Positions 1-64,000 of a DNA stretch of 64,000 nt are shown in pieces. Both the position numbers and the translations under genes were made by a program. Within the stretch, counting starts at the first letter, position 1, and each line of letters starts with the position of its first letter. Source of the DNA: Deltaproteobacteria bacterium (GTDB lineage Bacteria; Myxococcota; JADLHZ01); the NCBI GenBank assembly GCA_020848545.1, contig JADLHZ010000084.1:124001-188000 (forward strand), in the 5' to 3' direction. The notes below the pieces were generated by a model. That model was not told the origin of the DNA, made no database searches, and saw only the letters and a program-made list of their open reading frames with translations.

Positions 1-152
1 TTGCAGGTGCCGTCGGCGCCGCAGTAGAGGCCGCTGGTGCACGGCTCGGACTGCGAGCAGCTCGCGCCGGGTTTGTTCGGATCGCACGCGTCGCAATCCG
101 TGAAGCCAGAAAACACACCCACCAAGAGGACGCCCACCACCACGTGCCGCAT
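1..152 (-). CDS. Cys-rich secreted protein, N-terminal part
   Basis: The reverse strand reads from an ATG at 152 off the left edge of the window, about 50 codons. The first residues (MRHVVVGVLLVGVFSG) form a hydrophobic signal-peptide-like segment. A run of closely spaced cysteines follows (DCDACDPN, SCSQSEPC, LYCGADGTC), like the disulfide-rich modules of myxobacterial secreted proteins and of the lipoprotein at 57387-59921. No clean lipobox is seen, so lipidation is uncertain. It is divergent from the lytic transglycosylase gene. The function is not recognisable from this fragment. Confidence 0.6.
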   Translation of the reverse strand, partial: MRHVVVGVLLVGVFSGFTDCDACDPNKPGASCSQSEPCTSGLYCGADGTC

Positions 153-195
153 GGTCTCGTTTTCGGACCCGGCCGGAGGCGAGTTGCGTGCGATC

Positions 196-237
196 GCTCT
201 TTCTTTGGCGACGCCCGCTCTTTCTTTTGCGGCGCCC
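196..237. repeat. Two tandem 21-bp direct repeats in a divergent promoter region
   Basis: The unit at 196-216 begins GCTCTTTCTTTGGCGACGCCC and is repeated at 217-237 with 2 mismatches by eye. It lies between the divergent Cys-rich gene and the lytic transglycosylase. A weak promoter for the latter (TTGCGG at 227, 16-nt spacer, TAAACT at 249) overlaps the second copy. It could be a regulator site or a simple duplication. Confidence 0.5.
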
Positions 238-266
238 CGAGGTTTGTCTAAACTCGAACGGTCATT

Positions 267-1838
267 ATGCTTTTCCTGCAGCTCATGATGCTCATCACGG
301 CTCCGGCGCCGGCCTCGCAACCCGTGGCTCCGGCGGCCGCGAGTCAGCCGGCCGATGACGACGACACGGACGCCGAGGACGACGGCGACGCGGTCGACGA
401 CGAGGCCGCCGAGCTGTGGAAGCTGCAGGAGCTCGACGCCCAGAACGCCGTGGTCATCGACGAGGACGACTGGCTGCCCATCGACGACATCGACGCAGCG
501 CGGCGACAGACTTTGCGCCTGCGCCGCACACATCCGGAAGAAGTCGCGGCCCTGCTCGAGAGCGACCCGGCGGCGCTGCTCGGCCGGCGCTTGGCGTTGC
601 CCGCGGCGGAGACGCTGTGGCCGATGTTCGTCGAGTACGATGGCAAGAGCGGCCTGTACGACCCGAAGAGCTACGACATCCCGCTGCAGATGCACCCCTT
701 GGTCGAGCAGTGGATCGCGTTCTTCACCGGCCGCGGCCGTGAGTACTTCAACCGCTGGCTCGCGCGCTCGACGCGCTACATCCCGATCTTTCGCGACATC
801 CTAAAAGAGCACAACATGCCGCAGGACACGGTCTACCTCTCGATGATCGAGAGCGGCTTCAACGTGCGGGCGTTCTCGCGCGCGAAGGCCGCTGGGCCGT
901 GGCAGTTCATGAAGGGCACCGGGGTGCGCTTCGGCTTGAAGGTGGACAACTGGGTCGACGATCGCCGCGACTGGATCAAAGCGACGCACGCCGCCGCGAA
1001 GTACCTCCGTGAGCTGCACGGCCAGCTCGGCCACTGGTTCTTGGCGTGGGCGGGCTACAACGCGGGCGGCGGGCGCATCAGCCGCGCGATCAACAAGTTC
1101 GACACGCGCGACTTCTTCGAGATGATCAAGGGCCGCGGCCTGCACCCCGAGACGAAGAACTACGTGCCGAAGCTCATCGCTGCCGCGATCGTCGCCAAGA
1201 GCCCGCGCCGCTTCGGCTTCACCGACGTCGAGTGGCTGCAGCCCTTCGACTTCGAGATCGTCTCCGTCGAGGGCGGGATCGATCTGCGCTACGCGGCCAA
1301 AGCGTGCGGCGTCGATCACGAGACGATGCTCGAGATGAACCCGTCGTTGAAGTTCGGGATCACGCCGCCGGATCGCAAGTGGGACCTGCGTATTCCGAAG
1401 GGGACGAAGCCCGGGTTCGTCGAGAAGCTCGCCGCGCTCGTGCCGAAGACGAAGCCGCAGTACCGCATTCACCAAGCGCGGCGCGGCGAGACGCTCGCGG
1501 GCATCGCGGCGATCTACGGCTCGTTGCCGGAGCTCATCCGCGAGCAGAACCGGCTCGGCGCCGACAACCGCTTGCCGCGCGGGATCGATCTCTTGGTGCC
1601 GCTCGTGCCGGGGATGAAGCCACAGCCGCGGCCGCCGGAGCCGGTGCGCGTGGCGACGCCAAAGCCGGCAGGGACGCCCGTCGTCGCGAAGGGCGGCGTG
1701 TACGTGGTGCAGTCGGGTGACTCATTGTGGTCGATCTCGCAAGCGTACGGCTGCACCGTCGCCGACTTGAAGCAGTTGAACGGCATCAGCAACCACCGCG
1801 GCTTGCAGGCGGGGCAGTCGATCAAGATCCCTCAATAA
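267..1838 (+). CDS. mltD: MltD-like membrane-bound lytic murein transglycosylase with two LysM domains
   Basis: A 523-aa exported peptidoglycan lyase that cleaves the MurNAc-GlcNAc bond to give 1,6-anhydro ends. A hydrophobic N-terminus (MLFLQLMMLITAPAPA) serves as signal peptide. It is followed by a Pro/Ala and then very acidic linker (about residues 15-50). The SLT domain spans about residues 180-320, with the catalytic Glu195 in MIESGF, then PWQFM and the YNAG motif near 264-267. Two LysM modules lie at about 401-447 and 478-523 (VVQSGDSLWSIS). The arrangement matches MltD. A REPIN-like inverted repeat begins directly after the TAA stop. The lack of an SD and a possible promoter very close to the ATG hint at a short or absent leader. 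Confidence 0.9.
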   Translation: MLFLQLMMLITAPAPASQPVAPAAASQPADDDDTDAEDDGDAVDDEAAELWKLQELDAQNAVVIDEDDWLPIDDIDAARRQTLRLRRTHPEEVAALLESDPAALLGRRLALPAAETLWPMFVEYDGKSGLYDPKSYDIPLQMHPLVEQWIAFFTGRGREYFNRWLARSTRYIPIFRDILKEHNMPQDTVYLSMIESGFNVRAFSRAKAAGPWQFMKGTGVRFGLKVDNWVDDRRDWIKATHAAAKYLRELHGQLGHWFLAWAGYNAGGGRISRAINKFDTRDFFEMIKGRGLHPETKNYVPKLIAAAIVAKSPRRFGFTDVEWLQPFDFEIVSVEGGIDLRYAAKACGVDHETMLEMNPSLKFGITPPDRKWDLRIPKGTKPGFVEKLAALVPKTKPQYRIHQARRGETLAGIAAIYGSLPELIREQNRLGADNRLPRGIDLLVPLVPGMKPQPRPPEPVRVATPKPAGTPVVAKGGVYVVQSGDSLWSISQAYGCTVADLKQLNGISNHRGLQAGQSIKIPQ

Positions 1839-1911
1839 GGGACCTGGGACCATTTCAAACGCACCGCAACCAAGCGACGCACACCACGGAAACGAAATGG
1901 TCCCTGGTCCG
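1839..1911. repeat. REPIN-like paired inverted repeat after mltD
   Basis: The left arm GGGACCTGGGACCATTTC (1839-1856) pairs with the right arm at 1894-1911 (GAAATGGTCCCTGGTCCG), with 2 mismatches over 18 and a 37-bp centre. The left arm starts on the base after the mltD stop codon. The same motif family recurs as a pair at 48752-48853 and as a single arm at 41911-41928. That is the layout of REP doublets (REPINs). It may also act as a terminator. Confidence 0.65.
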
Positions 1912-2006
1912 GTGATGATGCTGGTTCCGTGATGAAGTCCGTGACGACCCCGATTGCAGGCGTCGATCGCGGCGTGGGAGACGTGGCGCGCCGGCCGGGC
2001 TCAAAC

Positions 2007-2035
2007 TTGATCGGTCATCCCTCGGGGGCTATGCA
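2007..2035 (+). promoter_or_regulatory. Candidate sigma-70 promoter of the T3SS operon
   Basis: TTGATC (2007-2012), a 17-nt spacer and TATGCA (2030-2035). The ATG of sctQ is only 9 nt downstream of the -10 box and no Shine-Dalgarno is seen. Transcription would therefore start almost at the initiator codon, giving a leaderless or near-leaderless mRNA. Confidence 0.45.
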
Positions 2036-2044
2036 CCACTCTTG

Positions 2045-3307
2045 ATGGCTCAGCCACAATGGCGCCCTTACCGCTTCAAGGGCTTGCCGAAGTACACGCG
2101 CGAATCAGCGGCGCTCCTCGCGAGCTTCTCCCGCTACCTCGGCGTGTCGAGCTATGGTGCGCGCCTGCTCAGCGAAGTGGCCAAGGTGGCGACCGACGTG
2201 TTCCGCGAAGAGGTGACACTCGAGTTCGATCACCTGCGCGCGATGAGCTTCGAAGAGATCGCCATGAGCGTGCCGGAGTACGCGTGCCTCGTGCGCGTCG
2301 GGTTGCAGCCGAAGGAAGAGAAGGTGGTCTGGGAGCTCGATCCGGTGCTCGCGGCCGCGCTCGTCGAGCGGCTGCTCGGCGGCAAGGGCGAAGACATCGG
2401 CATGAGCCGGCCGTTCACCGACATCGAGCGCGGTGTGCTGACCTACGGGATTCTGAAGATCGCGAGCGCATTCCAAGCGAACCTCGCGCAAGGCAGCGAG
2501 CTCGCGGTGCGCGTCGAGGCGATCGAGCAGTCGATCGATCCCTATCGCACGCTCTATCAAGACGACCTCGCGTTTCACACGCTGAGCATCAAGGCGAGCT
2601 TCGGCGGCGTCGCGGCGTTCTCGCGCGTCTTCGTGCCACACACGCTGACCGCCGGGGCGTTCTCGATCCCGGACGAGCCCGACGGCAGCGAAGGCCACTG
2701 GCAGCTCTTGCGTAAGAACCTCTCCCGCGTCGGCGAGCAGTGGCTCGTCGGCCGCGTGAAGGTGGCGACGATCGATCTCGCGCACGAAGACATCGCCGCG
2801 CTCGACAAGGGCGACATCGTGCTCATCGAGAACCATCAGCTGCAGGGCACCGGCGAGGCGCTGAGCGGTCAAGCCGACGTGCTGCTCGGGCGCGCGAAAA
2901 ATGGCGTGGTGCGCACACAGCTACTTTGGCGTAATGGTCGGTGCGATCTGCAGATCTCCGAGCTCGCCTTGCAACAGGAGCCGCAAAACATGTCCGACGA
3001 ACAAGACATCCCAGCCGAGCCCGTCGAGGTCGAAGAGGGCGGCGAAGCTCCGGCGGCGCCCGCCGACAACATGCAGGAGGCCGAAGGGCTCTTGCGCGAC
3101 GTGCCAGCTCCGGTCGTCGTCGAGCTCGGCCGCTTGAAGATGAGCACCTCGCAGGTGATCCGGTTGAAAGCCGGGCAGATCCTGCGCCTCGGCCGCAGCC
3201 CGAGCGATCCGGTGGACCTCGTGGTGAACAACCGCATCTTCGCCCGTGGCGAGCTCATCGAGATCGACGGCGAGCTCGGCGTGCGCTTGGTCCAGCTCGC
3301 GAAATGA
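2045..3307 (+). CDS. sctQ: Type III secretion C-ring protein SctQ (FliM/FliN-like)
   Basis: A 420-aa cytoplasmic protein of the sorting platform/C-ring of an injectisome. The C-terminal SpoA (FliN) domain covers about residues 350-420 (VELGRLKMSTSQVIRL, then VDLVVNNRIFARGEL). The N-terminal part is a FliM-like middle domain. A length near 420 with one terminal SpoA fits SctQ better than separate FliM and FliN. Between the two parts lies an acidic, Pro/Ala-rich linker. I use ATG 2045 rather than TTG 2042. The stop overlaps the next ATG (ATGA). It heads sctQ - fliO-like - sctR - sctS - sctT. An internal start for the C-terminal domain is annotated separately. Confidence 0.85.
   Translation: MAQPQWRPYRFKGLPKYTRESAALLASFSRYLGVSSYGARLLSEVAKVATDVFREEVTLEFDHLRAMSFEEIAMSVPEYACLVRVGLQPKEEKVVWELDPVLAAALVERLLGGKGEDIGMSRPFTDIERGVLTYGILKIASAFQANLAQGSELAVRVEAIEQSIDPYRTLYQDDLAFHTLSIKASFGGVAAFSRVFVPHTLTAGAFSIPDEPDGSEGHWQLLRKNLSRVGEQWLVGRVKVATIDLAHEDIAALDKGDIVLIENHQLQGTGEALSGQADVLLGRAKNGVVRTQLLWRNGRCDLQISELALQQEPQNMSDEQDIPAEPVEVEEGGEAPAAPADNMQEAEGLLRDVPAPVVVELGRLKMSTSQVIRLKAGQILRLGRSPSDPVDLVVNNRIFARGELIEIDGELGVRLVQLAK
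2990..3307 (+). CDS. Possible separately translated SctQ-C (FliN-like) product within sctQ
   Basis: An in-frame ATG at 2990 is preceded by CAGGAG (2975-2980) at 9-nt spacing, a better SD than the full-length gene has. The product would be 105 aa: an acidic N-terminus (MSDEQD...) plus the whole SpoA domain, much like a free-standing FliN. Internal initiation yielding a SpoA-only subunit is established for YscQ, SpaO and Spa33. Its use here is inferred from the SD spacing and the domain boundary. Confidence 0.45.
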   Translation: MSDEQDIPAEPVEVEEGGEAPAAPADNMQEAEGLLRDVPAPVVVELGRLKMSTSQVIRLKAGQILRLGRSPSDPVDLVVNNRIFARGELIEIDGELGVRLVQLAK

Positions 3308-3864
3308 CGCGCGTTCTCTGGTTCGCCTTCCTGCTCTCAGCGCCGCTCGTTGCGGGCGCAGCGCCCGCGCCTGTCGCTCCGCCGCCGACCGCGATCACCA
3401 AGGAGACGCGGCCGGAGCTCTTCCAAGACGAGCCGCCGCCGCGTCCAGGCTCGGCGTCGCAGCCGGCTGAAGCGCAGCCGAAGGAGACGACCACCGGCTT
3501 CTGGCTGATGATGCTGCTGCGCACGATGATCGTGCTCGGCGTCGTCGTCCTGCTCGCGTACCTGATCTTGAACAAAGGCCTCTCGCGCCTGATGAAGCTG
3601 ACGGGCGTCAAGCAAGGCAAGAACCTCACGCTGATCGAACGCCTCGCGCTCGACCAGAAGCACAGCCTCTTCATCATCGAGATCGATGGCCGCCGCCTCG
3701 TCGTCGGCACCAGCGAGCATCAGACCTCGCTGGTCTGCGATCTCGGCGTGAATCGCGGCATGGATCGCGGCGTCGATCGCGAGGCGGCGAGCCAAATACG
3801 TGAGATCTCCGTTGCCTCTGCTATGACCGAGAGCGCGACCTTCGGAGACAAGGGAAAAACCTGA
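3304..3864 (+). CDS. FliO-like membrane protein of the T3SS operon
   Basis: A 186-aa protein with a signal-peptide-like start (MTRVLWFAFLLSAPLVAGA), a Pro-rich periplasmic stretch, and one strong transmembrane segment at about residues 65-90. A small cytoplasmic domain follows (LIERLALDQKHSLFIIEIDG, then RRLVVG), the pattern of flagellar FliO. FliO assists assembly of the FliP pore in flagella, and injectisomes normally lack it. The start ATG overlaps the sctQ stop and the stop overlaps the sctR start (TGATG), so translation is coupled on both sides. This position directly before sctR suggests the same chaperone-like role. The family call rests on topology and the C-terminal pattern. Confidence 0.7.
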   Translation: MTRVLWFAFLLSAPLVAGAAPAPVAPPPTAITKETRPELFQDEPPPRPGSASQPAEAQPKETTTGFWLMMLLRTMIVLGVVVLLAYLILNKGLSRLMKLTGVKQGKNLTLIERLALDQKHSLFIIEIDGRRLVVGTSEHQTSLVCDLGVNRGMDRGVDREAASQIREISVASAMTESATFGDKGKT

Positions 3865-4733
3865 TGCACGGCCTCTCGGCACTGGTGAAGGCGGCGACGC
3901 TGCGCGCGACGGTCATCGACCGTTATCTCCGCTCGCACGAGGGTGCCCGTGCCTTGCGTGCGCTCTTCGTCTGCGCGTTTTGCCTGGTGCTCATGGTGCT
4001 GCCGTGGGACGCGCTCGGCGCCGAGCGCAGCACGAACATCAAGGACGTGCTCGGCAAAGACACCTTCGGCAACAAGCCGCTCGTCTTGATGGTGGCGATG
4101 GGGGCGCTCACGCTGATCCCGTTCGCGCTCATGCTGATGACTAGCTTCGTGAAGATCTCGGTCGTCTTGTCGATCGTGCGCAGCGCCATCGGCACGCAGC
4201 AGATCCCGCCGACGCAAGTGATCACGGGCCTCGCCGTCGTGCTCACGGTGTACATCATGGCGCCGGTCGGCATCGAAGTTTACCGGGTGAACGAAGACCT
4301 CGTGAAGCGCGAGTCGAACCAGGGCGTGGTGTCGGGCGCGACGGCGGACTTGTTGATCAAGGCGGTCGAGCGCGGCCAAGAGCCGATGCGCAACTTCCTC
4401 ATCAAGCACAGCCACCTCAAAGACCGCGACATGTTCTACAAGCTCGCGTGGCGCATGCGAAAGCCGGTCGATCGCGACAACTTGAGCGACAAGGACTGGC
4501 TCGTCTTGATCCCGTCGTTCGTCGTCAGCGAGCTGTCCGAGGCGTTCCAGATCGGCTTCGTGCTCTTCGTGCCCTTCTTGGTCGTCGACATCGTCGTGTC
4601 GAACATCCTGATGGCGCTCGGCATGCAGATGCTCTCGCCGACCACGATCTCGCTGCCGTTCAAGCTCTTGCTCTTCGTCATGGTCGACGGCTGGTACTTG
4701 CTCACCAAGGGTCTCGTCGTCGGCTACCAATAG
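3864..4733 (+). CDS. sctR: Type III secretion export-apparatus protein SctR
   Basis: A 289-aa member of the FliP/SctR family, the five-copy core of the inner-membrane export gate. The conserved blocks are MTSFVKISVVLSIVRSAIG with QQIPPTQVITGLAVVLT, then the C-terminal VSNILMALGMQMLSPTTISL and PFKLLLFVMVDGW. This wording is closer to injectisome SctR than to flagellar FliP. The N-terminus is longer than usual (about 50 extra residues), with a hydrophobic segment at about 30-50. A region of about 80 residues between the second and third membrane segments forms the periplasmic domain. The start overlaps the fliO-like stop by 1 nt. Confidence 0.93.
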   Translation: MHGLSALVKAATLRATVIDRYLRSHEGARALRALFVCAFCLVLMVLPWDALGAERSTNIKDVLGKDTFGNKPLVLMVAMGALTLIPFALMLMTSFVKISVVLSIVRSAIGTQQIPPTQVITGLAVVLTVYIMAPVGIEVYRVNEDLVKRESNQGVVSGATADLLIKAVERGQEPMRNFLIKHSHLKDRDMFYKLAWRMRKPVDRDNLSDKDWLVLIPSFVVSELSEAFQIGFVLFVPFLVVDIVVSNILMALGMQMLSPTTISLPFKLLLFVMVDGWYLLTKGLVVGYQ

Positions 4734-4742
4734 AGGGAACGT

Positions 4743-5018
4743 ATGGGCACTGGGCAACAGTTCATTCAGCAGGTGATGAACCAGGGGCTCATGCTGGTGA
4801 TCCTGATCAGCGGCCCGCCGATCGTCATCTCGATGATCGTCGGCATCATGATCTCGCTCTTCCAGGCCGTGACGCAGATCCAAGAGCAGACGCTCACCTT
4901 CGTGCCGAAGATGCTGATCATCTTCGGTGTGCTCGCCGCGCTGGGGCCTTGGTTCGGTACGACGATCCTGAAGTTCGCGCAGATGTGTTTCGGGCAATTC
5001 CCGCAGTATTTTTATTGA
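4743..5018 (+). CDS. sctS: Type III secretion export-apparatus protein SctS
   Basis: A 91-aa, two-helix membrane protein of the FliQ/SctS family, four copies of which complete the export gate with SctR and SctT. The diagnostic run GIMISLFQAVTQIQEQTLTF is present at about residues 38-57, with PPIVISMIVG before it. The length is normal for the family. A purine-rich AGAGGGAA lies just upstream of ATG 4743, 9 nt after the sctR stop. The gene is followed by a short GTGGCC-type tandem repeat before sctT. Confidence 0.93.
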   Translation: MGTGQQFIQQVMNQGLMLVILISGPPIVISMIVGIMISLFQAVTQIQEQTLTFVPKMLIIFGVLAALGPWFGTTILKFAQMCFGQFPQYFY

Positions 5019-5022
5019 TCCC

Positions 5023-5055
5023 AACGTGGCCGTGAACGTGGCCGTGGCCGTGGCC
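5023..5055. repeat. Hexanucleotide-type tandem repeat between sctS and sctT
   Basis: AACGTGGCCGTG is followed by a second AACGTGGCCGTG that runs into two more GTGGCC units. It occupies the 47-nt gap between sctS and sctT. It resembles the GTCGCC repeats at 57227, 57352 and 63822 in period and base content, and could expand or contract by slippage. Confidence 0.6.
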
Positions 5056-5065
5056 GAGAGAGACG

Positions 5066-5905
5066 ATGGACGCTCCTTCTTGGATGGAGATGATCAAGCG
5101 CATCGGGCTCGAGTTCACGTACTCGAACCATGTGCTCGCCGTCGCGCTCGTCATGGGGCGCCTGGTGCCGTGCGTGATCCTCGCGCCGTTCCTCGGCGGC
5201 AAGTCGACGCCGAACGAAGTGAAGATGGCGTTGATCGTCATGCTCACGCTCGTCGTCTATCCCTTCGTCTACCGCATGCTGCCGCCCGAGGCCGTGCCGC
5301 GCGAGCCGATCCCGTACATGGTCGTGCTTCTGCGCGAGATCTTCATCGGCCTCACCATGGGCCTCGTCACGAACCACGTGTTCTACGCGATCGAAATGGT
5401 CGGCCGCATGATCGACACGGCGCGCGGCTCGAACATGGCCGAGGTCATGGTGCCGCAGATGGAAGGCCGCGCGACGCCGCTCGGCGACCTCCTGTACCAA
5501 TTCTCGATCTGCCTGGTGTTCGCCCTCGGCGGCCACCGCGTCTACATCCAGACGATCGCGATGTCGTTCGAGCTCTTTCCGCTGACCAGCGAGATCGCCT
5601 GGGAGAACCCGAGCGTCTTCGTCTACTTCGACTCGGTGATGCGCATGGGCGGCGACATCCTATTGCTCGCGATCGGCATCTCGCTGCCGGCGCAGGCCGC
5701 GGTGTTCATCGTCGACGTCGTGTTCGGGCTGTTGAATCGCGTCGCGCCCCAGCTGAACGCGTACTTCATGGCGATGCCGGTCAAAGCGATGGGCGCGCTG
5801 ATCCTCCTGCTCATCTCGATGACCATGGTCGTCGCCAAGCTCGAATGGACCGTGCAGATGATGCTGGAAGAGACCGACAAGGCGCTGCGGTACTTGACGA
5901 TGTAG
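5066..5905 (+). CDS. sctT: Type III secretion export-apparatus protein SctT
   Basis: A 279-aa polytopic membrane protein of the FliR/SctT family, the single-copy cap of the export gate. About six hydrophobic segments are visible. The family block RLVPCVILAPFLGGKSTPNE lies near residues 32-52, and FAL.GGH..Y with QAAVFIVDVVFGLLNRVAP lies in the second half. It is the last gene of the operon. GAGAGAGACG precedes ATG 5066. No ATPase (SctN), SctU or SctV is in the window, so the rest of the system must be elsewhere. Confidence 0.9.
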   Translation: MDAPSWMEMIKRIGLEFTYSNHVLAVALVMGRLVPCVILAPFLGGKSTPNEVKMALIVMLTLVVYPFVYRMLPPEAVPREPIPYMVVLLREIFIGLTMGLVTNHVFYAIEMVGRMIDTARGSNMAEVMVPQMEGRATPLGDLLYQFSICLVFALGGHRVYIQTIAMSFELFPLTSEIAWENPSVFVYFDSVMRMGGDILLLAIGISLPAQAAVFIVDVVFGLLNRVAPQLNAYFMAMPVKAMGALILLLISMTMVVAKLEWTVQMMLEETDKALRYLTM

Positions 5906-5917
5906 AATTCTAAATGA

Positions 5918-5949
5918 CTACTTTAGATTATCATGATAATATAAAGTAG
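5918..5949. promoter_or_regulatory. 32-bp AT-rich near-perfect palindrome abutting the ATPase start
   Basis: CTACTTTA (5918-5925) mirrors TAAAGTAG (5942-5949), and the centre 5927-5940 is the perfect palindrome ATTATCATGATAAT. The halves differ at only one base pair. The last base touches ATG 5950, so the element occupies the normal ribosome-binding region. It is strikingly AT-rich in GC-rich surroundings. A repressor operator or an mRNA hairpin masking initiation are the likely roles. Confidence 0.7.
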
Positions 5950-7083
5950 ATGTTTGATCGATCCCTGACCCTGCCGGACGCGGAAACCTTCTTCCTGTGG
6001 GGTCCGCGCCAAACCGGCAAGAGCACCTTGCTGCGGCGCCGTTATCCGAGCGCGCCGTGGATCGACCTGCTGAAGGCCGAGGAGTTCCGCCGCTACACCG
6101 AGCGTCCAGAGCTGCTCCGCGAAGAGATCGCGAACGCTCGCTTCGTCATCATCGACGAGGTGCAGAAGGTGCCGGCGCTGCTCGATGAAGTGCATTGGCT
6201 GCACGAGAACCGCAGCGTGCGCTTCGGCATGTGCGGCTCGAGCGCGCGAAAAGTCCGGCGCGGGCACGCCAATCTCCTAGGCGGCCGCGCCGTTCGCTAC
6301 GAGCTTTTCGGGCTGACGAAGAAGGAAGTCGGCGACGAGGTGCCGCTCGATCGCATGATCAACGTCGGGTACCTGCCGGCGATCGTGACGGCGGCGCGGC
6401 CGGTTCCGCTGTTGAGCGCCTACGTCGCCGACTACTTGAAGGAAGAAGTTGCCGCCGAAGGGCTCGTGCGCAACCTGCCGGTGTTCTCGTCGTTCTTGCC
6501 GATGGCGGCGCTGTCCGACGCGGAGCTCGTGAACTTCTCGACGATCGCGCGTGACTGCGGCGTCTCCGGGCCCACGATCAAGGCGTACTTCGAGATCCTC
6601 GAAGACACCCTCCTCGGCCGTTGGTTGCCGGCGTATCGCACACGCCCCAAGCGCCGCGTGATCGGCGCGCCGAAGTGGTACTTCTCAGACGTCGGTGTCG
6701 TGAACTTCTTGGCCAAGCGCGGCGAGCTGGCGCCGGGCGCGGAGCTCTACGGAAAGGCGTTCGAGAACTGGGTCTTTCACGAGCTCTGCGCCTACAACGC
6801 CTACGCCGAGCGCTACGCCGAGCTGTCGCACTGGCGCCTTGCGAGCGGCCTCGAGGTGGACTTCATCGTCGACAAGATGCGCGTTGCAGTCGAGGCCAAA
6901 GCGAGCGCGAAGATCAGCGCCGATCATCTCCGCGGTCTGCGCGAGCTCGCAGTCGATCAGCCGAAGATCGGACGGCGCGTCGTCGTCTCACTGGAGGCGA
7001 AGCGACGGCGGACAGAAGATGGAATCGACATCCTGCCGGCGGCCGCGTTCGTCTCCGAGCTGTGGCAGGGCGGCGTGTTCTAG
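5950..7083 (+). CDS. AAA ATPase with DUF4143 domain
   Basis: A 377-aa protein of the ATP-binding AAA_14/DUF4143 family. Walker A is GPRQTGKSTLL at about residues 18-28, and a Walker B-like FVIIDEVQKVP follows at about 66-76. A C-terminal DUF4143 region (about 210-340) contains the nuclease-like end SGLEVDFIV...VAVEAKAS. The cellular role of the family is not established. The gene stands alone after the T3SS operon. It is preceded by the AT-rich palindrome, and its stop is shared through a CTAG palindrome with the convergent lipoprotein gene. Its upstream DNA is unlike its neighbours, which could mean acquisition by transfer. Confidence 0.85.
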   Translation: MFDRSLTLPDAETFFLWGPRQTGKSTLLRRRYPSAPWIDLLKAEEFRRYTERPELLREEIANARFVIIDEVQKVPALLDEVHWLHENRSVRFGMCGSSARKVRRGHANLLGGRAVRYELFGLTKKEVGDEVPLDRMINVGYLPAIVTAARPVPLLSAYVADYLKEEVAAEGLVRNLPVFSSFLPMAALSDAELVNFSTIARDCGVSGPTIKAYFEILEDTLLGRWLPAYRTRPKRRVIGAPKWYFSDVGVVNFLAKRGELAPGAELYGKAFENWVFHELCAYNAYAERYAELSHWRLASGLEVDFIVDKMRVAVEAKASAKISADHLRGLRELAVDQPKIGRRVVVSLEAKRRRTEDGIDILPAAAFVSELWQGGVF

Positions 7084-9431
7084 GGGCACCACGGCGTGAA
7101 GTGCTCGCGCGCGCCAGGCTCGGGCGAAGGGCCGTTGAAGTTGTTGCCGATATACGAGCTGTTCGCGTAACCCGCCGAGAAGCGGCCGTTGCGATCGAGG
7201 CTGTTGATCGGCGTGAAGCTGCCTGAGTCGATGAGGTTCATGTTCGCGTTCGTGCTGCTCTTCTGCAAGCACATGAAGCCGATGTCCGCCGAGGTCGTCG
7301 TCTGGCCGAGATCGACCGCGGCGTCGAACGATTTGCTCGAGAAAAAGCCATTCGGAAGCGCAGCGCACGTGCCACCGGCGTCGAGGTCAAGGTCGCAAAC
7401 GTCTGCTGGGTTCGAGGGTGCTTGCACGACGTTGTCACGGCTGCACGACCCCGTCCACGCGGTAGAGTCAACCGCTTCGGCGATCAGCAGTTGCTCGGTC
7501 GAGGAGTCACGCGTCATGATGTTGTTCCTCATGCACGTGTTCGTCGAAGTGTCGCTGGTGCTGCCCGGCGTGTAGGCGCGTAACGCCGCGCCTTCGTCGG
7601 TCGCGTAGTCGCGCATGTAGAACAGGTTGTGATCGATGAACGTGTCTGCGCTGCCGCCGAGTGCGATCGCGTTCTGGCGCGAACCTTTGATGACGTTACC
7701 GATGACCCTCGTGTTCGCTGCGTAGTGGACGATGATGTTGCCTGTGCCATCCTCGCCGTTCTGATCGGCGCCGCCGCCCATGATGATGTTGTTGGCGATG
7801 ACGTTGCCGCTGCGCTGCGTCGTCGCGTTCACGCCTTCGATGAAGATGCCGCGCTGGTCGTAGCCGACGATGGTACATCCGGCGACGACGTTGTTGTTGC
7901 TCTGGATGTGAAAGACCGTGTCCATGCGGTCCCGATAGGTGTTCATCGTCGCGATATCGCGCGGAATGATCGTGAGATTATGAAACTCGTTGCCTGGGTT
8001 GTTCGCGCCCGTATGGAAGACGACGTCGTTGCCCGAAAAGTTGACGACCAAAGACGTTCCCGCGCGCTGGTGAAAGATGCCGTGCCGCACGTACTTCGTC
8101 GGATTCAGCGCGTCTACCGTATTGCTCGCCAAGTCGATGGTTGACGTGACCGCCATGTCCGCGTCGATCAGAATGTAGATCGGGTCGGAGGTGGCGTTGA
8201 GCGCGCTGTCTGCCGCTGCCCAGCTCGGGCCGTCGGTGACCACAAAACAAACCTTCGTGGCGTCACCGGGCGTCGCAAAAGTCGACGTGCAAAAGACCTC
8301 TTTGCAATCCGGGATCGTGTCAGCGTCGCCGGTCCCAGGCGCGCTGTCGCTGCAGTCGTGGAAGCACGTGGGAATGCCGTCGTCGCAGTCGGCCTTCCCG
8401 CCGGTGCCGTTCACGCAGAGGCCGTCCTTGTCGACGTCGTCACCGTCGTCGAACATGTTCGGCCCGTTGTAGGTGTCGAAGTTCACGCAATCATCGCAGC
8501 CGTCTTGATCCGCGTCGACGCACGCGTGCCTATCCAACGGCGCCACGTCCAACGGCTGCCCGCCGGGCGTCCGATCGTTCACCGTGTCGTTGTCGTCGTC
8601 GAGATCTCCCACGTCGCACAGACCATCCGCGTCGAAGTCGGCCCCGTCCATCGCGGTGCTCGGCGACGCCGGGGTGCGCGACACCGCGCTCGTGCAGTCG
8701 TCACAGCCGTCCATGTCCATGTCGCGGCAGCGCGCCGGATCGTTGTCGTTCGAGTCGCTCGTGTGCGGCGCGCCGTCGTGATCCTCGTCGGTGTCGGTGA
8801 CGTTGCACTTGCCGTCGCCGTTCAAGTCGACGCCGTCGTTCGCCGGCGCGAAGTCGCCGCTCGAACAGTCGTTGCAGCCGTCGTTGTCGAGGTCGGCGCA
8901 GAGGTGATCGTTTCCGTCGTTGCTGTCGGTCGTCGTGTTGACGCAGCTCGCGTTGCCGGCCGTGCCATTGCCGAGCCCATCGCCGTCGACGTCGATGCAA
9001 GTGTCGGCGTCGTCGCACACGTTGTCGCCGTCGACGTTCGGGCACTCTTTTTCGCAGCCGTTCGTCACGTCGCCGTCGTCGTTCACGTGGCCTGGTTCGC
9101 AGCGCGCGATCGCGCATTGCATCGCGGCGCACGTCGGCTCCGACACGAAGGCGGTGCGGCAGGAGTCGTTGCAGCCGGCGCAGTTGTCGAGCGTGCCGGT
9201 CTCCACGAGGTCGATGCCGTTACAGTCTTCATCGATGCCGTTGCACGCGACTTCATCGCGCACCGAGCACGCTTGTGCCGATCCTTCCGCCACGCAGCGG
9301 TGCGACACCTGGCTGCAAACGAAGCCGGCAAGACAACCGCCGCTCTCGTCGCAAGGACGGTTTTCGCGTGAGAACGCGAAGGTCTTGCAGCCGCCGACAA
9401 AGACCAAGGAGACAACGAGCGCTCTCACCAT
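7080..9431 (-). CDS. Surface lipoprotein: Asp/Cys calcium-type repeats plus parallel beta-helix
   Basis: 783 aa. The signal peptide ends in a lipobox (VFVGGC), so an outer-membrane lipoprotein is expected. The N-terminal Cys-rich part (about 20-120) is followed by repeats of the type D.D.DGC.DC (DLDNDGCNDC, DMDMDGCDDC, DADQDGCDDC) resembling thrombospondin type-3 calcium-binding units, about 130-340. The C-terminal half is Asn/Gly/Ile-rich (NVIANNIIMGGG, NTRVIGNVIKGS) like a right-handed parallel beta-helix. It ends with a GARE...CP tail. ATG 9431 overlaps the end of the preceding gene by 7 nt (ATGGTGA), an arrangement repeated exactly at 20184-20190. The ligand or activity is unknown. Confidence 0.8.
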   Translation of the reverse strand: MVRALVVSLVFVGGCKTFAFSRENRPCDESGGCLAGFVCSQVSHRCVAEGSAQACSVRDEVACNGIDEDCNGIDLVETGTLDNCAGCNDSCRTAFVSEPTCAAMQCAIARCEPGHVNDDGDVTNGCEKECPNVDGDNVCDDADTCIDVDGDGLGNGTAGNASCVNTTTDSNDGNDHLCADLDNDGCNDCSSGDFAPANDGVDLNGDGKCNVTDTDEDHDGAPHTSDSNDNDPARCRDMDMDGCDDCTSAVSRTPASPSTAMDGADFDADGLCDVGDLDDDNDTVNDRTPGGQPLDVAPLDRHACVDADQDGCDDCVNFDTYNGPNMFDDGDDVDKDGLCVNGTGGKADCDDGIPTCFHDCSDSAPGTGDADTIPDCKEVFCTSTFATPGDATKVCFVVTDGPSWAAADSALNATSDPIYILIDADMAVTSTIDLASNTVDALNPTKYVRHGIFHQRAGTSLVVNFSGNDVVFHTGANNPGNEFHNLTIIPRDIATMNTYRDRMDTVFHIQSNNNVVAGCTIVGYDQRGIFIEGVNATTQRSGNVIANNIIMGGGADQNGEDGTGNIIVHYAANTRVIGNVIKGSRQNAIALGGSADTFIDHNLFYMRDYATDEGAALRAYTPGSTSDTSTNTCMRNNIMTRDSSTEQLLIAEAVDSTAWTGSCSRDNVVQAPSNPADVCDLDLDAGGTCAALPNGFFSSKSFDAAVDLGQTTTSADIGFMCLQKSSTNANMNLIDSGSFTPINSLDRNGRFSAGYANSSYIGNNFNGPSPEPGAREHFTPWCP

Positions 9432-10300
9432 GGCAGCACCACTCCGGCGCTGGCCCCGTTGCTGCTCACGTTGAGCGTCGCCTTCGCGCGCATGTCGAAC
9501 ACCACGTCGAGCACGATCAGCGCGACCCCGGCCACGACGAAGCCGCCGCCGATGCCCATGCCCAAGTTGGCGATGAGCCCGGCTTGGTTCGCGTCGCGCT
9601 CGATCCGCGCCATGGCGGTCTGCGTCGTCGTGTCGCTCACCGAGGCGCCGAGTTGATCGTGGCGCACGCCGAAGTACGCACCGGTGGCCATTCCGCCCGC
9701 CCCCACCGCCGCGAGCGCGATGCCGACGATCAACAGCGCGCGCGACCGTTTGGCTGGACCAACCGCGACGGGCTCGAGCGCAGGCTCGGCGCTCTCGGCG
9801 CTCTTCTTCTTCGTCGGCATCACCGCTTGCAGCGCGGGCATCTCGGCGGCGTCAGTGGCGAGCACTCTGCCGATCGCGTCCTTCAACTGCTGCTTCGGAT
9901 CGTCGCCGTCGAGCGCGACCTCCGTGCGTTGCACGAGCGTGCCTTCGGTGCTCGCCACGAGGTGAAAGTCGATCTTCTTGCCGCCGGCGCCGATGATCCC
10001 GAGCAAGACTTGCGCGGTCTGCGCCTTTCTGCCGAGCGCCCCGAGGCACGCCGCGTCGGTGCCGCAGCTCGGGTCGCCGATCTTCTTGTGCAGCGCTTTA
10101 CCGGAGAACACCTTGAGCTCGGTCTGCGTCGCGAGCGCCTCGTCGAGCGCGTGTGCCAGCTTTTGCACGACGGCGCTGTCGACCGCGCCTTTCGTTTGCA
10201 GCGGGAGCACGGCGAGCGTGCTCTCGGCGCCCGCGCTTCCCGCGCCGATGACGAGGGTGGCAGTGGCGACGGCCACCCCGAACAGGACGCGTTTGGGCAT
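9425..10300 (-). CDS. Exported protein with C-terminal membrane segments, partner of the lipoprotein
   Basis: 291 aa, not recognised as a named family. There is a signal peptide (to about residue 25, GAGSAGA). A periplasmic alpha/beta region (TLAVLPLQTKGAVDS, VLLGIIGAGGKKIDFHLVAS) resembles the small nucleotide-binding-like domains of periplasmic proteins such as the TolB or CsgG N-termini, but only loosely. Two hydrophobic helices follow at about 187-215 and 245-270. The last codons TGG TGA overlap the ATG GTG of the lipoprotein gene. The same junction, a Trp-ending membrane protein followed by an MVR-starting lipoprotein, recurs at 20184-20190. It is divergent from the TerB-like gene. Confidence 0.7.
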   Translation of the reverse strand: MPKRVLFGVAVATATLVIGAGSAGAESTLAVLPLQTKGAVDSAVVQKLAHALDEALATQTELKVFSGKALHKKIGDPSCGTDAACLGALGRKAQTAQVLLGIIGAGGKKIDFHLVASTEGTLVQRTEVALDGDDPKQQLKDAIGRVLATDAAEMPALQAVMPTKKKSAESAEPALEPVAVGPAKRSRALLIVGIALAAVGAGGMATGAYFGVRHDQLGASVSDTTTQTAMARIERDANQAGLIANLGMGIGGGFVVAGVALIVLDVVFDMRAKATLNVSSNGASAGVVLPW

Positions 10301-10365
10301 CCCATGATGGTAGCGTTCGCCCCCGCCGCTTGTCCAATGTGCCGTTTCGATCCAAGAAGGAGGCC

Positions 10366-10920
10366 ATGGACGACAAGGAAACGCGTAAGCTGGAAGACGC
10401 CTTCTTCATGCAAGAGGACAAGCGCCTGCTCGATCAAATGCGGGCGAAGAAGGCCAAGGCCGAGAAGATCAAAGAATTGCGCGCGTCGACCGGCATCGAC
10501 GACGACGCGCTGCTCGACGCGCTCGTCGAGTCCGGCGCTGAGACGCAGGCGTTGGCTGCGCTGTCGCTGGTGCCGATGCTGCGCGTCGCCTGGGCCGATG
10601 GAACGCTCGACGATAAAGAGCGCGCGGCGGTCTTGCGCGCCGCGAAGGAGAGCGGCATCAGCGCAGACAGCCCGGGTTACGCGATGCTCGAGAAGTGGCT
10701 GAAGCGCGGCCTCGAGCCAGCGCTCGTCACGGCGTGGGCCGCGTTCGCGAAGACCTTGGCGAATCGCTTACACGGCGGCGATCGCGAGTCGCTCGCGGCA
10801 GGCATCGTCGACAAAGCGCGCGTCATCGCCGAAGCGTCGGGCGGCTTCATGGGCATGGGCAACAAAGTGTCGAAGGAAGAGCAGAAGGTGCTCGACGAGC
10901 TGCTGAAGGCGTTCGGCTGA
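10366..10920 (+). CDS. TerB-like domain protein
   Basis: 184 aa, cytoplasmic. An N-terminal charged helix (MDDKETRKLEDAFF) is followed by an all-helical region. Its core LSLVPMLRVAWADGTLDDKE, then R..VL.AA, matches the acidic helix-loop pattern of TerB/DjlA-type domains (about residues 65-100). The start is ATG 10366 because AAGGAGG lies immediately before it, though its spacing is short. An in-frame TTG at 10330 is the alternative. TerB-like domains bind metal or partners in stress-related proteins, but the role here is unknown. It is convergent with the gene ending at 10948, with a 27-nt gap. Confidence 0.65.
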   Translation: MDDKETRKLEDAFFMQEDKRLLDQMRAKKAKAEKIKELRASTGIDDDALLDALVESGAETQALAALSLVPMLRVAWADGTLDDKERAAVLRAAKESGISADSPGYAMLEKWLKRGLEPALVTAWAAFAKTLANRLHGGDRESLAAGIVDKARVIAEASGGFMGMGNKVSKEEQKVLDELLKAFG

Positions 10921-10947
10921 ACACTCGGCCTTCCGGCCCGACGTGCC

Positions 10948-11949
10948 CTACGCGCGCAGAAAGAAATCCTTCGCAAAGCGCGGCTTCGCCGGGTTGTCGC
11001 TGATGTCCGGCAAGGTCGCGATCGCCTGCGCGAGCACTTCGTGCAGCTTCTCGCCGTCGAGCTCCTGCACGCTCACGCTGCCGTCGGCGAGCGAGGACAA
11101 GAGATAGATCGCGCCTTCGCACGGGTAGATCGTCGTCTCGCGGATCAACCACTCTTCGTCGATGAAGTCGTAACGCGTGAGGGCGTCGTAGCTCTCGCTC
11201 GACAAGCCACGCGCGAACGCGTGCAGGCTCTTCACCAAGCGATGATTGCCGTGCTTGTCTTTCTCGAGCAGCGCGCGCTCTTGCAAGCTCTCGGCGTGAC
11301 GGCGAAAGTCCGAGTCGCGCGGGATCGTGGGGATCTCGGCCTCGTCTTCGAAGCACGCGAGCACCTCTTCGATGCTCATGTGATCTTCGACGACGCTGTC
11401 TTCGGCCGTGGCCCGCACGTCGCGCGCGAACACGGCGAACACCAGGTACTCGCCCGGGGAGAACACGACGTCGACGAGGCCCACGGTCTTCGTTGACGGC
11501 TTGAACTGCGCGACGGCGGCGTGCACCATCTCGCGCTCCTTCATCGCCGGGCTGAAGACGTAGTGGCCGCCATCGATCTTGAACTCGACCGCCATGCCGC
11601 CCGCCACGTAGAAGTCGCGCGTCTTCTTCTGGTCGCGCTCGTAACGCTGCCACAAGACCCGCGCGTCGCACTCGGCGACCGTCACCACCGGCTGCAGCGC
11701 TTCGTCTTTGCCGCGCCAGGTGTCGGGATCGACGAGGCCCTTCTTGCACAACGAGTCGTGCGCCGCGCCGAAGAGCTTCGGCTCGCGCTTCTCGGCCTCG
11801 AACACGTAGAGCGGCGATTCCGGCAGGAAGAACATGTTGCAGGTGTAACGAAGGAACGCGACCTCGTCGTCGCTCAGGCGCAGCTCGCGGGGGCCCGTCG
11901 GCGCCTTGTCCGCCTTGCTGCCTTCCGATGTCATGGTGCGGGCGTTCAC
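10948..11949 (-). CDS. Uncharacterised cytoplasmic protein, coupled to the coiled-coil gene
   Basis: 333 aa with no signal peptide or membrane segment, and no recognised family. Visible features are a charged start, a LRLSDDEVAFLRYTCNMFFL block near residues 24-43, and a mixed alpha/beta body with many acidic residues (DVVFSPGEYLVFAVFARD; EEVLACFEDEAEIP). ATG 11949 overlaps the stop of the upstream gene by 4 nt (ATGA), so the two products are probably made together. A secretion chaperone or adaptor role is possible but unproven. Confidence 0.6.
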   Translation of the reverse strand: MNARTMTSEGSKADKAPTGPRELRLSDDEVAFLRYTCNMFFLPESPLYVFEAEKREPKLFGAAHDSLCKKGLVDPDTWRGKDEALQPVVTVAECDARVLWQRYERDQKKTRDFYVAGGMAVEFKIDGGHYVFSPAMKEREMVHAAVAQFKPSTKTVGLVDVVFSPGEYLVFAVFARDVRATAEDSVVEDHMSIEEVLACFEDEAEIPTIPRDSDFRRHAESLQERALLEKDKHGNHRLVKSLHAFARGLSSESYDALTRYDFIDEEWLIRETTIYPCEGAIYLLSSLADGSVSVQELDGEKLHEVLAQAIATLPDISDNPAKPRFAKDFFLRA

Positions 11950-12875
11950 TTCGGCTCTTCCGGATCGCTTTCAAAGAGCTCGTAGAGCGCGGCGAACGCT
12001 TGCACGGTGCGCCCATGGCCGCCGCGTTTTTCTTTGCGCACCTTTTGCATCACTTCGTCGGACAGCTTTTTCTTTGGTGCGTCTTGATCGATCTCGCGCG
12101 CGGCGACCTTGGTGACGACGCGCGACGGGTGCATATCCGAGAGCAGCTCACCGAGCTCGCCGGCGTCTTGGTTCTTCTTCGTGTTGCCGACGTTCGCCTT
12201 CACGACTTTCTTCAAGTGCTCCGGCGTCTCTTCGCTGTCCGGTGAGTAGATCACCTTGCCGAGCCCGAGACCGACGAAGGACTCTGCCCAGCCGGTGTCG
12301 AGCAGCTCCATGCGCGCTTCGATGCTCGCGATCTCTTCGGCCAGGCGCGACTCACTCACGCGCCCGGCGAGCTGCTTCAACGCACGCAGGCGGCGCTTTT
12401 GGATCGCCATCCGGTGCTTGGTGAACGACATGCGCTCGCGCAGCGACGCGATCTCCGCGCGCGTTTGCTCGACGGCGGCGCCAGAGAACTTCGAGCCCGA
12501 CAATTGGTCGAGCAGCGACGCGACCTTCGCTTTGTCGGCCGTGAAGTCTGCGGCGAAGCGGCCGTGGGCGAGGTTCAGGGTGTTGGCGAGCGAGGTCAGC
12601 GCCTTCGGGTCGTTGCGCGTCTGCCGCAACATGTCGTTGAACTTCTGCTCGCTCTCGACCTTCAGCTGCATCTGCGGGCCGGTCGGCGCGGCGAGATCAG
12701 GCGCCTTCTTCGCCGCCGCGTTGGCGCCGCGCTCGAAGCCGTCGTTCGTCGCGGTCTGCTGGCCTTGCTTGGTGCCGCTCTCGACGCCGTCCTTCTTTTG
12801 GACGTCCGGGGCATTCGTCGGCACGATCGGCCCTTGCGGACCGCCCACGCGCCTGCCTCCGCCGATGGTGGACAT
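11946..12875 (-). CDS. Gly-rich N-terminus plus coiled-coil protein, unknown function
   Basis: 309 aa without a cleavable signal. The first 90 residues are disordered and Gly/Gln/Ala-rich (MSTIGGGRRVGGPQGPIVP). A central coiled coil covers about residues 130-215 (KVASLLDQL, SLRERMSFTKHRMAIQKRRL). The C-terminus is Lys/Arg-rich and ends acidic (FESDPEEPK). ATG 12875 is used; an upstream TTG at 12881 is less likely. Disordered N-terminus, coiled coil and no Sec signal are features seen in type III secreted or translocator-related proteins. This gene and its partner could belong to the T3SS 7 kb away, but nothing in the sequence proves it. Confidence 0.6.
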   Translation of the reverse strand: MSTIGGGRRVGGPQGPIVPTNAPDVQKKDGVESGTKQGQQTATNDGFERGANAAAKKAPDLAAPTGPQMQLKVESEQKFNDMLRQTRNDPKALTSLANTLNLAHGRFAADFTADKAKVASLLDQLSGSKFSGAAVEQTRAEIASLRERMSFTKHRMAIQKRRLRALKQLAGRVSESRLAEEIASIEARMELLDTGWAESFVGLGLGKVIYSPDSEETPEHLKKVVKANVGNTKKNQDAGELGELLSDMHPSRVVTKVAAREIDQDAPKKKLSDEVMQKVRKEKRGGHGRTVQAFAALYELFESDPEEPK

Positions 12876-12976
12876 CGCCAAGGGGTGTAGCAGCGCTGGA
12901 CCAGTCGGGCAAATGGATTTCCGCCGCGCCGGCCCGATGATTGACAGCGCCTTTCGCCAATGGCACGGGCCGCGCC

Positions 12977-13462
12977 GTGTCAGACCCCGCCCCCGTCCGC
13001 ATCGAAGGCCTCCGCATCGTCACGCCGAGCGATCGCGAGATCTACGTGCCGTGGAGCGTGGCGCCGCGCGAGGCCGAGGCGTTCGCCGGGACGTGGGACG
13101 CGGTGCCGTTCAAAGCGCGCCACGCGGAGATCATCTTCGATCGCGCGCTGCTTCCGGGCTTCGGGTTTCTTCTGCCGATCGGTCGCACGACGGCGTGCAT
13201 CGGCGTGTGCGAGGCCGGCGCAGACGACAGTGCCGTTGAACCGGCGCTCGCCCGACTCATCGACAAGCACTATCGGCACCGCTTGAGCGGCGCGAAGCTG
13301 ATCGCCGCTCCGTGCGTGGTGAACGTGGCGCCCATGGTGGCACCGCTCACGCTCAGGCGCTGGCTGGCAGTCGTGCCTGGGTTGATTGACGTCTTCGCGG
13401 CGATCGCCAGGCAACGCTACGTGCAGCGCGTCTTGCGGCGCGTGTCGGCCGCGGAAATGTGA
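12977..13462 (+). pseudogene. Truncated FAD-dependent oxidoreductase (geranylgeranyl-reductase-like) fragment
   Basis: A 161-codon frame from GTG 12977 (an in-frame TTG is at 12941). The middle reads ARHAEIIFDRALLPGFGFLL, then PIGRTTACIGVC, like the FD.DLLPGY.W.FPLPGGR.NVGV core of geranylgeranyl-reductase-type flavoenzymes. ARLIDKHYRHRLSGAKL with AAP fits the next segment. The N-terminal Rossmann GxGxxG and the DGANS-type motif are missing, and the length is well under half of the usual 370-420 aa. It therefore looks like a decayed remnant with an internal or N-terminal deletion. It could still encode a small protein. Confidence 0.4.
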
Positions 13463-13478
13463 TAGAAGCACCGCCGTC

Positions 13479-13564
13479 GCCGGGGTGGTGGAACAGGTAG
13501 ACACAGCAGACTTAAAATCTGCTGACGCGTAAGCGTCGTGCCGGTTCGAGTCCGGTCCTCGGCA
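13479..13564 (+). tRNA. tRNA-Leu (anticodon UAA)
   Basis: An 86-nt cloverleaf. Acceptor GCCGGGG (13479-13485) pairs with CCTCGGC (13557-13563), with one G-U. The anticodon stem GCAGA/TCTGC encloses loop CTTAAAA, with anticodon TAA at 13513-13515. The long variable arm (GACGCGTAAGCGTC) is typical of class II tRNA-Leu. The T-arm is CCGG-TTCGAGT-CCGG. Discriminator A is at 13564. The 3' CCA is not encoded (CAT follows). Confidence 0.95.
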
Positions 13565-13582
13565 CATCTCAGAGAGGGAGTC

Positions 13583-14656
13583 ATGGCCACCAAAGAACAA
13601 GTCGTCTCCGCGTTGAGCAAGGTGAACGATCCCGAGCTGCACAAGGATCTCGTCACGCTCGGCATGGTGAAGGATGTGCACGCAGACGGCGCGAGCGTAC
13701 GCCTCGGCATCGAGCTGACGACGCCGGCGTGCCCGTTGAAAGACAAGATCCGCGGAGACGTCGAGGCGGCGTTGAAGGCGATCGGCGTCGACAGGGTGGA
13801 CATCACGTGGGGCGCGCAAGTGCGCTCCGGTCGCGCCGCGCTGAACGCCGGCGATTTCTTGCCGCAAGTGAAGAACGTCTTACTCGTCGGCTCCGGCAAG
13901 GGCGGCGTCGGCAAGAGCACGGTGGCGGCGAACCTCGCGTGCGCGCTGCAGCGGCTCGGCGCCAAGACCGGCCTGCTCGACGCCGACATCTACGGGCCGA
14001 GCGTGCCGACGATGTTCGGCACGCACGAGAAGCCGAAGATGGCGGAGAACGGCAAGCAGCTCGAGCCGGTGAAGGCGTTCGGCCTCGAGCTCATGTCGAT
14101 CGGCTTCCTCGTCGATCCGAACGAAGCGATCGTCTGGCGCGGGCCGATGCTCGCGAGCGCGGTGCAGCAGTTCATGAAGGACGTCGCGTGGAGCGCGCTC
14201 GACTACTTGATCGTCGACTTGCCGCCAGGCACCGGCGACGTGCAGCTCACGCTCAGCCAGACCCTGAAAGTGAGCGGCGCGTTGGTGGTGACCACGCCGC
14301 AGACCGTCGCGTTGGCGGACGTGGTGCGGGCCAAGGCGATGTTCGATAAAGTGAACATCCCCGTCATCGGCCTCGTCGAGAACATGTCGAGCTTCGTTTG
14401 CGGCAAGTGCGACACGCGCCACTACATCTTCGATCGCGGCGGCGGCGAGCGGGCGGCGGCCGGCATGAACGTGCCCTTCCTCGGCGAGCTGCCGTTGGTC
14501 ACCGATGTGCGCGAGGCGGGTGACGCGGGCATTCCCATCGTCGAGCGGGCGCCCGAGTCGCCCGGCGGGAAGGCGTTCTTGAGCTTGGCCGGCCGCGTCG
14601 CAGACCGACTGAGCGTTCTCGCAGCGCGTCAAACTTCGCTCAAAATCGTGGCCTGA
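13583..14656 (+). CDS. mrp: Mrp/NBP35-family Fe-S cluster carrier ATPase
   Basis: A 357-aa cytosolic P-loop ATPase that binds and transfers Fe-S clusters. The N-terminal DUF59/MIP18-like domain (about residues 1-85) carries TTPACPLKD. The deviant Walker A GSGKGGVGKST lies at about 108-118, followed by DADIYGPSVP. Near the C-terminus the CxxC pair is CGKC (in FVCGKCDTRHYIF), the bridging cluster site, where many relatives have CPHC. ATG 13583 follows GAGAGGGAG. Longer frames would run into the tRNA-Leu gene just upstream and are rejected. Confidence 0.93.
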   Translation: MATKEQVVSALSKVNDPELHKDLVTLGMVKDVHADGASVRLGIELTTPACPLKDKIRGDVEAALKAIGVDRVDITWGAQVRSGRAALNAGDFLPQVKNVLLVGSGKGGVGKSTVAANLACALQRLGAKTGLLDADIYGPSVPTMFGTHEKPKMAENGKQLEPVKAFGLELMSIGFLVDPNEAIVWRGPMLASAVQQFMKDVAWSALDYLIVDLPPGTGDVQLTLSQTLKVSGALVVTTPQTVALADVVRAKAMFDKVNIPVIGLVENMSSFVCGKCDTRHYIFDRGGGERAAAGMNVPFLGELPLVTDVREAGDAGIPIVERAPESPGGKAFLSLAGRVADRLSVLAARQTSLKIVA

Positions 14657-14763
14657 GGCCGGATTGTCGCCCTTGCTTGACGGTGAGCGCGCCGCGTTTG
14701 GCCGCCGGCCGGTAAGCGCGCGCTAATCGCAACGGTCGGATTTTCCCGGTCGATACTGATGGC

Positions 14764-15135
14764 GTGACACTCGAGCCCCCACTGAGCCTGCAGATCACCC
14801 GGACGCCGACCGTCACGCTGATCTCTTCGGTGCTGGCGCTCTTTGCCGGGATGTTCGCGTTCGACGTCGAGCGCGCTGCGCCAGAACGCCCGGCGCTTCA
14901 CCTGCCGTCGAACTACGACGATGTCCACATCTCGACCAAGCTCCGGGATCGCTTGAACGCCGACGAGTCGCTGTCGATCACGGCCAAGTCGATCAAGCTG
15001 TATACGACCGGCGGCGTCGTCAAGCTGCGCGGACAGGTGATTCGCAAGACCGAGCGCGATCGCATCGTGGCCGCGGCGAAGACCATCGCCGGCGTCAAGT
15101 CGGTCGACGACCAACTGAAGATCCTCCTCGAATAG
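14764..15135 (+). CDS. BON-domain periplasmic protein
   Basis: A 123-aa small exported protein starting at GTG 14764. A hydrophobic segment at about residues 17-33 (TVTLISSVLALFAGMFAF) acts as signal or anchor. One BON domain follows (about 50-123: ISTKLRDRLNADESLSI, then GGVVKLRGQV, then IAGVKSVDDQL). BON domains of the OsmY type bind membranes or peptidoglycan and are linked to osmotic and envelope stress. It sits alone downstream of mrp, with a 107-nt gap that shows no clear terminator. Confidence 0.8.
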   Translation: MTLEPPLSLQITRTPTVTLISSVLALFAGMFAFDVERAAPERPALHLPSNYDDVHISTKLRDRLNADESLSITAKSIKLYTTGGVVKLRGQVIRKTERDRIVAAAKTIAGVKSVDDQLKILLE

Positions 15136-15207
15136 GCGCCCTTCTGCAGGCCATTGGCGTCCTTCTTCGTGCGGCTCCTCCGAGAACGCATGCGGAGGAT
15201 GAAGACC

Positions 15208-15681
15208 ATGGCGGAGTACATCAAGGGTGTGACTTTGAGCGGCGGCACGCGTGCCGGCTTGCTTTGGGGCAACGACGGCAGCTTCGGACAAACGATGGCA
15301 GCGACCGCTGGCCTCTCGAGCGGAGTGTTCGCATTCTCGTGGATCTTCCGCGCGCAGGTCGGTGTCAGCGGCACGGCTGGCGCGGCACACCTACCGAGCG
15401 GCTGGAAGGAGCTCTATGGCGGAGGCGTCAAAGCGTCGATCGGAGTGCTGACGCTGCCCGAGGCGGGCGGCGTGACCGTCGGCGCTGAAGTCCTGAACGT
15501 CGGCGTCCGGCTGCTCGCGCAGATTAACGTGCCGCTTCCCATCGAGGCGCTGACGAGCAACAACGTCTTTGTCTCCCTCCACGCCGGTTACGAGCACAAC
15601 CTCATGACGGACTACAAAACGCGGCCGACGCACATGCACGGCTTCTTCCTCAGCGCGTCGGTGAACGCGTTCCGTTACTGA
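15208..15681 (+). CDS. Small uncharacterised beta-rich protein
   Basis: 157 aa from ATG 15208, chosen because GGAGG (15194-15198) lies 9 nt upstream; earlier in-frame starts (TTG 15154, ATG 15190) lack one. There is no signal peptide with this start. The body alternates Gly-rich and hydrophobic stretches (GLLWGNDGSFGQTMAATAGL, VGAEVLNVGVRLLAQINVPL) and ends in an aromatic residue (NAFRY), somewhat like a small beta-sheet or barrel protein. No family is recognised. Confidence 0.55.
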   Translation: MAEYIKGVTLSGGTRAGLLWGNDGSFGQTMAATAGLSSGVFAFSWIFRAQVGVSGTAGAAHLPSGWKELYGGGVKASIGVLTLPEAGGVTVGAEVLNVGVRLLAQINVPLPIEALTSNNVFVSLHAGYEHNLMTDYKTRPTHMHGFFLSASVNAFRY

Positions 15682-15730
15682 TCCGTGCGATGAAACGTGC
15701 GGGCGCGCTTGCTGAGACTACACTCCGCGG

Positions 15731-17305
15731 GTGGCGCGACTGCGCGAGATCGGGACCGAGCCGCCGAGGCACTTCGAGCTGCAAGCGTCGACGGTAATCG
15801 GGCGTGATCCCAGCTGCACGATCCAACTGCGCGACAACCTCGTTTCGCGCACGCACTGCGAGATTCGCCGGGCCGAGGGCGATCGCTACCTGCTCGTCGA
15901 CCTCGGCAGCACGCACGGCACTTTCGTCGGCGGCGCGAAGATCAAAGAGCACGTGCTCGTCGACGGCGACATCATCATCGCCGGCGCGTCGCGGCTGTGC
16001 TTCGAGCTGCCGTTCAAGCGCTTCGGCCAGAGCGCGGTGACGATCTCGACCGAGACCGCCGCGCACGCGCTGCAGCACACGGCGCCGGTGGTCGAGGCGG
16101 CGTTTCTCCCAGGCGATCGCGTGGGCGACGAGGCGCAGCTGCGGCGGCAATACGATCGCTTGCGCGCGGCGTACGAAGTGACGCGCGCGATCGCGGCGGC
16201 GGATGACGTCGACGCGGTGCTCGATGGGATCGTGGTCAGCGCGTTTGCGCTCTTGGCCGCCGATCGCGTGACGGTGCTCTTGTGGGACGCCGAGAAGTCG
16301 GAGCTCGTGCCGAAGCTGACGCGGCTGCGCGCGGGGACGGCAGCGGATCGGCCCGTCACGCTGTCGAAGACGCTGCTCGGCGACGTGGTGAAGAACAAGA
16401 CCGGCGTGATCCTGGTCGATGCGCCGAGCGACGTCCGCTACGGCCAGGCGCAGAGCGTGGTCGCCGGCGGCGTGCGATCGGCGATGACGGTGCCGATGCT
16501 GCACGCCGGCGAGCTGCTCGGCGTGATGCACATGGACTCCTTGATGGCGACGCACGTGTTTCACGAGTACGACCTCGAGATCTTCTCGTCGATCGCGGGG
16601 CAGGCGGCGCTGTTTCTAAAAACCGCGAAATTGCGCGGCAAGCTGCAAGACGAGTCGAAGGCGCGGCTGTACTTGCAGCGCTTCTTGTCGCCCGGCGTCA
16701 TCGAAGAGGTGCTCGGCGGCGGCAAGTATCAGCTCGGCCACGGCGGTGAGCTGCGCGAGATCACCGTGCTGTTCAGCGACATCCGCGGGTTCACGGCGTT
16801 GTCAGAGAAGCACTCGGATCCGGCGCTGATCGTCGAGCTTCTGAACGACTACTTCGAGCTCATGGTCGATGTGCTGTTTCGCCATGGCGGGACTTTGGAC
16901 AAATACGTGGGCGACGAGCTGATGGCGCTCTTTGGTGCGCCGCTGCCGATGCCCGACGCTCCGGCCCGCGCGGTGGCGTGTGGGCTCGACATGATCGCCG
17001 CGCTCGGCACCTTCAACGCCGCGCGGGTGGCGGCGGGGAAGTTCCCGATCGACATCGGGATCGGGATTCACTCGGGCGTCGCGCTGTGCGGGACGATCGG
17101 GTCGCGCAAGGCGATGCAGTACACCGCGATCGGCGATATGGTGAACACTGGGGCGCGACTGTGCAGCGTGGCGAAGGCGGGGCAGGTCATCGCGAGCGAG
17201 GCGACGGTGGCGAAGCTCGGCGGCGCGTTCGTGGGCGAAGCGCTGGCGCCGGTGAGTGTCAAAGGGAAGGCCGAGCCGCTCAAGATCTTTGCCTTCAAGC
17301 GTTGA
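15731..17305 (+). CDS. FHA-GAF-adenylate/guanylate cyclase (class III)
   Basis: A 524-aa soluble signalling enzyme. The N-terminal FHA domain (about 20-95: VIGRDPSC..I, SRTHCEI, LGSTHGTFV) reads phosphothreonine. A GAF domain follows at about 150-305. A short coiled linker leads to a class III cyclase domain at about 335-524 with VLFSDIRGFTALSE, the metal Asp residues, DKYVGDELMALFGAP and a GDMVNTGARLC-type block. The start is GTG 15731. It probably makes cAMP in response to Ser/Thr kinase output and a small ligand. It ends 2 nt before the convergent toxin gene. Confidence 0.9.
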   Translation: MARLREIGTEPPRHFELQASTVIGRDPSCTIQLRDNLVSRTHCEIRRAEGDRYLLVDLGSTHGTFVGGAKIKEHVLVDGDIIIAGASRLCFELPFKRFGQSAVTISTETAAHALQHTAPVVEAAFLPGDRVGDEAQLRRQYDRLRAAYEVTRAIAAADDVDAVLDGIVVSAFALLAADRVTVLLWDAEKSELVPKLTRLRAGTAADRPVTLSKTLLGDVVKNKTGVILVDAPSDVRYGQAQSVVAGGVRSAMTVPMLHAGELLGVMHMDSLMATHVFHEYDLEIFSSIAGQAALFLKTAKLRGKLQDESKARLYLQRFLSPGVIEEVLGGGKYQLGHGGELREITVLFSDIRGFTALSEKHSDPALIVELLNDYFELMVDVLFRHGGTLDKYVGDELMALFGAPLPMPDAPARAVACGLDMIAALGTFNAARVAAGKFPIDIGIGIHSGVALCGTIGSRKAMQYTAIGDMVNTGARLCSVAKAGQVIASEATVAKLGGAFVGEALAPVSVKGKAEPLKIFAFKR

Positions 17306-17307
17306 GC

Positions 17308-17595
17308 TCACGCGCGATGTTGGCGGAAGTGAAACAAGCGCAAGAGCCACACTTCGTCACGACCGACGCGGTACCACAGGACGAACGGCAATCGACGGAG
17401 CAGAAGCTTTCGAATCGTGCCGTCGCCCGCGTGCATTTCGATCCGACCGACGAGCGGCGTCGCGGCGAGCAGGTGCCTTGCGTCGGCGATGTCCCGCCTC
17501 AGCCCGTCGAGAACGTCCCTTCGGGCGTTCGCATGCAGCCAGAGCACTTGCCGTTTGACGTCGATGACGAAGGCGCGGTGCAGACGCGTGCGCAT
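17308..17595 (-). CDS. ParE/RelE-fold toxin of a toxin-antitoxin pair
   Basis: A 95-aa small basic protein. The C-terminal half RRLPFVLWYRVGRDEVWLLR followed by LFHFRQHR matches the ParE/RelE-fold end (hydrophobic strand, Y-R, strand, final basic H..R). The N-terminal helices (FVIDVKRQVLWLHANA) fit the family layout. ATG at 17595 overlaps the antitoxin stop by 1 nt (TGATG), the usual antitoxin-first order. Whether it targets gyrase (ParE) or mRNA (RelE) cannot be told. Confidence 0.7.
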   Translation of the reverse strand: MRTRLHRAFVIDVKRQVLWLHANARRDVLDGLRRDIADARHLLAATPLVGRIEMHAGDGTIRKLLLRRLPFVLWYRVGRDEVWLLRLFHFRQHRA

Positions 17596-17912
17596 CAGCG
17601 CTTACGACGTCGTGTGCGGGCTTTCGGAAGCGCGTTCAGCGCTTTTTCGAGCTCGGCGTCGCTGGCTTCTTCGAACCCGTGCTCCTGGATCCGCTCCCAC
17701 GTACTCCACACTTGCTCGCGTTGCCATCGCTCCGCGCGCGTCATCCCTTCGAAGTCGTCGATGTCCTTGAGGCGCTCGCCGATCAGGACGCGGATGGTCG
17801 GTGACAGCTTGAGGCCTCGGCGGCTCGCTTCCGTGCTGACCCGCCGACGGAGCGCGGGCGAGAGGACGATGCTGACGGGATCTTCCTGCTGTCGCGGCTG
17901 TCTCGGAGGCAT
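17595..17912 (-). CDS. Antitoxin of the ParE-like pair, ribbon-helix-helix type
   Basis: 105 aa from the ATG at 17912; the longer frame from GTG 17924 is disfavoured because that region is the operator. The N-terminal segment PVSIVLSPALRRRVSTEASR fits a ribbon-helix-helix strand and helix, and GLKLSPTIRVLIGERLKD the second helix. The C-terminal half is acidic then basic (EEASDAELEKALNALPK) and would wrap the toxin. The ATG lies inside a perfect palindrome (17911-17927), which suggests autorepression. Confidence 0.7.
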   Translation of the reverse strand: MPPRQPRQQEDPVSIVLSPALRRRVSTEASRRGLKLSPTIRVLIGERLKDIDDFEGMTRAERWQREQVWSTWERIQEHGFEEASDAELEKALNALPKARTRRRKR

Positions 17913-17927
17913 AGTGAAATTCACTAT
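17911..17927. promoter_or_regulatory. Palindromic operator over the antitoxin start
   Basis: ATAGTGAA, one central A, TTCACTAT: a perfect 17-bp palindrome overlapping the antitoxin initiator codon (17910-17912, reverse strand). It is AT-rich against GC-rich flanks. Ribbon-helix-helix antitoxins typically repress their own operon at such sites. Confidence 0.65.
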
Positions 17928-18012
17928 AGCATGCGCGCGCGGTGAGGACGAGGTCGATGACAGAGCTCAGCTTTTCTTCAGCGCGTCCCGGGTGTCGTGA
18001 GTTGGCCACTGT

Positions 18013-20190
18013 TCAAGGACAGGACACGAAGGTTCCGCCGTAGGTCACGGCCGACGGCGACTCGCGCGCGCCGATCGGGGGCGCCCCGGTGAAGCTCGTT
18101 GGCCCACTCGAACCAGTAGGGCCGATCGTTCCGTTATAGTCGTAGGCGAGGTTGGGGCCGGCATCGACCAGGTTTGAAGCTTCAGGCGAGTGAAGACACT
18201 GGGTCTCCTGATTCGGCAAGTAGCCAGCGACCGGGACGATCGCAGCGCACAGCTGTTCCGGCCCCGAATTCGGAGCGCAGCTCGTGGAGAAGCACGGATT
18301 TCCAGACGTGTTGGAGCACGTGAATGCGGTCGTTACGACGTTCGCCGTCGATGATGTTCCGATACAGGTATTCGAATCACCGAACGTCGCACTCGGCGCG
18401 AGCTCGTATCCGACGGTCGCAGCCCCACCGGCTATCAGATTGCCGCGAAAACATAGGTCGAACGAGGTTGCGGCCCGGATTGCTGTGGATCCCGAGGGTA
18501 GGTAGACACTGTTGTGATCGATGCGAACCGCTCCGAGGCTGCCGGTGCTGTTCTTGATGTCGATCGCATAGTCGTAGCGGCCATAGACGACGTTCAGAAG
18601 AATTTGGTTGGAGTTGCCGTCAGCGAGGATTCCCGTGGTCATGTTCGTTGCCGACAAATTTCGAAACCAGTTCTGAACGATCAGGCTGAACGATGCACCG
18701 CTGTCACTCACCACGATGCTTCTCGCTGCGCCACCGATCGGCACGAAGAACTCGTTGTTCACTAGCGAGTTGAACGCCGCTTCGCTCGAGGTGATTCGCA
18801 CTGCCGTTCCCGTGGTTTCAAAACGCAGGCCTTCGATCACATTCTTTGGACTCGATAAGACGAAACCAGCACCCGAAGATTGAATCGTGACGACGCCACT
18901 CACCGGTCGAAGGTGAACGCCGTCGGGGTTCGCTCCACACGTGCCGGGGCACTCGTCGATGTCGAACGGTCCAGAACCAAGATTGTAAGGACCTGGGTGC
19001 AACCCGATAACCTCCGGCTTGTTGCCGTTTGCGGCGTTGTCGTGCGCGATGGCTTGGCCGATCGCGACGCCAAGAATTGTCGCGTTGTCGATTTTCGTGC
19101 CGCAACCGGCTGTCACCAGCCCGTCGCAGGCGGCGTTGCATCCTAACGTTCCGTCCAGGTACCCAGCCGACCAACAGGTGGTCCCGGGCGGAAGTAGCGA
19201 GCCATCGCAGACCTCTCCAGTGTTCGCGTTGATGGTGCCGTTTCCGCAAATTCGATTGCACACCGAAGGATTCTCTATGGGACACTCCCACGCCACCTCG
19301 ACCTGACAATCTGCGTCGCAGCCATCGCTCGGATCGCGATCGCCGTCGTCGCACTCTTCGTTGTTCCCGATATCGACGATCATATTCCCGCAGAGCAGCG
19401 TGCACGCCGACGGCGTACCGGGGCACGTGTAGCCACTCTCGGTGGCGCACGTGTTGCTGCAGCCATCGCCGCTGTCGCGATCGCCGTCATCGCAGCTCTC
19501 GCCTTGTCCCATGTCGACGACGCCGTTGCCGCAATAGCGCGCGCACACCGACGTGACGGCGTTGCTGCAGAAGAACCCTGTCTCGATCGCACACGCGCCG
19601 TCGCAGCCGTCACCCGGCACTACGCCGCCGTCGTCGCACGCTTCGCTTCCCGCGCGCACGCCGTCGCCGCAGCGCACGCTGCACTTCGAGGGCGTGGTCA
19701 GCAAGCACACCGCGCCGTCCTCGATCTCGCATGAAGCGTCGCAGCCATCGCCCGGAACCAGCGCGCCGTCGTCGCACTCCTCGAGCGCCGAGATGACGAC
19801 GCCGTCGCCGCAGATCGCCGCGGCGCCGAGGGTCACGTCCAACGCGCTCATCGCTCGCCGCACGACTTCGACGCTGGCAGTGCCGCTCGCGACCACGGCA
19901 CCGCCTGCGACACCGTCGACGCGCACGTGAATGATCTGCCCGACGCGATCTTCCTGCAGCAGGATCGCGAGCGTCTGCGGATCGGCCAACGCTCCGCCCA
20001 CGCTGCGCGGCAAGAGCAGCACATCGCCGACTGGGCTGCCGTCGGAGAGCGCGCCCTCGATGCGCAGCTGTTCGATTCCCGCCTCGGCGTCGAAGTGCAT
20101 CGTCAGCGCGATGCCGGTCTCGTCGCTGCGCGTAACGGGCTTCTTGCACGCCACGAAGAGCAGCGCGAGGGCAAGCGCCCACCTCACCAT
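18013..20190 (-). CDS. Surface lipoprotein: myxococcal Cys-rich repeats plus parallel beta-helix
   Basis: 725 aa. Signal peptide and lipobox LLFVAC give a lipoprotein. After a beta-rich domain (about 20-120) come four to six disulfide repeats of the form CGDGV....E.CDDG...PGDGC...C (about 125-330), characteristic of myxobacterial surface proteins. The C-terminal half (about 370-640) is a parallel beta-helix (NVIEGLRFETTGTAVRITSS, NSLVNNEFFV). It ends in PPIGARE...SCP, like the GARE...CP tail of the protein at 7080-9431. The start overlaps the upstream gene by 7 nt. The upstream reading frame to 20616 is a shadow. Confidence 0.8.
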   Translation of the reverse strand: MVRWALALALLFVACKKPVTRSDETGIALTMHFDAEAGIEQLRIEGALSDGSPVGDVLLLPRSVGGALADPQTLAILLQEDRVGQIIHVRVDGVAGGAVVASGTASVEVVRRAMSALDVTLGAAAICGDGVVISALEECDDGALVPGDGCDASCEIEDGAVCLLTTPSKCSVRCGDGVRAGSEACDDGGVVPGDGCDGACAIETGFFCSNAVTSVCARYCGNGVVDMGQGESCDDGDRDSGDGCSNTCATESGYTCPGTPSACTLLCGNMIVDIGNNEECDDGDRDPSDGCDADCQVEVAWECPIENPSVCNRICGNGTINANTGEVCDGSLLPPGTTCWSAGYLDGTLGCNAACDGLVTAGCGTKIDNATILGVAIGQAIAHDNAANGNKPEVIGLHPGPYNLGSGPFDIDECPGTCGANPDGVHLRPVSGVVTIQSSGAGFVLSSPKNVIEGLRFETTGTAVRITSSEAAFNSLVNNEFFVPIGGAARSIVVSDSGASFSLIVQNWFRNLSATNMTTGILADGNSNQILLNVVYGRYDYAIDIKNSTGSLGAVRIDHNSVYLPSGSTAIRAATSFDLCFRGNLIAGGAATVGYELAPSATFGDSNTCIGTSSTANVVTTAFTCSNTSGNPCFSTSCAPNSGPEQLCAAIVPVAGYLPNQETQCLHSPEASNLVDAGPNLAYDYNGTIGPTGSSGPTSFTGAPPIGARESPSAVTYGGTFVSCP

Positions 20191-20870
20191 GACGCGTTCC
20201 CCAGCGTTCCCGTGTGAGAGACTTGCGGCGCCGGCGTCATCACGATGCCGACCGCGACGCCTGCTGCCGCGCCGGCGAGCACCACGCCGCCGATGATCGT
20301 CCAGAACCACCACTTCGTATGCACGCCGGGCTTGGGCGGCGCGCTCTCTACAATGACCGGCGCACGATCGTCCGCAAACGCCGGCGCGCTGGCGATCTGG
20401 CGCATCGCCGCCATCGACGCTGCTTGCGCATCGGCGATCCGCTTCTCCTCGGCGCGCTTCTGCTCGGCTTCGATCTTCTGCTGCTCGGCCAACGACGCCT
20501 TCGCTTCGCTGAGCCGCTCGCGCGCGACGGTCGCCTGCGCCGTGTTCGTGTTGTCGCGGAGGTACCCTTCGTAGAAGAACACCGCGCGCTCGTAGTGCTT
20601 CAGATAGAAGTGACACTGCGCGATGTTGAAGAGCACCGCCGGCGCCGGCTTCTTCTCGTACGCCGCCGAGAACTCGGCCAGCGCTTCATCGAAGCGACCG
20701 AGCTTGAACGCCGTCTCGCCGCGCTTGTAGATCGCACGCGCTTCGGCGATGGCCGGGTCCTCGGCCTCGCGCGCTTTCGCTTCGACCTTCTTCGCGCCTT
20801 TCTTCACCGGCTTCGCGGCGGCGTTCGCCACGGTCGGGAGCGCGATCAAAAGGACGAGGAACCGAATCAC
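20184..20870 (-). CDS. TPR-repeat exported protein with C-terminal membrane anchor
   Basis: 228 aa from GTG 20870, chosen because GGAGG sits 5 nt before it and MIRFLVLLIALPTVANA is a good signal peptide; GTG 20891 overlapping the kinase stop is the alternative. Two or three TPR-like units cover about 40-120 (AIYKRGETAFKLGRFDEAL, PAVLFNIAQCHFYLKHYERA), followed by a charged coiled coil and a transmembrane helix at about 185-210. It ends with ...ASW, its TGG TGA overlapping ATG GTG of the lipoprotein gene. Order is kinase - TPR anchor - lipoprotein. Confidence 0.75.
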   Translation of the reverse strand: MIRFLVLLIALPTVANAAAKPVKKGAKKVEAKAREAEDPAIAEARAIYKRGETAFKLGRFDEALAEFSAAYEKKPAPAVLFNIAQCHFYLKHYERAVFFYEGYLRDNTNTAQATVARERLSEAKASLAEQQKIEAEQKRAEEKRIADAQAASMAAMRQIASAPAFADDRAPVIVESAPPKPGVHTKWWFWTIIGGVVLAGAAAGVAVGIVMTPAPQVSHTGTLGNASW

Positions 20871-20887
20871 CGCTGCCTCCGGGCGCG

Positions 20888-22123
20888 TCACTCGGCGTAG
20901 GGATCCATGAGACCACCCTTGTCGATGCGCCGCTTCTTCTTGCTGCCCTTCTTTTTGCCCTTCGCAGCGCCTTTTTCGACATTTTTATCTGCAGCGGCGG
21001 CGACCGGTGCGGGCTCCGGCGTAGGTTCAGGTGCGACGATGGGCACCGACGCCGGCGCGGCCACGACTGGCGCGGGCGCGGCGACCACGGGCGGATCCTG
21101 GGCCACGACCGGCGCCGGGGCGGCCCGCGGCCAGAAAATGTATGCGACCGCGATCGCTGCACACGCGGACGCGCCTAGCGCCAACGGCAGCCACGCGCGT
21201 TTCTTCGCAGGCGCCGCCAGCGGAGCGCCCTCGATCGCCTTCCCACCGCGCAACACCGCGACCCGCGATTGCACCCAGCGCATGTTCGCCGGCCGCCGCG
21301 CCGGATCCTTGTCGAGGCACTGCAGGATCAACGCCGCCAAGTCCGGCGGCAGATCCTTCGCCAGCGCCGCGGGATCCGGCGGCGGCACGGTCAGGTGCTT
21401 GATCACGATCTCGCCGAAGCTCTCCGCGACGAAGGGCTTCTTGCCGGTGACGAGCTCGAACAAGATGATCCCGAACGCGTAAATGTCGGCGCGCGTGTCG
21501 ACCGCTTTTCCCGCGAGCTGCTCCGGCGCCATGTACTCCGGCGTGCCGAGCAGCGCGCCGGCGGCCGTGCGGTTCACCGACATCGCTTCACCGCTGTCAC
21601 CGGAGAGCTTGGCGACGCCGAAGTCGAGCAGCTTCACGAAGTCTCGGCGCCCGCCGCGCTCGGTGAGAAAGACGTTGTCGGGCTTCAAGTCGCGGTGAAC
21701 GACCTTCGCGTCATGCACCGCGGCGAGCCCGAGCGCGATCTGCTCGGCCACGTCGAGCACGCGGGCGAGCGGCACGGGACCTTGCTCCATCGCTTCGCGC
21801 AGCGTCTGGCCCTGCAAGAGCTCCATCACGATGTACTTCTCTTCGGCGGCCTCGACGAAGTCGATCACCTCGACGATGTGCTCGTGGTTGATCTGATTGA
21901 CGACGCGCGCCTCGTCGAAGAAGCGGCGCACGGCCGGCGGGTTCTGCGCGTGCTCGGGCTTCAAGAGCTTCACCGCCACGCGGCGGCCGAGCTTCGCGTG
22001 CTCGGCGAGATAGACGGTGCCCATGCCGCCTTCGCCGAGCACTTGCACGAGCCGATAGTTGCCGAGCACGCGGCCGACGTGGCTGGTCGAAAGCGCGGCG
22101 GCTGCGGCGTCCTGCTCACCCAT
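20888..22123 (-). CDS. Membrane Ser/Thr protein kinase (PknB-like)
   Basis: 411 aa. The kinase domain spans about residues 23-290: Gly loop GEGGMGTVYLAE, Lys52 in VAVKLL, HRDLKPDN with catalytic Asp145, and DFG at 167-169. The APE-equivalent MAPEQ and the DIYAFGIILFELV block follow. A transmembrane helix lies at about 311-331 (WLPLALGASACAAIAVAYIF). The outer tail is Pro/Ala/Val-rich and then Lys-rich, with no PASTA repeat. A TATACT -10 box (22131-22136, reverse strand) ends 7 nt before ATG, so the mRNA may be leaderless. It probably regulates the coupled TPR and lipoprotein genes or their products. Confidence 0.9.
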   Translation of the reverse strand: MGEQDAAAAALSTSHVGRVLGNYRLVQVLGEGGMGTVYLAEHAKLGRRVAVKLLKPEHAQNPPAVRRFFDEARVVNQINHEHIVEVIDFVEAAEEKYIVMELLQGQTLREAMEQGPVPLARVLDVAEQIALGLAAVHDAKVVHRDLKPDNVFLTERGGRRDFVKLLDFGVAKLSGDSGEAMSVNRTAAGALLGTPEYMAPEQLAGKAVDTRADIYAFGIILFELVTGKKPFVAESFGEIVIKHLTVPPPDPAALAKDLPPDLAALILQCLDKDPARRPANMRWVQSRVAVLRGGKAIEGAPLAAPAKKRAWLPLALGASACAAIAVAYIFWPRAAPAPVVAQDPPVVAAPAPVVAAPASVPIVAPEPTPEPAPVAAAADKNVEKGAAKGKKKGSKKKRRIDKGGLMDPYAE

Positions 22124-22158
22124 TGCCCGCAGTATAGCCTGGGGTTAGGAGTCGCGCC

Positions 22159-24462
22159 GTGCTCGCGCTGCTGCTCCTCATCGCCGCCCCCGAGCTCGAG
22201 TATTCGCCGGTCGTCTTGCGCGACTTCCGTTGGCAGACGCAGCTGCAACAAACGCCGAGCGCCTGGAGCGTGGAGAACCTGCTCGAGATGGGCGGCACGC
22301 CGGTCGTCATGAGCAACATCGAGAGCGGCGGCTTCTCGAAGGTCGATCCCTTGCGCGTCAGCGTGCTCGGCGATTCGTACCTGTGGTCGCGGCATACGCT
22401 CGCCGGCATCGATGTATCAGATCCTTTACATGCTGGCGCCCAGGCGTTGCGCGTGCCTTTTCGGCTGCTCGACAGCGCGGCCGTGCGCTTCAGCGAGAAC
22501 GCCGGGGCCGACATGGGCGGCGTCGCGCTCGAGCTGCAGTCGCCGCACGCGCAAAGTGGCACCGAGGTCGGCGGCCTCTACACGACGCCCACGCTCGGCG
22601 GTCTCGCGCCTGGCGCGATCTATCTGATGGACACGCTCTCCGGCCTGCACGCGCTGCAACGCATGCCGCTGCCGGCGCTCACCCGCCGCCACTTCCACGA
22701 CAACTGGTCGCTCTCGTTTGCACGCACGGAAGATCTCGGTGCGAAGGGCGCGCTTCGCTACGGCGCGCAGATCGATCTCGGCACGCGCCGCTTCAATGCC
22801 TTCGACACGAGCGGCCCGGCCGGCACCTTCGCCGAGCCGTTCGCGATCGCTTCGTTCGCCGTGCGCTACGAGCCGCCGTCGCGATCCTATGATTCACAAC
22901 CGTGGCACGTGTTCGTCGCCGCCGAGTACCGTGAGCGCAAGCACCTCTTCGCCGAGCAGTGGTGGAGCAGAGACGAGAGCCCGGCCGTGCAGAGCGCAGC
23001 GCTGAGCGTCGGCGCGGTGCTCAAAGATTTTCGCGCCGGCATCACCCTCAAGTACGAGCACAGCAACGCCGCCGGCCTCACCACCCCGCGCGAGCGCTTC
23101 GATCTCGACGGCCAAGGCCTCGCGCCGTACTACCCGCGCGGCGATCGCATCGGCGTCAACGTCGACCTGCGCTTCGATCGATCGATCGGCTTCTCGCGCG
23201 TCTTCGCCGCGGTGAACGAGCGCATCATCGGCTTCGCGCCGAGCGTGCGTGCGTGGACGAACGATCAACTCTTCGAAGGCCAGCCGATCGGGCGCATCGA
23301 CTTTCGCAGCAGCCCGACGTTGATCCTGCACGGGCACGTGAGCGCCGGCTTGCGTGACGATCGCCAGCTCGGTCCGGTGCGGCTGGCGTACGCGTTCTAC
23401 GGGCTCGCCACGCACGCCGGCAACGCGCGGCTCGCGAACACGGTGGCGCTCGCCGATATCGGCATCAAGGCGCAGGCGTCGCTCACCGCGTGGAAGTACC
23501 TGATGCCCTTCGTGTCGCTCTCGCGATCGCCTGTTCCGCTCTCGGCGAACGTCGCGCTCGCGCTGACGCCGGGCTACGAAGACGGCGCGGTCTTCGCCGG
23601 CGACACGCTCATCGACACGACGGGCGGCGCGGCGACGAGCGTCTCGCAGGGCCTCATCATGGCAAAGGTGCACTCGCTCGCGTTCGGCTTCGAGTCACAG
23701 CTCCTGCCGCCGCTGCGCGTGAGCGTGCAAGCGATCGGCAAGACCTTCGACGACACTTACTGGACACGCTTCGCCTCCGAGACTCCGGTCGAGCGCGACG
23801 ACGATCGCTATTTTCTCACGCCGGGCGAGAAGCGCTACACGCTCGACAATTTTCCCTTCGGCGAGCGGCCGTTCTTCGTCGGCGGCCAAGCGCAGATCGT
23901 CGCGCAGGATCCGAAGCGCTACTTGGTCTCGGTCGGCTTCGCCACGATGTTCTCGCTCGGCACGACGGCGTTCGGGAACGGCCCGTTCAGCAACGACATC
24001 GCCGTCGTCGATCCGAGCACGGCGAACCCGAACGCGCGCCTGCACCGGGTCGGCAACATGGAGAACGATCGCGCGTATTTTCTGAAGGCCGCGTTCGGCG
24101 TCCGCATCGTCGACACGCTCTGGGCGTTCGCGTCGGTGCGCTACAAAGACGGAAAGCCCTTCGCGTTCTACTCGCAGCGGGTCAAAGACGGCCAGCTCTC
24201 GCAGGTCTACGAGTCGCCGAAGGGCTCGCTCTACAAGCTCGAAGGGCCGCGCGAGGACGCCCACGTCGATATCGACGTGAAGGTGGGCTACACGATCCCG
24301 CTCGGGCACGGCCGCGGCTTGCGCCTGGAAGCGCTGATCTCGAACGTCTACGACGTGGGCAGCGAGATCGCCGAGCGCCAAGGGCAGGGGACGACGCGCG
24401 CCTCGCTCGAGATGGCGATCCCGCGCACGGGCTTTCTCACCGCTGAGCTCGTGCTGCCGTGA
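22159..24462 (+). CDS. TonB-dependent-receptor-like outer-membrane beta-barrel
   Basis: 767 aa from GTG 22159, with a short signal peptide (MLALLLLIAAP). An N-terminal plug-like domain lies at about 30-130 (VENLLEMGG, VSVLGDSYLWSRHTLAGIDV, GADMGGVALELQ). The remainder has regularly alternating aromatic/polar strands typical of a 22-stranded barrel, ending in LTAELVLP. The TonB box is not obvious and the final residue is not Phe, so a TonB-linked role is likely but unproven. The stop overlaps the acylase GTG start (GTGA), linking uptake to a hydrolase. Confidence 0.75.
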   Translation: MLALLLLIAAPELEYSPVVLRDFRWQTQLQQTPSAWSVENLLEMGGTPVVMSNIESGGFSKVDPLRVSVLGDSYLWSRHTLAGIDVSDPLHAGAQALRVPFRLLDSAAVRFSENAGADMGGVALELQSPHAQSGTEVGGLYTTPTLGGLAPGAIYLMDTLSGLHALQRMPLPALTRRHFHDNWSLSFARTEDLGAKGALRYGAQIDLGTRRFNAFDTSGPAGTFAEPFAIASFAVRYEPPSRSYDSQPWHVFVAAEYRERKHLFAEQWWSRDESPAVQSAALSVGAVLKDFRAGITLKYEHSNAAGLTTPRERFDLDGQGLAPYYPRGDRIGVNVDLRFDRSIGFSRVFAAVNERIIGFAPSVRAWTNDQLFEGQPIGRIDFRSSPTLILHGHVSAGLRDDRQLGPVRLAYAFYGLATHAGNARLANTVALADIGIKAQASLTAWKYLMPFVSLSRSPVPLSANVALALTPGYEDGAVFAGDTLIDTTGGAATSVSQGLIMAKVHSLAFGFESQLLPPLRVSVQAIGKTFDDTYWTRFASETPVERDDDRYFLTPGEKRYTLDNFPFGERPFFVGGQAQIVAQDPKRYLVSVGFATMFSLGTTAFGNGPFSNDIAVVDPSTANPNARLHRVGNMENDRAYFLKAAFGVRIVDTLWAFASVRYKDGKPFAFYSQRVKDGQLSQVYESPKGSLYKLEGPREDAHVDIDVKVGYTIPLGHGRGLRLEALISNVYDVGSEIAERQGQGTTRASLEMAIPRTGFLTAELVLP

Positions 24463-26450
24463 AGATCGTCTACGCGAAGGACGGAACGCCCGGGGTGATC
24501 GCGGCGAACGTGCTCGAAGCGTACGAGGGGCTCGGTGCCCTCCACGGCAAGCACCGGCCGATGCAGGCGCTCTTGCTCGTGGCCGCGGCGCAAGGACGGC
24601 TGAGCGAGCTCGTCATGCCGCGCCCGGATCTCGTGGCCATAGACACGCTGGTCCATCGCTTGGATCTGCCCGCGATCGGACGGCGCGAAGAAGCGCTGCT
24701 CGACGCCGACACGCGCGCCTTCGTCGCCGCGTACCTGACGGGCTTTCGCCACGAGATCCCTGCACACATGCGCCTCTTGTTCGCGCGCGTTCCGGAGCAT
24801 TCGCCGGCGACGTTGATCTCAGCGCTCATGCTCAGCGCGTACCTTGGGCTCGCCGAGGGCCAAGAGCGGATGGAGCGCGCGATCCTCGACGCGTGCGAGG
24901 CCGGCGCCGATCCGGCGGTGCTCACGACGATGTTCGCGCCGCACCTAGACGGCTTCGATCGCGAGCGCGTGCGCGGCGTGGGCTTTGGGCTCGACCTTGG
25001 GGCGCACGCGATCGCGGGCGGCAGCAACGCGTGGGCGCTCACCGGCGCACGCACGGCGAACGGTCGCGCGATGCTCTGCGGCGATCCGCACCTGCAGGTG
25101 AACCAGCTGCCGGCGCTCTTCTTCGAGGCGGCGCTACGCGTGGGCGACGATTATTGGCTCGGCGCGACGATCCCGGGGCTGCCGGGCATCGCGGTCGGCC
25201 GCAATCGGAACGTGGCGTGGAGCGGCACCTTCGGCGTCGCCGACAACGTCGATCTGACGATTGAGGACGACCCCGCCGGCGCGCCGCGCGAAGTCGAGGT
25301 GAAGCGCCGGTGGCAAAAGGCCGAGCGCTTCGCGTTCTTCGACACCCCGAGCGGCACGCTCGAGCGGGGACCGCGACCGCACGCGATCGCGACGCGCTGG
25401 TGGGGGCGCAAGGATCCTGCAGCGTGCCTACAGGCGTACATGCGCCTTCCCCTCGCGCGGTCGGCGGATGAAGCGGTGTGCATCCTCGATCGCGCGCTGA
25501 CCCTGAGCTTGCACTTCGTTCTCGCTGATCGCGCCGGGGCGGTGCGCTACCGGCAGCTCGGGCAGATCCCGAAGGGGCGAGGTGACGGCGTGCTCGTGCC
25601 GCTCGCCCCTGGCGCGCTCGTCGAGCCCTACGCCGGCGAAGATCTGCCGCGCTCGGCCGACGACGACGGTATCATCGCGACCGCGAACGAAGCGCGCCTC
25701 GGCGTCGACGGCGGCGTGCTCTCGACGCTTGCCCAGCCGAGCTACCGCCTCGATCGGATCAAGGAAGTGCTGCGCGGGCGCCGCGATCATGATCTCGCGT
25801 CGATGCAGGCGTTGCAGCTCGATCTGCGCTCGCTCCAGGCCGTACGCTTGCGTGACGCGCTCGTCGCGGCGCTGCCCGACGGCAATCTGCGTAATGAAAT
25901 TCATACGTGGGATAATATTTACACTGAAGCGAGCCGAGGCGCGACCGCCTTCGATCGGGCCTATCGCGCCGCCGTGCGCGCGCTGGCGCCGAAGCTCGGC
26001 GGCGCGTGGTGGCTGGCGGCCCTCGAGCGCACAGAGATCTCGGTCTGGTGGTGCCGCGGCATCGACGCCTTGCTCGCGCGGGGCTTCGACGGCGAGACGC
26101 ACGCGGCGTTTCTGCGCGAGCTCGACGTGCGGGCGCCGATCGCACCTTGGGGCGAAGCCCACACGATGACGATGCCGCACATGGTGCTCGGCGGCGTGCC
26201 CGGCGCGTCGCGCGGGCCGTTTCACCTGCCGGGCTCGCTCGCCACCGTGCGCCAAGGCAACAACGTGCCGCACGGCAAAGGCGTCGCCACCACCGGCCCG
26301 GCGTACCGCTTCATCACCGATCTCGGCGAAGACGCTGCGTACACTTCGATCGCCGGCGGCATCGACGGCTCGGTCTTCGCGCGCTCGTTCGCCTGCTGGC
26401 TCGACGATTGGCGCGCCGGCCGCTACCACCGCCTCGTGCCGCCGTCGTGA
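24459..26450 (+). CDS. Penicillin-acylase-family Ntn hydrolase lacking a signal peptide
   Basis: 663 aa. The autocatalytic processing site of the family is GGSNAW, with the putative nucleophile Ser189. Typical flanking blocks are present: an alpha-chain-like helical part (1-185), GDPHLQ near 208, and a final segment with AYRFITDL and GGIDGS followed by W..GRYHRL. Family members hydrolyse amide bonds of beta-lactams, acyl-homoserine lactones or peptides. They are normally exported, yet this one starts [13 protein letters not shown] without any signal. It is translationally coupled to the barrel protein. A short AT-rich stretch near 25895-25930 is still in frame. Confidence 0.85.
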
Positions 26451-26455
26451 TCCCT

Positions 26456-26484
26456 TTGACGCGGGCGATCGGAATCGCTAAGGA
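26456..26484 (+). promoter_or_regulatory. Candidate promoter of the tdk-upp-hpt operon
   Basis: TTGACG (26456-26461), a 17-nt spacer and TAAGGA (26479-26484). The -35 box matches consensus at 5 of 6 positions. The tdk ATG is 37 nt further on, behind CAGGAG. This gives the salvage operon its own promoter, separate from the acylase gene. Confidence 0.45.
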
Positions 26485-26521
26485 CGCGCGTCTTCCCCTT
26501 TTGACTCACACAGGAGCAGCG

Positions 26522-27169
26522 ATGACCTTCGGCTGGGCGCAGCGTCCGAATTCTGGCTGGATCGAAGTGGTGTGCGGCTCGATGTTCTCGGGGAAGACCG
26601 AGGAGCTCATCCGCCGCCTGAAGCTCGCCGCCATCGGCCGCCAGCGCGTGCAGATCTTCAAGTCGGCGCGCGACGATCGCTACGCCGAAAAAGAGATCGT
26701 CTCGCACTCGGACAATCGCTTGCAGAGCGAGCTCGTCCACCGCGCCGAAGACATCTTGAGCAAGCTGCACCCAAAGACGCAGGTCGTCGGCATCGACGAA
26801 GCGCAGTTCTTGGGCGAGGGCCTGGTGCGCGTGTGCCAGATGCTCGCCGACCGCGGCGCGCGCGTCATCGTCGCCGGCCTCGATCAGGATTATCGCGGCG
26901 AGCCCTTCGAGCCGATGCCGGCGCTGCTCGCCGTCGCCGAGAGCATCACGAAGCTGAACGCCGTGTGCGTGCACTGCGGCGCGCCCGCGAACAGGACGCA
27001 GCGGCTGACGGCGGAGGAAGGCCGCGTCGTCGTCGGCGCGTCTGAATCCTACGAAGCGCGCTGCCGCCGCTGCCACGAGCCGAACGGCAATCCGCAGATC
27101 GACTTCTTGCCGCGGCCGATGCCGGTCAAGCCGAAGGCCGCGACCGAGCCCGACAAACACCAAGGCTGA
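26522..27169 (+). CDS. tdk: Thymidine kinase
   Basis: A 215-aa TK1-type enzyme that phosphorylates thymidine with ATP in pyrimidine salvage. The P-loop [15 protein letters not shown] is at about residues 19-33. The Walker B-like [10 protein letters not shown] is at about 88-97, with the catalytic Glu in DEAQF. The lasso and zinc site use CVHC and CRRC near 148 and 178. ATG 26522 has SD CAGGAG. It is the first gene of a salvage operon, 3 nt before upp. Confidence 0.95.
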
Positions 27170-27172
27170 CCC

Positions 27173-27978
27173 GTGCCCGAGACGATCTACAACGACCTGC
27201 ACTATTCGATCCCGGAGCTCGCGCATCCGTACGGCAAGAACTTCCACTTGCTCGCCGACGTGGTGCTCTTGAGCGAGCTCGCGGAGCTGTCGCGACAAAC
27301 GACGAGCGTCGCCCGCTGCAATCGCCTGGTGCGCGACATTTACTCGGGCCTCATTCGCTACGTCGTCGCCGCCGAGTTTCCGCGCGTCATCACCGAAGTG
27401 CCCACGCGCATGACGCAGTTCACGGACAAGGCGGTGTTCGTCGGGCAGCTCGTCGATCGCGAGGTCGAGACGGTGGTCGTCGACGTCGCGCGCGCCGGCA
27501 CGCTCTCCGCGCAGGTGTGCTTCGAGTTCCTCGGCGAGCTCTTGAACCCCGAGCGCGTGCGGCAGGACCACGTCTACATCAACCGGAAGACGAACGATCA
27601 CGGCCAGGTCGTTGGCACGCACTACGCCGGCAGCAAGATCGGCGGCGCGGTCAAAGACGCGATGGTGCTGATCCCGGATCCGATGGGCGCGACGGGCGGC
27701 AGCCTCGCGTCGACGATCGATATTTACAAGAAGGACGTCCCCGGTCCGGCGAAGAAGTTCGTGGCGATGAACTTGATCGTCACGCCCGAGTACGTCGCGC
27801 ACATGGCGAAGCACCATCCGGACGTCATCGTCTACGCCGTGCGCCTGGATCGTGGGCTCTCACCGGATGACGTGCTGAAGAGGCCGCTCGGGACCAAAGG
27901 CGAGACGGGCCTCAACGAGAAGCAGTACATCGTGCCGGGGCTCGGTGGCCTCGGCGAGCTCCTCAATAATTCGTGGGT

Positions 27979-27982
<4 letters not shown>
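27173..27982 (+). CDS. upp: Uracil phosphoribosyltransferase family protein (divergent UPRT)
   Basis: 269 aa, longer than the usual 208-210. The PRPP-binding loop is DPMGATGGS, where canonical UPRTs have DPMLATGGS. The uracil-binding C-terminal motif is YIVPGLGGLGEL instead of YIVPGLGDAGDR. The rest of the fold is present (VVVDVARAGTL, HVYINRKTNDHGQVVG). It probably makes UMP from uracil and PRPP, or acts on a related base. GTG 27173 starts 3 nt after tdk, and the stop overlaps hpt. The altered base-binding loop makes the exact substrate less certain. Confidence 0.8.
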
Positions 27983-28509
<527 letters not shown>

Positions 28510-28521
<12 letters not shown>

Positions 28522-29286
28522 CAGCTTCTTCGTCTCGCTCGCCATCGTCGCGACCGCGAGCCGCCGCGGAAACACGCGCGTCAGCAGCCACTGCGCGAAG
28601 CGATTGAACGCGCCCGGCACGAACGCGCCGCGCCGCCGTCGATCCACCGCGCGCATCGTCTCGACGGCGACCGCGTCCGGCGTCATCGCCTTCGGCGCCT
28701 TCGTGCCGCGGGTGATGGCGATGAACCCCGGCGTGCTCGTGGCGCCGGCGCAGCACACGAGGACGTTGACGCCGCGCGGCCCGAGCTCAGCGGCCAACGC
28801 TTCGCCGAGCGACAGATTGAAGGCCTTCGTCGCGCCGTAGCTGGCCACCCACGGCGAGCCCCAAAACGCCGTCAGCGACGACATCAAGACGATCGCGCCG
28901 CGCCCGCGCTTCGCCATCGCTTCACCGAAGACGTGCGCGAAGATCATCGGCCCCTTCGCGTTGACGTCGAGGACGCGCTGGTGATCCGCGATCGGCGCCG
29001 ACAGAAACGGCGCCGCGACCGACAGCGCCGCGTTGTAGACGACGACGCCCACGTCGCGGGCGGCGAGCGCTCGCAATCTCTCTTCCAACCGGGGATCGCC
29101 GAGGTCGAGCGCGAGCGTCTCGAAGGTGCGCTCGGGATGCTTCGCACTCAGCGCATCGGCCAGCGCCTGCAGCGGCTCGCTCCGCCGCGCGATGAGCACC
29201 AGTGAATGCCCGCGCCGCGCCAGCTCCCACGCGAACGCCGCGCCGATGCCCTCAGAAGCTCCCGCAACGACCGCCCACTCGCTCAT
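28510..29286 (-). CDS. Short-chain dehydrogenase/reductase
   Basis: A 258-aa classical SDR. The NAD(P)-binding GASEGIGAAFA lies at about residues 9-19, with Arg residues after the second strand (LVLIARRSE), which favours NADP. The catalytic Ser is in VLMSSLTAF (about 136-140), with YGATK supplying Tyr and Lys. The substrate is not predictable; relatives act on fatty-acyl or steroid-like ketones. It is convergent with hpt and divergent from the ERG4/ERG24-like gene 21 nt away, so a shared lipid role is possible. Confidence 0.85.
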
Positions 29287-29307
29287 GCCTTGACCTCGCC
29301 TCCTTCA

Positions 29308-30378
29308 TTGACGAACAACGATCGCGTGACCGGCGCCGCCGCATTGCTCGCCACCTACGCAGCCGTCTTCGCGCTCTATCTCGTCGTGCCCGGCCGCTGG
29401 GTCGAGGGCTACGTCAAAGACCAGAGCGGCCGTCCGCTGCGTTACCACTTGAACGGCCTCGCCGTCTTCGTCCTGAGCGTGGGAGCCTTCGCCGCGCTCG
29501 CGCACGCCGAGATCGTTTCGTGGAATTTTTTCTACGTGCACCGCTACGAGACCTTGGCGACGGCGTTCGTCATCGGCGTCGTCTTCACGCTCGCGATCGT
29601 GCTGCGGCAGATGCCCACGGGCAGAGGTCTGTTCAAGGACCTCTACCTCGGCCGCCTCGAGAACCCGCAACGCGGCCGCATCGACGCGAAGATGTTTCTG
29701 TACCTCATCGGCGCCGTGATGCTCGAGCTGAACCTCGTCTCGTTCGCAGCGCACCACGTGCTCACACACGACGCGCCTTCGCCCGGCGTCTTTCTCTACA
29801 CGGCGCTCTTCACCTTCTTCCTCGTCGAGTACCTCTTCTTCGAGCGCGTGCATCTCTACACCTACGACTTCGTCGCCGAGCGCGTGGGCTTCAAGCTCGG
29901 CTGGGGCTGCCTCGTCTTCTATCCGTTCTTCTACTGCGTCGGCCTGTGGTTCGCGGCGGAGCAGCCGAGCCCAGAGACGCCGCTGCCGTTGCTCGTGCTC
30001 TACGCAGCGCTCTTTTTCCTCGGCTGGACCTTTGCCCGCGGCGCCAACCTGCAGAAGTACGCGTTCAAGACCGCGCCCGATCGCAAGCGCTTCGGCCCCT
30101 TCGAGCAGCGCGCGATCGGTGGTCGTGTGCTGGCGAGCGGCTTCTGGGGCCTCTCGCGTCACGTGAACTACTTGGGCGAGATCCTGATGGCGTCGGCGCT
30201 CGCGCTGGCGCTCGGCTATCCGGCGAGCCTGTGGCCGTGGATGTATCCACTTTATTACATCGTTCTGCTCGTGCCGCGGCAGATCGCCGACGACGCGCGC
30301 TGCAAGGAGAAGTACGGGCCGATCTGGGACGAGTACGTCGCGCAAGTGCCGCGAAGGATCGTCCCCGGCCTGTTCTAG
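29308..30378 (+). CDS. ERG4/ERG24-family sterol-reductase-like membrane protein
   Basis: 356 aa from TTG 29308 (GTG 29326 is equally possible; neither has an SD). About eight to ten hydrophobic segments are visible. The C-terminal end reads GFWGLSRHVNYLGEILMA and LLVPRQIADDARCKEKYG with W.EY....PRRIVPGLF. This is the signature of the C14/C24 sterol reductases and lamin-B-receptor family (R..RDE.RC..KYG..W..Y...VP.RIIP). The family uses NADPH to reduce sterol double bonds. Sterol synthesis is known in several myxobacteria, but the substrate here is inferred. Its stop shares CTAG with the convergent lipoprotein gene. Confidence 0.8.
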   Translation: MTNNDRVTGAAALLATYAAVFALYLVVPGRWVEGYVKDQSGRPLRYHLNGLAVFVLSVGAFAALAHAEIVSWNFFYVHRYETLATAFVIGVVFTLAIVLRQMPTGRGLFKDLYLGRLENPQRGRIDAKMFLYLIGAVMLELNLVSFAAHHVLTHDAPSPGVFLYTALFTFFLVEYLFFERVHLYTYDFVAERVGFKLGWGCLVFYPFFYCVGLWFAAEQPSPETPLPLLVLYAALFFLGWTFARGANLQKYAFKTAPDRKRFGPFEQRAIGGRVLASGFWGLSRHVNYLGEILMASALALALGYPASLWPWMYPLYYIVLLVPRQIADDARCKEKYGPIWDEYVAQVPRRIVPGLF

Positions 30379-31070
30379 CGCACGTCGAACGCGGCCGCCG
30401 AGAACGCGCCGACGCCGCCGTTGCCCACGGCGAAGACATAGACGCGCTCGCCCTTCACTGCGCGCACGAGCTCGATGGTCGTGCGCGGCGCCTTTCGCTC
30501 CGTGACGAGCGCGTTCGCAGAGACGTACCAGCGGGTCGCGCCAGGCGGATCGCGCATGACGACGTAGCGACCTTTCGGCGCCAACGCCTCGACCGGCGCG
30601 CCGTTCTCATCGGTGATGCCGATAGTGAACGGCGCGCGCTCGGTGAAGAGCTCGTGCAGGCTCACGAACGTGCGATCCGATTGCACGCCGTCGTCGGCTT
30701 CGGCGTAAATATACGCGCGCGGCTGCTGCACAGCCTGGAGGCGCGCCGGCGGGACCTCTTCGGCAGCGAAGAAGGGCGCCGCGGAAAAGCGATACGACCA
30801 CCAGCAGTCGCCCAGGCGCGTCGCGGTGCCTTCTTCGATCTGCACTTCTTTGATCGGCCGCGTGACGGGGCACTCGTTGTCGACGCACACCCCGATGCGC
30901 ACCTTGACGTCGCGCGGGTTCTTCGCCTTGTCGACGACGTGCAGCTCGATCTCGGTGAAGTCTTGCGAAGAGGATACCTGCACGATGCGGAGCTTCTCGA
31001 GCGTGCCGGTCTCGACGTTCAGCGGCGACAGCTCGCAGGCGGTGAGCAATACGAGCGACAACCGTAACAT
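30375..31070 (-). CDS. Lipoprotein, third gene of the RND/TonB-receptor operon
   Basis: 231 aa, starting MLRLSLVLLTAC, a clear signal peptide and lipobox with Cys12. The mature part is beta-rich (VETGTLEKLRIVQVSS, IELHVVDKAKNPRDVKVRIG), followed by one Cys-containing loop (GVCVDNECP). No family is recognised. The start overlaps the receptor stop by 1 nt (TAATG), making it the last of three coupled genes. A periplasmic or outer-membrane adaptor for the transporter is plausible. Confidence 0.75.
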   Translation of the reverse strand: MLRLSLVLLTACELSPLNVETGTLEKLRIVQVSSSQDFTEIELHVVDKAKNPRDVKVRIGVCVDNECPVTRPIKEVQIEEGTATRLGDCWWSYRFSAAPFFAAEEVPPARLQAVQQPRAYIYAEADDGVQSDRTFVSLHELFTERAPFTIGITDENGAPVEALAPKGRYVVMRDPPGATRWYVSANALVTERKAPRTTIELVRAVKGERVYVFAVGNGGVGAFSAAAFDVR

Positions 31071-33181
31071 TAGAATTCCGCCGAGAGGCCGAACATCGGC
31101 AGGATGGGGATGACCGAGATGTAGCGGGTGCCCGAGAAGTCCCACGGGATGTAATCGTACTCCGGGTTCTTCTGCGCGTACACGTTGAGCACTTCCAGGT
31201 AGAGCGACAGCGACCACTTCTTGAAGCGAAACATCTTGTCGAAGCGCAGGTCGAGCTGGTGCACCACGGGAGTGCGCCCGCTGTTTCGCGGGCCGATCTC
31301 TCCGTAGTATTGATCGGTCGTCAGATCGAAGCGCGACGCGATGATCGGCGTCACCGGCCAGCCGGAGCCGAGGCGAAAGCGCAGGCCGATGTTGATGTCG
31401 TAAGGCAGCGCGTAGGCGAGCGAGAGGCCGATGACGTGGGTCTGCGAGTAGTCGCTCGGCACCGCACGTCCGTCTTGAACGTCTTCGGTGTGCGAGAGGG
31501 TGTAGCTGATCCAGCCCGAGAAGCCATGGATGCTTTGGGCGCGAACGAAGAGCTCGGCGCCGTAGCCGCGTCGCTCCAGGCGATCGCGCAGCTCGCTCGG
31601 CGAGGGCGTGCCGAAGATGCGGCTGATGGTGACGTGGCGCATCCAGTTGAAGAAGCCGTTCACCTCAACGCTGAGCCACGGCAGCGCTTGCCATTGCACG
31701 CTCGCGACCGACTGCCAGTTCTGCTCCATCGTCGTGAGTTGCGTGCGATCGTAGGAGAGCGTGAACGAGTTGATCCGGAGGTTGCGAGGGTCCACCCGTT
31801 GCAAACGGATGCTCGGCCCAATCACCGGCACCCACGCCGAGAAAGGCAGCGGCGCTTGGTAGAGACCGCTGCCGAGCGAGAGCCGCACCTGCTCGTGCAC
31901 CTTGACCCCGATCGTCGCGCGCGGCTCGAGCGCCTGCAGGAAGACCGGCGCCGGCTCCTCGACCACGGCGAGCGAGCCGAACCCGGGAGGCGTCAGCAAG
32001 CGAAAGCCGAGCTGCCAGAGCGTGAGGCGCGCGCCGCCTTTGAGGTCGACGCGGCCGAAGCTAAGGTCGGCGTCGCCGTAGAGCGAGAGCCGGTGCGCTT
32101 CGTAGCCTTCCGGCGCCGGCTGGATGAGCTGCGGGCCCGACGGCGTCTGCCAGGTGGAGAGCGTGTCGATGCCCACGCGCAACAACGAGCGCTGGCTGAA
32201 GCGGATCGTCAGCTCGTCGCGGATGCCGAGCTGCCACTGGATGTTTGGCGAGAGGCCTTGCGGAGCGAGCACGTAGTTCAAGAGCACGGTGGTCTCGTGC
32301 TCCAGGTGATCGTTGATGCGCAGGCGCCAGCGCGGCTTCCACGCGTTGAACGAGGTCTTCTGCAAGAACGACTCGAGCTGGCGCACCTGATCGGCGAAGG
32401 CGTTGCCGCCGACCAGCGAGAAGCCGTCGTCCGACCCATAGAACCAAAGGTCGAAGTGCCCCGCGCGTTCGCTGCGCAAGGCGACGTGCGCCTGGTAGTC
32501 GGTGAAGTAGGGGATCACGGCCGGGATGCGATCTGGGATGATCGGCGTGACGATCGCGGCGATGCCTTCGATGTAGCTTCGGCGCACGCTGCCTTCGAAG
32601 GCGAAGTAGGGCGTTGGCGCGACGTAGAGGTGTGCCTGCGCCGCGAGCAGGTCGACGGCGACGGTGCCGTGCACCCACTGCTCGAAGCGATCGCGCGTCT
32701 TCAGCTCGACGGTGCCGCCGAGCATCCCTCCGTAGCGCGGGCTCGGCAGCGACGGCGTGAAGGTGATGTCCTCGATGAGCAGGCTCGGGAACACGGACGG
32801 CCCGAAGCCCGAGCCGAAGTGAAACACGTACGGCACCGGCATGCCGTCGATGAAGAACGCGGTGTCGCCGCTGCGCGTGCCGCGGACGATCAACTGGCCG
32901 TTCAGCAGTGGCAAGATCGCGACGCCGGGCATGGTCTGCATCTGGCGGATCGGATCGCCGAAGCCCCCGGGGACGTGCGCGACTTGCTCTTTGGCGAAGT
33001 GCTTCTGCTGCGTCGCGCGGCGTTGGCGCGTGCCCGTCACGATGGTCTCGAACGACGCATGCGACGCGGGCGCCGAGGCTGGCTCTGACGCCGGCGCGGA
33101 TGCCGGCAACGATGCTGCGAACGACGCAGGCTCGGACGCAGGTTCCGCACCGAGCGCGAGCACCATGAGCGCGGCGATCAT
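31070..33181 (-). CDS. TonB-dependent receptor, coupled to an RND exporter
   Basis: 703 aa from the ATG at 33181, which overlaps the RND stop (ATGA). The signal peptide (MIAALMVLALGA) is followed by a PASEPAS-type linker (about 15-45). A TonB-box-like ETIVTGTR leads into a plug domain (MQTMPGVAILPLLNGQLIVR, TAFFIDGMPVPYVFHFGSGF). The barrel strands run to a C-terminal Phe (FGLSAEF), the beta-barrel assembly signal. The plug and barrel match TonB-dependent receptors. The longer upstream frame to 33634 is a shadow inside the RND gene. Confidence 0.88.
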   Translation of the reverse strand: MIAALMVLALGAEPASEPASFAASLPASAPASEPASAPASHASFETIVTGTRQRRATQQKHFAKEQVAHVPGGFGDPIRQMQTMPGVAILPLLNGQLIVRGTRSGDTAFFIDGMPVPYVFHFGSGFGPSVFPSLLIEDITFTPSLPSPRYGGMLGGTVELKTRDRFEQWVHGTVAVDLLAAQAHLYVAPTPYFAFEGSVRRSYIEGIAAIVTPIIPDRIPAVIPYFTDYQAHVALRSERAGHFDLWFYGSDDGFSLVGGNAFADQVRQLESFLQKTSFNAWKPRWRLRINDHLEHETTVLLNYVLAPQGLSPNIQWQLGIRDELTIRFSQRSLLRVGIDTLSTWQTPSGPQLIQPAPEGYEAHRLSLYGDADLSFGRVDLKGGARLTLWQLGFRLLTPPGFGSLAVVEEPAPVFLQALEPRATIGVKVHEQVRLSLGSGLYQAPLPFSAWVPVIGPSIRLQRVDPRNLRINSFTLSYDRTQLTTMEQNWQSVASVQWQALPWLSVEVNGFFNWMRHVTISRIFGTPSPSELRDRLERRGYGAELFVRAQSIHGFSGWISYTLSHTEDVQDGRAVPSDYSQTHVIGLSLAYALPYDINIGLRFRLGSGWPVTPIIASRFDLTTDQYYGEIGPRNSGRTPVVHQLDLRFDKMFRFKKWSLSLYLEVLNVYAQKNPEYDYIPWDFSGTRYISVIPILPMFGLSAEF

Positions 33182-35601
33182 TTCGCCTTGTGCGCGGGTC
33201 GCTCCGGCATCAGGATGAGCAGCATCGGAAACCACACGACCGTCGAGAGCAACATGCCGAGCATGCCGAAGCTCGCGATGATGCCGAGGCTCTTCAACGC
33301 GTAGAAGTGACAGAGCAGCGTCGGCCCATAGCCTGACGCGTTCACGCACGTGGCGATCAAGACGGCGGCGCCCGTGTGCCGGAGGATCAGCGGCATCATG
33401 CGCTGCCCTTCCTCGCGATAGCGATGATAGAGGTGCACGGTGTTGTCGATCGCGACGGTGAAGATGCTCGGGATGACCGACATGTTGATGAAGTTGAGCT
33501 TGACGCCGTAGAGCTTCATGCCCGCGACCATCGCCAGCATGCCGAGCGCGATCGGCGTGAAGACGACCAAGGTCTCGCGCACGCTGCGCAGCAGGCCGAA
33601 CAAGGTGAGCAGCGCGATCAACGACGCCGCCCACGCGATGAACGGCGCGTCGTTGAACACCTGGCGGAAGATGCGCACGGCGACGCGGTTCTCGCTCATC
33701 GCGCGAACGCTGACGCCGCGGCTCCGCGCCAGCGCCACCGCTTCTTCGACGCGGGCGACGAAGGCGTCGAGCTCGTCGGCGTCGTGCACGCTTCGCGAGT
33801 GGCCGAGCAGGACGAAGGTGCCGTCGCCGTCGAGCGCTTTCAGCTTGCGCGTGAACGCGACGGGCACGTCTTTGGCGGTCACGCGCGGCGCATCGAGCGC
33901 ATCTTCGAGCTCTTTGACGCGATTCTTCAGCTTCTCTCGCGTGTCTTCCGGCACGCGCTTCAACAGTTGGCGGATGTGCGCGAGCACCTTCTCGCGCTCG
34001 GGCCAGTCGTCATGCGTGATGCGCCCGAGCGAGACGCTGCCAGAGATGCTCGGGCCCTTCGGGTGCTTGTCGTTCTTCCTCACTTCTTCGACGGCGGCGT
34101 CGAGCTTCTTTGCGTCCTCGATCGACGGCACCCACGCGACGACCGGCGTCAGCGTCGTGCGCATCGCGTTGGCCGCACGCTCACCGACGATGTCCGGGTG
34201 GCGATCGCCGTGCAGCGCCATGAACGATCGCTCGACGCGCACGTCCTTGATGCTCCAGGCGCCATAGAGGCTGACGAGCGGAAAGATCGTGACGATGGCC
34301 CATGCGAGGCCGCGCGGAATGACGATTGGTTTGTCGCTGACGCTCGCTGGCCGCAGCGCCCAGCCAGGGAGCACGCGCTCGATCGCCAACAAGATCGCCG
34401 GCAGGAGCGCGTAGGTGAAGAGCCACGAGAGCAGGACGCCGACCGCGGCGATGACGCCGAACTCGCGAAACGCGCTGAACTGGCAGAAGATCAGCACGAA
34501 GAACGCGGCGCCGTTGGTGATGGCGCCCGAGAACGCGCCTTCCATCGTCTCCGGCACGGCGAGCAGCAGCGCGTCTTTCAGCGGCATGCTCGCGCGCGCC
34601 TCCGACGTGCGTAAGACCAAGTGGATCCCGAACTCGACGCCGAGGCCGAGCAGCACGGCGACGAGCGAGCCGCTGATGATGGTCAGGTGGCCGATCGCCA
34701 AGCACGTGAACGCGAGCGTGACGGCGATGGCGATCGTGATCGGTAAGAGGATCGCCAAGGACGCGAGGGGCCGCCGCGTGGCGATGAGCAAGAAGAAGGT
34801 CGCGAGCATCAACGCGACGATCGAGATGCGCCCGAGATCGCCGCGAATGCCGTCGTCGAAGGACTTCTGAAACACCATCGGCCCGCCGAACGCGATGGTC
34901 AGGCCTTTGTAACGCGGGTCGCTCGCCTTCAGCTTCTCCGCTTCGACGGTGAGCATGTCGAGCGTCTTCGTGATGTTCGTGATGTCGCCCGACGCGGTCT
35001 GCGGCTTCGCCAGCGTGAACACCGTCGTCGCCGGCTCGTCCTCGATGTATTCGCGCGGCAGCTCCTCTTCGAACTTCTTGATCGAGGTCTCGAGCTCGTC
35101 GCGGTCCTTGTCGGGCAGGCTCGCCGGCTTTGCCTTCGGCTTCTCGTCGTCTTCGTCGAGCCCGAGGTCGAGCTTGTCGCCGACCTCGGCCTTGATGCGA
35201 TCGTCGAGCTCCTTCTCGAGCACCTTCAAGGTGTCGAGTGGGATGAGCGACGCGGCGTGCTTCCTGAAGAACGCGACGTCGTAGCGGTACTCGGCGTAGT
35301 GAAACTCTTTCATCGCCGACTGCCGCTCGGTCCACGCCTCGGCGAGCTTCAAACGATCGTCGCGCGTGCCGCCCGAGATGCTGGTGACGAGGTAGCCTTC
35401 GCTGCCGGCCTTCTTCATCACCCAGCGCAGATCGATGACGGCCTCGTCGTCGTCCGGCAAGAGCTCCATGTAGTTGAGGCGCATGCCGAGCCGCGACGCG
35501 CCGAAAAGTCCGATCGCGAACACGACGGCGAAGATCGCGATCGTGCGTAGTGGCCGCTCGACCGAGAGCGCGGCGACCCGGCGCGCGAAGCGCTCGAGCA
35601 T
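33178..35601 (-). CDS. RND-superfamily (MMPL/HpnN-type) transporter
   Basis: 807 aa from the ATG at 35601 (MLERFARRVAALSVERP). It has two halves, each with one membrane helix, a large periplasmic domain and a five-helix sterol-sensing-like/MMPL bundle. Helix clusters lie at about residues 255-420 and 640-795 (VALMLATFFLLIATRRP, SGSLVAVLLGLGVEFGIHLV, NMSVIPSIFTVAIDNTVHLY). The first periplasmic domain has an unusually charged insert (DLGLDEDDEKPKAKPA). Relatives export lipids and hopanoids, driven by the proton gradient. It heads an operon with a TonB-dependent receptor and a lipoprotein. Confidence 0.88.
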   Translation of the reverse strand: MLERFARRVAALSVERPLRTIAIFAVVFAIGLFGASRLGMRLNYMELLPDDDEAVIDLRWVMKKAGSEGYLVTSISGGTRDDRLKLAEAWTERQSAMKEFHYAEYRYDVAFFRKHAASLIPLDTLKVLEKELDDRIKAEVGDKLDLGLDEDDEKPKAKPASLPDKDRDELETSIKKFEEELPREYIEDEPATTVFTLAKPQTASGDITNITKTLDMLTVEAEKLKASDPRYKGLTIAFGGPMVFQKSFDDGIRGDLGRISIVALMLATFFLLIATRRPLASLAILLPITIAIAVTLAFTCLAIGHLTIISGSLVAVLLGLGVEFGIHLVLRTSEARASMPLKDALLLAVPETMEGAFSGAITNGAAFFVLIFCQFSAFREFGVIAAVGVLLSWLFTYALLPAILLAIERVLPGWALRPASVSDKPIVIPRGLAWAIVTIFPLVSLYGAWSIKDVRVERSFMALHGDRHPDIVGERAANAMRTTLTPVVAWVPSIEDAKKLDAAVEEVRKNDKHPKGPSISGSVSLGRITHDDWPEREKVLAHIRQLLKRVPEDTREKLKNRVKELEDALDAPRVTAKDVPVAFTRKLKALDGDGTFVLLGHSRSVHDADELDAFVARVEEAVALARSRGVSVRAMSENRVAVRIFRQVFNDAPFIAWAASLIALLTLFGLLRSVRETLVVFTPIALGMLAMVAGMKLYGVKLNFINMSVIPSIFTVAIDNTVHLYHRYREEGQRMMPLILRHTGAAVLIATCVNASGYGPTLLCHFYALKSLGIIASFGMLGMLLSTVVWFPMLLILMPERPAHKAK

Positions 35602-35620
35602 CAGTGCACCGTCCAGTTCA

Positions 35621-36742
35621 CTACGAAGCCGCCTTGGCGTGGGCTTGGGCAAGGCCGATGCGCTCCTTGTACGCGCGGCGCACGATCTCGACGTCGGCGA
35701 CGAAGTGCTCGAGGTCCTGGAGCGGCAGAGCTTGCGGTCCGTCGCAGAGCGCCTTCTCCGGATACGGGTGCACGTCGACGAGCACCATGTTGGCGCCCGC
35801 GATGACACCTTGCGCCGTCACGTGATGGATGTCCTGCAAGCCGTCGACGGTGTGATCGCGGCGACCGACCGAGTGCGAGGGATCGACGCACACTGGCAGG
35901 CGCGTCTGCCGCTTCACCACCGGCACGTGCGCGAAGTCGACGAAGTTACGGTGCGGCTCGCTGAAGCTCGTCTTCATCCCGCGCAGGCAGAAGACGATGT
36001 CGCGGTTGCCGCAGCTCGCGATGTACTCGCACGCGTTCAACGACTCCTCGAGCGTGATGCCCATGCCGCGCTTGTAGAGGACGGGCATGCGCTCGGCGCC
36101 GATCGCCTTCAGGAGCTCGAAGTTCTGCGCGTTGCGGGTGCCGACTTGCAGCATCACCGTCGTCGGCTGGCCGGCCTGCGCGAGCGCCGTCTTCACTTGC
36201 TGAATGTGCGCTTCGTGCATCACTTCCATCGAGATCACTTTGATGCCGTACTTGCCGGCGAGCTCGAAGACGTAGGGCAGGCACGAGGCGCCGTGGCCCT
36301 GAAAGTCGTAGGGGCTCGTGCGCGGCTTGTAGGCGCCCATGCGCGTGGTCGTGATGCCCACGTCGCGCAGCGCCCGCATCGTCTCTTCGACGGACTCCTT
36401 CGAGTCGACGGCGCACAGGCCGGCGAAGATGTGAAAGCTGTCTTGCGAGAACGCGATGCCGTTATGCTCGAAGGCGAAGGACGGCGCTTGGCCCTTATGG
36501 CGGCCGATGGTGCGATAGCGCTCGCTGACGCGCACGACGCGCTCGACGACGGCGTGGCCGGCGAACGCTTCCATCGGCACCGTGGACGTCGGCCCGATGA
36601 GGTGCACCTCGACGAGGCGCCGCGTGGCGCCTTGGATGACGAGCTTCTCAGCGCGCACGCCGGGATACTTCGCCGCCTCGGTGACGAGCTGGTTGATGGC
36701 TGAGCTCTCGGGATCGACGTCGGCCTTGAGCAGGATGATCAT
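35621..36742 (-). CDS. aroF: Type I beta DAHP synthase-like protein (3-deoxy-7-phosphoheptulonate synthase)
   Basis: 373 aa. An N-terminal ferredoxin-like regulatory domain (about 1-70, MIILLKADVDPES) precedes a TIM barrel like the Thermotoga enzyme. GAYKPRTSPYDFQG, RNAQNFELL and DPSHSVGRRD are intact, as is the metal Cys (AGLCAVD). Yet GPCS has become GLCA and the usual LCERG is FCLRG, so several active-site-region positions have drifted. It would condense phosphoenolpyruvate and erythrose-4-phosphate in the shikimate pathway, if still active on these. A second, unrelated class II DAHP synthase is at 51014. No SD precedes the ATG. Confidence 0.82.
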   Translation of the reverse strand: MIILLKADVDPESSAINQLVTEAAKYPGVRAEKLVIQGATRRLVEVHLIGPTSTVPMEAFAGHAVVERVVRVSERYRTIGRHKGQAPSFAFEHNGIAFSQDSFHIFAGLCAVDSKESVEETMRALRDVGITTTRMGAYKPRTSPYDFQGHGASCLPYVFELAGKYGIKVISMEVMHEAHIQQVKTALAQAGQPTTVMLQVGTRNAQNFELLKAIGAERMPVLYKRGMGITLEESLNACEYIASCGNRDIVFCLRGMKTSFSEPHRNFVDFAHVPVVKRQTRLPVCVDPSHSVGRRDHTVDGLQDIHHVTAQGVIAGANMVLVDVHPYPEKALCDGPQALPLQDLEHFVADVEIVRRAYKERIGLAQAHAKAAS

Positions 36743-36877
36743 AAGGAGGGAGGGTTCTAGCGCTCCATACGGAGCCCGTCAAAGCCGGGTCACTTTGCGC
36801 AGGCGATCCACGTTTCGATGTTGGCCTTCGCTCCCTGCTCGCCACGCTCCTTGCACCCGTGCTAGCCGCGTGCGGCG

Positions 36878-37927
36878 ATGACCGATGTCGAAGCCTCTGC
36901 GCTGCGGGCGCTCGCAGCGTACCCGGACATGCAAGCGCCGAAGCTCAGCGTGATGAGCGGCGGCCTCTTGAACGCCACGTATCAGGTCGACGTGCCGCGG
37001 GGGCGCTTCGTCTTGCAGTCGCTGAACAAGATCTTTCGCCCGGAAGTGAACGACGACATCGAGGCGATCACCACACACCTCGCAGAGAAGGGGGTGCCGA
37101 CGACGCGGCTCGTGCGCACGCTGGACGGCGCCCTCTGTGCCGACGTCGACGGCACGTGTTGGCGCGTCCTCACCTTCGTCGCCGGCACGAGGACCGTGTC
37201 GCGCGTGCAAGACGCCGCGATGGCGAGCGAGGCCGGCGCCCTGGTTGGACGCTTCCATCTCGCGGTGAGCGATCTCGAGCACACCTTCAAGTTCAGCCGC
37301 TTGAACGTACACGACACGCAGAAGCACATGGCCACGCTCGAAGAAGCGATCTCGGAGCACCGAGCGCACCGCCACTTCGAGCCCGTGCAGCGCCTCGCGG
37401 CGGAGATCCTGCTCGCGTGGCGGCAGTGGAAGGCGAAGGTGCCCGAGAAGAAGCGCCTGGTGCACGGCGATCTCAAGATCTCGAACGTGCTCTTCGACGA
37501 GCGCACGAGCCGCGCCGTCTGCCTCATCGATCTCGACACGCTCGCGTACATGCCGCTGATGCACGAGCTCGGTGACGCGTGGCGCTCGTGGTGCAATCCG
37601 ATCGGCGAAGATGCGACCGAGACGCGCTTCGACCTCGGGCTCTTTCGCGCCGCGGCGAACGGCTACATGAACGCGGCGCGGCGCTTCGTGACCCATGAAG
37701 AAGCCGAGTCGCTCGCGCACGGCACCGCGTTGATCGCGCTCGAGCTGTCGGCGCGCTTCTGTGCCGACGCGTTGCGCGAGAGCTACTTCGGCTGGAACGC
37801 GGCGAAGTTTGCCGACAGGAGCACGCACAATCGGGTGCGCGCCGAGGGACAATTCAACCTCTATCGTTCGGTGCGCGCCCAGCAGGCGGACATCGAACGC
37901 ATCCTGCGCGAGGCGTACGCCGGATGA
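36878..37927 (+). CDS. NahK-like N-acetylhexosamine 1-kinase family phosphotransferase
   Basis: A 349-aa cytosolic enzyme of the aminoglycoside-phosphotransferase fold. GGLLNATYQVD and FVLQSLNKIF are at about residues 28-55. The catalytic loop VHGDLKISNVLFD is near 196-208, and the metal-binding LIDLDTLAYMP follows. The pattern (FVLQ..N..F, H.D.KISNVLFD, IDLDT) matches N-acetylhexosamine kinases more closely than homoserine kinases. ATG 36878 is used. The stop overlaps the glutamate-cysteine ligase start (ATGA). It may feed amino-sugar 1-phosphates released in cell-wall recycling; nagZ lies 3 kb away. Confidence 0.75.
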   Translation: MTDVEASALRALAAYPDMQAPKLSVMSGGLLNATYQVDVPRGRFVLQSLNKIFRPEVNDDIEAITTHLAEKGVPTTRLVRTLDGALCADVDGTCWRVLTFVAGTRTVSRVQDAAMASEAGALVGRFHLAVSDLEHTFKFSRLNVHDTQKHMATLEEAISEHRAHRHFEPVQRLAAEILLAWRQWKAKVPEKKRLVHGDLKISNVLFDERTSRAVCLIDLDTLAYMPLMHELGDAWRSWCNPIGEDATETRFDLGLFRAAANGYMNAARRFVTHEEAESLAHGTALIALELSARFCADALRESYFGWNAAKFADRSTHNRVRAEGQFNLYRSVRAQQADIERILREAYAG

Positions 37928-39249
37928 GCGCCGCGTTCGATCTCGGTGAGTCGAGCCAGCTCACGCATGCGCAGCTGCGATCGGTGTTCGACGCTGCCCA
38001 CACGAAAGAGCGGCGCATCGGCCTCGACTACGAGCTGATGCCTTATCGCCTGCTCGACGGCGGCACCGTCTACTACGATCGCGGCGTGAAGCCGCTGATC
38101 CTCGCGCTGGCAGCGAAGTACAACGTGTCGCCCATCCTCGCGAACCACATCTTGACCGGGGTCGACACGCCGCTCGGCCGCCTGCGTTACGGCGCCGGCT
38201 CGCAGATCGATGTCGAGCTCGATGGCGGCGAGTCGCTCGACGATCTGCGCGCGCAGGTGGGTGACTACATCGCCGCGCTGGTGCCGGCCGCGCAGCCGCT
38301 CGGCCTCGGCTTCTCCGGCATCGCCTACCACCCGGACCGCGATCCGACCTCGATCCAAATCGTCTCGAAGCAGCGCTACCCGGTGATGACGCGCAGGTTC
38401 AAGACGAGCGGGGCGCGCGGGCTGCACATGATGACGTCGACGGCGGGCTGCGCCGTACGTGTGTCGGTGCACTCGGAGAAGGACGCCATCGAGAAGTTCC
38501 GCACCGCGATCGCCGTGACGCCGGTGCTGCAGGCGATCTTCGCCAACAGCCCGATGGATCGCGGCCGCTTGCTCGACGTGCAGTCGCAGCGCATCCTCAC
38601 TTGGATGGACGTCGATCGCGCGCGGACGGCGTTCTTCACGCAGGCGTTCGATCGCGATTTTTCGTACGACCGCTACATCGCGTGGGCGCTGCAAGTGCCG
38701 GTGCTCGGCATCGATCGCGAAGGGCGCGCCATCGACGTCGGCGATCTGACCTTCAAAGATTGCCTGACCACCGGCAAGCTCTACATCGGCGTCGAAGATT
38801 GGGCGGGGCACCTGTCGACCCTGTGGCCGGCGGTGCGCTTCGTACCGCAAGGGATCGAGCTGCGGATGGCGGACACCGGCAGCCCGACGCACGCGCTGGC
38901 GCTGGCGGCGATGGTCAAGGGGCTCTTGCACGCGCCGAAGGCCCGCGCGGAGATCCTGAAGAAGATGAAGCCGGACGGCGACTTTTCGCGCTTGCCCATG
39001 AAGGCGGCGAAGCACGGGCTCTTCGGTCAAGCGGCGAAGGGAACACTGCTCGACATGGCGAAGGAGACGCTGCGGATCGCGCGCGCGGGGCTCGGCGCTG
39101 AAGACGCGCGCTACTTGGAGCCGGTCGCGCGCGCGTTGGCGATCGCGGCGTCGCCGGCCGACGAGATCCGCGAGCGCTGGGGCCGCGATTGGAAGTCGCT
39201 GCACGAGCTGTTTACTTCTTTGCGCGTGACGCCCGAGACGCGGCCGTGA
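37924..39249 (+). CDS. Glutamate-cysteine ligase, GCS2/plant type
   Basis: A 441-aa ATP-dependent ligase making gamma-glutamylcysteine, the first step of glutathione (or a precursor for ergothioneine-type thiols). Recognisable blocks are IGLDYELMPYR near residue 33, LGLGFSGIAYHPDRDP, the RRFKTSGARGLHMMTSTAGC region, VSVHSEKDAIEKFRTA, ANSPMDRG and WALQVPVLGI. The usual TVQVNLD strand is AVRVSVH here. Its start overlaps the kinase stop. Downstream is a strong hairpin (39282-39307) before the symporter. No glutathione synthetase is in the window. Confidence 0.85.
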   Translation: MSAAFDLGESSQLTHAQLRSVFDAAHTKERRIGLDYELMPYRLLDGGTVYYDRGVKPLILALAAKYNVSPILANHILTGVDTPLGRLRYGAGSQIDVELDGGESLDDLRAQVGDYIAALVPAAQPLGLGFSGIAYHPDRDPTSIQIVSKQRYPVMTRRFKTSGARGLHMMTSTAGCAVRVSVHSEKDAIEKFRTAIAVTPVLQAIFANSPMDRGRLLDVQSQRILTWMDVDRARTAFFTQAFDRDFSYDRYIAWALQVPVLGIDREGRAIDVGDLTFKDCLTTGKLYIGVEDWAGHLSTLWPAVRFVPQGIELRMADTGSPTHALALAAMVKGLLHAPKARAEILKKMKPDGDFSRLPMKAAKHGLFGQAAKGTLLDMAKETLRIARAGLGAEDARYLEPVARALAIAASPADEIRERWGRDWKSLHELFTSLRVTPETRP

Positions 39250-39281
39250 AGCGGCCGCAAACGCAAAATGAGAGCGCCGAA

Positions 39282-39307
39282 CTTTTTGTGGCATTCGGCA
39301 CAAAAAG
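39282..39307 (+). terminator. T-rich stem hairpin between glutamate-cysteine ligase and symporter
   Basis: CTTTTTGTG (39282-39290) pairs perfectly with CACAAAAAG (39299-39307) around an 8-nt loop. An alternative stem GCCGAA/TTCGGC overlaps it. There is no trailing T-run. It is followed at 39309 by a GCGAGCGTAGCGAGCGGGC stretch that reappears almost unchanged at 44640. It may be a terminator or a switchable leader structure for the symporter gene. Confidence 0.5.
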
Positions 39308-39334
39308 CGCGAGCGTAGCGAGCGGGCGCTCCGC

Positions 39335-40603
39335 GTGAAGCGCCACACGAAGATGCTCGTCGGGCTCCTCGCCGGCGCGGTGCTCGGGCTCATCGCGAAG
39401 TCGCTCTTCGGCGAGGCGCCGTGGCTCGAGGCGCTCATCGCGAACGTGGCGTACCCGCTCGGCCAGATCTTCCTGCGCTTGATCTTCATGGTCGTCGTGC
39501 CGCTCGTCTTCTCGTCGCTCGTGCTCGGTGTGCTCGAGATCGGCGACGTCAAGCAGCTCGGGCGCGTGGGCTTCAAGGCGCTCGTCTATTCTTTGTTCGC
39601 CAGCGCGGCGTCGGTCATCATCGGCATCGCGCTCGTGCAGCTCGTGAAGCCCGGCGCCGGCATCGACGCGCAGACGCGCGACAAGCTGATGGCGGGGTTC
39701 GCGAAGCAATCGGACAAGGCGATCGCGAACGCGAAGGCCGCGAAGCCGATGATCGAGTCGCTGCTCGATCTCATCCCGAAGAATCCGCTGCAAGCGGCGG
39801 TCGAGGCGCTGCAGGGCGAGATGCTCGCGCTCATGGTGTTCGCCGTGCTCTTCGCCGTCGCGTATTCGCGCGTGCGCGACGAAGAGAACGAGGCGCTGCG
39901 CAACGTCCTCGTCGGCGTGCAGAAGGCGAGCATGCGCATCATCGACTGGGCGATGAGCCTGGCGCCTTTCGCGGTCGGCGCCTTGCTCTTCAGCGTCACC
40001 GCGCGCACGGGCTTCGCGTTGGCCGGCGGCCTCGGCAGCTACGTGCTCGTCGTGGTCCTTGGCCTCGCGATCCAGCAGTTCGTGGTGTTCTTCGCCGTGC
40101 TGAAAGTGCTCGGCGGCGTGCCTCCGCTCGAGTGGTGGCGGCGCGTGCGTGAAGTCGTCTTGACGGCGTTCTCGACGGCGTCGTCGAACGCGACCTTGCC
40201 CACGTCGCTGCGCGTGTCCGAAGAGAAGCTCGGCGTGCAGCCGCGGATCGGCACCTTCGTTTTGACCGTGGGCTCGACCGCGAACCAGAACGGCACGGCG
40301 TTGTTCGAAGGCGTGACGGTGCTCTTCCTGGCGCAGGTGTTCGGCGTCGATCTCACGCTCGGGCAGCAGGTGAGCGTCGTCGTCATGGCGATCCTCGCCG
40401 GCGTCGGCACCGCAGGCGTGCCCGGCGGATCGCTGCCGTTGATCGTGCTCGTGTTGCAGAGCGTGGGCATCCCGCCGGAGGGCATCGGCATCATCCTCGG
40501 CGTCGATCGCTTCTTGGACATGTGCCGGACGGTGATCAACGTGACTGGCGATCTCGTGGCGGCCACCGTCATCGCCAAGAGCGAAAACGCGCTGAAGTTT
40601 TAG
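39335..40603 (+). CDS. Dicarboxylate/amino-acid:cation symporter (DAACS, GltP/DctA type)
   Basis: A 422-aa inner-membrane secondary transporter. Six or more helices are followed by the re-entrant hairpin STASSNATLPTSL (HP1, about residues 286-298). Then come GSTANQNGTALFEG (helix 7, the NMDGT-equivalent motif with Asn and Thr) and GTAGVPGGSLPLI (HP2). DRFLDMCRTVINVTGDL supplies the substrate-binding Asp/Arg/Asn of helix 8. GTG 39335 sits in a small GGCGCT/AGCGCC stem. The substrate is C4-dicarboxylate, glutamate or aspartate; the Arg favours an acidic side chain. Confidence 0.92.
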   Translation: MKRHTKMLVGLLAGAVLGLIAKSLFGEAPWLEALIANVAYPLGQIFLRLIFMVVVPLVFSSLVLGVLEIGDVKQLGRVGFKALVYSLFASAASVIIGIALVQLVKPGAGIDAQTRDKLMAGFAKQSDKAIANAKAAKPMIESLLDLIPKNPLQAAVEALQGEMLALMVFAVLFAVAYSRVRDEENEALRNVLVGVQKASMRIIDWAMSLAPFAVGALLFSVTARTGFALAGGLGSYVLVVVLGLAIQQFVVFFAVLKVLGGVPPLEWWRRVREVVLTAFSTASSNATLPTSLRVSEEKLGVQPRIGTFVLTVGSTANQNGTALFEGVTVLFLAQVFGVDLTLGQQVSVVVMAILAGVGTAGVPGGSLPLIVLVLQSVGIPPEGIGIILGVDRFLDMCRTVINVTGDLVAATVIAKSENALKF

Positions 40604-40632
40604 GGCGCCTGAACGCAGCTCGAGGAGGTGGC

Positions 40633-40755
40633 TCAGCGCAGCAGCGGAATGCGTGTGCGATCGAGCCTGCGGTAGTGTTTGAAGTCGCTGTCGAGCGTGA
40701 GCACGGACGCCGCTCGATGCGTCTCGGCCATGCACACGAGACAGGCATACTTCAT
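40633..40755 (-). pseudogene. C-terminal remnant of a PIN-domain (VapC-like) toxin
   Basis: The reverse strand from an ATG at 40755 to a stop at 40633 encodes 40 residues containing MAETHRAASVLTLDSDFKHY. This is the last helix-strand of a PIN domain with its conserved acidic residues (TLDSDF), ending in IPLLR. Upstream, a stop codon interrupts the frame and no N-terminal PIN sequence or antitoxin is present; nagZ lies there instead. It is a truncated relic. Confidence 0.6.
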
Positions 40756-40790
40756 CTCGGGCGACCGAGTCGCCTATGTGCCGAGCGCTC

Positions 40791-41885
40791 CTACGTCGAA
40801 GCGCCTTCGGTCGGGTCGACGAGCTTCGCTTGTCGTGTGCGCGCCGCGAGCCACTCGCCGAGCTTCCCCGACGCCGGCGGCGGTGGCGCGTACGTCGGCG
40901 GATGCGCCGGGAGCTTCGTCCGCAGCGCATCCACGCGAGTGACGGCCTCCTGCAAACGCGCCGCAAACGCCGGGCTCTTCTCCGCTTCCTTGGCGATCGC
41001 TTCGACGCACGCTTCGATGCGCGCGAGCGTGTGACAGACGAGCAGCGAGTCGCAGCCAGCGGCGATCGATCGCACCGCGGCGTCACCGAGATCGTAACGA
41101 TCGGCGATCGCCTTCATCTCGAGATCGTCGCTGATGATGACGCCGGCAAAGCCGAGCTCGTCGCGCAAGAAGCGCAGGCACGGCTCGGACATCGTCGCCG
41201 GCCACTCGGGGTCGATCGCCGGGAACATGACGTGCGCGGTCATGATGCTGGCGACGCCGGCCAACCCCGCCGCGGTGAACGGTGGCCACTCGATGCGCCG
41301 CAAGCGATCGAGATCGTGCGGCAGGCTCGGCAGCGCCTTGTGCGAATCTTCGAGGGTGTCGCCGTGGCCCGGGAAGTGCTTGGCGCAAGCGAACAAGCCG
41401 CCGCGCTGCATGCCGGTGATCACCGCGACGCCAAGCTTGCCGCAGACGCCCGAGTCGCGACTGAACGAGCGATCACCGATCACGGGATTCTTCGGATTGG
41501 TATCGACGTCGACGACCGGCGCGAAGTCGAGGTCGAAGCCGACGGCGAGCATTTCCTTGGCGAGCTGGGCGCCTACCTCTTCGGCGAGGCGCACGCTGCC
41601 TTCATCGCCGACGGCGCGCATGGGCGGAAACTCGGTGAGCGGCGCGCGCAGCCGTTGCACGCGGCCGCCCTCTTGGTCGACGGCGAGGATCAGCGGCTCT
41701 CTGCGCAACGCGCGAAGCGCCGCGATCAGCCCGTGCGTTTGCTCCGGCGACGCGATGTTCCGGCGGAACAGGATCACCCCGGCGACAGAGAGCTCTTCGA
41801 CCACCCGCCGCGCGTGCGCGTCGACCCCCGTCCCCGGGATCCCCACGATCAACGTCCGCGCCGCCAGCTCCCGCACGATGCTCAT
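40791..41885 (-). CDS. nagZ: Beta-N-acetylhexosaminidase (GH3, NagZ-like)
   Basis: 364 aa, cytoplasmic by the lack of a signal in the ATG 41885 form. The GH3 core includes LILAVDQEGGRVQRLR and FDLDFAPVVDVDTNPKNPVI. The catalytic-loop motif is KHFPGHGDTLEDSH, with the His general base. The nucleophile region is GFAGVIISDDLEMKAI, with Asp as nucleophile. NagZ removes GlcNAc from anhydro-muropeptides in peptidoglycan recycling. The tail is Pro-rich (HPPTYAPPPP). Longer frames past 41885 run into the divergent promoter region and are rejected. The PIN relic lies beyond its 3' end. Confidence 0.9.
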   Translation of the reverse strand: MSIVRELAARTLIVGIPGTGVDAHARRVVEELSVAGVILFRRNIASPEQTHGLIAALRALRREPLILAVDQEGGRVQRLRAPLTEFPPMRAVGDEGSVRLAEEVGAQLAKEMLAVGFDLDFAPVVDVDTNPKNPVIGDRSFSRDSGVCGKLGVAVITGMQRGGLFACAKHFPGHGDTLEDSHKALPSLPHDLDRLRRIEWPPFTAAGLAGVASIMTAHVMFPAIDPEWPATMSEPCLRFLRDELGFAGVIISDDLEMKAIADRYDLGDAAVRSIAAGCDSLLVCHTLARIEACVEAIAKEAEKSPAFAARLQEAVTRVDALRTKLPAHPPTYAPPPPASGKLGEWLAARTRQAKLVDPTEGAST

Positions 41886-41910
41886 GTCCGACAACCTCTT
41901 CCCCGAATCT

Positions 41911-41928
41911 GAAAACGTCCCCGGTCCC
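41911..41928. repeat. Single REP-like arm between nagZ and manC
   Basis: GAAAACGTCCCCGGTCCC matches the arm of the 1839-1911 element (GAAATGGTCCCAGGTCCC) at 15 of 18 positions. No partner arm is visible nearby, so it looks like a solitary member of the same repeat family. It lies in the divergent promoter region of nagZ and the mannose-1-phosphate guanylyltransferase gene. Confidence 0.45.
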
Positions 41929-42026
41929 TTTTCATCCGTTCCATACGATCTCCGGTGAGGCAACCCTGTGCCTTGACCTCGTGCGCCTTGACCCCCCCCG
42001 GGCGCCCGCGGCATGACCCGGCGTCT

Positions 42027-43073
42027 ATGTCGTTGCACGCTGTCATCATCGCCGGCGGCTCGGGGACGCGCTTTTGGCCCGAGAGCCGGCGCACGCTGCC
42101 GAAGCAGTTTCTGCGCTTCGAGCCTCACCGGTCGCTGATCACCGCTACGTCCGATCGCCTCGGCGCGCTCGTGCCGAAGCAGAACCTCTGGGTCGTCTGT
42201 GGCGCGGCGCATGCGAAGCTCGTCGAGCGCGATCTGCCGCAGCTGCCGAAAGAGAACCTGCTCGTCGAACCGAAGGCGAAGAACACCGCGCCGGCGATCG
42301 CGCTCGCGAACCTGCACGTGCACAACAAGGATCCCGAGGCCGTCGTCTGTGTGCTGCCGGCCGATCACTTCATCCGCGACGAGCAGGCGTTTCGGACCGC
42401 GCTCGAAAAAGCGGTCGCCGAGGCCAAGCGCGGCGGCGTCGTCACGCTCGGCATCACGCCGAACCGCGCCGAGACCGGCTTCGGCTACATCGAGCGCAAC
42501 GAGGAGGTGGGGCCAGGCGCCTACCGCGTCGCGCGCTTCATCGAAAAACCGCCGCAGAAAGACGCGGAGAAGTACGCGGCGAGCGGCAAGCACTTCTGGA
42601 ACGGCGGCATCTTCGTGTTCCTCGCGGCCGAGATGCAGCGCTTGTTCGGCTCCCTCGCCAAGGAGATCGCCGAGCCGCTCGCGCAGTACGAGCCGGGCGA
42701 CGCCGCATCACTGGCCCAAGCGTTCGACAAAGTGCCCTCGATCTCCATCGACTACGCGATCGCCGAAAAAGCGCCCGACATGAAGGTCGTCGCGCTCGAC
42801 TGCGGCTGGTCCGACGTCGGCGGCTGGGACGCGCTGCCCGAGGTGCTCACCGAGGACGGCCAAAAGAACGTCGCCGACGCTGACCTCTTGGCGATCGAAG
42901 CACACGGCAATATCGTGAAGGTCCCGCGCGGCAAACGCGTCTGTCTCGTCGGCGTCGAGGATCTCATCGTCGTCGACACGCCGGACGCGCTGCTCGTCAT
43001 GCCTCGGGGCCAAGGCCAGAGTGTGCGTGAGGTCGTCGCGGCGTTGGAAAAGCTCGCGCCCGAGAAGCTTTGA
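42027..43073 (+). CDS. manC: Mannose-1-phosphate guanylyltransferase
   Basis: A 348-aa nucleotidyltransferase making GDP-mannose from GTP and mannose-1-phosphate. The N-terminal GGSGTRFWPESRRTLPKQFL is the nucleotide-binding signature. VLPADHFI, ETGFGYIE and VARFIEKP follow, with the C-terminal DVGGWDAL and KVPRGKRVCLVGV. It is the single-domain form, without the phosphomannose-isomerase C-terminus of bifunctional ManC/AlgA proteins. ATG 42027 is used instead of the earlier in-frame start. The next gene supplies its substrate. Confidence 0.92.
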   Translation: MSLHAVIIAGGSGTRFWPESRRTLPKQFLRFEPHRSLITATSDRLGALVPKQNLWVVCGAAHAKLVERDLPQLPKENLLVEPKAKNTAPAIALANLHVHNKDPEAVVCVLPADHFIRDEQAFRTALEKAVAEAKRGGVVTLGITPNRAETGFGYIERNEEVGPGAYRVARFIEKPPQKDAEKYAASGKHFWNGGIFVFLAAEMQRLFGSLAKEIAEPLAQYEPGDAASLAQAFDKVPSISIDYAIAEKAPDMKVVALDCGWSDVGGWDALPEVLTEDGQKNVADADLLAIEAHGNIVKVPRGKRVCLVGVEDLIVVDTPDALLVMPRGQGQSVREVVAALEKLAPEKL

Positions 43074-43134
43074 GCCGGCGCGCTTCGCGAGAAACGACAT
43101 TGTACTTCGCGCGTCGGCTCAAACTGTTGCGTTG

Positions 43135-43154
43135 GTGTCCACATTCGTGGACAC
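43135..43154 (+). promoter_or_regulatory. Perfect 8-bp-stem hairpin in the manB leader
   Basis: GTGTCCAC (43135-43142), loop ATTC, GTGGACAC (43147-43154). It lies 36 nt before the ATG of the phosphomannomutase gene and 61 nt after manC. No T-run follows. It may be a processing or attenuation hairpin, or a dimeric operator (TGTCCAC-N4-GTGGACA). Confidence 0.5.
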
Positions 43155-43190
43155 GTTGAGGCTTACACCCTTCGTCCGAGGTTCCGTCCC

Positions 43191-44561
43191 ATGCGCGTCA
43201 ACACCAGCATCTTTCGCGAGTACGACATCCGCGGCATCGTCGACAAAGATCTCACGCAGGATCTCGCCTACCACTTGGGCCGCGCGCTCGGCACCTTGAT
43301 GCGGCGCAAAGAGCTGACGAGCGTCACCGTCGGCCGCGATTGTCGCCCGAGCGGTGCCTGGCTCGCCCAAGGCCTGAAGGCGGGCTACCTCGCGAGCGGC
43401 ATCACCGTGCTCGACATCGGCGTGGTGCCGACGCCGCTCCAGTACTATTCGATGCACTACTTCAACACCCAAGGCGGCGTGCAGATCACCGGCAGCCACA
43501 ACCCACCCGAGTACAACGGCTTCAAGATCTCGATGGGCCAGGGCACCATGCACGGCGACGACATCCGAAACCTCGCCACGTTGATCCAGCAAGAGCGCTA
43601 CGACGACGCCCAAGGCGTGTGGTGCTCGGTCGACACCGTGCGGCCGTATATGCTCGAGAACCTCGAGAACCTGCGCCTGGGACCGAAAAAGTTGAAGGTC
43701 GTCGTCGACGCCGGCAACGGCACCGCCGGCCCGTTTGGTCCCGAGCTCTATCGCCGCCTCGGCTGCGAGGTCATCGAGCTCTACTGCGACATGGACGCGC
43801 GCTTCCCGAACCACCACCCGGATCCGACGGTCGAAGAGAACATGATCGACCTGCAAAAGGCGGTGAAGAAGCACAAGGCCGATCTCGGGATCGCCTTCGA
43901 CGGCGACGGCGATCGCATCGGCGTCGTCGACGAGAAGGGCCAGATCATTTGGGGCGATCGCTTGATGATCCTGCTCGCGCGCGAAGTCTTGAAGGACCGG
44001 CCGGGCGCCGCGATCGTCGGCGAGGTGAAGTGCTCGCAGACGCTCTACGACGACATCACGAAGCACGGCGGCCAGGCGATCATGTGGAAGGCCGGCCACT
44101 CGTTGATCAAGGCGAAGATGAAAGAGACCAAGGCCGAGCTCGCGGGCGAGATGAGCGGCCACATCTTCTTCAAGCACAAATACTACGGCTTCGACGACGC
44201 GCTCTACACGGGCGGTCGCTTGCTCGAGATCTTGTCGAATACGAAGCTGCCGCTGTCGAAGCTGTTCACCGACGTGCCGACGACTTTCGCCACGCCCGAG
44301 CTGCGGGTCGACTGCGAAGAGGAAGAGAAGTTCGCCCTCGTCAAGCGCGCGCAGGAGCACTTTAGGAAGAAGCACAAGACGGTCGACGTCGACGGCGTGC
44401 GCATCCTCTTCGACGACGGCTGGGGCTTGATCCGCGCGTCGAACACGCAGCCGATCTTGGTGCTCCGCTTCGAAGCGCAGTCGGAGAAGCGGCTCAAAGA
44501 GATCCGTAGCTACGTCGAACGCGAGCTCGCATCGCTCCGGGAGTCGGTGGCGGTCGCGTAG
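43191..44561 (+). CDS. manB: Phosphomannomutase/phosphoglucomutase (AlgC/ManB type)
   Basis: 456 aa, alpha-D-phosphohexomutase superfamily; it interconverts hexose 6- and 1-phosphates and feeds GDP-mannose synthesis with manC. The catalytic phosphoserine is in TGSHNPPEYNG (about residue 103). The metal loop is FDGDGDRIG (about 238-246). The sugar-binding GEMSGHIFF is near 319-327 and the phosphate-binding RASNTQP near 417-423. The start MRVNTSIFREYDIRG is typical. The surface polymer it serves is not encoded in the window. Confidence 0.92.
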   Translation: MRVNTSIFREYDIRGIVDKDLTQDLAYHLGRALGTLMRRKELTSVTVGRDCRPSGAWLAQGLKAGYLASGITVLDIGVVPTPLQYYSMHYFNTQGGVQITGSHNPPEYNGFKISMGQGTMHGDDIRNLATLIQQERYDDAQGVWCSVDTVRPYMLENLENLRLGPKKLKVVVDAGNGTAGPFGPELYRRLGCEVIELYCDMDARFPNHHPDPTVEENMIDLQKAVKKHKADLGIAFDGDGDRIGVVDEKGQIIWGDRLMILLAREVLKDRPGAAIVGEVKCSQTLYDDITKHGGQAIMWKAGHSLIKAKMKETKAELAGEMSGHIFFKHKYYGFDDALYTGGRLLEILSNTKLPLSKLFTDVPTTFATPELRVDCEEEEKFALVKRAQEHFRKKHKTVDVDGVRILFDDGWGLIRASNTQPILVLRFEAQSEKRLKEIRSYVERELASLRESVAVA

Positions 44562-44756
44562 GGAATAGAACGGCGACACCGTCGCGTGAGGGGGGCGTCT
44601 CATGGCGCGAAGCGCCTACAGGCCCCTTCGGGGGCAGGAGCGAGCGCAGCGAGCGGGCCGGGGGGCTGACAACAGGCACGAGCAAGCGCGAAGCGCGAGC
44701 CAGTGTCGAGGACAAGAGCGGCAGCGGATTGTCAGAGTGGCGACTCGGTCGCGCAA
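44562..44756. other. Convergent intergenic region rich in hairpins
   Basis: No gene is seen in these 195 bases between two convergent genes. Just after the manB stop is the hairpin GCGAC-ACC-GTCGC (44573-44585). Just after the stop of the opposite gene is GCGAC-TCG-GTCGC (44740-44752). Between them are GCCCC-TTCG-GGGGC, the GAGCGCAGCGAGCGGGC stretch shared with 39309, and the pair CTGACAA/TTGTCAG. It is best read as a bidirectional terminator or an old palindromic repeat. Confidence 0.5.
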
Positions 44757-45173
44757 TCAGAACGGCGGCTTCTTCTCGAACTTCGTCGCGAGCGCCGTCA
44801 TCTCGTCGGCCGATTGGCGCATGACGTCGATCTTCGCATTCACCGACTGCTCTTCGAGCGCGCGCATCTCTTCGGCCGCCTTGCGATAGACGCGGGCGAT
44901 CAGCGACTGGACGTGCAGCTCGTGTTCCGTGTCGCGCGCGCGCTTGACGAACTTCACGCGCGCCGGGTGCTTCGCCGTCGCGCGCGTGTTCTTGGCGCTC
45001 TTGCTCGCGCTCTTCGGCCCTTTGCCCCGGGCGCTCGCCACCTTCGGTGCTTTGACGAGCGGCTTCGACCGGCGCTTCGCCTTCGCTTTGGCGGCGGGGC
45101 GGCGTGCCTTCTTCGTCGACCTTCTCGGCTTCGCTTTGGCGGTGCGCTTCGGTGGCTTGCGTTTCTTTGCCAT
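44757..45173 (-). CDS. Histone-H1-like Lys/Ala/Arg-rich protein with helical tail
   Basis: 138 aa from the ATG at 45173 (MAKKRKPPKRT). Residues 1-75 are almost only K, R, A, P and S, with AKAK/KKA motifs like eukaryotic H1 tails and bacterial H1-like proteins. Residues 80-138 form an acidic-basic amphipathic helix (LIARVYRKAAEEMRALEEQS). It probably binds DNA or RNA through the tail and dimerises through the helix. It is divergent from rapA with a 61-nt gap, so the two may share control. Confidence 0.7.
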   Translation of the reverse strand: MAKKRKPPKRTAKAKPRRSTKKARRPAAKAKAKRRSKPLVKAPKVASARGKGPKSASKSAKNTRATAKHPARVKFVKRARDTEHELHVQSLIARVYRKAAEEMRALEEQSVNAKIDVMRQSADEMTALATKFEKKPPF

Positions 45174-45234
45174 ACGGTCCGCTCGGCTAGCACGATCCTT
45201 TACGCCGGTGCCAGCGAGTGCCATACGCGCGCCG

Positions 45235-48189
45235 ATGTTCGTGTCCGGCATGAAGGTGCGTTACCTGCCGCAGCCCGACTGGGGCGTCGGCCACCTGGTC
45301 GCCTTCGACGAAGAGGCGGCGCGCGCCGCGGTGATCTTCCCGGGCCGCGGTGACGAGCCGGCGATCGTGTCGACGAAGCAAAAGGCGCTCGTGGCCGTGG
45401 CGCTCGACGTCGGCCTTCGCGTCACCTTGGTCAAAGGCGGCGAAGCCGAGATCCTCCGCGAAGCCGGCGTCGAGGAAGGCCTCCGGCAGTACGTGATCCG
45501 CGCTGGCAAGGCCGAGCAGACGATCAGCGAGGCGATGCTCCGCGCGCCGTTGCCGAGCGGCGACCTCGTCACGATGTTCGGCGAGGGCCGCTTCGGCGAC
45601 GCCAAGGACTACGCGCTCCGCGAGCAGACCTTGAAGCTCGACGACGAGCGCCGTTGCGACGCGCTCGGTGCGATGTTGGCGTCGCGCGTCCGCGTACAGC
45701 CGCACCAGATCGGCGTCGTGCAGCGGGTGCTGAGCGCGCCGCGCCCGCGCTTCGTCATCGCCGACGAAGTGGGCCTCGGAAAGACCATCGAGGCCGGCAT
45801 GATCTTCTCGGCGCTGCGCCAGGCCGGCCTGTGCAAGCGCGTGCTCATCGTCGTGCCGAGCCACCTCTCCGTGCAGTGGCTGATCGAGCTGCAGCAGAAG
45901 TTCAACCAGCGCTTCGTGCTCATGGACTCGGAGCGTCTGCGCAACGACGAAGAGGGCGAGGGCTGGCGCACGAACGATCATGTGATCACGAGCCTCGAGC
46001 TCCTGCAGCGCAACGAGAAGCACCGCGCCGCCGTCGCCGATCCCGAGGCTTACTGGGACCTCGTCATCATCGACGAAGCGCACCACTTGAAGGGCGAGCA
46101 AGCGTACGTCACGGCGAAGGGCCTCGCCGCCAACGCGTGGGGCCTGCTCTTGCTCACCGCCACGCCGATGCACGTCGATCCGGGCGAGTACAAGAAGCTG
46201 CTCGCGCTCATCGATGAGCGCACCGCGCCCGACGACGCGCGCCTGAAGAAGATGATGGAGACGCAAGCGTCGCTCGGCGGCATCGTGCGCCAGATGCTCG
46301 GCGGCGATCGCGACGCGGAGGCCACGCTGAAAGAACGCTTCGCCGACGACGCGGCGCTGCAGGATCTCTCCGGCGACGCGCTCATCGACTACGTGGCCGA
46401 GACGTATAGCCTGTCCGAGCAGCTCGTGCGCAATCGCCGCGCGGTCGTCGGCGGCTTCGCCGATCGTGTGCTGCACGTGCATCCCGTGTTGCTCAGCGAA
46501 GCGGAGCTGCAAGGGAACCAAGCCGCGCTCGCCGACGCCGCGAAGGGTGGCCTACGCGGTGCGCCTCTCGCCACCTTGGTCAAGCAGCTCGACAGCGGCA
46601 TCGCTCAGAAAGCGAAGGCGTTCGTCGATCTGCTGGCGGCGATCTGGAAGCGCGAAGACGACGCGAAAATCTTGGTCTTCACCGAGGCGCGCGAGACGCT
46701 CGACATGCTGCAAGCGCGGCTCGGCGACCAAGGCGAAGAGGCGCTCGTCTATCACGGCGATCTCTCGCTCGTGGATCGCGATCGGCAGGTGGCGCGCTTT
46801 CGCGATCCGGAAGGCCCGCGCGTGCTGCTCTGCACCGAGGTCGGCGGCGAAGGGCGCAATTTTCAGTTCGCGCATCACCTCGTGCACTACGACTTGCCGT
46901 GGAGCCCCGGCGTCATCGAGCAGCGCATCGGCCGCTTGGATCGCATCGGGCAAAAGAAGCCGATCTCGATCCATGTCTTCGACGTGCCGGGCACCTTCGC
47001 CGCCGAAGTGCTCGCGTTGATGCGCGACGCCGTCGGCGTGTTTCGCGAGACGGTCGGCGGCTTGGACGCCGTGCTCGAGGAGATCGAGCGTGAGATCGCC
47101 GAGCTCGTGCTGCGCGCGCCGGCCGATCGCACGCGCTACGCCAGAGAGCTCTCGGAGCGCATCGCCGCCGCGCGCGAGCAGGCCCGGCGCGGCTACGATC
47201 CTTTGCTCGACCTGCGCTCCTTCGATCGGCCGCGGATGCAGGCGTTGCTCGAGCGTGCCGAAGAGCGCTTGGACATCGACCCGGAAGAGACCGAGGAGGG
47301 CGGCGATCGCTTGGCGGAAGGGCTTTGGGTCGTCGCGCGCGATCTCGAAGAGCGTCTCGAGGACACCGTCGTGCACTTGGCGCGCAAGGTGGGCATCAAC
47401 GTCGACACCGACGAGCAAGTCGACGCGTTCCAAGCCGCGTTCCACTTTGGCTACGCCACGAACGTCGACGCCCTCGCCGGCCTCAACTTGCAAGAGGAGA
47501 AGACCGTGCTCGGCACGTTCTGGCGCGAGACCGCGATCGAGCAAGAAGAGATCGACTACTTCGCCACCGGGCATCCGATCGTCGAAGCGCTCTTCGGCAT
47601 GGTGCGCGACGGGCCCTTCGGGCGCCTCGCGCTCGGCGTGCTCAACGCGAAGAAGCAAGACACGCAGAAGCTCGACTGCAAGCTCGGCTTCGCGCTGTGG
47701 TTCGTGCTCTCGGCGAAGGAGTCGGCCGACACGCACCCTGGCGCCCGGGTGCCGTCGCGGCAGCTCGCGCGCTTTCTCGATCGGCAAACGCTGCGGGTGA
47801 CGCTCGCGGTCGATCGGCAGGGGAATATTGCAGCGGAGCCGCGCTTGGGCCCGGCGCTCGATCGCGGAAAGCTCGCGCCACCGAACAAGGACGACGTGCA
47901 CGGGTTGCGCCGCGGCTTTGCGCAGCTCGCGCCGCAAGCATTGAAGGCGGCGACGCTGCAGAGCGAGCGCGCGCTGGCGGCGTTGAAGCAGGAGACGGCC
48001 AAAGCGATCGCGCTCGAGCGTGACGCGAGAACGGCGACGCTTGCGCATGCCATGGAGTATCAGGGCGTCAAGGCGGCGGTGAAGAAGCAGGTGCTCGCGG
48101 AGCAAGCCGAGAGCTATGCGGCGATCGAAGAGGCGCTGGCGACGGTGCGTTACACGCTCGACAGCGTGCTCGCGTTCGTCGTCTCATAG
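45235..48189 (+). CDS. rapA: RapA/HepA-like RNA-polymerase-associated SWI2/SNF2 helicase
   Basis: 984 aa from ATG 45235; the longer frame to 44929 is a shadow of the H1-like gene. An N-terminal Tudor-like part (VRYLPQPDWGVGHLVAFDEE) resembles the RapA N-terminus. The SNF2 core follows: motif I ADEVGLGKTIEAGM (about 177-190), motif II IIDEAHH (DEAH), motif III LLTATPMHVDP, and the helicase C block TEVGGEGRNFQFAHHLVHYD, then QRIGRLDRIGQ. RapA recycles RNA polymerase from stalled or post-termination complexes using ATP. The C-terminal 400 residues are helical, as in RapA. It converges on the 48194 gene with a 4-nt gap. Confidence 0.9.
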   Translation: MFVSGMKVRYLPQPDWGVGHLVAFDEEAARAAVIFPGRGDEPAIVSTKQKALVAVALDVGLRVTLVKGGEAEILREAGVEEGLRQYVIRAGKAEQTISEAMLRAPLPSGDLVTMFGEGRFGDAKDYALREQTLKLDDERRCDALGAMLASRVRVQPHQIGVVQRVLSAPRPRFVIADEVGLGKTIEAGMIFSALRQAGLCKRVLIVVPSHLSVQWLIELQQKFNQRFVLMDSERLRNDEEGEGWRTNDHVITSLELLQRNEKHRAAVADPEAYWDLVIIDEAHHLKGEQAYVTAKGLAANAWGLLLLTATPMHVDPGEYKKLLALIDERTAPDDARLKKMMETQASLGGIVRQMLGGDRDAEATLKERFADDAALQDLSGDALIDYVAETYSLSEQLVRNRRAVVGGFADRVLHVHPVLLSEAELQGNQAALADAAKGGLRGAPLATLVKQLDSGIAQKAKAFVDLLAAIWKREDDAKILVFTEARETLDMLQARLGDQGEEALVYHGDLSLVDRDRQVARFRDPEGPRVLLCTEVGGEGRNFQFAHHLVHYDLPWSPGVIEQRIGRLDRIGQKKPISIHVFDVPGTFAAEVLALMRDAVGVFRETVGGLDAVLEEIEREIAELVLRAPADRTRYARELSERIAAAREQARRGYDPLLDLRSFDRPRMQALLERAEERLDIDPEETEEGGDRLAEGLWVVARDLEERLEDTVVHLARKVGINVDTDEQVDAFQAAFHFGYATNVDALAGLNLQEEKTVLGTFWRETAIEQEEIDYFATGHPIVEALFGMVRDGPFGRLALGVLNAKKQDTQKLDCKLGFALWFVLSAKESADTHPGARVPSRQLARFLDRQTLRVTLAVDRQGNIAAEPRLGPALDRGKLAPPNKDDVHGLRRGFAQLAPQALKAATLQSERALAALKQETAKAIALERDARTATLAHAMEYQGVKAAVKKQVLAEQAESYAAIEEALATVRYTLDSVLAFVVS

Positions 48190-48193
48190 ACGC

Positions 48194-48640
48194 TCAGATC
48201 TTGAACGGCCCGAACCACTGGGTGCCGGCGAAGCCTGCGGTCGTCCGGTAGTAGAACGACTCGGCGTCTCGTTCCGGATCCTTGCTCGCCTTGAACGCGA
48301 CCTTCACGTTCCCGCTGAGCGTCGCGAGGACGATCTTGCCGTCCTTCAGGGCCTCGTCGAGCTTGTTCGCTTGGGTGCCAGGCACGGGGGCCAAATAGCC
48401 GTTGGCGTTCTGTTTTTCGTCTTGAATGATCTCGACCAGCTGGTCCTTGAACGACGCGCTCAGCTTCGCCTCGGGCGGCGGGCCGGACGGCTTCGTCGGC
48501 TTTGGCTTCGTGTCGAAGAGGTCGTCGACTTCGTTGTCCGTCGTCGTGCTCGCGCGCCCCGCGCCACCGTTGTTGACGCCAGCTCTGCCGCCGCCAAATC
48601 CGCTGTTCCAACCGCCGCCGCCAAATCCTGTCAGGCTCAT
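48194..48640 (-). CDS. Small Gly-rich-start protein of unknown function
   Basis: 148 aa without a signal peptide. The first 35 residues are Gly/Asn/Ala-rich (MSLTGFGGGGWNSGFGGG), then comes a Pro/Lys linker, then a small alpha/beta domain (SFKDQLVEIIQDEKQNANGY, GKIVLATLSGNVKVAFKAS). The disordered Gly-rich start resembles that of the protein at 11946-12875. No family is recognised. Confidence 0.55.
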   Translation of the reverse strand: MSLTGFGGGGWNSGFGGGRAGVNNGGAGRASTTTDNEVDDLFDTKPKPTKPSGPPPEAKLSASFKDQLVEIIQDEKQNANGYLAPVPGTQANKLDEALKDGKIVLATLSGNVKVAFKASKDPERDAESFYYRTTAGFAGTQWFGPFKI

Positions 48641-48751
48641 CGCTCGCTCCCTAGAGTGTGCTTAGGAGAAGTATCGACAGGACCCTTGGGTCGCGTTGCG
48701 TTCATGGCGCGTATACAGCGGTGTTCGACGCGTGACGGATCCATGGCAATC

Positions 48752-48853
48752 GGGGCCAGGGACCCTTTTGCGAGAATTCCTTTCTTCGGGCAGGCTCGGC
48801 TCCCAAACAGCCCATGAACAAGCTCAGTCCCCGGCAAAACGGTCCCAGGCCCC
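48752..48853. repeat. Second REPIN-like paired inverted repeat, overlapping the HAD gene start
   Basis: The left arm GGGGCCAGGGACCCTTTTGC (48752-48771) pairs with the right arm at 48834-48853 (GCAAAACGGTCCCAGGCCCC), with 2 mismatches in 20 and a 62-bp centre. The arms share the GGGACC-type core with 1839-1911. The right arm is inside the HAD reading frame (codons 8-13). A small extra palindrome GACCCTTGGGTC lies at 48681-48692. Confidence 0.65.
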
Positions 48854-49524
48854 TCATCCTGCTCTTCGACATCGATGGCACTTTGATCACGACCGGCGGC
48901 GCCGGACGGCGGGCGTTGGAGCGCGCCTTCAACCACCGCTACGGCAGCACGAACGTCTTCGACGGCTTTCCCTTCGGCGGCATGACCGATCCGGCGATCA
49001 TCCGCGCCGGCATGCAGCGGCTCAACCGGCCTTACGACGCGAACGAGCAGCGTCATCTCTTGGACCTCTACGTCGAAGCGCTCGCCGACGAGCTGACGAA
49101 GAGCCCGCACCGCTTGCACGACGGCATGCACGATGCGGTCGCGCGATCGCGGCAACGGGCGAACGCCGCGGTCGGGCTCGGCACCGGCAACATCGTCGAG
49201 GGCGCGCGCAAGAAGCTCGAGCCGCTCGGCGCGTACGAATGGTTCTCGTTCGGCGGCTTCGGCAGCGATCACGAGGATCGGGCCGAGCTCATCAAGAAGG
49301 GCATCGAGCGTGGGGCCGCAGCGCTCGGCAAAGATCGCAAGGACTGCCGTGTCGTCATCATCGGCGACACGCCGAAGGACGTCGAAGCCGCGCTGGCGAA
49401 CGGCGCCGAGGCGGTGTGCGTGACGACCGGCAGCTTCACCGCCGAGGCGCTCCACGCATGCGGCGCCCACAAGGTCTACGCGAACCTTGCAGCGCCGGGA
49501 GCTTGCGACTACCTCCTGGGCTGA
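48814..49524 (+). CDS. HAD-superfamily phosphatase
   Basis: 236 aa. Motif I FDIDGTLI (Asp nucleophile at about 19) and motif III-IV VVIIGDTPKDVEAA are clear. A helical cap like that of phosphoglycolate phosphatases lies between (FGGMTDPAIIRAGM, LYVEALADEL). The substrate is unknown. No other start codon lies between ATG 48814 and motif I, so the first residues (MNKLSPRQNGPRP) appear to be encoded partly by the REPIN-like arm, and no SD is visible. The lipoprotein gene follows after 13 nt. Confidence 0.85.
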   Translation: MNKLSPRQNGPRPLILLFDIDGTLITTGGAGRRALERAFNHRYGSTNVFDGFPFGGMTDPAIIRAGMQRLNRPYDANEQRHLLDLYVEALADELTKSPHRLHDGMHDAVARSRQRANAAVGLGTGNIVEGARKKLEPLGAYEWFSFGGFGSDHEDRAELIKKGIERGAAALGKDRKDCRVVIIGDTPKDVEAALANGAEAVCVTTGSFTAEALHACGAHKVYANLAAPGACDYLLG

Positions 49525-49537
49525 ACGGAGGCCTCCC

Positions 49538-50854
49538 ATGCACCGAATCTCTCTCTTGCTCCTGGTCCTCGCGGCTTGCGGTCGCGGCGGTGATCCCGTC
49601 GGTCCCGGTACGAAAGCGGCCGAAGTCGAGTTCGCCAACGCGATCCCCGAGTCGACGGCGTACGTCATCGGTGACGAAAATACTCCTGCGCGCGACGAGA
49701 CCCCGGCGCGCGATGAGGCCGCTCGCGATGCCGGCGATCGCTCGTTCATCGCCGCGCAGCTGCGCACCGAGGCCGACGGCGTCAACGAAGCGATCGCGAA
49801 GGTCGTCTCGCTCGTGCAGAGCGCGGTCAAAGGCGTGAATCCTTCGCGCACGACCGGGTCGAGCCACGTCTGGGTCATCGACACGCAAAAAGGCGTCGTC
49901 GTGCGGATGACCTTGGAGAAGACCGGCGAGCTCGCGTTCGCGTGGAAGGCCGAGGTCCGCAAGACGAACGCGCAGGACAAGACCTACGTGAAGGTGGCGA
50001 GCGCCACGCTGCTGAAGAACCCCGAGCTCAAAGGCCCGCGCGGTCGCGTCACGCTCGGCATCGACTTCGATGCGTTCGCCACCGTCGCCGAGGGCACGCA
50101 GGCAGCGGCAGCCGCGCGCGGACGCCTCTTCGTCGCGGGCGTGCACGGTCCCAAAGGCGCGCATCATCGCTATCGCCTCGACGGCTTCACACCGAACGAA
50201 GCGACGCGCGGCGCGTTGACGGCCTCGTTCGAAGCGTTGCGCGGCGGCACCCCGACGATCCTAAAGTTGCGCGGCGCCGGCAGCGCGGATCTTGCCGGCT
50301 TCGTCGCCGCGGCAGGCACCACGAACACGGCCGAGGTCGAGCGCTTCCACGTCCGCTTGCGCCGCATCGGTGGCATCGCCGGCATCCCAGGCTTCGGCGG
50401 ATACTTGCGCGGCGTCGCCTTCGGCGGCGACATACCCGCAGGCCACGCGTTCTTGGTGCGCGAGTGCTGGAACAATGTGGACGACGTCGTCTACCGACGC
50501 ATTTGGGACTGCACCGCGACGGACGGAATCGTCGCCGCGACGAGCTGCACGCTGAAGACGGCGGGCAAGGCGAGCATCGGCGCCGACGGCGTGACGGTGA
50601 CGACGAACAACCCCGTCGATGAGGCGAGCTACGCCACCTTCAAGGCGCTGTGCTTCCCCGACGTTCCGAGCTTCGGAAAGGCGCAAGCGGTCGACGGCGC
50701 CGCGGCCGACCTTCGCGCCGAGGCGACGTTCTCCGTCGGCGACGCGAGCCTCGACGCCAGCGCCGCCGTCGACGCAGCGGTCGGCTCGCCGCCGACGAAG
50801 GACTTCACCGGCGCCGACGCCGACGCTGACCCGCCGCCTAGCGAGCTGCCATAG
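49538..50854 (+). CDS. Uncharacterised lipoprotein
   Basis: 438 aa from ATG 49538, behind CGGAGG. The signal peptide and lipobox (LLLLVLAACGR) give a lipoprotein with Cys14. There is a short acidic tandem motif (PARDETPARDEAARDAGD) near residues 50-67. A large beta-rich body follows (SSHVWVIDTQKGVVVRMTLE, GRVTLGIDFDAFATVAEG), with three Cys in the C-terminal third and an Asp/Pro-rich end. No family is recognised. Its TAG stop is the first three bases of the 165-bp palindrome. Confidence 0.75.
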   Translation: MHRISLLLLVLAACGRGGDPVGPGTKAAEVEFANAIPESTAYVIGDENTPARDETPARDEAARDAGDRSFIAAQLRTEADGVNEAIAKVVSLVQSAVKGVNPSRTTGSSHVWVIDTQKGVVVRMTLEKTGELAFAWKAEVRKTNAQDKTYVKVASATLLKNPELKGPRGRVTLGIDFDAFATVAEGTQAAAAARGRLFVAGVHGPKGAHHRYRLDGFTPNEATRGALTASFEALRGGTPTILKLRGAGSADLAGFVAAAGTTNTAEVERFHVRLRRIGGIAGIPGFGGYLRGVAFGGDIPAGHAFLVRECWNNVDDVVYRRIWDCTATDGIVAATSCTLKTAGKASIGADGVTVTTNNPVDEASYATFKALCFPDVPSFGKAQAVDGAAADLRAEATFSVGDASLDASAAVDAAVGSPPTKDFTGADADADPPPSELP

Positions 50855-51016
50855 AGTCTGACCGAGTAACCGCTCCCGTCGGATCTGCATGCGCTTGCGG
50901 GCGCTTTTTTGCGCCAAAATCCTCGACATGGAACCACCATGCCTCCGGTTTTGCCGCAAAAAATCGCTTCGCAATCACATGCACCTCCTCGGTCCGGGTT
51001 ACTCGGTCAGACTCTA
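50852..51016. repeat. 165-bp full-length palindromic element supplying both convergent stop codons
   Basis: The terminal 20 bp are perfect inverted copies: TAGAGTCTGACCGAGTAACC at 50852-50871 and its complement at 50997-51016. The apex CATGG-AACCA-CCATG (50927-50941) sits exactly at the midpoint, and the inner arms align with scattered mismatches and small gaps (TGCATG, TTGCG, TTTTTTGCG, CAAAA in both). The outer TAG is the stop of the lipoprotein gene on one strand and of the DAHP synthase gene on the other. It is MITE- or REP-like and a probable bidirectional terminator. Confidence 0.8.
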
Positions 51017-52354
51017 ATCCGCGATCGACCCGGCGATGCGAAACGCCATCTCGAGCGCTTGGCGGTAGTTCAGCCGCGGATCGCAGAGCGACGCGTAGTT
51101 GCGATCGAGATCCGCTTCGCTCAAGCCGCCACCGGTGCACTCGGTGACGTCTTCGCCGGTGAGCTCGAAGTGGACGCCACCCAAGGTCGTCCCGGCTTCC
51201 GCATGCGCCGCGAACGAATCGGCGATCTCCTTCGAGATGTCGTCGAAGCTGCGCGTCTTCAGCCCGCTCGGCGTGGACTTCGTGTTGCCGTGCATCGGAT
51301 CGGTCACCCACAAGACGCGGCGGCCCGCCTTCTTCACCGCCGCGAGCAACGGTGGCAGCCCTGCGCGCGCTTTGTCGGCGCCGAAGCGCGTGATGAGCAC
51401 CATGCGTCCAGGCTCGTTCGAAGGATCGAGCGCGTCGAGCAGGCGGAGCACGTCGTCCGTGCTCGACTTGGCCGAGAGCTTCACGCCGATGGGATTACTG
51501 ATGCCGCGAAAGTACTCGACGTGAGCGCCGTCGAGCGCGCGCGTGCGCTCGCCGATCCACGGTAGGTGCGTGCTCAGGCAGTAAGTCTTGTCGCTCGGCG
51601 GCGCGCGTCGCGTCTGCGCGGCCTCGTAGTGCAAGTGCAGCCCCTCGTGGCTGGTGAAGAACTCGACGCGCGAGAGGTCGTCGATCTTCGCCTGGGTGAT
51701 CGCCTGCATGAAGCGCAGCGCCTCGCCGATGTCGCGCGACGTCCTCTTGTATTGCTCGCGCAGCGCGTCCGAGACGTCGGCGCGTTCGAAGAACGAAAGA
51801 TCCCAGTACTCCGGATGGTGCAAGTCAGCGAAGCCGCTCGCGGTCAGCGCCCGGATGTAGTTCAACGTGACGGCGGCGTGATCGTAGGCGCGGCGCAAGA
51901 GCGTAGGATCCAACGCCCGCGCCGAGGCCGTGAACTCAGGGCGGTTGAACATGTCGCCGAAGTAGCTCGGGAAGGACGCGTTGCCCCGTTGCTCAGAGGC
52001 GTTCGACCGCGGCTTGGCGTATTGGCCGGCGATGCGGCCGACGCGCACGACGGGGCGCTTCGTCGCGTGGATGAGCACGAGCGACATCTGCAGCAGGATC
52101 TTCAGCTTGTTCGTGATGACGTCCGGGCGGCACTCTTGGAAGCTCTCGGCGCAGTCGCCGCCTTGCAGCAGGAAGCGCTTGCCGTCTTGCGCCTCGGCGA
52201 TCTGGCGCTTCAAGGCTTCGACTTCCCATCCCGTGACGAGCGGCGGCAGGCGCCCGAGCTCGGCCAAGACAGCCTGCAACGCGGCGTCGTCGGGGTACGG
52301 TGGCAGCTGTGAAACGGGCTTCTTTTGCCAGGACGCTGGCGACCACGAATCCAT
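51014..52354 (-). CDS. aroG: Class II DAHP synthase (plant type)
   Basis: A 446-aa 3-deoxy-7-phosphoheptulonate synthase of the type II family, first enzyme of the shikimate pathway. Signatures are LQGGDCAESFQECRPD (metal Cys), RVGRIAGQYAKPRS, HEGLHLHYEA, WIGERTRALDGAH, VLITRFGADKA, VTDPMHGNTK and the C-terminal GGLSEADLDRNYASLCDPRL. The length is normal for class II (about 445-470). It is unrelated in family to the type I enzyme at 35621. Its stop codon lies in the palindrome, and it is divergent from the EF-G gene. Confidence 0.95.
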   Translation of the reverse strand: MDSWSPASWQKKPVSQLPPYPDDAALQAVLAELGRLPPLVTGWEVEALKRQIAEAQDGKRFLLQGGDCAESFQECRPDVITNKLKILLQMSLVLIHATKRPVVRVGRIAGQYAKPRSNASEQRGNASFPSYFGDMFNRPEFTASARALDPTLLRRAYDHAAVTLNYIRALTASGFADLHHPEYWDLSFFERADVSDALREQYKRTSRDIGEALRFMQAITQAKIDDLSRVEFFTSHEGLHLHYEAAQTRRAPPSDKTYCLSTHLPWIGERTRALDGAHVEYFRGISNPIGVKLSAKSSTDDVLRLLDALDPSNEPGRMVLITRFGADKARAGLPPLLAAVKKAGRRVLWVTDPMHGNTKSTPSGLKTRSFDDISKEIADSFAAHAEAGTTLGGVHFELTGEDVTECTGGGLSEADLDRNYASLCDPRLNYRQALEMAFRIAGSIAD

Positions 52355-52428
52355 GCGTCGCGACTCTAGGCTTCCGTAAATCTTTATGCTAGCCGGCGCG
52401 CGCCTTTAGGTCTTCCCAGGAGTGCTCC

Positions 52429-54513
<2,085 letters not shown>

Positions 54514-54516
<3 letters not shown>

Positions 54517-54661
54517 GAATGGCGATACGGGCCCGTCTGCTTCGTTGCTTCCTCGTTCCGCTGCTCGACGGCCGTCCCGCTCAGTCGCCGCTAGGGCTCC
54601 CGCTACGCCTGCGCTGCTCACTTCGTCGCGCCTCGCATACGAACCCGTCTCACCATTCCTA
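54514..54661. repeat. Inverted repeat following the EF-G gene
   Basis: TAGGAATGGCGATACGGG (54514-54531) is mirrored at 54644-54661, with 2 mismatches in 18. The left arm begins with the fusA stop codon. The roughly 110-bp centre is a degenerate GCTCCCGCTACGCCTGCGCT-type stretch with no reading frame of interest. Its placement on a stop codon resembles the 50852-51016 element. Confidence 0.6.
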
Positions 54662-54665
54662 AACC

Positions 54666-55190
54666 ATGTTCTCAATCGTCCTAACGCTCATCGTTGCCGA
54701 CGGAGGGGAAGTCCTTCGTCGGGCAACGGAGCTGACTCAATCGAAAGAGCCCGCTGCGCTCGCCGAGGCGCAGAAGCTCGTCGAGGCCGGGCTCGATGCC
54801 GGCGCCTTCGCAGCCGGCGAAGAGCGGCGGCAAGCCCGCGTGCTGCAGTGCGAAATCGCCTTCGCGCAGCACGACAAGGCGCGGTTCATCCCGTGCGGCC
54901 AGCAGCTCGCGGTCGACTTTGCCGATTCGGCCGAGGCGCTCTACTATGCCCATCTCGCCGCTTCGCTCAGCGGCAAGTATCAGAGCGCGCGCGGTTTTTT
55001 GGACATGGCCGGGCAGAACGGCCTGCCGGCGCCCCTGGTCGAGGCGTCCGAGGAGCGCTTGAACGCGCTCGATCCACCGCCCTGGTGGCGTACATTTCCG
55101 CCGTGGCTCGTGCCTGTCTTGTTCATCCCGATCTTCAGCGGCGTCCTCGTCTGGCGGCGGAGCCGAAAATCGGGCAGCCAACGCCCGTAG
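54666..55190 (+). CDS. Small exported TPR-like protein with C-terminal membrane anchor
   Basis: 174 aa. A short hydrophobic start (MFSIVLTLIVADGG) serves as weak signal. Helical repeat-like sequence follows (EPAALAEAQKLVEAGLDAGA, EALYYAHLAASLSGKYQSAR), then a membrane helix at about 143-162 (LVPVLFIPIFSGVLVW) and a basic cytoplasmic tail (RRSRKSG). The family is uncertain. It lies 99 nt before the double-FHA/TPR gene and may act with it. Confidence 0.6.
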   Translation: MFSIVLTLIVADGGEVLRRATELTQSKEPAALAEAQKLVEAGLDAGAFAAGEERRQARVLQCEIAFAQHDKARFIPCGQQLAVDFADSAEALYYAHLAASLSGKYQSARGFLDMAGQNGLPAPLVEASEERLNALDPPPWWRTFPPWLVPVLFIPIFSGVLVWRRSRKSGSQRP

Positions 55191-55289
55191 CCCAGGGTAT
55201 GCGCTCAGCAAATCTCTTGTGAGGCCGAGTGAGCGCGGGTACTTTTTCTTTTGGACCGCCCACCGGCAGAGGCCAGCAACGGGAGCTCG

Positions 55290-57215
55290 ATGTTTACGCT
55301 CAGTGTCGAGGACGACCAGGGTCGCAAAACGGAGCTCACCTTCAGCCCACCGGGTCTGACGATCGGTCGCGCAAAAGACAATCAGCTGCGCCTGAACGAA
55401 CGGAACGTCTCGCGCAAGCACGCCCGCATCAACGCAGCCAACGGCGCCGTCATCATCGAAGATCTCGACTCCTACAACGGCGTCAAAGTGAACGGCGACC
55501 GCGTCACCGGCAAGGCGACGCTCTACCTCGGCGATCACATCCAGCTCGGCGACTTCAAGCTGCAGCTCTCGGGCGACGCCTTGCGCCCGCGGCCGGAAGA
55601 GATCACGCAAAAGACGCAGATCCCGAAGCGCGAGAACGAAGAAGTGACGAACACCGAGCCGATGGTGGTCGCGCCGCTCGTCAACACCGGGCCGCAGCAA
55701 CAAATGCAGCCGCCCGTGCAAGCGCCGCCGCCGGTGCCGGCGTCTTCGACGCGCGCGAGGAACGAAGGCAACTTCGACGAGAGCACCGCGCTCATTCGCC
55801 TGACCGACATCGCGCCGAAGAACCAAGCGCCGGCGCAGACCATCGCCGGGCCGCACCCGAAGCTCGTCTGCGTCAAGGGCCCGATGGCCGGCCGCGAGTG
55901 GCCGGTGAACAAGACCGAGATCGTGATCGGCCGCGGCCAAGAGAACGACATCGTCGTCGATCACCGCTCGCTCTCGCGCCAGCACGCGAAGATCGTCTTG
56001 AACGGCCAGGTCTATCGCGTCGTCGACTGCGGCAGCAGCAACGGCACCTTCGTCAACGGCGAGAAGTACGCGCAGGTCGACTTGAAGCGCGGCGACGTGA
56101 TGGAGCTCGGGCACATTCACCTGCGCCTCATGTGGCCGGGCGAGACGGCGCCGCCGATCGATCAGCCGGTCGACGACGCCTTCGACGAGTCGACCGAGAT
56201 CTCGACGCGGCGGGCGCCGAACCCGCTGGTGACGCAAGCGCAGCAGCAACAGACGAAGAGCAACAAGGGCATGTTCATCGCCATCGGCGTCGGATCGCTC
56301 GTGGCGATCGTGGCCATCGTGCTGATCGTCGGCTTGCAGTCGGAGCCACCGGCGCCGGTGGCGGTCAACGATCCGCCCAAGCAGGCCGAGGTCGTCAAGC
56401 ACGACGTGACGCCGCCGCCGCAAGAGACTGCGCCACCGCAGACGCCGCCGCCGACGCAAGCGCCGCCCGACGTTGGGACGATCTTGAAGAAGGCGAACGC
56501 CGAGATGGCGAGTGAGCAGTGGGAGCAAGCGATACGCATCTTGGAAGCCGGCCTCGAAGCGCAGCCGGGTCAGCTCTCGTTGAAGGCCGCGCTCGACAAG
56601 TCCGAGAAGGAGCGCTCGGCGAAGAGCGCGTTCGACGCCGGCAACTCGGCGTATCAGCGCGGCGACTACGCGGGCGCCAAGGATTCGCTGCAGCAAGTGC
56701 CCGAGTCGAGCATGTATTATCCACGCGCGACGAAGCGGCTCTCCGATCCGAAGCTGCGCGGGTCAGCGATCGCGATGGCGAAGAAAGATCGTCCGCCGCC
56801 GCAGGAGAAGCCCGAGAAGCCCGAGAAGCAAGAGAAGACCGAGAAGCAGGTCGCCAAGGCGCAGCCGAAGGAAGAAGCCGCGCCGCCCCCGAAGGAGAAG
56901 GATCCGCCGCCGGCGACGGCGCCGCCAACCGAAGCCGCGGCGAACCCGCGCGAGCAAGCGAAGAAGCTCTTCGATCAGGGGAACAAGGCGCTCTTGCAGA
57001 ACAAGAACAAGGAAGCCATCGAGCTGTATTTGGAAGCGACGCGCACGGATCCGAAGTACGCGTTGCCGCACCGTGGGTTAGGGATCGCCCACGCGCGAGC
57101 GGGGAACGGCGAGGCCGCGGTCGAGCACTACAAGATCTATTTGAAGCTCGCCCCGGGTGCAGCGGATGCCGAGCAGGTGCGGAAGATTGTGCACGACTAC
57201 GAGAGCCCGGAGTAG
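55290..57215 (+). CDS. Double-FHA membrane protein with TPR repeats
   Basis: 641 aa from ATG 55290, behind GGGAG. FHA 1 lies at about 5-100 (LTIGRAKDNQLRL, SRKHARI, SYNGVKVNG). A Gln/Pro linker leads to FHA 2 at about 200-290 (IVIGRGQENDIVV, SRQHAKIVL, SSNGTFVNG). A transmembrane helix lies at about 328-350 (GMFIAIGVGSLVAIVAIVLI). Then come Pro-rich and TPR segments (AGNSAYQRGDYAGAKDSLQQ) with a second TPR pair at the C-terminus, separated by a PEKPEKQEKTEK stretch. FHA domains bind phosphothreonine, so it likely reads Ser/Thr kinase output and scaffolds partners across the membrane. Confidence 0.88.
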   Translation: MFTLSVEDDQGRKTELTFSPPGLTIGRAKDNQLRLNERNVSRKHARINAANGAVIIEDLDSYNGVKVNGDRVTGKATLYLGDHIQLGDFKLQLSGDALRPRPEEITQKTQIPKRENEEVTNTEPMVVAPLVNTGPQQQMQPPVQAPPPVPASSTRARNEGNFDESTALIRLTDIAPKNQAPAQTIAGPHPKLVCVKGPMAGREWPVNKTEIVIGRGQENDIVVDHRSLSRQHAKIVLNGQVYRVVDCGSSNGTFVNGEKYAQVDLKRGDVMELGHIHLRLMWPGETAPPIDQPVDDAFDESTEISTRRAPNPLVTQAQQQQTKSNKGMFIAIGVGSLVAIVAIVLIVGLQSEPPAPVAVNDPPKQAEVVKHDVTPPPQETAPPQTPPPTQAPPDVGTILKKANAEMASEQWEQAIRILEAGLEAQPGQLSLKAALDKSEKERSAKSAFDAGNSAYQRGDYAGAKDSLQQVPESSMYYPRATKRLSDPKLRGSAIAMAKKDRPPPQEKPEKPEKQEKTEKQVAKAQPKEEAAPPPKEKDPPPATAPPTEAAANPREQAKKLFDQGNKALLQNKNKEAIELYLEATRTDPKYALPHRGLGIAHARAGNGEAAVEHYKIYLKLAPGAADAEQVRKIVHDYESPE

Positions 57216-57226
57216 CGTCACGTAGC

Positions 57227-57378
57227 CGTTGACGTCGCCGTCGCCGTCGCCGTGGCCGATCGAGTAAGAAGCCCGCGAAGCCAAGGAAGTCGGTTCGAGC
57301 GCTGTGCTCGAACCAACTATCCTTCGTGTGCATGTCCCTGTTTGTTCGGCGACGGCGACGGCGACGGCGACGTCAACG
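57227..57378. terminator. Nested inverted repeat between convergent genes
   Basis: A perfect 27-bp inverted repeat, arms 57227-57253 (starting CGTTGACGTCGCCGTCGCCG) and 57352-57378. It encloses a second hairpin GGTTCGAGC-GCTGT-GCTCGAACC (57292-57314) that extends with AGT/ACT past one mismatch. It separates the double-FHA gene from the convergent Cys-rich lipoprotein gene, so a bidirectional terminator is likely. The arm sequence recurs at 63822. Confidence 0.65.
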
Positions 57379-57386
57379 TCAACGCG

Positions 57387-59921
57387 CTAAATACAATGCG
57401 TCCCGTTACACGTCTGCGCCCCGCCGCAGTCCTTGTCTGCCACGCACTTCTGCCGGCAAAACCGCGGCGCGCCACCGCCGGGATCGGCTTCGCACACGTC
57501 GCTCGCCGCGCACGCGGCATCGCCGGCGACGCCGCACTTCTTCCGGCACGCTGCCACGGTCGCAGTGAGCCCATGGTTCTGACCGAGCTGCGCCCGCGCC
57601 GCGACGTCGCATCGTGAGGCCGCGGCGCCGCACGAATCCGCCGGTGCCGCTGCGCACGCCTTCGTACACACGTGATCGACGCAAAGCCCGGTCTGGCACT
57701 CGCTCGCGTCTTGGCAGTCTTGGCCTTCGGCGCGCGTCTCGATCAACGGCTTCAGGCAGGCGCCGACGAGCGCGCCGGCGTCGGTGGGCCGGAACACGAA
57801 CTGCTTCGGCGCCGCGCAGGCCGCCGGATCGCCCGCGAACAGCGTGGCGCCAGCGACGCACGCGTTCACGTAGTCGAGCGCGTCGTCGAAGGCGTCGTCG
57901 TAGGTGAGGCGCGGGCTCAGGCCCACTTCTACGCGCGTGCAGAGCTTGCCGTCGCCGCAGTCGGCGCCGAGCGCGACCGCGCGGGGACAGGGGTCCACAC
58001 AAACACCGTCCACGCACAGGTTCGAGCGACACTGGCCGGCCGTCGTGCACGCCGCGCCCGCGGCGACCATGCCCGTCGGCACCAGACAGAGCTGGCTCGC
58101 GGCGGTGCCGGTCGTCGTGATCGGAATGCACTGCGTGGCGCCGCTGCAGTCGCTGTTATCGAGGCAGGGCCCGGCGCAGCGGCCGTTGCCGTCGTTGTCG
58201 AACAAGCAGAGCTTCGTCTGACAGCCGGTGCTCGCCGTGCAGCTCTCGCCGACGGCGGCGCCTGCGTTCGGCGTCGCGCATACGCCGCGGTAGCTGCCGT
58301 CCGCCGCGCCGATCGGCCGGCAGATGGTGCCGCCCGGGCACGGGTTGTCCGGGCAACTGACGCCGGCGTAGCCCGGCAGGTCCATGCAGAAAGACGGCAG
58401 GTCGACCGCGTCGTCGACGTCGACCGTCGGCGTGCCGGCGGTGTCGAAGGTCTGCGGCAGCGTCTCGCACACCCGCGCCACGGCGCCGCCGGTGCACTCG
58501 CTGTCGCCGCGGCACGGCTTGCCGCATTTTCCGGCGATGCACGCGAACGAGCGGCACGCCGCCGCGCGATCGCAAGTCCCGCCGTCGGCCTTACGCGCCG
58601 CGCACGCGCCCTGATCGCAGAAGGTCGACGCGCACGAGAGGTCGGCGTCACGCACGCTCGCTGCGGAGCACGCCGCGCCGATCGCTTTGCCTTCGGTCAG
58701 GGCGCGCTCGCAGTGGGTGCGGAACGGCTCATAGGCACAGACGAGATCGCTCGCCGGCGCCATCGGTGCGCCCGGGCCGGCCACGCAATCGGTGTCGGCC
58801 TTGCAGAGCGCGCTGCAGTAGCCCGGCACTTCGCACATGCCGGACTCGCACAGCTTGATCTCGCCGCCGACCAGGCTCTTCCACGTCGCTGGCGTGCGCG
58901 AGTCGCCGTCTTCGTCGACCGGGTACGAGCACACTTCGTCGCTCTTGGCGTAGGTCGTGGCGACGGGCGGCGTGGTCGAGACGACCTTTGGCAGGGCGCG
59001 GCAGACCGCGATGCTGCCGCCGTCGAAGTGGCGAGCGACCTGGCAGCTCTCGTCGGTCGGGCAGCTGCTCGCCGCCGAATCGCACGGCCGGTACGAGCCG
59101 CGTTGCTTCGCGCAGAAGCCGACGAGGGTGCGGTTGCCGCTGTCGTTGCCTTCGACCGTCGGGACGGGGAGCAGCCGCGGCTCGCAGACGAAGCCCGGCT
59201 TGCAGTGCGAATCGTTGGCGCAGGTGGCGGCGCAGAGGTCGTCCAAGCAGAAGAAGCGATCGCACTTGATGTCGGCGTTGCAGGCCGAATAGGCGGCGCC
59301 CGGGCCGTACTTCTGGCTGCTCGAGCACACGGTCACGAAGGTGCGTGGGTCGACGTCGGCGTTGTCGAGCATGAACTGGCAAAGCTCGTCGTTGCCCGCG
59401 TTGCAGTCGCGATCGCCGGCGCAGTTCGAGGTGAGGCGCGGCAAGTTGTTGATGTCGGGCGGGATGCACGCCGTGACACCGTTGGCGATGACGTCGCACT
59501 TCGAGCCGCGCACGTCGGCGCAATCGGCGGCGCTCAGGCACTCGCGGGTGCAGACTTGGCGGCCGCCAGCGTCGCCGCAGAACAACTGCGAGCGCGCGCA
59601 GAACGGGTCGCCTTCGCCTTGGCAGCCGGCGCCGAGCTCGGCTTGCCGGCAGGCGCCGCTCGCGGGCTTGGTGCAGTAGGACGCGTCTTCGCCGATGCGT
59701 TCGCAGCAGTAGAGCGCGTCGTCGTTGGCGCAGTCGAGATCGAGCGCGCAGGTGCGTGTACAGTAGAGCTTGTCGTCTTTGCCTTGCAGGCAGCGGTTCG
59801 ACTCGCACTGGTCGTCGGTCGCGCACTCTTGGGTGTACTTCTTCTTCGGACCGCCGGCGCCGCCCGGGCACGCGAGCAAGAAGAGGGCGAGCAGGGGCAA
59901 GGCGGCGAAGCGCACAGTCAT
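57387..59921 (-). CDS. Large Cys-rich surface lipoprotein
   Basis: 844 aa from the ATG at 59921 (SD GAGGAG). The signal peptide and lipobox LALFLLAC give a lipoprotein. The whole mature protein is a string of short disulfide modules of about 40-50 residues with C....D..C....C.....C.. spacing (for example ECATDDQCESNRCLQ, CRGDSECTGGAVARVC, CTASTGCQTKLCLFDNDGNG), with more than 60 Cys. There is no beta-helix and no coupled partner gene, unlike the other two lipoproteins. It is likely a surface stalk or adhesin-like coat. The function is unknown. Confidence 0.8.
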   Translation of the reverse strand: MTVRFAALPLLALFLLACPGGAGGPKKKYTQECATDDQCESNRCLQGKDDKLYCTRTCALDLDCANDDALYCCERIGEDASYCTKPASGACRQAELGAGCQGEGDPFCARSQLFCGDAGGRQVCTRECLSAADCADVRGSKCDVIANGVTACIPPDINNLPRLTSNCAGDRDCNAGNDELCQFMLDNADVDPRTFVTVCSSSQKYGPGAAYSACNADIKCDRFFCLDDLCAATCANDSHCKPGFVCEPRLLPVPTVEGNDSGNRTLVGFCAKQRGSYRPCDSAASSCPTDESCQVARHFDGGSIAVCRALPKVVSTTPPVATTYAKSDEVCSYPVDEDGDSRTPATWKSLVGGEIKLCESGMCEVPGYCSALCKADTDCVAGPGAPMAPASDLVCAYEPFRTHCERALTEGKAIGAACSAASVRDADLSCASTFCDQGACAARKADGGTCDRAAACRSFACIAGKCGKPCRGDSECTGGAVARVCETLPQTFDTAGTPTVDVDDAVDLPSFCMDLPGYAGVSCPDNPCPGGTICRPIGAADGSYRGVCATPNAGAAVGESCTASTGCQTKLCLFDNDGNGRCAGPCLDNSDCSGATQCIPITTTGTAASQLCLVPTGMVAAGAACTTAGQCRSNLCVDGVCVDPCPRAVALGADCGDGKLCTRVEVGLSPRLTYDDAFDDALDYVNACVAGATLFAGDPAACAAPKQFVFRPTDAGALVGACLKPLIETRAEGQDCQDASECQTGLCVDHVCTKACAAAPADSCGAAASRCDVAARAQLGQNHGLTATVAACRKKCGVAGDAACAASDVCEADPGGGAPRFCRQKCVADKDCGGAQTCNGTHCI

Positions 59922-59998
59922 GCGGAAAGCTCCTCGGATGAAGCGCCGACTATAGTGGAGAACGGCGTGGCGCGCCATCGGTGAGGGCGACTCGGTCT

Positions 59999-60553
59999 CT
60001 AGCGCGGGATCCACTCGACTTCGGTGACGCCGGATTTATGGTTGACGGCGCGCGCCAGCACGAAGAGGTGATCGCTCAAGCGGTTCAAGTAGATGAGCAC
60101 TTCGCCGCGGGCGCCGAGCTCGCGGACGAGGCAGACGGTGAAGCGTTCGGCGCGGCGTGCGACCGTGCGGGCGAAGTGCAGCGCGGCGGCCGCTTCCGTT
60201 CCCCCCGGGAGGATGAAGTGCTTCAACGCGGGGAGCTCGGCGGTGAAGGCGTCGATCTCGTTCTCGAGCGCGGTGATCTGCTCCTTCTTGATCACCGGCA
60301 TCTTCGCGACCATGCCCGGCGCCGCGAGCTCGCTGCCAACCATGAACAGCTCGTTCTGCAGGCGCGCGAGGATCGCGTCGATCGGCGCGAGCTTCTCTTC
60401 GCCGGCGAGCTGGCTGCGCACCATGCCGAGCGTGGCGTTGCACTCGTCGACGGTGCCGTAGGCGACGACGCGCGGATCGTCCTTGGTGACGCGGCCGGCG
60501 CCGAAGAGATCCGTCTCACCTTGGTCGCCGCGCTTCGTGTAGATCTTGGTCAT
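59999..60553 (-). CDS. pduO: Cob(I)yrinic acid a,c-diamide adenosyltransferase, PduO type
   Basis: 184 aa. The N-terminal IYTKRGDQGETDLFG is the ATP-binding signature. AYGTVDECNATLGMVRSQL, with the conserved Asp-Glu, follows, then LPGGTEAAAALHFARTVARR and the end YLNRLSDHLFVLAR. The family adenosylates cob(I)alamin to give coenzyme B12 for mutases. The start is 2 nt from the stop of the upstream DUF-like gene, so both are probably co-transcribed. Confidence 0.93.
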   Translation of the reverse strand: MTKIYTKRGDQGETDLFGAGRVTKDDPRVVAYGTVDECNATLGMVRSQLAGEEKLAPIDAILARLQNELFMVGSELAAPGMVAKMPVIKKEQITALENEIDAFTAELPALKHFILPGGTEAAAALHFARTVARRAERFTVCLVRELGARGEVLIYLNRLSDHLFVLARAVNHKSGVTEVEWIPR

Positions 60554-60555
60554 GG

Positions 60556-61035
60556 TCAGGCCTGCGCTTGGTGGGACTGCGCTTCATTCAGGTGTCGATC
60601 GATGACTTTGCCGAGGCCGGGCACCGCTGCTTGCACATGGTCCTTCGCCGACGGCCGCAGCTTGTCGTAGGCCTTCTTCATCGTTTGGTTCTGCGCCCGC
60701 TGCGCCTTCTCGTCGGTGAACGAAAGCAAGGCGTCGGCCACGTTCGCCGGCTCTTTGTTGAGCAGCGCTGAAAACGGCTGGCCTCCGCCCTCTTGCAGGT
60801 AGCGCACGTAGTAGGGCTCGAGCTTCGAGATGAAGCCGTTCAAGAGCGTCGACACGCTCTCCTTGATGATGCCCTTCTTGATCGCTTTGACGACGCCGTA
60901 GGCGCCTTTGATCGCCAGGCCCGAGAAGCCGGACTTTCGCCCGACTTCGTCGTCGATGAGTTGCACGCAGTCGTCGACCACGCGTTCGCGCCGTGCCTTG
61001 TCTTCTAGGAGCTCGCCGAGAGTTTTCGCTGCCAT
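60556..61035 (-). CDS. Uncharacterised small helical protein upstream of pduO
   Basis: 159 aa from the ATG at 61035 (MAAKTLGELLEDK); the longer frame is a shadow. All-helical and soluble, with VVDDCVQLIDDEVGRKSGFS, AIKGAYGVVKAIKKGIIKES and a basic C-terminal helix. It matches the pattern of a conserved family of unknown function that is common in myxobacteria and actinobacteria; I cannot name it with certainty. It is directly followed by pduO. Confidence 0.65.
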   Translation of the reverse strand: MAAKTLGELLEDKARRERVVDDCVQLIDDEVGRKSGFSGLAIKGAYGVVKAIKKGIIKESVSTLLNGFISKLEPYYVRYLQEGGGQPFSALLNKEPANVADALLSFTDEKAQRAQNQTMKKAYDKLRPSAKDHVQAAVPGLGKVIDRHLNEAQSHQAQA

Positions 61036-61082
61036 ATTGTGGCGCTTAAGCTGGGCGCCGGCCGCTGTCCAGGCAAGGCGAT

Positions 61083-61853
61083 TCAGTTCGTTTTCAGGGG
61101 ACGGCGTTCGCCCGGCACCGGCGCCGGCGTCGTGTCGAACGCGCGGGCGTCGGTGCGCGAAGGCTCGGGGACGATGACCGGCTGGGCGGCGATCGCTGGC
61201 TGCGCGGTGATTTGCATGGACGCGAGCGACTCGTCGCCCGGTGGCACGTGCAGCGGAAAGTACACGCCGATGTCGACGCACTTCGTTTCGTTGCTCCCAC
61301 AGCGCACGCGCACGACCCAGCTCGATTGCTGCTTCACGCTCGTATGCAGGTCGTAGCGATACGAGGTCTGGCCGCGGCTCTGGCGCGCCGTCGTCGCCTT
61401 CTTCGGCAGGCGCAGCCCCACGCGAAGGGCGAGGGCGTCGCGCGGCCATGGCTTACACGGCATCACGGTGCGCGAGCGGACAACCGTCTCGAACTCCTCG
61501 AGGCGAATCGACGCCAAGTGCGCTCGGCCGCGCTGATAGACGACCTCCAGCGAGCCTTCGGTGCCGCCCCAAAAGTAGCGTTGGCTGACGCCGTCCTGCT
61601 GGTCGGCGATGTCCAAGCGCGCGAAGGTGCCGCCGTCCGGCAGTTGGTTCGTTTCGGCGGCGGGCGGGCCGAGGAGCGGAGACAAGATCGCCCGCACTTC
61701 CCTGGGATTACGCCCGTAGAGCTTGTTGACGTCGACCGCCGGTGGTTGGCACTGCCGCAGCTGCGAAGCGTCCGCGGCGCCGGCAGCGCTGACGGCGAGG
61801 ACAATCGCGCAGAAGGGCGCGACCCGGGAGACGATCCTCGGCAAGCAGTCCAT
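61083..61853 (-). CDS. Exported protein of unknown function
   Basis: 256 aa with a signal peptide (VAPFCAIVLAVSAAGAADA, cleavage about residue 29). The mature region is mixed alpha/beta (VDVNKLYGRNPREVRAILSP, GTFARLDIADQQDG, GSLEVVYQRGRAHLASIRLE) with four Cys, likely two disulfides. The C-terminus is Pro/Ala-rich. It is not recognised. It is divergent from the lipoprotein gene at 61967. Confidence 0.6.
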   Translation of the reverse strand: MDCLPRIVSRVAPFCAIVLAVSAAGAADASQLRQCQPPAVDVNKLYGRNPREVRAILSPLLGPPAAETNQLPDGGTFARLDIADQQDGVSQRYFWGGTEGSLEVVYQRGRAHLASIRLEEFETVVRSRTVMPCKPWPRDALALRVGLRLPKKATTARQSRGQTSYRYDLHTSVKQQSSWVVRVRCGSNETKCVDIGVYFPLHVPPGDESLASMQITAQPAIAAQPVIVPEPSRTDARAFDTTPAPVPGERRPLKTN

Positions 61854-61914
61854 GCCACATCATCGGCCAGGCTCAGGCGAAGGTTGCGCTGTCGCCTGTT
61901 TCCCCACAAAGTGC

Positions 61915-61943
61915 TTGACGCATCTGGACGAGGTGTTTATGGT
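61915..61943 (+). promoter_or_regulatory. Strong sigma-70-like promoter of the lipoprotein/kinase unit
   Basis: TTGACG (61915-61920), exactly 17 nt, TATGGT (61938-61943). It is one of the best promoter matches in the window. It points at the lipoprotein ATG 24 nt downstream, with the Ser/Thr kinase gene immediately following. Confidence 0.55.
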
Positions 61944-61966
61944 GCGCCGCGTCAAAGGGCAGACAT

Positions 61967-62746
61967 ATGCGAATGTTCGTTCATTTCGGCCTGATTCTCG
62001 GGCTTCTGACAGCCTGCGGCGGCCAAGGCTCGCTGCGCCGGAGCATCGTCGGCAATCCGACGTGCGAGGACGACAATGTTTGCGCGGTCGGCGCCCTCTG
62101 CGTGGACGGCTATTGCCAGGCGCCGCTCTCGCCGCTGCAAGCGGTGCCGGATCTGCGCGAACGTTCGAGCACGGCGCTCCTCGAAGCCATCGGCCAAAGC
62201 CCGTTCGCGAGCGCGAAGAATGGCGCCTTCACCCTGAAGTTCTCGGTCTCGGGCGCGCCCGGCAGCGACCTCAAGGACGCCGTCGATCAGGCAAAATTGC
62301 GCGCGCGCTTCGTCGATGGCGGCGTGCGCCTCTGGGGCCTCGAGCTCGACGCGAAGGGCGGCCCGGTGACGGTGCCGACGTCCAACGGCGATCGCATCTA
62401 CTTCGTGACCGACGTGCGGGTGCGCAGCGAGAACGAGATCTTCGTGCCGCTCGTCGATGGCGACTTCCCGCGGGCGACGGCCAGCGCGACCATGAGGCTC
62501 ACGATCAGCGCCGCGGTCGGCGCCAACGAGACGGACACCATTCGCCTCACCGCAGAGCTCGAAAACGTCGAGTGCAAGCTCGAGTTCACGGCGAGCCCCG
62601 ACGATCGCCGGCTGCACGCGCGCATCGTCGTCGCCGAGCTGCGTGAGCTCTACGGCCTCAGCGGCAGCCCGCTCAGCATCGGCGGGCTCGGCGCCGATGC
62701 CGACCTGTTTGGCGCCGTCGTCCCGGAACGTTGGCTCCAGCCCTAA
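61967..62746 (+). CDS. Lipoprotein upstream of a Ser/Thr kinase
   Basis: 259 aa. The signal peptide and lipobox LLTACGGQG give a lipoprotein with Cys17. A short Cys-rich segment (NPTCEDDNVCAVGALCVDGY) is followed by a beta-sandwich-like domain (NGAFTLKFSVSGAPGSDLKD, RIYFVTDVRVRSENEIFVPL, LTAELENVECKLEFTA). No family is recognised. It is 19 nt before the kinase gene and probably co-transcribed, so it may be a sensor or reporter of envelope state for the kinase. Confidence 0.7.
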   Translation: MRMFVHFGLILGLLTACGGQGSLRRSIVGNPTCEDDNVCAVGALCVDGYCQAPLSPLQAVPDLRERSSTALLEAIGQSPFASAKNGAFTLKFSVSGAPGSDLKDAVDQAKLRARFVDGGVRLWGLELDAKGGPVTVPTSNGDRIYFVTDVRVRSENEIFVPLVDGDFPRATASATMRLTISAAVGANETDTIRLTAELENVECKLEFTASPDDRRLHARIVVAELRELYGLSGSPLSIGGLGADADLFGAVVPERWLQP

Positions 62747-62765
62747 CGCCCGGTAAACTTCGCGC

Positions 62766-63827
62766 GTGGACGACGACGCCCCGACCACGATCGATCGCTA
62801 CTCCGTGCGCGGCTTGCTCGGCAAAGGCGCCATGGGCTCGGTCTATCTCGGCTTCGACGACAAGCTCGGCCGCGAGGTGGCGATCAAGGTGATCGCCGCC
62901 GGCAGCGGTGACGAAGAGCAGCTTCGCCAGCGCTTTCACCGAGAGGCGCGCGCGGTCGCGATGCTGCACCATCCGAACATCGTCGAGCTGCTCGACTACT
63001 CGGGCCAAGGCGCCGAGCAGCTCTTCTTGGTGATGGAGCGCTTGCAAGGCACGACGCTCGACAAGCTGGTCGAAAAGCGAACGCTCGACGAGACGCAAGC
63101 CGCGGCCATCGCCTATGAGATGGCCGACGCGCTCGGACACGCGCACGACAAGGGCATCGTCCACCGCGACATCAAGCCCGAGAACATCTTCATCGAGCCG
63201 TCCGGGCGCATCGTGCTGACCGACTTCGGCATCGCCAAGGGCATCGACTTGACCGACAAGACCTTCGTCGGCGCTGGCACGAAGCTCGTCGGCACGCCGT
63301 TGTTTGCGTCGCTCGAGCAGCTGACGCAGCCGCAAGCGGTCGGGCCACGCTCGGATCTCTTCGCGCTCGGCGCCGTGCTCTACAACGCGATGAGCGGCGT
63401 GTTTCCCTATCCCGCCGACTCGCTCGGTGAGCTCTTGCGTGCGTTGCGCGGCGCGGCGGTGCCGTTGAAGTCCGTCGTGCAAGTGTCAGGGACCTTCGAC
63501 GCGCTGATCATGCGCCTCTTGCAGAGCGATCCGGCGGCGCGGCCGCAGCATGCGCGGGAAGTGCAGCGGGCGTTGCGCGGCGTGCTCGAAAAAGCGCGCG
63601 TCTTCGATCTCAAGGCCGAGATCCGCGGTGTGCTCACGGGGCAGAAGCCTGCGCGCGCAGCGGAGCGCGAGGCGGCGCCGGCGAAAGACAAGCGCTCGCC
63701 GCGAAAAACGCTGATTGTCACGCAACGCACGCTCGCGCCGGCTCGGCCCGCATGGCTCGTTCCTGTGATCGCGATCGGTATCGCCACGGTGGCGATCGCT
63801 GCTGGCGCCGTCTGGTTCTTGCGTTGA
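62766..63827 (+). CDS. Membrane Ser/Thr protein kinase
   Basis: 353 aa from GTG 62766. The kinase domain covers about residues 12-275: Gly loop GKGAMGSVYLGF, Lys41 in VAIKVI, HRDIKPEN with Asp135, and DFG at 153-155. FASLEQL stands in place of the usual APE-type APEQ. A basic juxtamembrane region (about 300-320) precedes a single C-terminal membrane helix (about 330-350, LVPVIAIGIATVAIAAGAVW), with no extracellular sensor, so signal input must come from partners. The TGA stop lies inside the CGTTGACGTCGCC repeat. Confidence 0.9.
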   Translation: MDDDAPTTIDRYSVRGLLGKGAMGSVYLGFDDKLGREVAIKVIAAGSGDEEQLRQRFHREARAVAMLHHPNIVELLDYSGQGAEQLFLVMERLQGTTLDKLVEKRTLDETQAAAIAYEMADALGHAHDKGIVHRDIKPENIFIEPSGRIVLTDFGIAKGIDLTDKTFVGAGTKLVGTPLFASLEQLTQPQAVGPRSDLFALGAVLYNAMSGVFPYPADSLGELLRALRGAAVPLKSVVQVSGTFDALIMRLLQSDPAARPQHAREVQRALRGVLEKARVFDLKAEIRGVLTGQKPARAAEREAAPAKDKRSPRKTLIVTQRTLAPARPAWLVPVIAIGIATVAIAAGAVWFLR

Positions 63828-63841
63828 CGTCGCCGTCGCCG
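63822..63841. repeat. CGTTGACGTCGCCGTCGCCG repeat at the kinase gene end
   Basis: These 20 bases are identical to the first 20 of the arm at 57227. Here they contain the TGA stop of the kinase gene. It is a dispersed repeat found so far only at gene ends in this window. Confidence 0.55.
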
Positions 63842-63891
63842 GTCGTTGTCCTCCGTGTCCGTCATCACATTCGCCGTGCATGCGAATTGCA

Positions 63892-63915
63892 CCTCTCGTG
63901 TGTTGTAGCGAGAGG
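63892..63915 (+). promoter_or_regulatory. Hairpin overlapping the Shine-Dalgarno of the last gene
   Basis: CCTCTCG (63892-63898) pairs with CGAGAGG (63909-63915) across a 10-nt loop. The right arm contains the start of AGAGGAGG (63911-63918), the SD of the gene beginning at 63928. Pairing would partly hide it. A second small stem ATTCGC/GCGAAT lies just upstream. Confidence 0.4.
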
Positions 63916-63927
63916 AGGCTCACTTCC

Positions 63928-64000
63928 ATGTCAGAGAAATTCGATGAGACGAGCACGAAAACGCCTGCATTCCGCCCCGCGGTGATCGCCGAAAGCGACC
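63928..64000 (+). CDS. Start of an unidentified gene, cut by the window end
   Basis: ATG 63928 follows a good SD (AGAGGAGG) and opens MSEKFDETSTKTPAFRPAVI, continuing to the window edge. The start is hydrophilic with no signal peptide in the visible 24 codons. The family cannot be determined. Confidence 0.5.
   Translation, partial: MSEKFDETSTKTPAFRPAVIAESD

Follow-up and report, generated by a model that had tools for sequence, protein, structure and literature searches.

The closest described counterpart to the palindrome analysed here is MITEPsy1 of Pseudomonas syringae, an IS5-related MITE of 100 nt with 18-nt terminal inverted repeats (TIRs). It derives from one IS, inserts at CTAG or YTAA, and duplicates its target (PMC3189936). 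Literature searches on MITEs associated with stop codons, or with the hosts studied here, yielded nothing that matches this palindrome family, and the sequence of the family's core was absent from the papers searched. An earlier statement that no named family fits thus agrees with our searches of Rfam and the literature.

Here, we characterize a 165-bp palindrome within a 64,000-nt stretch of a deltaproteobacterial contig (JADLHZ010000084.1, hereafter the window). Together, our data indicate that it is very probably a MITE, a palindromic transposable element that is non-autonomous, is moved in trans by an IS5-type transposase and survives at stop codons; it would represent one subfamily of a larger family defined by a shared core hairpin.

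Structure of the palindrome and its flanking genes

The palindrome spans 165 bp without any gene of its own, and its coordinates and sequence agree with those described in the initial annotation (Table 1). Its TIRs, TAGAGTCTGACCGAGTAACC, are a perfect 20 bp beginning with TAG, the left end matching the opposite strand of the right end exactly; allowing up to three mismatches, 0.01 such pairs of ends are expected by chance window-wide. The 165-base stretch pairs end to end as a single hairpin in both RNA (-91.2 kcal/mol, z = -11.8) and DNA (-52.9 kcal/mol, z = -11.0) folding, a stability reached by 0 of 200 shuffles. The apex, CATGG-AACCA-CCATG, is centred on position 50934, the exact midpoint of the palindrome. 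The full-length palindromy, perfect TIRs and central apex proposed in the initial annotation therefore all hold. At gathering score, Rfam contains no family matching this palindrome or 14 related loci. A reading frame through the element (..KPQSWWFHSEDF..) was not taken as coding; indels break the frame in other subfamilies.

As had also been noted, both tip TAGs are in-frame stop codons, the left one ending a lipoprotein-like gene and the right one a convergent gene for class II DAHP synthase. Because the DAHP synthase covers its full Pfam profile, the tip either marks the natural end of this gene or has cost it only a few residues. The rebuilt empty site of subfamily A, to which the window copy belongs, would read CCA-TA-ATC, in which case the lipoprotein stop would have been TAA before insertion. 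The suggestion that the element itself supplies the stops appears to be correct for DAHP synthase, an exception among insertions, but not for most of them, at which the stop is rebuilt from an existing TAA or TAG.

Table 1. Positions of the palindrome, its parts, its flanking genes and related or neighbouring repeats. Positions without a contig or locus label refer to the window.
Feature	Position	Strand	Basis
Lipoprotein-like gene, stop = left TAG (50852-50854)	49487..50854	+	lipoprotein-like N-terminus; no Pfam match
Class II DAHP synthase gene, stop = right TAG (51014-51016)	51014..52354	-	PF01474, 600 bits, profile 1-438/438
Entire palindromic element (subfamily A) with flanking TA copies	50852..51016	.	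sequence, folding, TIR match, covariance model
Left TA, putative target-site duplication	50852..50853	.	TA flanks both sides of all A and B copies and C35
Right TA, putative target-site duplication	51015..51016	.	TA flanks both sides of all A and B copies and C35
Left TIR, perfect 20 bp including TA	50852..50871	+	tip recurs as L005 fragment at stop codon
Right TIR, perfect 20 bp including TA	50997..51016	-	exact TIR match
87-nt core region	50892..50978	+	covariance model R2, 69.2 bits
Apex hairpin CATGG-AACCA-CCATG, covarying stem and 5-nt loop	50927..50941	+	family alignment
Conserved CCTCGA, 5′ side of apex (conserved mismatches)	50921..50926	+	family alignment
Conserved CCTSCGG, 3′ side of apex	50942..50948	+	family alignment
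Subfamily D loci	L268 (C98:~55315), L269 (C118:~20548), L209:12742-12828 (= L270, C36), L204:3238-3324, L212:13765-13851, L187:5866-5976, L185:11632-11743		
GTTGACGTCGCCGTCGCC-arm repeat loci	window 57218-57386; L201:12681-12831; L196:16677-16770; L101 ~847-872, 2538-2563		

Related palindromes in the same genome

Uniqueness in the genome had been named as a finding that would speak against mobility. The full 165-bp sequence is indeed single-copy in the 8-Mb genome, but its core and tips recur elsewhere. Three other palindromes match its central 37 bp at 89%. Besides the window copy, the genome carries seven such palindromes in two sister subfamilies. Subfamily B comprises four full 165-bp copies at unlinked loci, each on a different contig; relative to the copy used as query, the other three show 95-96% identity. 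Subfamily C comprises three diverged copies. Subfamily A consists of the window copy and one tip fragment at a stop codon. Searches for subfamily A among plasmids and for subfamily B among phages returned no match.

A covariance model built from the eight A, B and C elements recovers these eight in the genome. In their alignment, 33 of 59 pairs are substituted on both sides, and paired cells reach 91.8%, compared with 73.5% for shuffled sequence and <46% once the partner is slid by one column. Judged from these aligned sequences, palindromy is maintained through compensatory change.

Homologous palindromes are also found inside operons (KH protein-rimM, moxR-DUF58, atpF-atpH). The subfamily C palindrome between the atpF-like and atpH-like genes of the ATP synthase operon (C95:47604-47769, L034/L047) touches the stop of one ATP synthase gene and the start of the next. 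When 1.67 Mb of the genome was scanned for palindromes de novo, two known copies were recovered and at least one was missed, showing the limited sensitivity of the scan. Separately, where the 3′ ends of two paralogous TPR-like genes converge, they form a 174-bp palindrome (C33:41635-41808, L181:1635-1808) that is unrelated to the family described here.

Insertion at stop codons

The A, B and C elements start with TAG and end with CTA, the exceptions being the right ends of C34 (TCA) and C33 (TTT); the two flanks of C34 differ (TTA and TCA), and the right flank of C33 has decayed. Eleven gene ends read into an element, and at eight of them the reading frame stops at the tip TAG. At one further gene end a TGA abuts the tip, and the remaining two enter out of frame and stop at a TGA 11 bases inside.

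The rebuilt target TA falls within a TAA or TAG stop in seven of nine insertions (A, B24, B25, B26, B27, C35 and the L005 fragment). By comparison, 2.7% of TA dinucleotides lie in stops, or 12.9% with coding interiors removed (1.65 Mb of the genome). Against the 12.9% baseline, the binomial probability of at least seven of nine is ~2e-5, an approximate value resting on crude gene calls. Four of the rebuilt targets fit a YTAR-like site.

Because a G follows the TA whatever the flank, this G belongs to the element, and because it is the element's first base on both strands, TA plus G gives TAG in both directions. These features suggest how copies could come to lie on stops. An IS5-family DDE transposase acting in trans would recognize the TIRs and insert the element at TA or, in the Geothrix branch described below, at TNA, duplicating the target, and with a leading G on both strands both junctions would read TAG inward. 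Where the target TA lies within a TAA or TAG, the stop would be rebuilt on insertion, the gene would keep it, and the insertion would be silent. In a gene-dense genome such as this one, where 79% of TAs lie inside genes, most other insertions would be intragenic and purged, concentrating the surviving copies on stops. Selection, not a stronger target preference, would then account for the stop-codon bias. Alternatively, the transposase may prefer YTAR-like sites, which resemble the CTAG/YTAA target of MITEPsy1 (PMC3189936). The combination of a TA target and a leading G offers a testable reason for small transposable palindromes sitting exactly on stop codons.

Relatives in Geothrix and an empty site

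Scanning 84,980 species for the core pattern gave matches in Geothrix (Acidobacteriota) and in Myxococcales MAGs. The core is carried by 13 of 47 Geothrix genomes, at different loci, and the core model matches 17 of 195 genomes of the phylum. One gene end is filled in G. terrae and empty in G. paludis: the empty allele reads GCGGTC-TGA-TCCC and the filled allele TGA-GCGTGTG...CACACTC-TGA, the duplicated 3-bp TGA being the stop codon itself. Comparison with empty loci, which had been recommended as a way to find target-site duplications, thus reveals one in a relative. In the set searched, the nearest relatives of the window genome share only its phylum, so that there is no empty site for its own copy, whose duplication would be TA.

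Exact TNA duplications flank 5 of the 12 Geothrix copies with both ends recognized (TGA twice, TAA, TTA and TCA) and are absent from the other 7. Some IS5 groups are known to use three-base target sites. The Geothrix end is found almost exclusively in pairs ~270-370 bp apart. Most copies are composites of ~268 bp with an extra ~70-bp hairpin beside the core hairpin (L070, L071, L084, L086, L088, L092-L100), and the G. terrae copy at L054 is short.

One and the same MglA-like gene has a family element at its stop codon in two genera (L051/L055, G030:C345; L218, G044:C53), which suggests a shared old insertion. At both loci, the left half of the element is followed by a partial tandem duplicate.

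Candidate transposase

Ends in the family include GAGTCTGACC, GGGCGTGTCCCTGAA and GTGCACC. A truncated IS5-family transposase relic in the window genome (C13:6726-6833; PF13340/DUF4096, 25.6 bits, below the curated cut-off of 34.3) has an end, TAGGGCGTGTCCCTGAAT, that shares an identical 18 bases with the tip of subfamily B. On contig C122, another IS5 relic has a similar end, GGGCGCGTCTTTGAATTC, beside a TCA. Intact transposases carrying ends of subfamily A, B or C were not found, nor was an end shared with IS5 found for A and C in the genome. Derivation from IS5 is supported for subfamily B, by a truncated relic scoring below cut-off, and is putative for A and C; for subfamily A we infer a transposase of this kind and a TA duplication. 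Searching plasmids with the N-terminus of the relic protein gave one distant match, in Rhizobium. One IS5-group element with a three-base target site is mentioned in an earlier report (PMC2516522).

A conserved core with exchangeable ends

The ~28-nt central hairpin is kept across Myxococcota and Acidobacteriota, while the terminal repeats are unrelated between subfamilies. Across nine representative subfamilies, the shared core has a mean pairwise identity of 76% compared with 57% shuffled, a conservation that is partly ascertainment, as the families were collected via the core. This does not apply to the dissimilarity of their 20-base tips, which at 53.6% identity are no more alike than shuffled sequence (54.1%), with tip positions outside the window genome and Geothrix being approximate ones set from folds. 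Both arms of the core hairpin change in concert (CATGG/CCATG, CGTGG/CCACG, CATAG/CTATG), and conserved mismatches persist in the CCTCGA and CCTGCGG flanks, a combination that points to recognition of a folded strand, either DNA or RNA.

In a further subfamily, D, the core sits within a conserved imperfect palindrome of ~110 bp. Every copy immediately follows a TAA or TGA stop and is enclosed by an inverted repeat of 7-9 bp that is unique to that copy, an arrangement resembling insertion into a terminator loop.

We raise tentatively, and with somewhat more doubt than belief, the idea that the central hairpin is the true unit of inheritance: an ancient core, recognized when folded, that swaps terminal repeats and rides the host's transposase, with gene 3′ ends as a shared safe harbour. 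A conserved centre with interchangeable ends is the reverse of the usual MITE pattern, and is seen here in two phyla. If the core were recognized by a protein or RNA factor, it would give access to the question of how MITEs outlive the IS from which they derive, and some strong gene-end hairpins currently regarded as terminators would be mobile elements.

Alternative explanations

The conserved, asymmetric and covarying central hairpin would also be expected of a REP/REPIN-type element, with a Y1 (RAYT) transposase recognizing it as single-stranded DNA, and the placement of subfamily D inside short unique inverted repeats just after stop codons fits such an element as well. We nonetheless consider this improbable. 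As is typical of DDE transposition, the A, B, C and Geothrix elements have flanking duplications and long repeats at their termini, and the GTAG/CGTC tags of REPs (PMC3733652) are absent from the ends of this 165-bp element, which are TAG/CTA. The initial proposal of a mobile palindromic element at gene ends, of MITE or REP class, is upheld by the relatives at multiple loci and the Geothrix empty site, with MITE as the type; at the level of the family, the palindromes belong to the MITE class.

A marginally poorer prospect is that the MITE belongs to an IS630/Tc1-type transposon, as RUP does, TA being the target of RUP too. An IS630 mobilizer was not supported: the genome's single IS630-type (DDE_3) gene lacks matching ends, those of subfamily B match the IS5-family relic, and the Geothrix branch duplicates three bases (TNA).

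A separate palindromic repeat with arms GTTGACGTCGCCGTCGCC occupies the gap between two other convergent genes in the window (Table 1). The same arms flank the IS630-type transposase gene, and this repeat may therefore be the MITE of that IS.

We regard as very unlikely a fixed bidirectional terminator that evolved in place between the convergent genes, the TAG coincidence being incidental. The gene arrangement, the stable hairpin and a terminator-like site on the + strand are as this explanation predicts, but homologous palindromes lie within operons, where a strong terminator is unlikely, and a relative provides a filled/empty pair; on these two grounds a locus-specific terminator was dropped. 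A search of both strands for a G+C-rich stem followed by a T run predicted two sites on the + strand and none on the - strand. The bidirectional termination originally envisaged is thus not supported by these predictions; on the + strand the element may act as a terminator.

Least probable of all is a structured RNA or mRNA-stability element under RNA-level selection and spreading vertically, which might be less a true rival than a by-product: compensatory changes along the stem, strict core conservation and sites at mRNA 3′ ends or between operon genes favour it, but presence is sporadic between species with differing neighbours, Rfam gives no match, and the pairing may also be maintained by DNA-level constraint.

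Two further candidates were dropped. The ends of integron attC sites are of the GTTRRRY type, and no such ends are present here. For CsrA binding at the apex (ATGGA), the letters of both loop and stem change in relatives.

Comparison with known systems

The family behaves like the ERIC, Correia and RUP elements (PMC2229807) and most like MITEPsy1. MITEPsy1 is likewise short and non-coding, with TIRs like those of IS5-family IS, and its target resembles the YTAR-like TAs found here; in contrast, the part of the source available describes no shared central hairpin family or stop-codon rule (PMC3189936).

The GTAG/CGTC-tagged REPs are similarly extragenic, and they too have unpaired conserved motifs and a short conserved hairpin whose loop is 4-5 nt. 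They differ in being 20-40 bp long, without long TIRs, and, for GTAG, RAYT-linked (PMC3733652). YPAL/RU-2 of Yersinia is comparable in length (~168 bp), palindromic, and recently mobile as judged by empty and filled sites. It targets dyad symmetry, as subfamily D may do, but lacks TA termini and has internal inverted repeats and variable duplications of 3-26 bp (PMC2229807).

Finally, like the present family, ERIC/IRU/RU-1, Correia/NEMIS and RUP are small MITE-like palindromes that have TA at their ends, duplicate their target and lie mostly between genes, although their sequences and hosts are different and RUP is tied to IS630. In these elements the TIR tips are the shared part, whereas in the family described here the centre is conserved and the tips vary by subfamily (PMC2229807).
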